Positions 1 through 20,894 of a stretch of 20,894 nucleotides of DNA are shown in pieces; the stretch's first letter is position 1; every line of letters begins with the position of its first letter. Origin of the DNA: Deltaproteobacteria bacterium (GTDB lineage: Bacteria > Chloroflexota > Dehalococcoidia > Dehalococcoidales > BS750m-G39); NCBI GenBank assembly GCA_030606505.1, contig JAUWGI010000003.1:1-20894 (forward strand), read 5' to 3'. Position numbers and translations under genes: made by a program. Below the pieces are notes generated by a model. That model saw only the letters and a list, made by a program, of their open reading frames with translations. It made no database searches and had not been told where the DNA came from.

Positions 1-2
1 TC

Positions 3-770
3 GACAACGCTGGAAATTTCAAGGGATATGTCGGGGTAAACAAGGACATCACCGAGCGGAAACGGATGGAAGAACAGCTCATGCTCACCGACCGCCTGGC
101 CTCCATCGGCGAACTCGCCTCCGGCATCGCCCACGAACTCAACAACCCGCTGACCAGTGTCATCGGCTTCTCGCAACTACTCCTGGAGGAAGACATCCCT
201 GAAAATCTCAAGGAAGACCTGGACACTATCTACAGTGAAGCCCAGCGTGCCTCGGCCATAGTCAAGAATCTGCTGACGTTTGCCCGCAAGCACGCCCCGA
301 TGAGGCAGATAAGCCAGATAAATAACATACTGGAAGACGTGCTTAAACTGCGCGCCTACGAGCACAAGGTAAACAATATTGGGCTGGAAAAGAACTTTGC
401 CGCCGACCTCCCCGAAACCATGGTCGACTACTTCCAGATGCAGCAGGTATTCCTCAACATCATCGTCAACGCAGAATCGGCCATGCTGGAAGCCAACGGC
501 AGAGGCAAACTGACCATCACCACCAGCAGGAAAGACCATACCATCAAGGTTACTATCGCCGATAACGGCCCGGGGATTGCCAGAGAAAACCTCAGGCGTG
601 TCTTTGACCCCTTCTTCACCACCAAAGAGGTGGGCAAGGGAACGGGCTTAGGCTTAAGCATCTGTCACGGGATAGTAACCGGACACCACGGCTCAATATA
701 TGCTGAAAGCAAAGTAAACGAGGGAGCTACCTTTGTGGTGGAACTACCCCTCAACGGTAACTCAACCTAG
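3..770 (+). CDS. PAS-linked sensor histidine kinase (5' end outside window)
   Basis: This is the C-terminal part of a two-component sensor kinase that autophosphorylates on His and passes phosphate to a receiver. The frame is open from the first bases, and an ATG at 66 is internal. The residues before it (GYVGVNKDITERK) are the usual last strand and linker of a PAS domain. The DHp H-box is GIAHELNNP, with the phospho-His codon at 132-134. The catalytic domain follows: N-box (QQVFLNIIVNAESAM), G1 (DNGPGIA), F-box (FDPFFTTK) and G2 (GKGTGLGLSI). The end is complete, with no transmembrane segment in the visible part. The following receiver gene starts 12 bases after the stop and is its likely partner. 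I see no defects. The family call is secure. The signal sensed is unknown because the sensory part lies outside. Confidence 0.95.
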   Translation, partial: DNAGNFKGYVGVNKDITERKRMEEQLMLTDRLASIGELASGIAHELNNPLTSVIGFSQLLLEEDIPENLKEDLDTIYSEAQRASAIVKNLLTFARKHAPMRQISQINNILEDVLKLRAYEHKVNNIGLEKNFAADLPETMVDYFQMQQVFLNIIVNAESAMLEANGRGKLTITTSRKDHTIKVTIADNGPGIARENLRRVFDPFFTTKEVGKGTGLGLSICHGIVTGHHGSIYAESKVNEGATFVVELPLNGNST

Positions 771-782
771 GGAGGTACAGTC

Positions 783-1184
783 ATGGCAAAGGTTAACGGA
801 CACAAGAAAAGAAGCCTGGTAGTAGAAGACGAACCATCCATAGCCAGGATGTGCCTCAGGGCACTGGGGACGGAAGGCTTCGAGGTGGATATAGCCGTCG
901 ACGGAAAAGCGGGCCAAGCCCGACTTTGCAATGATGGTGATATGTATGACCTGTGCCTAATTGACATCAGAACACCGGGGATGAACGGCATTGAACTCTA
1001 CCAGTATTTGGAAGAGATTGGCTCCGAGACGATAAATCGGGTGATATTCACCACCGGAGACGTAGTCAACGACGAAATTAAAACCTTCCTGGAGGAAACC
1101 GGCCGGCCGTTTCTGCCCAAACCGTTTACCCTTGACGAGTTAAGGTCGGTGATAAAGATGGCCCGAGCTCTTGCCTCACCGTAA
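783..1184 (+). CDS. single-domain response regulator (CheY-like receiver)
   Basis: This is a 133-residue stand-alone receiver with no output domain. The acidic pocket is E15/D16, the phosphoacceptor is D61 in LIDIRTPGMNG, the switch Thr is T90 or T91 in FTTGD, and the conserved Lys is K113 in PKPF. A good ribosome site, GGAGGT, lies at 771-776, six bases before the ATG. It follows the histidine kinase immediately and is followed by a receiver/HD-GYP gene, so it is probably co-transcribed and phosphorylated by that kinase. With no effector domain it likely acts by protein contact or as a phosphorelay intermediate; that is inferred. VVEDE replaces the commoner VVDDE at the metal pocket, which is a tolerated variant. 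Confidence 0.93.
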   Translation: MAKVNGHKKRSLVVEDEPSIARMCLRALGTEGFEVDIAVDGKAGQARLCNDGDMYDLCLIDIRTPGMNGIELYQYLEEIGSETINRVIFTTGDVVNDEIKTFLEETGRPFLPKPFTLDELRSVIKMARALASP

Positions 1185-1197
1185 AAAAGTGGCAAAG

Positions 1198-2256
1198 ATG
1201 GAAAAACAAGAGAAAATACTGATTGTTGATGATGAGACGGGAATCAGGAGGCTGCTAAACCATAAGCTCTCCAAAGCCGGCTACACCTGTAAAGAGGCGG
1301 AAAGCGCCGAGCGGGCGCTGGAGGAGATGAAAGCCAGTCCCGCCGAGCTGATGATTCTTGATATCAAGATGCCGGGCAAATCGGGCATAGAGCTGCTGCC
1401 GGAGATAAAGGCCAAATACCCCGACACGGCCGTGATTATGGCTACAGCGATTACAGAAGCCAGCAATGCCATCAACTGCATGAAAGAGGGAGCCGACGAC
1501 TACATCTGCAAGCCCTTCAATCTGGAGGAGGTGGTGGTGAGTGCCGACAAAACCCTGGAGAAAAGGAGACTGGAGCTGGAGATCAGGGAGTACCAGGAAC
1601 GCCTCCAGCAAAAGGTAGATGAGCAGACGGCAGAGATTCGCCGTCTCTTTCTGGGAGCCATCGAGGCACTGGTATTCGCTCTGGAAGCCAAAGACAAGTA
1701 TACAGCGGGGCATTCAAGGCGGGTGACCAAGATCGCCCTGGCCATCGCCAAAGAGCTCGGCCTGCCCAAGGACGAAATTGAAGACCTGCGCTGGGGAAGC
1801 CTGCTGCACGACGTGGGCAAGATTGCCGTTGACCAGTCCATTCAGAACAAGCCGGGAAAACTTACCCCCGTCGAGTACGAACATATTATGATTCACACCC
1901 AGATTGGGGCTGGTATCGTAAAACCGGTGGTCAACGACAGAGTCGTCGCCATGATTGAGCACCACCACGACCGTTACGATGGTGCTGGACTCCATCAGAC
2001 GGCAACCGGAGAAGATATACCCCTGGGGGCCAGGATTATGGCGGTAGCCGATGCCTTTGACGCCATGACCTCTCACCGCCCCTACCGCCCGGCAATGCCG
2101 GTGGAGGAAGCCCTGGGAGAAATCAAGCGGTGCGTAGATACCCAGTTCGACCCGGTGGTGGCCCGCGCCTTCCTCAAGATAAGTGCCGCCCTGCCGGTGA
2201 TGAAAAACGGCCAGGCTGCCGCCAGCAAACGCCTAAAGGTAAAAAAAACGAGGTAA
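1198..2256 (+). CDS. receiver/HD-GYP response regulator, putative c-di-GMP phosphodiesterase
   Basis: This is a two-domain protein of about 352 residues. Residues 5-118 are a receiver with D11/D12, phosphoacceptor D55 (ILDIKMPG) and K105 (CKPF). A charged linker helix spans about 119-150. An HD-GYP domain follows, with H172, the HD pair H204-D205 (LLHDVGKI), the later ligands H229 and H255-H256, and DAFDAMTSHRPYR. HD-GYP enzymes hydrolyse cyclic di-GMP on a bi- or trinuclear metal centre. Here the signature GYP is G264-L265-H266 (DGAGLH), so the motif is altered although the metal ligands remain. I prefer the ATG at 1198 because the protein then starts directly before the receiver. An in-frame TTG at 1171 would overlap the previous gene by 14 bases. 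Spacing suggests co-transcription with the kinase. Confidence 0.92.
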   Translation: MEKQEKILIVDDETGIRRLLNHKLSKAGYTCKEAESAERALEEMKASPAELMILDIKMPGKSGIELLPEIKAKYPDTAVIMATAITEASNAINCMKEGADDYICKPFNLEEVVVSADKTLEKRRLELEIREYQERLQQKVDEQTAEIRRLFLGAIEALVFALEAKDKYTAGHSRRVTKIALAIAKELGLPKDEIEDLRWGSLLHDVGKIAVDQSIQNKPGKLTPVEYEHIMIHTQIGAGIVKPVVNDRVVAMIEHHHDRYDGAGLHQTATGEDIPLGARIMAVADAFDAMTSHRPYRPAMPVEEALGEIKRCVDTQFDPVVARAFLKISAALPVMKNGQAAASKRLKVKKTR

Positions 2257-2263
2257 GCCAAAA

Positions 2264-2668
2264 ATGGGCGGGAAAATTAACCAGAACACGAACTCTGGCC
2301 ATAAAAGAAAGATACTCATAGTCGACGATGAGCCCAACGTCAGGCGGCTGCTGCGCACCCTGCTCAATAAAAAATTCACCGTTGTCGAAGCCGAAGACGG
2401 GGGACAGGCGGTAGACATAGCCTGTGTTGAAAAACCAGACCTTATCCTGATGGACATCATGATGCCCAAAATGGACGGCTACACCAGCTGCTATGCGCTA
2501 AAGCAAGAGCCGGCCACCAGGTCAATCCCCATCATCATGCTCAGCGCCATAGACCTCAAACTCAATCTACAACTCAGTAAAGAGATAGGCGCCGACGGCT
2601 ATATCACCAAACCCTTCAACTCACGAGATTTACTGGACAACATTGCCCAGGTCCTGCCCACCGCCTAA
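2264..2668 (+). CDS. single-domain response regulator (CheY/Spo0F-like receiver)
   Basis: This is a 134-residue receiver preceded by a 15-residue polar N-terminal tail. D21/D22, phosphoacceptor D64 (LMDIMMPKMDG), switch S94 (MLSAID) and K116 (TKPF) are all present. No DNA-binding or enzymatic output domain follows. The ATG lies seven bases after the stop of the HD-GYP gene, with GAGGT just upstream, so it is the fourth member of the signalling operon. The operon therefore encodes one kinase and three receivers, one of them with an enzymatic output. That pattern suggests a branched relay or a phosphate sink; this is inference. No plus-strand terminator is obvious after it, because the hairpin at 2700-2718 carries its T-tract on the other strand. 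Confidence 0.92.
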   Translation: MGGKINQNTNSGHKRKILIVDDEPNVRRLLRTLLNKKFTVVEAEDGGQAVDIACVEKPDLILMDIMMPKMDGYTSCYALKQEPATRSIPIIMLSAIDLKLNLQLSKEIGADGYITKPFNSRDLLDNIAQVLPTA

Positions 2669-2690
2669 AGCTTTACCACCCCACACCTAC

Positions 2691-2718
2691 AAAAAAAAAG
2701 GGGCGAAGCCTTCGCCCC
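2691..2718 (-). terminator. intrinsic terminator of the coiled-coil gene
   Basis: An 8-bp perfect GC-rich stem (GGGGCGAA/TTCGCCCC, 2700-2707 with 2711-2718) encloses a 3-base loop. On the minus strand it is followed directly by nine T residues, seen as A2691-A2699 on the plus strand. This is the textbook rho-independent layout for transcription leaving the minus-strand gene that ends at 2747. The plus strand has no T-tract after the stem, so it serves the upstream plus-strand operon poorly. Confidence 0.9.
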
Positions 2719-2746
2719 CAATCAAGAATACCCGGCTGGTTAGTCT

Positions 2747-3820
2747 CTATCCCTCTGATTTCTCCAGCTTATCCATCATCACCTTGGCCTGGGCGGCCGC
2801 CTCCTGAGCCCCTTCGATAATACCCTGAGCCTTCTCATGGGCGGCAGCGATAAGCTTATTGGAATCTTCAAGCGCTCTCTTAGCCATACCCCTGGCATCA
2901 GAGGTAACCTGCTCGGCCATTCGTTTCGCCTCAGCCACAGTCTCAGCTGCCTCCCATTCCGCCTGCCGCTTTTTATCCGCCATGTGCTTGGCCGCCTCCG
3001 CCTCCCCCTTCTGCCTCGCCTTCTCTATAGCCTCGCTGGTATCCCGGTCCACCTTCTGTTTAGCCTCAGTGACAATTTTACCCCACCTCTCCTCAGCCTC
3101 TTTCCTCCCCACCTCCCTGGCGCTCTTAAGAATCATCTGGGCTTCCTTTTGCGCCCTTTGCCTAGCCTCCTTAATCTCCTTTTCCACCTGCTTTTTCAAC
3201 TCAGCAACAGCCTTAGCCGATTCCTGGGCTTCCCGGTTGGCCTCCTCGGTCACCTTACTGGCTACCCGTTCCGCCTCCTTGCTCGCCTCGGCCACTATCC
3301 CAGTGGCTTCCTCCTCGGCCACCTGTTTAGCTCTTTCCACAACATCGGCTGCCTTCTCCCTGGATTGCTCCATAAGGCGCTCCATCTCACCCCGCTTCCC
3401 CTCCTCAGCCTCCTTCCTGGCCTCGGCCTCAGCCTCCTTAGCCATCTGCGCCGTCAGTTCTTCGGCCTCGGCAATAATCTTGGCCGCCTCCTTCTCCGCC
3501 TTCTTCCTGGCTACCTCCTCGAACTCGGCTATAGCTTCCTCAGCCTTACTCCGCGACTCAGCGACAAGCTTGGCTACTTCCTCCTCCGCCTTGACCTTGG
3601 CCCCACCAGCAATCTGCTCCGCCTCGCCTTTCGCCTCGGCGATAATCCGCTCCGCTTTCTCCCGAGCGCCGGCGATAATATGAGTCGCTTCCTGCTCCGC
3701 CTCCTCCTTTACCTTCCTGAACTCGGTCTCAATAGCCTCGATGAGCCTCTGCTTGTGTTCAGCAACAATGCCGTCGCCCCCTTCAGTCCCCTGCCTGACC
3801 TCATCGCTCACTTCTTCCAT
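2747..3820 (-). CDS. Ala/Glu/Lys-rich coiled-coil protein of unknown function
   Basis: This protein of about 357 residues is made almost entirely of heptad-compatible helix with degenerate units such as EAKGEAEQI, KAERIIAEA and EAERVASKV. There are almost no Pro residues, few aromatic residues and no Cys. No signal peptide, transmembrane segment or catalytic motif is visible. It superficially resembles the stalk helices of F-type ATP synthase subunit b or V-type subunit E, and DivIVA-like scaffolds. That resemblance is compositional and does not show homology. ATG at 3820 is preferred because AGGTGA lies six bases upstream. A GTG at 3829 would add three residues. It is monocistronic, with its own promoter (3883-3911) and terminator (2691-2718). 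A structural or scaffolding role is a guess. Confidence 0.82.
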   Translation of the reverse strand: MEEVSDEVRQGTEGGDGIVAEHKQRLIEAIETEFRKVKEEAEQEATHIIAGAREKAERIIAEAKGEAEQIAGGAKVKAEEEVAKLVAESRSKAEEAIAEFEEVARKKAEKEAAKIIAEAEELTAQMAKEAEAEARKEAEEGKRGEMERLMEQSREKAADVVERAKQVAEEEATGIVAEASKEAERVASKVTEEANREAQESAKAVAELKKQVEKEIKEARQRAQKEAQMILKSAREVGRKEAEERWGKIVTEAKQKVDRDTSEAIEKARQKGEAEAAKHMADKKRQAEWEAAETVAEAKRMAEQVTSDARGMAKRALEDSNKLIAAAHEKAQGIIEGAQEAAAQAKVMMDKLEKSEG

Positions 3821-3882
3821 ATCACTCACCTGCTTCCCCGGCCTCAGGTTAAATGCCGGCCGGTTTCACATCTTCGGAGTTG

Positions 3883-3911
3883 AGTTTAGCCCTTATCAGC
3901 ACAATTGTCAA
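3883..3911 (-). promoter_or_regulatory. sigma-70-type promoter for the coiled-coil gene
   Basis: On the minus strand a perfect -35 TTGACA (3906-3911) is separated by exactly 17 bases from TAAACT (3883-3888, 4 of 6 to TATAAT). The predicted transcript start gives a 5' leader of roughly 50 bases before the ATG at 3820, with room for the AGGTGA ribosome site. Confidence 0.75.
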
Positions 3912-3932
3912 TGGATTTTCAAAAAATTTTGC

Positions 3933-4598
3933 CTACTTAACGCCCACGGCGCAGAGCCAGCCCTTGCCATCTTTAAGCCAGAACTGTACTTTAGAGAAAC
4001 CGGCGGCAGTGAGCATGGCCACCATCTCGGCACCGGCGTAGAGCGGAAACCGCATCCTTTGTGCCATGGCGGCGTATTTCGGCTGGTCATCCATCTCTTT
4101 ATTCCAGGCCGTGGTAATGGCCACCAGCCCTCTGGGCCTGAGAACACGGTACACTTCCCTAAGCCCGGCCACCGGCTCCGGCCAGTAATTAAAGGACTCA
4201 ATAGCGCAAGCCCGGTCAAACGATGCATCCTCAAAAGGCAGATTGGAGATGTCACCACTTTTTACGGCCACACGCTCAGCTCCCACGGCGGTGGCGTTGC
4301 GCTTTAGCGCCTGCCGCACCATAACCTCAGAATAATCGACTCCGGCGACAAAGCCGCCGGTAGCGAGCCTGGCCATCTCCTCGATGGTCATACCGCCGCC
4401 ACAGCCAATGTCCAGTATGGAACTATGCGGCTGGATATCCATCAGTTCAATTGTCCACCGGCTGAGGGGTTTGTGCCTCCAGTTCATCAGGGGGCCCATC
4501 AGCCCGCCAAGCAGCCCGCTGGGCTTACGGCACTGGGCGCCAAATACTCTCATTAACGGCACGAAATTATTCACCGGGGGGCTACTTTTTATTAACAA
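3933..4598 (-). CDS. class I SAM-dependent methyltransferase (UbiE/Methyltransf_11-like)
   Basis: This 221-residue protein has a Rossmann methyltransferase core. Motif I is ILDIGCGGG, the motif II acid is in AGVDYS, motif III is in GDISNLPFEDASFD, and the post-core segment is EVYRVLRPRGLVAITT. These are the SAM-binding elements of UbiE-like enzymes that methylate small molecules such as quinones, lipids or sterol-like compounds. The substrate cannot be read from sequence. The listed start is a TTG without a convincing ribosome site. An in-frame GTG (residue 8 or 12) or the ATG at residue 16 (PLMRVFGA) are alternatives. It is divergent from the DUF5679 gene. It ends just upstream of the coiled-coil gene's promoter, so it appears to be its own unit. 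Confidence 0.88.
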   Translation of the reverse strand: MLIKSSPPVNNFVPLMRVFGAQCRKPSGLLGGLMGPLMNWRHKPLSRWTIELMDIQPHSSILDIGCGGGMTIEEMARLATGGFVAGVDYSEVMVRQALKRNATAVGAERVAVKSGDISNLPFEDASFDRACAIESFNYWPEPVAGLREVYRVLRPRGLVAITTAWNKEMDDQPKYAAMAQRMRFPLYAGAEMVAMLTAAGFSKVQFWLKDGKGWLCAVGVK

Positions 4599-4688
4599 AC
4601 AGGGGCACTACTAAACAGACTAACAAAATATCGGCCTGAAGTAAAGGCTGAATAAACTTAAAAAAGGAAAAATTGAACTGAAAACCTA

Positions 4689-4717
4689 TTGACATCGTGG
4701 TAAGAATGGTCTATCGT
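4689..4717 (+). promoter_or_regulatory. sigma-70-type promoter for the DUF5679 gene
   Basis: A perfect -35 TTGACA (4689-4694), a 17-base spacer and TATCGT (4712-4717, 4 of 6 to TATAAT) lie before the small gene. The predicted leader is about 20 bases and contains AAGGAGG at 4731-4737, an excellent ribosome site seven bases before the ATG at 4745. Together these suggest strong expression. Confidence 0.75.
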
Positions 4718-4744
4718 TTTAGTAATCACGAAGGAGGTTAGCCG

Positions 4745-4882
4745 ATGCAAGCTTACTGTGTGAAGTGCCGATCCAAGAGGGAAATGAAGGATGCCAAGAG
4801 CATTACCATGAAGAATGGTAAGCCGGCAACCCAGGGTGTGTGCCCGGTATGTGGGACCAAGATGTTCCGCATCGGTAAGTAG
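4745..4882 (+). CDS. DUF5679-type zinc-ribbon mini-protein (45 aa)
   Basis: This is a 45-residue protein beginning MQAYCVKCRSKREMK and ending GTKMFRIGK. Two CxxC knuckles (C5-C8 and C33-C36) would bind one zinc in a rubredoxin-like or zinc-ribbon fold. The middle (KNGKPATQGVCPVCG) is a typical ribbon hairpin. I recognise the DUF5679 family, which is short, highly conserved and functionally uncharacterised. The ATG has a near-perfect ribosome site (AAGGAGG) and a strong promoter upstream, so it is a real gene despite its size. It stands alone, divergent from the methyltransferase and convergent with the DUF1616 gene. Its basic, Zn-binding character would fit nucleic-acid or ribosome contact, but that is only inference. 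Confidence 0.9.
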   Translation: MQAYCVKCRSKREMKDAKSITMKNGKPATQGVCPVCGTKMFRIGK

Positions 4883-4978
4883 TCAAACCAGCTTTAAGAT
4901 CTCTTTTAGCCCGGTAGCTAAACTTTAACAGTGCTTCAGTGCTGGGGTATTGGTGCGTTTTTGCCCCAGCCGGCCAGG

Positions 4979-5809
4979 CTACTGACTGCCTACCACATCA
5001 ACCCATAGGTCAAGGATGTGTAAGGCATTGCTTGCGCCTCCCTTATAGAGCCGGAATTCAACCTTCTGCTCCTCCCCAACCTCAATAGGAGCAAAACTCA
5101 CCTTCTGCTCCCACTCCTCCTCGTGTGCCAGAGTAATCGTGGCCACCCCCCCCACCTCCTGCTCCCCGATAACTATCTTGATATGATAGTCGGCTATTTC
5201 CTGATGGCGATTTACTATCCCCAGGGTCACCGTTGCCTCCTCCCCCAGAACAATCACGTCGGGGTAATCGGCCGCCTTCCCCTCGGGACCGAGCATGTAA
5301 AACTCGGTAAAGGTCGTATCCACCGCCGGTGGCCGAGCAACATAGACCAGCACGCCGATAGCACCGATGATAACCACCACCAGCAGCACCAGGAGGACTT
5401 TATCCCAGAGGTGCTGTCGCCCACGGAAGCCGGACAGCGAGAAGCCAAAGCGGGGCTCAAAGCGCTCCTCCGGAGGCAACCTTCGCCGCCGGTAGCAGGC
5501 AACGCCAGCGGCAACGATAATAAAAACCAGAAGCGCTATCAGCACCGGATAGAGGCCGATACCCCAGGGGGTATAGTTCAGGACAACGCCTACCAGCGGT
5601 ACCACGACAATGCTGAGACCGAAGCCCAGAGCCAGGCGCCGGACGATATCAAGGTCATCACGTTTGGGAAAGATGGCCGCGACCAGGCTATAGCCAGGAG
5701 AGAAAAGGGCAAAGACCAGCCCCAGGACGAGGCTTACCGGACTCCCCGCCCAGAAAACGGCCAGGGGCACTAGAACCAGAGAAGCAACTACCACCGCCAG
5801 CAAGTCCAA
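4979..5809 (-). CDS. DUF1616 family membrane protein
   Basis: This is a 276-residue protein with two halves. The N-terminal half has about four hydrophobic segments (roughly residues 3-20, 24-46, 58-78 and 85-107), including the family-typical FALFSPGYSLVAAIFP after the second. A fifth membrane segment lies at about 140-162. The C-terminal half, of about 110 residues, is a beta-rich outer domain starting TTFTEFYMLGPEG and containing VTLGIVNRHQ. This is the DUF1616 layout found in archaea and some Chloroflexota near glycosylation genes; its biochemical role is unknown. The start is a TTG one base after the stop of the upstream glycosyltransferase, with a GGGAGGGGAG ribosome site inside that gene, so the two are translationally linked. 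It likely acts with the glycosyltransferase at the membrane. Confidence 0.85.
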   Translation of the reverse strand: MDLLAVVVASLVLVPLAVFWAGSPVSLVLGLVFALFSPGYSLVAAIFPKRDDLDIVRRLALGFGLSIVVVPLVGVVLNYTPWGIGLYPVLIALLVFIIVAAGVACYRRRRLPPEERFEPRFGFSLSGFRGRQHLWDKVLLVLLVVVIIGAIGVLVYVARPPAVDTTFTEFYMLGPEGKAADYPDVIVLGEEATVTLGIVNRHQEIADYHIKIVIGEQEVGGVATITLAHEEEWEQKVSFAPIEVGEEQKVEFRLYKGGASNALHILDLWVDVVGSQ

Positions 5810-5810
5810 G

Positions 5811-7265
5811 CTAACTCCCCTCCCTCAAGATATATACCCCGTCTCGCACCTCCACCAGGTCAGGATTCTCCAGCGGGAACGGGCTGTAAAGAATGTTCAC
5901 GTTCTTTTCCCTGATATATTCGGTATCAGTAGCGCCCTCCCTCAAAAACGCCGTAATCTCCATTGACTCCTCAACTCCCCAGGGGTAGGCTTTGGCGGTA
6001 TAAGTATATTGCCCCCCGCTTATGGGGACAAAAGACCAGGCAACGTAGGGGTTAAGCAGAACGATAGAATCTTGAGGCAACTCTTGGCCAATCCAGACAA
6101 AGTCATGATAGGTGGGAACATTAATCACGTGGTAATATCTCTCTTTGGCGTAGCCATCAATCCTCAGAACCAGGGAAAATGCCACCACCAGCGCCAGAGC
6201 CACATAGACCGGGAGCGCCCCCCAGCGCCACCGCTTAAAGAAGTCAAGACCCAGCTGGCGCAGCTGGCTTAAGCCGTAGCCGGCAATAAAAGCCATCAGG
6301 AGCATAACATAGAGCCAGCCCCTTTCGTAAAGGATATCGGGCCCTACATCAAACCACTGCCGGTAGAACTGCACAAAGAAAAGCAGGATAACGGTAGGTA
6401 CCAGGAGGGCGTAGTTGCGCCAGCCGCCCCTGGCTATCAGAAAACCAAAACCGATAACAGCCAGGGCTATCATTATATAGCCCAGCTGAGGCAGGGGAAT
6501 CGGAATAGCCGGTAATGGTATCTTTTCCGCGTTTATTATATTCTGTATTTCTCTCAATACAAAGGCCCGGTTCCACAGAAAGATAACAAAAGCCGAGAGC
6601 GGGACAAGCAGCAAGCAGGTAAGGGATGGCAGCACTTGCCGGAGTGAGCTCTTGGAAAAGATAATGTAAAAGATCAGGTAAATCACCAGGACAAAGCCCA
6701 CGGCTACAGCGGTGGTGCCATGAGTGAGAAACAGCGCGGCTAAGCTAATCACGATTAAAGGCAGCGGTCTCCAGTCTTTCTCCATTTTCTCCAGCAGTAT
6801 CAGACACAGAGGGAAAAAGACCAGCCCCAGCGTCACTGGAACCAGAAAAGCTGGCCCCAGGAATCTGACAGTGGTATGGATGAAGGTAGCGAAAAAGGCG
6901 GCTTCCAAGCCGAAGCCCCGCTTTCTGCCCCAGGCGTAAGCGACAAAGGCTATTATGCCCAGAACCAGTGCCGGCATCAGGCGGGCAAGCAGCAGCCAGG
7001 GCGAGCCGGTCGCCAGCAAGGCAGTGCCGAACCATATGTAATAGCCCGTCTCAGGGTGCCCCCCCACCTCCCACTGGCCACCCTGGAAGGGATGGGGGTA
7101 ATCAAGGCTACCGGTATTCAGAATCTGGGTGGTATGCCCCAGATGCATCCATTCATCCACATGGAGGGGATAGGGGTAATCGAGGCGGGGGTACAAAGCC
7201 ATATAGAAGGCGAGGGCAATAATGGCGACCAGTAATATAGTCTTAATTAAAGAAGCTCTACTCAA
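5811..7265 (-). CDS. GT-C superfamily membrane glycosyltransferase (ArnT/GT39-like)
   Basis: This 484-residue polytopic protein has about 10-12 hydrophobic segments. The first (ILLVAIIALAFYMALYP) leads into an outer loop with HVDEWMHLG. The acidic DE pair sits where GT-C enzymes carry the residue that contacts the polyprenyl-phosphate sugar donor. A soluble C-terminal domain of about 90 residues includes YHDFVWIGQELPQDSIVLLNPYVAW. Such enzymes move a sugar from a lipid-phosphate carrier to a protein, lipid or glycan on the outer face of the membrane. The acceptor is unknown here. The start is TTG at 7265 with only a weak GAGAG ribosome site; no ATG exists near the N-terminus. It is first in a two-gene unit with the DUF1616 protein. 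Oligosaccharyltransferase-like function is an alternative. Confidence 0.85.
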   Translation of the reverse strand: MSRASLIKTILLVAIIALAFYMALYPRLDYPYPLHVDEWMHLGHTTQILNTGSLDYPHPFQGGQWEVGGHPETGYYIWFGTALLATGSPWLLLARLMPALVLGIIAFVAYAWGRKRGFGLEAAFFATFIHTTVRFLGPAFLVPVTLGLVFFPLCLILLEKMEKDWRPLPLIVISLAALFLTHGTTAVAVGFVLVIYLIFYIIFSKSSLRQVLPSLTCLLLVPLSAFVIFLWNRAFVLREIQNIINAEKIPLPAIPIPLPQLGYIMIALAVIGFGFLIARGGWRNYALLVPTVILLFFVQFYRQWFDVGPDILYERGWLYVMLLMAFIAGYGLSQLRQLGLDFFKRWRWGALPVYVALALVVAFSLVLRIDGYAKERYYHVINVPTYHDFVWIGQELPQDSIVLLNPYVAWSFVPISGGQYTYTAKAYPWGVEESMEITAFLREGATDTEYIREKNVNILYSPFPLENPDLVEVRDGVYILREGS

Positions 7266-7279
7266 AAAATCACTCTCTA

Positions 7280-7307
7280 ACTAAATTGCTTACCATTTTA
7301 GCATCAA
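7280..7307 (-). promoter_or_regulatory. weak candidate promoter for the GT-C/DUF1616 unit
   Basis: On the minus strand TTGATG (7302-7307) and TTTAGT (7280-7285) are separated by 16 bases, each matching its consensus at 4 of 6 positions. It lies 14 bases before the TTG start at 7265. It is in the right place but is unremarkable in strength. Confidence 0.35.
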
Positions 7308-7375
7308 CCCTCTGGCGGGGCAAGGAAACCCCTCCCCCACTTATATCTTTTCCCGCCCGCCACCCTCTAAGGAAT

Positions 7376-7393
7376 AGGGCTAAAGCCCTTTTT
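7376..7393 (+). terminator. small terminator-like hairpin facing plus strand
   Basis: A 6-bp stem (AGGGCT/AGCCCT, 7376-7381 with 7384-7389) is followed by a run of five T residues ending at 7393. It has the form of an intrinsic terminator for plus-strand transcription, but no plus-strand gene precedes it in this region. It could stop an antisense transcript of the GT-C gene or be fortuitous. Confidence 0.3.
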
Positions 7394-7596
7394 ACCATCC
7401 CCCCTAACGGTTCTTTATTTTCCCATACCCACCCACCCTCATAAGCTCTTTACCCCAAAAAAACTTTGTTTTTCCGGGGGCCCCGTATCCGCTTCTGGAA
7501 CTTTCTTCCCCCACCCCTATTCAGTGGTAACGACATCCCCTTTTCCCCCCACCCATTAGGTTTCGCTCTTATCCCCCCCGTTTTAAGGGGTGTTAA

Positions 7597-7640
7597 AGAG
7601 GTCTGACCTCTGTAGGGCGGGAGGGTGGGAAATAAAACGC
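7597..7640 (+). repeat. 44-bp hairpin plus G-quadruplex repeat, copy 1
   Basis: The unit starts with the palindrome AGAGGT-CTG-ACCTCT, followed by GGGCGGGAGGGTGGG at 7615-7629 (four G3 tracts with single-base loops) and an A-rich tail ending AAAACGC. It matches copy 2 at 36 of 44 positions. All differences in the hairpin are in its loop, so the stem is intact in both copies. Confidence 0.85.
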
Positions 7641-7690
7641 CCAAAAGCAGGAAAAGGGTGTGGGGAAACCCCCGTCAAAAAGAATCTAAG

Positions 7691-7734
7691 AGAGGTTAAA
7701 CCTCTATTGGGTGGGAGGGTGGGAAGCAAAACGC
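7691..7734 (+). repeat. 44-bp hairpin plus G-quadruplex repeat, copy 2
   Basis: The palindrome AGAGGT-TAA-ACCTCT is followed by GGGTGGGAGGGTGGG at 7709-7723, again four G3 tracts with single-base loops, and a tail ending AAAACGC. Its start is 94 bases from that of copy 1, and its end lies 77 bases before the nucleotidyltransferase ATG. The G-rich strand is the coding strand of that gene, so any transcript starting upstream would carry the motif as RNA. Confidence 0.85.
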
Positions 7735-7811
7735 ACTCTAAAAACTGGGCAATCCCCCAATTTCTAGCTCATAGACACGACAACTAACTCTATGGTAATC
7801 TGTTCAATGCC

Positions 7812-8507
7812 ATGAAATGCTTGATACTGGCCGGGGGCTTTGGCACCAGACTCTACCCCCTCATCACCAACAAGTCAAAGGCGCTGCTGGAGTACAAGGG
7901 CAAACCGTTATTGAGCCACCTGGTGGACAGGGTTCCCCGGAACATAAAAATTATGGTCTCCACCAACCTCAAGTTTGAGTCTGATTTCCGTCAGTGGCAG
8001 CAGGGGGTGGATAGAGACATAGATCTCTGCGTCGAGGAAATCTGGAGTGACAAGCAGAAAAAGGGGGCCGTCGGCTCGCTCAACTTCTGGGTTAGCAACA
8101 GGGGCATTGACGAAGACCTGCTGGTCATCGCCGGTGATAACTACTTCGAGTTCGACCTCTCGCAGTTTATTGCCGCCTATGATGGCAATAACACCCTGGT
8201 TGCCGTCCACGATATCGGCGACAAGAGCCGGGCCAGCCAGTTCGGCGTGGTGCGTCTGGACGGTCACCGCCTGGCCGGGCTGGAAGAAAAGCCGGCTCAA
8301 CCCAAGTCCAGCCTCATTGCCACCGCCTGCTATATTTTCCCTCCCCGGATATTCCCCCTGTTAGGCCGGTACTGCTCCAGCGGCAAGCGGGACAATCTGG
8401 GCAGCTTCATCTCTCACCTCATTGAGGTTGACCATGTTCACGGCTACCCGTTTACCGAGCCCTGGTTTGATATCGGCAGCAATTACTCCTCAAGCCATAA
8501 GAAATGA
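7812..8507 (+). CDS. sugar-phosphate nucleotidyltransferase (RfbA/GlmU N-domain-like)
   Basis: This is a 231-residue NTP_transferase-family enzyme. It has the N-terminal nucleotide-binding signature LAGGFGTRLYPL, a KALLEYKGKPLL segment with the conserved Lys, and the metal-site acid in VIAGDNYFEFDL. EKP (residues 158-160) and the C-terminal WFDIGS motif are also present. These enzymes join a sugar-1-phosphate to an NTP to make an activated sugar. The exact sugar and base cannot be assigned. No ribosome site is visible before the ATG. The stop overlaps the next gene's start (ATGA). The C-terminus stops about 10 residues after WFDIGS, slightly short compared with relatives that continue with a helix. 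It heads an operon with two methyltransferase-like genes and a dehydrogenase-like gene, consistent with modified-sugar synthesis. Confidence 0.88.
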   Translation: MKCLILAGGFGTRLYPLITNKSKALLEYKGKPLLSHLVDRVPRNIKIMVSTNLKFESDFRQWQQGVDRDIDLCVEEIWSDKQKKGAVGSLNFWVSNRGIDEDLLVIAGDNYFEFDLSQFIAAYDGNNTLVAVHDIGDKSRASQFGVVRLDGHRLAGLEEKPAQPKSSLIATACYIFPPRIFPLLGRYCSSGKRDNLGSFISHLIEVDHVHGYPFTEPWFDIGSNYSSSHKK

Positions 8508-9328
8508 GCATGCCGGATAAGGAAGCAGAACACTGGGGAGAGGTGGCCAGGGGATGGTCGGACAAGGGCTATGCCAACGAGCTTCTGGGCGAGCAGAAGA
8601 GAAAGACCTATATCGACCTAATAACCAGATGGACCAGGATAACCGCCGGGCAGAAGATTCTAAAAACCGACCTCTTTGCCGAAGCCTTTGGCGTGGAGCA
8701 GTTTTTCTTTGATATCGTTCCGGCCAAAAGCGATGTAGTCGGCATCGATGTCTCCATTGAGATAGTGGCCGAAGCCAGAAGCCAGGCCCTCAAGCGGGGC
8801 ATGGACGCCGGTCAATATCTCTGCGGTGATGTCAAACAGCTCCCGCTGCGGGATAACTCCATCGACCTTATCATCTCCGACTCCACCCTCGACCACTTCC
8901 CCACCGAGGCGGAAATTATCACCGCGCTGGAAGAGCTGGGGCGGGTGCTAAAAAACGGCGGCACTTTAATACTGACCATAGACAACAAGAGCAACCTCAC
9001 CTACCCCCCCTACTGCATCACCCGTCTCTGGATGAAACTGGGGCTGGCCCCCTATTTTATCGGCCGGACTCTTTCTCTTTCCCGCCTGAGACGCGCCCTA
9101 AAGGAAATTGGGCTTACTATCGAGGAAAACACGGCCATTCTCCACTACCCCCACCCCGACGGGCTGGTCAGGTGGCTAGAGCGCTCTCTGCGTTACTCAA
9201 GCCGGGGCAAACTGGACAATGCCATCAGAAAGGGGCTGGCCTGCCTCAACCGGCTGGAGGGGAGCAAAATCAAATACCTCACCGGGCGCTATATTGCGGT
9301 TAAGGCAGTAAAAGGAGGAGCAACTTGA
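8504..9328 (+). CDS. methyltransferase-fold protein with atypical motif I, paralogue A
   Basis: This 274-residue protein has a class I methyltransferase plan. It shows VVGIDVS (residues 78-84, acid of motif II), LCGDVKQLPLRDNSIDLIISDSTLDHF (106-132, motifs III/IV) and ELGRVLKNGGTLILTIDN (post-core strand). The usual glycine-rich motif I is missing. The equivalent segment, KILKTDLFAEAFG (51-63), has only one Gly. The following gene carries the same replacement, so it is a family trait and not a sequencing error. SAM may bind in a modified way or not at all. The start overlaps the upstream stop (ATGA). The C-terminal codons contain the ribosome site of the next gene. Context suggests modification of a sugar or lipid-linked intermediate; the substrate is unknown. 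Confidence 0.82.
   Translation: MSMPDKEAEHWGEVARGWSDKGYANELLGEQKRKTYIDLITRWTRITAGQKILKTDLFAEAFGVEQFFFDIVPAKSDVVGIDVSIEIVAEARSQALKRGMDAGQYLCGDVKQLPLRDNSIDLIISDSTLDHFPTEAEIITALEELGRVLKNGGTLILTIDNKSNLTYPPYCITRLWMKLGLAPYFIGRTLSLSRLRRALKEIGLTIEENTAILHYPHPDGLVRWLERSLRYSSRGKLDNAIRKGLACLNRLEGSKIKYLTGRYIAVKAVKGGAT
9313..9318 (+). promoter_or_regulatory. ribosome binding site fixing a TTG start
   Basis: AGGAGG lies six bases before TTG at 9325, inside the last codons of the upstream gene. The next ATG (9331) would be 12 bases away, so the TTG, which overlaps the previous stop as TTGA, is the likelier start. Confidence 0.7.
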
Positions 9329-10143
9329 GCATGCTGGGTAAGGAAGCTAAATACTGGGATAAGGTTGCCCGGCGACGCCAACAATGGCTTACGAGGCACC
9401 CGACTTATAAATTTCTGGCCGAGCACAAGGGAAAGACCTACCTTGGTTTAATAACCCGATGGGCTGAGGTAAGCAACAAGCAGAGGATTTTAAAGACCGA
9501 CCTTTTTCCCGAAGCCTCTGGTTTGGCGCAAGTTCTGTTTGATATCGCTCCAAACAATAGTAATGTGGTCGGAATAGATATTTCTGCTGAAACAGTAGAG
9601 CAGGCAAAAAGACAAGCTATCCACCACGGTGTGGATGGTAGCAAATACCTTTGCTGCGATGTCAGGCAGCTCCCTCTCCAGAACAATTCTATTGACCTAG
9701 TTATCTCTGATTCCACTCTAGACCACTTCTCCGACGAGAAGGACATTATTGTTGCCCTGAAAGAGCTATACCGTGTCATGCGAGTCGGTGGCACCCTGAT
9801 CATTACCATGGATAACAAGGGCAAGCTGGGTGAACCGCTTCGTCGCTTGTGGATACGTCTGGGGCTGGCACCATTTTTCATAGGTAAAACCTACTCTATC
9901 AAGGAATTAAAGTCGGCGCTACAAAGTATCGGTTTTGTCGTGGAGGAGACCACTGCCATTGTCCATCAGCCTATGTTCTTCTTGAAGCGGCTTGCCCGTT
10001 TGTTACACAGGCTTAGTGCCAGAAGGTTTGACCCCCTAATCGAAAAAATCCTGGCTTCACAGGACACTTTGGAGAAAAGGAGAACCAAGTACTTAACCGG
10101 TATCTATATTGCGGCAAAAGCAGTAAAGGAGGAGACATCTTGA
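9325..10143 (+). CDS. methyltransferase-fold protein with atypical motif I, paralogue B
   Basis: This 272-residue tandem paralogue of the preceding gene is similar along its full length. Shared blocks include ILKTDLF-EA-G (residues 55-66), VVGIDIS, YLCCDVRQLPLQNNSIDLVISDSTLDHF and KYLTGIYIAAKAVK. Like paralogue A it lacks a Gly-rich motif I. The acid of motif II and the D-x-x-S-D-S-T-L-D-H-F stretch are kept, so both copies seem under similar constraint. The start is TTG in a TTGA overlap with the previous stop. Codon usage is visibly less GC-biased than paralogue A (more GTT, GGT and TCT), which hints that the copy is not a recent local duplicate or that it arrived with the next gene. Its function is unknown; heteromer formation with A is possible. 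Confidence 0.82.
   Translation: MSMLGKEAKYWDKVARRRQQWLTRHPTYKFLAEHKGKTYLGLITRWAEVSNKQRILKTDLFPEASGLAQVLFDIAPNNSNVVGIDISAETVEQAKRQAIHHGVDGSKYLCCDVRQLPLQNNSIDLVISDSTLDHFSDEKDIIVALKELYRVMRVGGTLIITMDNKGKLGEPLRRLWIRLGLAPFFIGKTYSIKELKSALQSIGFVVEETTAIVHQPMFFLKRLARLLHRLSARRFDPLIEKILASQDTLEKRRTKYLTGIYIAAKAVKEETS
10127..10132 (+). promoter_or_regulatory. ribosome binding site fixing a TTG start
   Basis: AGGAGG lies seven bases before TTG at 10140, embedded in the 3' end of paralogue B. It repeats the arrangement at 9313-9325: the same AAAGGAGGAG run, the same TTGA overlap and the same TTGAGCA start context. Confidence 0.7.
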
Positions 10144-11339
10144 GCACCCTAATCAGTGTAAATATTAATAATGAGACAAATCTCAGGGGATACCTGGCGA
10201 TAGATTCTATCGTTAACGGACGTTGTTACGGCGGGTTAAGGATATACCCTGACCTTCCACCGGTGCTGATGACTCAGCTTGCCCGGGTGATGACCTTGAA
10301 ACACGGCTTTGTCGGGCTACCGTTAGGTGGAGCCAAGGCAGGAATTGCCGCTGACCCGGAGATGCCCCCAGACAGGAAACGGGAGTTACTGAAGAACTTC
10401 GGTCAGGCACTTGAGCCATTTCTCAAGACCAAGCGCTATATACCTGCTGTAGACCTGGGAACAACCAGTGAGGACATCAGGTTCATGCTCAGCTCTATTG
10501 GTCTCAAGGCGAAGCACAAGCAACGAGGTTTAACTTTTACGCTGACCGGTTTTTATACTGGTATCACTGTGTTTGCCGCAGCGGTTGCTGCCGCCCAGCA
10601 TGTTAGCCTGGACCTAAAGCAGGCTTCAGTGGCTATTGAGGGGTTCGGTAGTGTGGGAGCCTCCGCCGCCCGAATGTTCTGGGAGAGGAAAATCAGGGTG
10701 GTAGCTATTTCCACCAGCCAGGGGGCAATCTACGATGAGGCAGGTCTGGATGTAGGCGAACTTATCAAACTCCGTGACCAGGTGGGCAGTCAGGTAGTTA
10801 ATTTATTTGACAAGGGAAATAAAATAGACAAGAGCCAACTAGTTGAGCTGGATGTAGATATATTTTCCCCCTGTGCCCATTCCTATAGCATCACTCCGGA
10901 TAATGCCAATCGGGTAGCAGCTAGAATAATCAGCCCTGGAGCCAATGTCCCCATCACATCTGAGGCGGAGCCGATTCTGCTTAAGAGAAGGATCCTGGTC
11001 ATTCCCGACTTTGTGGCCAACTGCGGCGGTGTGCTGGGAATTTTTCTGAAGCGTACCCGACTAAAAGAAGACTCTATCAGAAGCTTCCTAGAGCAAAAAA
11101 TCAGCAAGCAGGTCACTGAAGTAATCGAGGCTGCCGAGAGGGAGAAGGTTACCCCCAGAGTCTCTGCCCAGAGAATCGCTGAGGAGAGGTTTCTCAAGGC
11201 AAAGGCAACAGTCGAGGGTAGAAATTTCACGGCTAGAGCCTTTCACTTCGCCCTTGAGCTATATCGGAGAGGAGTTATACCCTCCCGGCTTGTTACCCCA
11301 GTCGCCTCAAGGTATCTTAAGAAAAGATTTACGGAATAG
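10140..11339 (+). CDS. Glu/Leu/Phe/Val dehydrogenase-family protein
   Basis: This 399-residue member of the amino-acid dehydrogenase superfamily would interconvert an amino acid and a 2-oxo acid with NAD(P). Domain I shows GGLRIYPD, MTLKHGFVGLPLGGAKAGI (K54 and K66 match the substrate and catalytic lysines) and IPAVDLGT (D105 matches the catalytic Asp). The Rossmann domain has VAIEGFGSVG. The C-terminal part keeps IISPGANVPITSEAE and VIPDFVANCGGVLG. It is a little shorter at the N-terminus than typical glutamate dehydrogenases, and the usual GGAKGG is GGAKAG. A catalytically competent enzyme is therefore likely, but substrate specificity is open. Being last in a nucleotidyltransferase/methyltransferase operon is unusual for housekeeping GDH. 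A biosynthetic role on an oxo or amino intermediate is inferred. The start is TTG, overlapping the upstream stop. Confidence 0.86.
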   Translation: MSTLISVNINNETNLRGYLAIDSIVNGRCYGGLRIYPDLPPVLMTQLARVMTLKHGFVGLPLGGAKAGIAADPEMPPDRKRELLKNFGQALEPFLKTKRYIPAVDLGTTSEDIRFMLSSIGLKAKHKQRGLTFTLTGFYTGITVFAAAVAAAQHVSLDLKQASVAIEGFGSVGASAARMFWERKIRVVAISTSQGAIYDEAGLDVGELIKLRDQVGSQVVNLFDKGNKIDKSQLVELDVDIFSPCAHSYSITPDNANRVAARIISPGANVPITSEAEPILLKRRILVIPDFVANCGGVLGIFLKRTRLKEDSIRSFLEQKISKQVTEVIEAAEREKVTPRVSAQRIAEERFLKAKATVEGRNFTARAFHFALELYRRGVIPSRLVTPVASRYLKKRFTE

Positions 11340-11355
11340 GGCAACCTATTTCTTT
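11335..11355 (+). terminator. short hairpin spanning two convergent stop codons
   Basis: AATAGG-GCAA-CCTATT (11335-11350) is a 6-bp perfect stem with a GNRA-type loop, followed by TCTTT. It covers the TAG of the dehydrogenase gene (11337-11339) and the stop of the minus-strand flippase gene (11346-11348). It is short and AT-rich, so it would be a weak terminator for the plus-strand operon. Confidence 0.4.
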
Positions 11356-12626
11356 AAGCCTGAAGCGGCACGATAGCGCGCCCTCATTGCCAGGATAGCG
11401 TAAATGCCAACCACCCCCTGGACGGCAAACCAGACATAGCCGATGCCGACCATGCCGTAGATGAGCATAACGAAGTAGCTACCGAGCAGGGTGGCCACGG
11501 CTCTGAAGCCCCAGATTAGCGCCAGTTCCCTCATTCTATCTTCAACGCGAAGGGTACTGGTATAAACCCTGATTATGCCACCAAACAGGCTTGACACACA
11601 CAGAATCCTGAGTAGCAGCAAACCGCTTACGGAATAGCCCTCGCCGAAGAGAAGAAGAAGCCATTTACCAAACAGCAGCACCAGGATAACCGCCGGGACC
11701 AATATAATAAAGACAAATTTAAGAGACTTGGTCACATTGCCCCACAATTCTTCCTCAAAGTGGGCACCCTCGGCGAACAGGGAATGGGACACTGCCATCG
11801 GAATAGCAAATAGCAGTCCGGCTATCATCCAGGCGACGTAGAAATAGGCATTCTGCTCCGCCCCCAGCAGGTTAACCACCATTACCGGCAGGACCAGAAC
11901 CGGGGCGGCACTAAAGAGGCGGGCAAGATAGCTGCCGGCGGAATAGCGCCACATACCGCCGATTATACTCAGATTCAAGCTGGGCACCGGTTTATAGTGC
12001 GGCTGGACCCGGGGGACGAAGAAAAATAAGGCTACAGCCAGAGCCACGGCGGTAGCAATACTCCAGGAGGCGGCGATGCCGAAGGTATGGAAAAAGATAA
12101 CCAAGAAGATGGGCAGCGGAATCTTGAGCAGCGAAAAGACGGCGCTCTTGTACAGGGTAAAGTCGGCCCTTCTCCGGGCGATAAAGACAGAGGCTATCGT
12201 CCCGTAAAGCGCCTGGGCCAGAACAAAGAAAACAAAGGCGGCGGCGAAGATTATATTACTCTTGATGAAGGCCAGAGCCGGCGACCAGACATCCAGTCCG
12301 GCGACAAAGATTACCGCCAGCACCACCGCTATCGCCCCGCTGATGGTAAGGCAGGAGTTAATCATATCCTGGGGATTTTCCGCCTTAGGCAGAAAGCGGA
12401 TAAGGGCGGCGCCGAAGCCGGGGACGCTCAGCATAGCCAGCAGGGAGATGGATGATATTATCGCCGCCCCCCACCCCACCTCGGATTCGGTATAAAACCG
12501 GGCGACCACCATCCAGAAAAAGAAGCCCAGCCCCGAGGTCAGCACGGTATTAACCATCAGGAAAAAGGAGTTGCGGTAGAGAGGGCTTTTGATATGCTCT
12601 GCTATGTACCGGGTATCGATGCGCAC
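11346..12626 (-). CDS. polysaccharide/lipid-linked oligosaccharide flippase (Wzx/MOP superfamily)
   Basis: This 426-residue polytopic protein has about 12 hydrophobic segments. It opens with a short cytoplasmic tail and FLMVNTVLTSGLGFFFWMVVARF, then TESEVGWGAAIISS. That is the typical beginning of Polysacc_synt/MATE-like exporters that flip lipid-linked glycans across the membrane. A lone GTG start at 12626 has no ribosome site. Instead a perfect TATAAT lies six bases upstream (see the promoter entry), so the message is probably leaderless. It follows two glycosyltransferase genes on the same strand after a 50-base gap, and its stop is six bases from the convergent dehydrogenase gene. The substrate is inferred to be the glycan built by neighbouring enzymes. 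Confidence 0.88.
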   Translation of the reverse strand: MRIDTRYIAEHIKSPLYRNSFFLMVNTVLTSGLGFFFWMVVARFYTESEVGWGAAIISSISLLAMLSVPGFGAALIRFLPKAENPQDMINSCLTISGAIAVVLAVIFVAGLDVWSPALAFIKSNIIFAAAFVFFVLAQALYGTIASVFIARRRADFTLYKSAVFSLLKIPLPIFLVIFFHTFGIAASWSIATAVALAVALFFFVPRVQPHYKPVPSLNLSIIGGMWRYSAGSYLARLFSAAPVLVLPVMVVNLLGAEQNAYFYVAWMIAGLLFAIPMAVSHSLFAEGAHFEEELWGNVTKSLKFVFIILVPAVILVLLFGKWLLLLFGEGYSVSGLLLLRILCVSSLFGGIIRVYTSTLRVEDRMRELALIWGFRAVATLLGSYFVMLIYGMVGIGYVWFAVQGVVGIYAILAMRARYRAASGLKK

Positions 12627-12632
12627 CTGCTG

Positions 12633-12661
12633 ATTATACTTTAGGCAGACCCGTCTAGCAA
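12633..12661 (-). promoter_or_regulatory. promoter implying a leaderless flippase mRNA
   Basis: On the minus strand TTGCTA (12656-12661, 4 of 6 to TTGACA), a 17-base spacer and a perfect TATAAT (12633-12638) sit in the 50-base gap. The GTG at 12626 begins seven bases after the -10 element, exactly where transcription would be expected to start. Confidence 0.65.
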
Positions 12662-12676
12662 GAAAATCGGGCGATA

Positions 12677-13663
12677 TTAGCCACCGCCACCAGGCTCCCT
12701 CCGCCGGAAAAGGCTTAAAACACTATAGCTAAAGTAACCGCCGGCTACGCCGGACAGGACAATGGCCACCGCCCAAAGCTGGCGCCAGCCGGTAGACGGC
12801 TGGCGGAACAGGCGTCCCAGCGACTGCGGCAGGCGCTCCAATAAAATACGGCGCAGCAGCTCGTACTCGGTCGACAGCACCTCTCCGTCATCGGCACGGT
12901 ACAGGCTTTTAAGCATCGCCTTGGCGTAGCCCTCCCAGTAAGCCCGCCGGGCCAGGAACCGGCTGCTCAGCCGGTAGCCATAGACCTTATGCCGCACCCT
13001 GACATCAGGGTCATAGACAATTCGCTTACCGGTGCCCTGCTTCACTCTGAGGCAGAACTCGGTCTCCTGGGCCGCCGGCTGCTGCCAGTCACTCTTGCCC
13101 CACCCCTCCCCCACCAGGCTGGTTTTAAACAGGCCGCAGCTGTCAAAGGCCTCCCGGCGGAAAGAAAGGTTGGTGCAGTAGCCGTTTCTCACCTCGGTCC
13201 TCTCGATCACATCCCGGTAGGTGCAGGAAAATATCCAGTAAAGCTCACGGGGAAACCACTCCATCGACTTATCCTGCCACAGGGGCAGGATGGGGCCGGT
13301 AACGCCGATTATCGAGCCATCATCATCATAGACCTTCACCGTTTGCTCCACCCAGTCGGGGAAGGGAATTGCGTCATCATCAACAAAGGCGATAATATCT
13401 CCTTTGGCCTCCCCGATAGCCAGGTTGCGGGAGGGGTAAGACCCCCACTCTCCCTCATTAAACAGCACCCGCATATTGGCATAGCCCTTCTCGGCGATAT
13501 ATTTTTTAATGCCGTCAGCCAGCTCCGGCAGTCTCTCGGCAACGATTAAGGTCTCGGTATTTTTATAGGTCTGGGCGTTTATACTATCCAGCAGCTCGGT
13601 GATATCTTTAAGCCGGTCCAGGGTATAGCCGGTGGTAACTATAGATACCAGGGGACTTTTCAT
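12677..13663 (-). CDS. family 2 glycosyltransferase with C-terminal membrane segment
   Basis: This 328-residue GT-A enzyme begins SPLVSIVTTGYTLDRLKDITELLDSI. It carries NEGEWGSYPSRNLAIGEAKGDIIAFVDDDAIP, where DDD (about residues 93-95) is the metal/nucleotide-sugar DXD motif. It later has RNGYCTNLSFRREAFD and the acidic ETEF acceptor-site region. A hydrophobic stretch near 295-318 (LWAVAIVLSGVAGGYFSYSVL) suggests a membrane anchor at the C-terminus. It would transfer a sugar from a nucleotide donor to a growing glycan on the cytoplasmic face. The ATG overlaps the stop of the upstream glycosyltransferase (ATGA), so the pair is co-translated. The sugar and linkage are unknown. Confidence 0.88.
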   Translation of the reverse strand: MKSPLVSIVTTGYTLDRLKDITELLDSINAQTYKNTETLIVAERLPELADGIKKYIAEKGYANMRVLFNEGEWGSYPSRNLAIGEAKGDIIAFVDDDAIPFPDWVEQTVKVYDDDGSIIGVTGPILPLWQDKSMEWFPRELYWIFSCTYRDVIERTEVRNGYCTNLSFRREAFDSCGLFKTSLVGEGWGKSDWQQPAAQETEFCLRVKQGTGKRIVYDPDVRVRHKVYGYRLSSRFLARRAYWEGYAKAMLKSLYRADDGEVLSTEYELLRRILLERLPQSLGRLFRQPSTGWRQLWAVAIVLSGVAGGYFSYSVLSLFRRREPGGGG

Positions 13664-14385
13664 CCCTCTTTCCCCTTCTCCCCCGGTTCACCCAGGCGGC
13701 GGAACCTTCTGGTTATCAGCGCCCAGCCGATTCTGGTGCCGTCCCTCAGTGACCTCAGCTTGGGCGGGCTCAAGCGCCGCCGGTAATCAACAGGAATTTC
13801 AGCTATGGTATAGCCCCTTCTGGTCAGCTGGCTGAATATCTCGGCCTCCAGGTCAAAGGTGGTAGCCCGCAAGCTTAAATCCTTTACCACCTCCCCCCGG
13901 AACCCCCAGAAGCCGGAGCAGACATCGCTTATCTTTTTGCCGTAGAACACGGTAGCTATCAGGCTGAGCAGGTAGTTGCCTACCAGGTTAAGTCGGCTCA
14001 TAGCCCCCTTCTCCCGCCACCCCCTCATTCTCGAGCCGATGACAGCGTGGTGCTCGCTCAGCAACTTCAGCATATCGGGGATATAGCCAGCGGGATAAGT
14101 AAAGTCGGCGTCAAGCATAAAGATAAAATCGGCTTCCACCGAGCCTAAAACCTTACTCACGGCAACACCCTTGCCCCTGCGCCGCTCGATAATAGTGCTG
14201 GCGCCCTTTTCGGCGGCAATCTCCCTGGTCCTGTCGGCGCTGTTACCGTCAACCACCAGCAGCTGGACTTTATACCCCGCCCCCTCCAGGGCTTTTCGGG
14301 GTATCTCGTCAATCACCCTGCCAATGGTCGGCTCCTCGTTCAGCGTGGGGAGTATGATTAAAATTTCCGGCTGGCTCACACTCAT
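13660..14385 (-). CDS. family 2 glycosyltransferase (polyprenyl-phosphate mannosyltransferase-like)
   Basis: This 241-residue soluble GT-A enzyme has the layout of dolichyl- or undecaprenyl-phosphate sugar transferases (DPM1/ArnC-type). It shows ILIILPTLNEEPTIGRVIDEIP, LLVVDGNSADRTREIA, ERRRGKGVAVSKVLG, FMLDADFTYPAGYIPDML with the DAD metal motif, SRMRGW, and SDVCSGFWGFRGEV. It lacks the extra C-terminal membrane helices of ArnC or GtrB, as in the short DPM1 class. It would charge a polyprenyl phosphate with a sugar, giving the type of donor used by the GT-C enzyme at 5811-7265; that link is inferred. The ATG at 14385 has no ribosome site but a promoter 11 bases upstream. Confidence 0.9.
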   Translation of the reverse strand: MSVSQPEILIILPTLNEEPTIGRVIDEIPRKALEGAGYKVQLLVVDGNSADRTREIAAEKGASTIIERRRGKGVAVSKVLGSVEADFIFMLDADFTYPAGYIPDMLKLLSEHHAVIGSRMRGWREKGAMSRLNLVGNYLLSLIATVFYGKKISDVCSGFWGFRGEVVKDLSLRATTFDLEAEIFSQLTRRGYTIAEIPVDYRRRLSPPKLRSLRDGTRIGWALITRRFRRLGEPGEKGKEG

Positions 14386-14396
14386 TTTGCGGAATT

Positions 14397-14425
14397 AGTA
14401 TAAAGGTTTTGCTCTGCGGGGTAAA
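14397..14425 (-). promoter_or_regulatory. promoter giving a near-leaderless glycosyltransferase mRNA
   Basis: On the minus strand TTTACC (14420-14425, 4 of 6), a 17-base spacer and TATACT (14397-14402, 5 of 6 to TATAAT) precede the ATG at 14385. The expected transcript start leaves a leader of only about 3-6 bases, and no Shine-Dalgarno sequence is present. Confidence 0.6.
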
Positions 14426-14451
14426 GGGCAGAGAACCGGCAGTACTGGCGG

Positions 14452-15132
14452 TCAAGCGGTAGCGGAGAAGCTGTCTGACCCGTCAGGCGGAACCTGGATA
14501 ATCGGCGTTTCTCTCCAGGAGCTCCACCATAGGAGTTTTAAGTAGCGTGCTTCGGCATACCGCTTGGCACCAAGCTTGGTATATAATTGCTGGACCGCAA
14601 CATTATTCGTAGCCACCACAGCCCGGACTGCTATCCTCCCCATCTCTCTCAGAAACTGCAATTTCTTGAAATAGACATAGCCCATGAGCCCCACTCTCCG
14701 GTATTTTGGATTTGTCACGATAGCTCCAGTGTATGCCTCGTTACTTGAGAAGCCAACTCTTATAGGCAAGTGGGTGAGGCTCTTCTTTGCTTCCTCAGTC
14801 ATAGCCACCCAACCGACGTAGGCAAGCTCACCATCAATGAGAACACAAAAGGCTATTGCCCCTTTGTTCAACCTCTGCCTGACATTGATAACATGCGAGC
14901 TAAGGTCAAGACCAGCAGCAGCCAGTTCATCGGCTTGCTGATTGGTGGCAACTATCTTGAAAGTGAAGTCCTGTATTTTGGGCAAAAAGTCAGCCTCGTC
15001 TCTTTCCTCCACTGAATACTCATATAAATAATAAGCTCCATATTGGAAGAGGTAACCTGTCAGGAAGATAAACCCCCGCCCGAGCAAGGGCAGCAACCCC
15101 TCCCTCTGGAGGATGTAATTAGCCCTCTCCAA
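14452..15132 (-). CDS. GNAT-family acetyltransferase-like protein
   Basis: The listed 226-residue frame starts at a TTG. It has an N-terminal helical region with an aromatic patch (YGAYYLYEYSVEE) and the conserved-looking EADFLPKIQDFTFKIV. A GNAT-like core follows: strand FCVLIDGELAYVGWVAM, AIVTNPKYRRVGLMGYVYFKKL (residues 137-158, motif A with RRVGLMG as the acetyl-CoA pyrophosphate loop) and ATNNVAVQQLYTKLGAKRY (motif B). It probably acylates an amino group of a small molecule, sugar or protein; the substrate is unknown. Reading upstream, the frame stays open and a perfect AAGGAGG precedes an in-frame ATT at 15153, so the true start may be AUU, adding seven residues. It is less GC-rich than the flavoprotein gene upstream. 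It precedes the glycosyltransferase pair. Confidence 0.78.
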   Translation of the reverse strand: MERANYILQREGLLPLLGRGFIFLTGYLFQYGAYYLYEYSVEERDEADFLPKIQDFTFKIVATNQQADELAAAGLDLSSHVINVRQRLNKGAIAFCVLIDGELAYVGWVAMTEEAKKSLTHLPIRVGFSSNEAYTGAIVTNPKYRRVGLMGYVYFKKLQFLREMGRIAVRAVVATNNVAVQQLYTKLGAKRYAEARYLKLLWWSSWRETPIIQVPPDGSDSFSATA

Positions 15133-15150
15133 AAGTTCCCTCAGGCTGTA

Positions 15151-15165
15151 AATCGTCGCCTCCTT
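15151..15165 (-). promoter_or_regulatory. Shine-Dalgarno and probable AUU start of the GNAT-like gene
   Basis: On the minus strand AAGGAGG (15159-15165), the spacer CGACG and ATT (15151-15153) lead in frame into TACAGCCTGAGG, that is start-YSLRELLERAN. There is no ATG, GTG or TTG in frame between this ribosome site and the TTG at 15132. Confidence 0.55.
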
Positions 15166-15190
15166 AAACCGGAACCTGGTTTTGAACTTT

Positions 15191-16333
15191 CTAGAAAGGC
15201 AGCAGCGAACCGACCATCTTGAGCAGGAGCCGGCCGTGCCAGTCGAAGGAGAAACTGTTGCCGTCGGCGATAAGCTCGGCCAATCCCTTTTTGCCGGCCA
15301 GCCGGAACAGGCGGTCGATGCGGCGGTTGCTCAAGTTGGCCAGCAAGGTCCGGGCCCAGTAGCCGATAACCAGCTCCCGGTTCAATCTGGCCCGCCATCT
15401 ATCCTCATAGGCGGCCAGACCTTTAACCGAAAAGTCGTCAGCCTTAAAGGCCTGCTGGAGCACCCCGGCGGCGATATCGGCACACAGCAGCCCGTAATAT
15501 ATACCCCCGCCGGTGGTTGGCTTCACCTGCCCCGCCGCCTCACCCACCACCAGCACCCGGTCAGCGCAGGTTCGGGGCAGAGGTTTTAAGGGGACAACAT
15601 CATAGCTAGGTGCCGCCTGGTTAGAGGCAATCTTACCCTGAGCCGACAGGGACGTAAGCAGATTTTCCAGGGAGCTATCGGCCTGGCCCCGGGTAAGCAG
15701 GCCGACCAGTCCCCGGCCGTCGGTGGTAGGCACCAGCCAGGCAAATCCGCCCGGGGTCAGCTTCTGGTCAAAGTAGACCTCCACCTCATCGATGCCGTTG
15801 ATAGCCACCTGAACTTGAGCGCCGAGGACGAACTGCTTTATTTCCCCCAGCCCCAGCCGGGCCGGTAGTGTGGAACCAAAGCCGGTAGAGATAACAGCGG
15901 CTTTAGCCCTGAGAACTGTCTCGTCGGACTGACCGTTAATTCTCACCTCAACGGCATCAGCTTGAGGCAGGATGTCGCTGGCTTTAGCGCCGAAAAGGTA
16001 GCGGGCGCCGCTCGCCTCAGCCATTTCAGCCAGGTGCACGTTAAGACGAGCCCGGTCAACGATAGCAGCCACGGGAGACTGGCGGCACAGCCTGAAGTAT
16101 TCCCCGGAGGGAGCCAGGAACTTGGCCGAGCTGGCCTGCCTCAAGACGAGGCCGTTATCAAGGCCGAAGGCGCTGAGGCATTCCTGACTGAGGATGCCGG
16201 TACAGCAGATGTCGTCACCGAACGAGAGGTTCTTCTCAACAACAACGACACCATAGCCAAGCTGGCTCAACCTCTGGGCGATACGGCTCCCCGCCGGTCC
16301 GGCACCAACGATTATGATGTCGTGCAACATCAT
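15191..16333 (-). CDS. geranylgeranyl reductase-family FAD-dependent oxidoreductase
   Basis: This is a 380-residue flavoprotein. The FAD-binding Rossmann start is DIIIVGAGPAGSRIAQRL (GxGxxG at residues 10-15), with E33 at the end of strand 2 for ribose binding. DDICCTGILS (41-50) is a Cys-Gly segment typical of the family. The second FAD motif is VLVVGEAAGQVKPTTGGGIYYGL. Family members reduce double bonds of geranylgeranyl chains in archaeal lipids, chlorophylls, quinones or polyprenol carriers. No photosynthesis gene is nearby, so a quinone, membrane lipid or sugar-carrier polyprenol is the likelier substrate here; this is inference. It starts 33 bases after the zinc-finger gene and is followed within 40 bases by the GNAT-like gene, so it sits at the junction of the hydroxylase and glycan regions. 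Confidence 0.88.
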   Translation of the reverse strand: MMLHDIIIVGAGPAGSRIAQRLSQLGYGVVVVEKNLSFGDDICCTGILSQECLSAFGLDNGLVLRQASSAKFLAPSGEYFRLCRQSPVAAIVDRARLNVHLAEMAEASGARYLFGAKASDILPQADAVEVRINGQSDETVLRAKAAVISTGFGSTLPARLGLGEIKQFVLGAQVQVAINGIDEVEVYFDQKLTPGGFAWLVPTTDGRGLVGLLTRGQADSSLENLLTSLSAQGKIASNQAAPSYDVVPLKPLPRTCADRVLVVGEAAGQVKPTTGGGIYYGLLCADIAAGVLQQAFKADDFSVKGLAAYEDRWRARLNRELVIGYWARTLLANLSNRRIDRLFRLAGKKGLAELIADGNSFSFDWHGRLLLKMVGSLLPF

Positions 16334-16366
16334 CTACCAACTGCCGATAAGGCTACTAAAGGGGTG

Positions 16367-16588
16367 CTAATCCTTAACCTTGGTCTCCTTCTCCAGCACC
16401 TCGGCCAGAGCCTTAAAACCCTCGCCGCCGAAAGACTTGAACTGCAAGGCAAGCAACTCCGAGTACTTGAAACCCTTGGAGGTAATCCAGTCCCTGTGCA
16501 CCTTATCCCCCCGCCCGATCATATGGCGGGCTAAATCAAGGGCGCTCTTGTTGGAAACCTTATTACACACCGGGCAGTGATAGCTCAT
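16367..16588 (-). CDS. C2H2-like zinc-finger mini-protein (73 aa)
   Basis: This 73-residue basic protein begins MSYHCPVCNKVSNKSALDLARHM. C5, C8, H22 and H31 form a plausible CxxC-x13-H-x8-H zinc site. The segment HMIGRGDKVHRDWI is distinctive and resembles small zinc-finger proteins that I recall mainly from archaea. The remainder is a helical tail (FKALAEVLEKETKVKD). GGAGG lies six bases before the ATG, so the start is firm. It lies directly after the molybdopterin subunit and before the flavoprotein, in the same direction. It could be a regulator or an assembly partner, but nothing in the sequence decides this. Confidence 0.82.
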   Translation of the reverse strand: MSYHCPVCNKVSNKSALDLARHMIGRGDKVHRDWITSKGFKYSELLALQFKSFGGEGFKALAEVLEKETKVKD

Positions 16589-16619
16589 AGCAGACCTCCC
16601 CCTGGTTTAAGTCAACGCC

Positions 16620-18905
16620 TTATTTTTTAGCCTTCTTCGTTTGTTTCTCTTTCTCTTTAAGGGCTTTGAGAACCTTCTCCGGGGTTATGGGCAGATCATA
16701 GATTCTAACGCCCACGGCCTTATAAACTGCGTTACCGATAGCCCCGGCGGTGGGATTGGTCAGCCCCTCGCCGGCCTCTTTAGCCCCGAACGGCCCCTCG
16801 GGCTCATAGGTATCAATCTCCAGAATATCGGTCTCGGGCATATCCAGGGAGCGGATGAGCTTGTAATCGGCAATGGACGGGTTAAGTATCTTACCCTCGT
16901 CCATGGGCTGGTCCTCGCAGAAGCCATAGCCTCCGGCCATCATAATGGCTCCCTCCAGCTGCCCTTCAATACCCAGAGGGTTGATTACGGTGCCGCTCTC
17001 ATGGGCGGTGGTAACGTTGACCAGCTTATACCGGCCCGTTTCGGGGTCCACTTCCACCTCAGCCGCCTGCACGCCGAAGCTGTAGGCGGGAGATATCATC
17101 CCCTTGCGGTGGGGGGTATAGTGTCCCCGCCCCATGATAGCCACGCCGTCCTTGCCCCTTATCGTCTCTTTAACGATATCAAAATAGGAGACGCCCCTCT
17201 CCGGGCGGTCAACCAGGTGGACCCAGCGGTCCTTGATATCCAGGTCGTAGACAATGTTAGCCCCCATCTTGGCGGCGGCGAACTCAATGAGCTGCTGCTT
17301 ACACTCGGCGGCGGCCCTCTTAACGGCGTTGCCGCTCATCAGCGTCTGCCGGCTGCCCCAGGCGCCCAGGTCGGGCGGGCAGATGCCGGTATCGCCGGAG
17401 AATATCCGGACATCCTCAAGACGCACTCCCAGCTCCTCGGCGCATATCATGCTCAGGGTGGTATTGGAACCCTGGCCCATATCACAGGCGCCGGTATAGA
17501 CATCAACCTTGCCGTCGATATTTATCCTGACCAACGCCGCCGAGAAGGCGTAGGGGGTATTAAACCAGTTAAAGATACCGCCGGACATAAAGCCGTAGGC
17601 GGATACACCGATGCCGTGGTTGGGGGGCAGCTTGCCCTGCTTCTTGATGTGCTCCTCAATCTTATCCAGGCACTGGTGCAGCCCGCAGCTCTGGATAAAG
17701 GCCTGTCCCGGCACCTCGTAGTTAGGCGTCATGCCGTTCTTGCGCCGGAGCTCAACAGGGTCTATCCCCAGGTCGTCGGCCATCATGTCCAGCTGGGACT
17801 CGCCGACAAAGGTAGACTGGGGAGCGCCGAAACCACGCATGGCTGAGGTCGTGGCGGTATTGGTATAGACCCGGTAGCCATCGTAGCGGTAGTTGGGATA
17901 CTTATAGGGGAACGAGGAGAAGAAACCGGTCAGGTAGAGAGCGGTAGCCCCCATGGCGGTATAGGCGCCGCCCTCGGTAATAACCCTGACCTCCTTAGCC
18001 AGCATGGTGCCGTCTTTCTTGGCTCCCAGCTTAAGGAAATAGTACATGGGGGTGCGGCGCTTGGTAGCGGTGAACTCCTCTTCCCGGGTTAAAACTATCT
18101 TCACCGGCCGGCACAGCTTCTGGGAAAGAATGGCGGCGCAGAACTGGGCCGAATCCAGCTCAAACTTACTGCCGAAACCGCCGCCGGTATGCCGGTTATG
18201 CACCCTGATGTCACTCTCGTTCATATCCAGCATATCGGCATACAGCCGCTGGATGTAATATGAGGATTGGCTTGAGGTCCACGCCTCGAGCTTGCCGTTG
18301 TGGCCGAAGCTGGCTACGGCGTCGTGGGTCTCCATGCAGACATGGGCCTGCGACGAGCATTTAAACTTATCTTCACGGATGTGGTCGCACTTCTCAAAAG
18401 CCTCGTCGACATCGCCCCACTCAATATGGCGGTTTATATTAATATTGAGCTCAACACCTTCGTGAATCTGGGGCGCACCCTCTTTAATGGCATCCATGGG
18501 GTCGAAAACGGCCGGCAACGGCTCGTACTCAACATCGATCAGGTCCAGCGCCTCCTCGGCGGTATCCTCGTCGATGGCGGCCACGGCGGCCACGGCATCA
18601 CCGATGTAGCGGACCTTGGCACGGCAGAGGATTTCCTCGTCACATAGCTCGGGAAAACGCCGCCAGATGCCCTGTTTACGCCCCAGGGTGTCCTTGCCGG
18701 TAACCACCGCCTTCACCCCGACCAGCCGCTTGGCCCGGCGGGTGTCAATCTTGAGAATATTGGCGTGGGGGTAGGGGCTTCTCAGGATTTTACCGTAGAG
18801 CATGTTAGGCATCACCACGTCGAAGGTGTATTTGGCGCTACCGGTTACTTTTTCGGTTCCGTCGACATTATGCACCCGTTTACCGATTACTGAATATTCG
18901 CTCAT
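16620..18905 (-). CDS. molybdenum hydroxylase large (molybdopterin) subunit, xanthine dehydrogenase family
   Basis: This 761-residue catalytic subunit binds the molybdopterin cofactor. An N-terminal a/b-hammerhead domain (VTGSAKYTFDVVMPNMLYGKILRSPYPHA, and RYIGDAVAAVAA) is followed by HTGGGFGSK (239-247), the active-site loop AMRGFGAPQ (355-363), MGQGS (476-480) and GAKEAGEG with the catalytic Glu E713. CO dehydrogenases of form I carry a Cys-containing AYRCSFR loop. This protein has the xanthine/4-hydroxybenzoyl-CoA reductase type instead, so CO oxidation is unlikely. Substrates could be aromatic acyl-CoA, purine or another N-heterocycle. A Lys-rich tail (742-761) is unusual but terminal. 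The start overlaps the 2Fe-2S gene stop (ATGA) with AAGGAGG four bases before the ATG. It works as a complex with the two following subunits listed. Confidence 0.93.
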   Translation of the reverse strand: MSEYSVIGKRVHNVDGTEKVTGSAKYTFDVVMPNMLYGKILRSPYPHANILKIDTRRAKRLVGVKAVVTGKDTLGRKQGIWRRFPELCDEEILCRAKVRYIGDAVAAVAAIDEDTAEEALDLIDVEYEPLPAVFDPMDAIKEGAPQIHEGVELNININRHIEWGDVDEAFEKCDHIREDKFKCSSQAHVCMETHDAVASFGHNGKLEAWTSSQSSYYIQRLYADMLDMNESDIRVHNRHTGGGFGSKFELDSAQFCAAILSQKLCRPVKIVLTREEEFTATKRRTPMYYFLKLGAKKDGTMLAKEVRVITEGGAYTAMGATALYLTGFFSSFPYKYPNYRYDGYRVYTNTATTSAMRGFGAPQSTFVGESQLDMMADDLGIDPVELRRKNGMTPNYEVPGQAFIQSCGLHQCLDKIEEHIKKQGKLPPNHGIGVSAYGFMSGGIFNWFNTPYAFSAALVRINIDGKVDVYTGACDMGQGSNTTLSMICAEELGVRLEDVRIFSGDTGICPPDLGAWGSRQTLMSGNAVKRAAAECKQQLIEFAAAKMGANIVYDLDIKDRWVHLVDRPERGVSYFDIVKETIRGKDGVAIMGRGHYTPHRKGMISPAYSFGVQAAEVEVDPETGRYKLVNVTTAHESGTVINPLGIEGQLEGAIMMAGGYGFCEDQPMDEGKILNPSIADYKLIRSLDMPETDILEIDTYEPEGPFGAKEAGEGLTNPTAGAIGNAVYKAVGVRIYDLPITPEKVLKALKEKEKQTKKAKK

Positions 18906-19381
18906 TTCGCCTCCTTATACTCACCCTTAACCACCGCGGTTACGGCTCGGATAATGCTGTTATAGCCGGTACAACGGCAGATGTTGCCGTCAATACCCTC
19001 TTTCATCTGCTGCTTGGTGGGCTTCGGGTTCTCGGCAAGCAAGGCCGTAGACGACATCAGCATTCCCGGGGTACAGAAGCCGCACTGGTAAGCACCGTGG
19101 TCGAGGAAGGCTTTTTGCAGGGGACTCAGCTTATTGCCTGTAGCCAGTCCCTCCACGGTCACCACCTCGGCGCCGTTGGCCTGGAGGGCCAGCACCGAGC
19201 AGGACTTGACCGCCATGCCGTTGAGCATTACGGTGCAGGCCCCGCAGGAGCTGCTGTTACAGCCTCTCTTGGTTCCGGTCAAGCCGACGAGGTCTCTCAA
19301 CACCTCTACCAGCAGCTTTTTGGGCTCTACGAAAATATCGTAAGGCTGGCCGTTAACTTTAAATTTCAGCTCTTTTTTCAT
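18902..19381 (-). CDS. molybdenum hydroxylase 2Fe-2S subunit (CoxS/HcrC-like)
   Basis: This 159-residue iron-sulfur subunit has two [2Fe-2S] clusters. The plant-ferredoxin-type site is C41, C46, C49 and C61 (RGCNSSSCGACTVMLNG then KSC). The C-terminal helical-domain site is C100, C103, C135 and C137 (QCGFCTPGM and ICRCTGY), with the canonical 31-residue gap. NSSS replaces the usual Gly-containing spacer between the first two Cys, but the spacing is conserved. It passes electrons between the molybdenum centre and the FAD subunit. Its length is normal for the family. GGGAG precedes the ATG. It sits between the FAD and large-subunit genes as in cox-type operons. Confidence 0.95.
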   Translation of the reverse strand: MKKELKFKVNGQPYDIFVEPKKLLVEVLRDLVGLTGTKRGCNSSSCGACTVMLNGMAVKSCSVLALQANGAEVVTVEGLATGNKLSPLQKAFLDHGAYQCGFCTPGMLMSSTALLAENPKPTKQQMKEGIDGNICRCTGYNSIIRAVTAVVKGEYKEAK

Positions 19382-19397
19382 CTCGTCACTCTCCCTC

Positions 19398-20270
19398 TCA
19401 AGCCTTCTTGGCCCTGGCCAGGGCTTCCTTAGTCATTCTGGGCACCAGAACCTTAACCAGCTCCCGCCGGTACTCCTCCGAAGCCGCGATATCGGATATC
19501 GGCTCCGTTTCGGTAGCGGCAACCTCGCCGGCTTCGCTAAGCAGAGCCTCGGTAATCTTCTTCCCCTTGAGCACTTTCTCCGCCTTCTTGGCTCTGATGG
19601 CCATCGGTGCCGCCGCCCCCAGGGCGATGCGCACGTTCTGGCAGACGCCGTCGCCGGAGCCCAGGGTCACCGAAGCCGCCACGCTCACGGTGGCCAAATC
19701 GCTCTCTATAATATTAAATTTGGTATAGACGGTGCTGGTGCGGGGTGGGGGCACCGGTATCTGAATCTCGGTAAGCAGTTCGCCGTCTTTAAGGTCAACC
19801 TCAAAGTAGTCCAGGCTGAAATTCTCCACCGGCATACTTCTCTTACCCTTGGCACCGGCCACGGTCAGGGTAGCGTTAAGCGCAATTAATACCGGTACCG
19901 GGTCTCCGGCCGGGTCGCCGTGGCAGATATTACCGCCGATGGTGCCCCAGTTGCGGGTCTGAATCGAGGCTAAACGAGTTTCCATCTCGACCAACACCGG
20001 GTACTTCTTCTTGATTACCGGCGATTTTTCTATAGCCCGGTGGGTGGTGGTGGCACCGATTTTCAGCCCGTCCTTCTCGTCCTTAATATAGTTCAGCTCG
20101 GATATACCCTTGATATCGACCATATACTTGGGGGCGACCAGCCCCTGCCTCATCAGGATCAGCAGCGACTGCCCCCCGCAGATTACCTTGCAGTCATCCC
20201 CGTACTTGGCCAGCAAGGCGAGGGCTTCTTTAAGCGTCTTGGGGGCGAAATGTTCAAAATCTTTTATCAT
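19398..20270 (-). CDS. molybdenum hydroxylase FAD subunit (CoxM-like)
   Basis: This 290-residue subunit has the FAD-binding domain of the vanillyl-alcohol-oxidase fold. It shows CGGQSLLILMRQG (31-43, the flavin diphosphate loop, where AGGHSL is commoner), IGATTTHRAIE, and TIGGNICHGDPAGDPVPVL (110-128). A C-terminal CO_deh_flav_C-type domain follows (about 175-285). No 4Fe-4S insertion of the kind found in the beta subunit of 4-hydroxybenzoyl-CoA reductase is evident, because the length is that of the simple CoxM type. It would exchange electrons with an external carrier. The ATG has GGAGG ten bases upstream, and the gene ends 16 bases before the 2Fe-2S subunit. Confidence 0.93.
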   Translation of the reverse strand: MIKDFEHFAPKTLKEALALLAKYGDDCKVICGGQSLLILMRQGLVAPKYMVDIKGISELNYIKDEKDGLKIGATTTHRAIEKSPVIKKKYPVLVEMETRLASIQTRNWGTIGGNICHGDPAGDPVPVLIALNATLTVAGAKGKRSMPVENFSLDYFEVDLKDGELLTEIQIPVPPPRTSTVYTKFNIIESDLATVSVAASVTLGSGDGVCQNVRIALGAAAPMAIRAKKAEKVLKGKKITEALLSEAGEVAATETEPISDIAASEEYRRELVKVLVPRMTKEALARAKKA

Positions 20271-20329
20271 TAGCCCGACCTCCCTGAGTTAGTAGCTTTA
20301 ATCACTTTCAAGCCTCCGTTCTAAAATAT

Positions 20330-20788
20330 CTATTGACCCAGCTCGCTCTTCAGCTTCTCCTGCAGGTTTTGGGTAAACTGCCCCCCAATCTTGTTGATCT
20401 TGGCGCGCATTATTCTCTCGCCGAAGGTAGCCAGCCGGCCGACCATACTCACATTGGAGCTGTAGGCCACCTCCACCTCGCCGCCGGCAATCTCGGTCAG
20501 GTCAACGATGGTCTCCTGACTAAAGGTGCCGGCACCGCCGGCAGCGGCACCCCGCCCCACCGCCTTGACGTGCTTGGGCGGGTCGACCTCGGTCAGGGTC
20601 TGGGTAAAGCCCAGCTTAACGGTGATAGGCCCCACCTTCTGCTTGACCGTCCCTTCCCAGGTCTTGTCATCAATCGCCTCCATCTTCTCCGCGCCGGGGA
20701 TACAGGAAGCCAGGGTTCCTGGCGCAAGCAGGAAATCCCACACCTTCTGGATCGGCGCCTTCATGGTAAACTTCCCCTCCATTTTCAT
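20330..20788 (-). CDS. CoxG-like SRPBCC protein
   Basis: This is a 152-residue SRPBCC (START/Bet v1-like) domain protein of the carbon-monoxide-dehydrogenase subunit G family. It begins KMEGKFTMKAPIQKVWDFLLAPGTLASCIPGAEKME, with VKQKVGPITVKLGFTQTLTEVDPPKHVKAVGRG and the helical end NKIGGQFTQNLQEKLKSEL. In the known CO dehydrogenase system CoxG recruits the enzyme to the membrane. The longer form with a C-terminal extension is commonest there, and this protein ends with the SRPBCC domain. Here it likely assists the adjacent molybdenum hydroxylase. Its ATG overlaps the stop of the gene at the window edge (ATGA). GGAGG lies 11 bases upstream, slightly distant. Confidence 0.9.
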   Translation of the reverse strand: MKMEGKFTMKAPIQKVWDFLLAPGTLASCIPGAEKMEAIDDKTWEGTVKQKVGPITVKLGFTQTLTEVDPPKHVKAVGRGAAAGGAGTFSQETIVDLTEIAGGEVEVAYSSNVSMVGRLATFGERIMRAKINKIGGQFTQNLQEKLKSELGQ

Positions 20789-20894
20789 TTTGGACTACGC
20801 CTCCTCTTTATCTCTTTAGTATCTATGTCAAACAGGTCAAACTCAAACGGGTCGAGGACTTTAACCCCCTCGACCTCGGGCGGCATCTCAAACG
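20785..20894 (-). CDS. C-terminal end of an unidentified protein (5' end outside window)
   Basis: A reading frame enters from the right edge on the minus strand (first full codon 20890-20892) and ends at TGA 20785-20787, overlapping the CoxG-like ATG. It gives 35 residues, FEMPPEVEGVKVLDPFEF followed by an acidic-hydrophobic stretch and a basic end KRRRSPK. The 4-base overlap and the CoxG ribosome site inside it make it very likely that this is the preceding gene of the hydroxylase operon. The fragment is too short to assign. It matches none of the hydroxylase subunits already present. Confidence 0.7.
   Translation of the reverse strand, partial: FEMPPEVEGVKVLDPFEFDLFDIDTKEIKRRRSPK

Follow-up and report, generated by a model that had tools for sequence, protein, structure and literature searches.

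The hairpin/G-quadruplex (G4) units in the window, by which we mean the whole 20,894-nucleotide stretch analysed, belong to a dispersed repeat of this genome and its relatives. The reading that we prefer, with a probability of roughly 55%, is that they form a lineage-specific, REP/BIME-like intergenic mosaic repeat with a DNA hairpin and a predicted G4 as its core, that they act or drift at the DNA level, and that their polarity is the product of a survival filter. We think that the structure matters in the DNA and not in an mRNA leader.

Direct reading of the sequence showed that the two 44-bp copies at 7597-7640 and 7691-7734 are identical at 36 of 44 positions, and that the AGAGGT/ACCTCT stems and the four G3 tracts with single-base spacers lie where a sequence-only reading had placed them. 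Two single-base-loop G4 motifs are present in the 20,894 bases, against 0.02 expected by chance. The 44-bp copies were correctly described, but their extent was understated: the repeat continues beyond them, and the covariance model built from an alignment of 44 copies has 86 positions. From 5′ to 3′ the unit has an A-rich flank of about 13 nt (consensus AAAAGAAANTNA in the 44 copies), a hairpin whose 6-bp stem closes a 3-nt loop, a three-base spacer and the G4 motif. The tail behind the motif is A-rich, about 22 nt long (consensus AAGNAAAACNNCCNCTAAAAAN) and ends near CTAAAAA; a G run comes next. The distances of 77 and 215 nt between the units and the start at 7812 were also correct. The proposed sugar-biosynthesis operon was supported only in part: its first gene encodes a nucleotidyltransferase, and behind it a Pfam scan of three downstream genes found a methyltransferase and a Glu/Leu-type dehydrogenase.

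Table 1. Features in and around the unit-bearing gap of the window.
Feature	Position	Strand	Evidence
Unit 1, whole repeat (flank, hairpin, G4 motif, tail)	7581..7666	+	Covariance model 67.9 bits, E 1.8e-18; among the 44 sequences used to build the model
Unit 1 hairpin, 6-bp stem AGAGGT/ACCTCT, loop CTG	7597..7611	+	Sequence; stem covariation over copies
Unit 1 G4 motif GGGCGGGAGGGTGGG	7615..7629	+	Sequence; chance count; G4-aware RNA folding gives hairpin and G4 jointly
Unit 2, whole repeat	7675..7760	+	Covariance model 87.1 bits, E 2.9e-24; among the 44 sequences used to build the model
Unit 2 hairpin, 6-bp stem AGAGGT/ACCTCT, loop TAA	7691..7705	+	Sequence; stem covariation
Unit 2 G4 motif GGGTGGGAGGGTGGG	7709..7723	+	Sequence; chance count; G4-aware RNA folding
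Unit 2 A-rich tail AAGCAAAACGCACTCTAAAAAC	7724..7745	+	Sequence; 44-copy alignment
Third, degenerate unit, interrupted hairpin AGAAGC / GCTTA, faces opposite way	7385..7496	-	16.8 bits, E 0.0053 for 7473-7385; arms by eye; subtype also elsewhere
G4 motif of third unit GGGTGGGTGGGTATGGG	7438-7422	-	Sequence
Family E palindrome inside hairpin loop of third unit	7448..7488	-	Exact pattern match 7453-7488; only 4 flanking bases pair at this copy (L250)
Second kind of module, like design: hairpin AGGGCTTTAGCCCT, GGGTGGCGGGCGGG (7365-7352), then AAAAGATATAAGTGGGGGAGGGG	7329..7390	-	By eye; family C pattern
Downstream gene, nucleotidyltransferase (context only)	7812..8507	+	PF00483, E 2.5e-28
Gene across the gap, divergent (context only)	5811..7265	-	No Pfam match

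The genome of the window (G000) is a draft of 835,553 bases, 67.5% complete, and our model search found at least 112 copies of the repeat in it. At least 148 copies each were found in G001 and G002, at least 119 in G006 and at least 108 in G004, and at least 21-37 in each of five further genomes of the family; these copy numbers are lower bounds because no more than 150 candidates were scored per genome. The repeat is thus present in 10 of the 11 genomes of the host's family, five of which hold more than 100 copies each, and the model search found none in the eleventh, G008. This family is known from environmental draft genomes, and those used here are 67-93% complete. A loose pattern matched 38 times in G000 and its reversal 0 times. 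Beyond the family, the repeat pattern did not occur in 90 genomes of the order's other families, and 399 further genomes of the phylum gave no model match at E 1e-4 in a search that used stricter filters and scored 11 candidates in each genome. The exact pattern, which misses variant copies, matched 72 stretches over 84,980 species (one genome each), all from four draft genomes of a single family. No match to the repeat turned up among phages, plasmids or viral contigs. We noticed that the records JAUVYB01 and JABMRW01 are titled Deltaproteobacteria and that records of the same family are titled Dehalococcoidia or Dehalococcoidales; one set of titles looks wrong.

The stem is kept as a pairing. 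Over 150 aligned copies 93.5% of the stem cells pair, and stem pairs altered on both sides amount to 73 cells versus 19.5 in shuffles and 1-11 in slid controls, a count that leans towards the stem because this alignment (150 of 190 matches) was fitted to the model. A MAFFT alignment of 44 copies, themselves gathered using a stem-like pattern, gave 12 such changes versus 3.2 in shuffles. The suggestion that the stem is maintained therefore stands, and the unit both recurs elsewhere and covaries in its stem.

Copies mostly retain the four G3 tracts even when their loops differ in length. Their retention was judged on model hits because the pattern that gathered the first alignment already required G tracts and stem-like ends; the model used for these hits itself favours G tracts and stem. 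With this bias, the four tracts are intact in 171 of the 196 full-length copies (those of 202 rows that were long enough), and the remaining 25, which lack an intact motif, include some one G short and some missing a tract. The loop lengths of the 171 copies are 1,1,1 (n=130), 1,3,1 (n=19), 1,1,3 (n=15), 1,2,1 (n=6) and 2,1,1 (n=1). The variation thus concerns mainly the second loop, at 1-3 nt, or the third, at 1 or 3 nt, which indicates that length changes in intact copies fall in the loops. All six stem positions are paired in 118 of the 171 copies, and 18 different stem forms occur. In the 21 copies listed for other genera, loop 2 has 1-4 nt, and a tract is broken in three (L012 of G006, L014 and L023 of G007). 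G4-aware RNA folding predicted hairpin and G4 side by side, which is the output of an energy model and not evidence of folding; we infer that the G4 may fold in the cell.

By midpoint, 226 of the 227 profile hits are intergenic in 1.18 Mb of stretches that were chosen for holding units in three congeners (G000-G002), with genes called by our own codon-score script and not by a standard gene finder. A first context table covered 49 of 52 model hits, the three partial or lowest-scoring ones being omitted. The G-rich strand faces outward from the middle of the gap in 117 of 144 units (those of the 227 in gaps of 200-1500 nt), irrespective of gene orientation: units on the + strand occupy the right half of the gap and units on the - strand the left half. 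The bias was seen in divergent and in both same-direction arrangements, and convergent gaps hold only 9 units. At gene 3′ ends 53 units face outward versus 8 inward, and at gene starts 64 versus 19. All 24 pairs of opposite-strand neighbours within 400 bp are divergent and none is convergent; at wider spacing one convergent unit pair was found. Same-strand neighbours within 400 bp number 56, mostly 70-130 bp apart. Base skew shifts from C-rich to G-rich across unit-bearing gaps, and this shift is far smaller across same-direction gaps without units. This outward orientation rule is previously unreported. It can be counted, and theories of G4 stability or of transcription-linked deletion will all have to account for it.

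Two other associations were tried and rejected. Unit strand related only weakly to local GC skew (58 against, 32 with), and gene strand confounds this relation. Among all gaps, units occur in 5/119 convergent versus 38/114 divergent ones, but in gaps of 200-1500 nt the figures are 5/19 and 34/79, with 55/151 for same-direction gaps. Since long gaps show no clear difference between convergent and divergent arrangements, an association with promoters is not claimed.

Sister modules share the polarity. Family C modules face outward in 28 of 34 cases and family D modules in 30 of 32 (for D, in gaps of 200-1500 nt). Gaps that lack units show this as well, and the polarity of family B is weaker (29/42). 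Adjacent modules of the A units, C and D diverge in 52 pairs versus 4 that converge. In the window gap the third unit and the C-type module face left, and units 1 and 2 face right. In gaps of G001 a B hairpin is followed by a G-rich C module 39-40 nt on, on the same strand; four pairs within 120 nt have this order and none has the reverse. Such a B hairpin and C module together look like another family of units built on the same plan.

Comparison of orthologous gaps suggests that units are gained or lost between related species. A unit was present in at least one species in 31 of the 171 gap pairs compared, in one species only in 11 and in both in 20. These comparisons are not independent, one gap being counted in three pairs, and the compared stretches were selected for holding units. 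The 20 shared cases also fit a function. A 45-bp gap in G000 corresponds to a 371-bp gap with two units in G001, in which a promoter-like TATAAT is kept. Among the 11 gaps without a unit in the partner (8 aligned), whole module arrays differ and a precise single-unit junction was not seen. At L067 (1066-1535) the units of two species are oppositely oriented in the gap. At L053, 125 nt in the left part of the single G000 unit are 97% identical to the first unit of G001 with its flank, and the right part of the G000 unit matches the flank of the second unit in G001 (81%) and G002 (87%). This single unit looks like a recombination product of two units, a case that rests on G001 for the left side because the left flank differs in G002. 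In one orthologous gap of G001 (C21:3765-5998, L109), a stretch of about 2.2 kb seems to hold a reverse transcriptase, possibly of a retron, with YADD read by eye. Units lie within 200 bp of contig ends in 31 of 217 cases versus 6.8 expected in the stretches of G000-G002, which were chosen for holding units; this count omits 10 units of G001 C15. The units may help to fragment these draft genomes.

The outward polarity is most simply taken as a survival filter. Units would spread, be lost and recombine within genomes. Transcription would enter a gap from its borders, and where it meets the G-rich strand as non-template, a G4/R-loop would form and the copy would be deleted. Copies whose G-rich strand serves the incoming polymerase as template would persist, and the outward polarity would result. 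The polarity may thus reflect the loss of copies transcribed with G-rich RNA. A study in E. coli reported a 270-354-fold higher mutation rate for a (G3T)8 repeat when its G-rich strand was the non-template one, an effect that concerned eight G3 tracts, and an orientation difference of less than 2-fold for another insert, apparently RET (PMC7023247). The filter explains the 3′ borders well. Polarity is also strong at gene starts, which readthrough would not be expected to reach, and the filter can account for these borders only if they see inward or antisense transcription. Five genomes with more than 100 natural G4-motif copies each, with variants in loop length, stem and orientation, make the selection, tolerance or purging of bacterial G4s testable by comparison.

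A bolder alternative, which we consider possible yet clearly the less probable, takes the same geometry as a function. Outward module pairs would act as a polar barrier or insulator and stop transcription entering the gap from either side. The incoming polymerase would meet the predicted G4 on the template, and its RNA would be C-rich, with the hairpin and then a U-rich stretch; such an inbound RNA could also suit Rho or weak intrinsic termination. The independence of the polarity from gene orientation and its strength at gene 3′ ends agree with this. Terminator-like sites were found at 53 of the 227 units in the inbound direction, at 22 in the outbound direction and at 15 after base shuffling, a modest signal that leaves most units without such a site. 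A terminator should also favour convergent gaps, yet long gaps of this kind are not richer in units than divergent or same-direction ones, and in 11 of 31 orthologous comparisons the partner has no unit.

That same absence argues against the units being leader RNAs or riboregulators, in which a hairpin and an RNA G4 in the 5′ UTR would control the downstream gene, as the sequence-only reading had allowed. We regard this role as very unlikely. Same-direction gaps hold 57 units antisense to the gene and 34 in sense (p = 0.02). Of 85 starts, 68 have a sense unit whose end lies 45-350 nt upstream. The best sigma-70-like match falls between unit and start in 56 of these 68, versus 22.0 expected from composition-preserving shuffles; these promoters are predicted from consensus matches. 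Lying between promoter and start, sense to the gene, is therefore not a family-wide rule for the units, as judged on predicted promoters. Unit orientation that ignores gene direction, and a promoter mostly between unit and start, speak against a leader RNA. Units 1 and 2 of the window run in sense towards the start at 7812. A single, weak promoter match was found there, with 3 of the 6 bases of the -10 hexamer, so these two units could still be transcribed. G4-aware folding predicted -42 to -43 kcal/mol, versus -7 to -10 without the G4; the fold of 7560-7811 without G4 is ordinary (z -0.73), and a search of Rfam gave no match.

Comparison with known repeats places the units nearest to the REP/BIME/REPIN type. 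Like these, they are short, extragenic palindromic repeats with more than 100 copies in some genomes (at least 112 in G000), single or in mosaic arrays, and some neighbouring copies may count as inverted doublets. Unlike them, they carry a G4 motif joined 3′ of the hairpin, and their polarity is mostly outward. The REP head is defined in PMC2817692 as GTAG/GTRG 5′ of the palindrome. No such head precedes the palindrome in our consensus of 44 copies, whose 5′ flank is A-rich, and GTA occurs 3′ of the hairpin in part of these copies. It is accordingly highly improbable that the units are REPIN-type mobile doublets moved by a REP-associated (Y1, HUH) transposase, in spite of their high copy number, their extragenic palindromes and the uniform divergence of close opposite-strand neighbours. 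The Y1 transposase (PF01797; RAYT) was detected in 0 of 11 family genomes, all incomplete drafts, and in 5 of 14 control genomes, and the 56 same-strand neighbours outnumber the 24 divergent doublets. Mobilisation by Y1/RAYT was rejected on this count, and a TnpB-type partner likewise (0 of 11 family genomes). IS110 elements target REPs. In our search IS110 was above cut-off in 2 of the 11 family genomes, one of which is G008, which has no units.

The units also resemble the rPQS of Methanomicrobiaceae as far as the accessible text of PMC8044849 goes, both being interspersed, near-identical intergenic G4 motifs with a variable central loop in one family of organisms. The rPQS are described there as having a 3′ C-rich tract partly complementary to the G4, and their orientation reportedly shows no correlation with the genes around them; that portion makes no mention of a polarity directed outward in the gap. 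Here, in contrast, a hairpin precedes the G4, and in the 44 aligned copies no complementary C-rich tract was found 3′ of it but an A-rich tail. Like MITEs, the units are small, non-coding and present or absent between relatives. The orthologous gaps compared yielded no precise single-unit junction that would show a terminal inverted repeat or target duplication, and a parent element was not found. The open-access literature that we searched, outside which most subscription papers lie, holds no report of this unit. RepRanger (PMC12306157) includes palindromes of Dehalococcoides mccartyi in its lists, and the word quadruplex is absent from its main text.

An intrastrand triplex, in which the G-rich strand would fold over to become the third strand of the hairpin, is hardly credible. 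Such motifs are common dispersed repeats in bacteria, with a hairpin, a G-rich third segment and a link to instability as far as the available part of PMC4666352 describes them, but here the G-rich strand is of one kind whether the stem is AGAAGT or AGAGGT (by eye) and fails to follow the purine strand of the stem when the stem changes, and the four G3 tracts mostly stay as loops lengthen. Family D beside the units, a palindrome followed by GGGATTAAGGGGGTGAGG, does resemble triplex-type dispersed repeats by eye.

Family E is a palindrome of about 40 nt that lies between hairpin-like arms of A units and of B hairpins. It is present in 8 of 101 genomes, three of them outside the host's family, and 12 copies lie in the fetched stretches of G000-G002. 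Its flanks have at least 6 contiguous paired bases in 12 of 30 fetched copies, versus 1.5% in the control; 4-5 bases pair in 13 of 30, a class without a control, and 3 or fewer in 5 of 30. These pairings point, tentatively, to the tip of the hairpin as a target for family E. Landing at the hairpin loop, if true, would imply that some unknown enzyme recognises the folded tips of hairpins in genomes in which no Y1 transposase was detected. A wider picture, which we find doubtful, would have gaps bracketed by one-way DNA-structure modules (A, C and D) as polar boundaries, where polymerase exits but its entry is hindered, and the hairpin as the landing site of element E. In other families of the order, variants of family E resemble paired changes by eye. 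At one copy of family E (G001 C39:458), the left half of a B hairpin is seemingly joined to the right half of an A unit.
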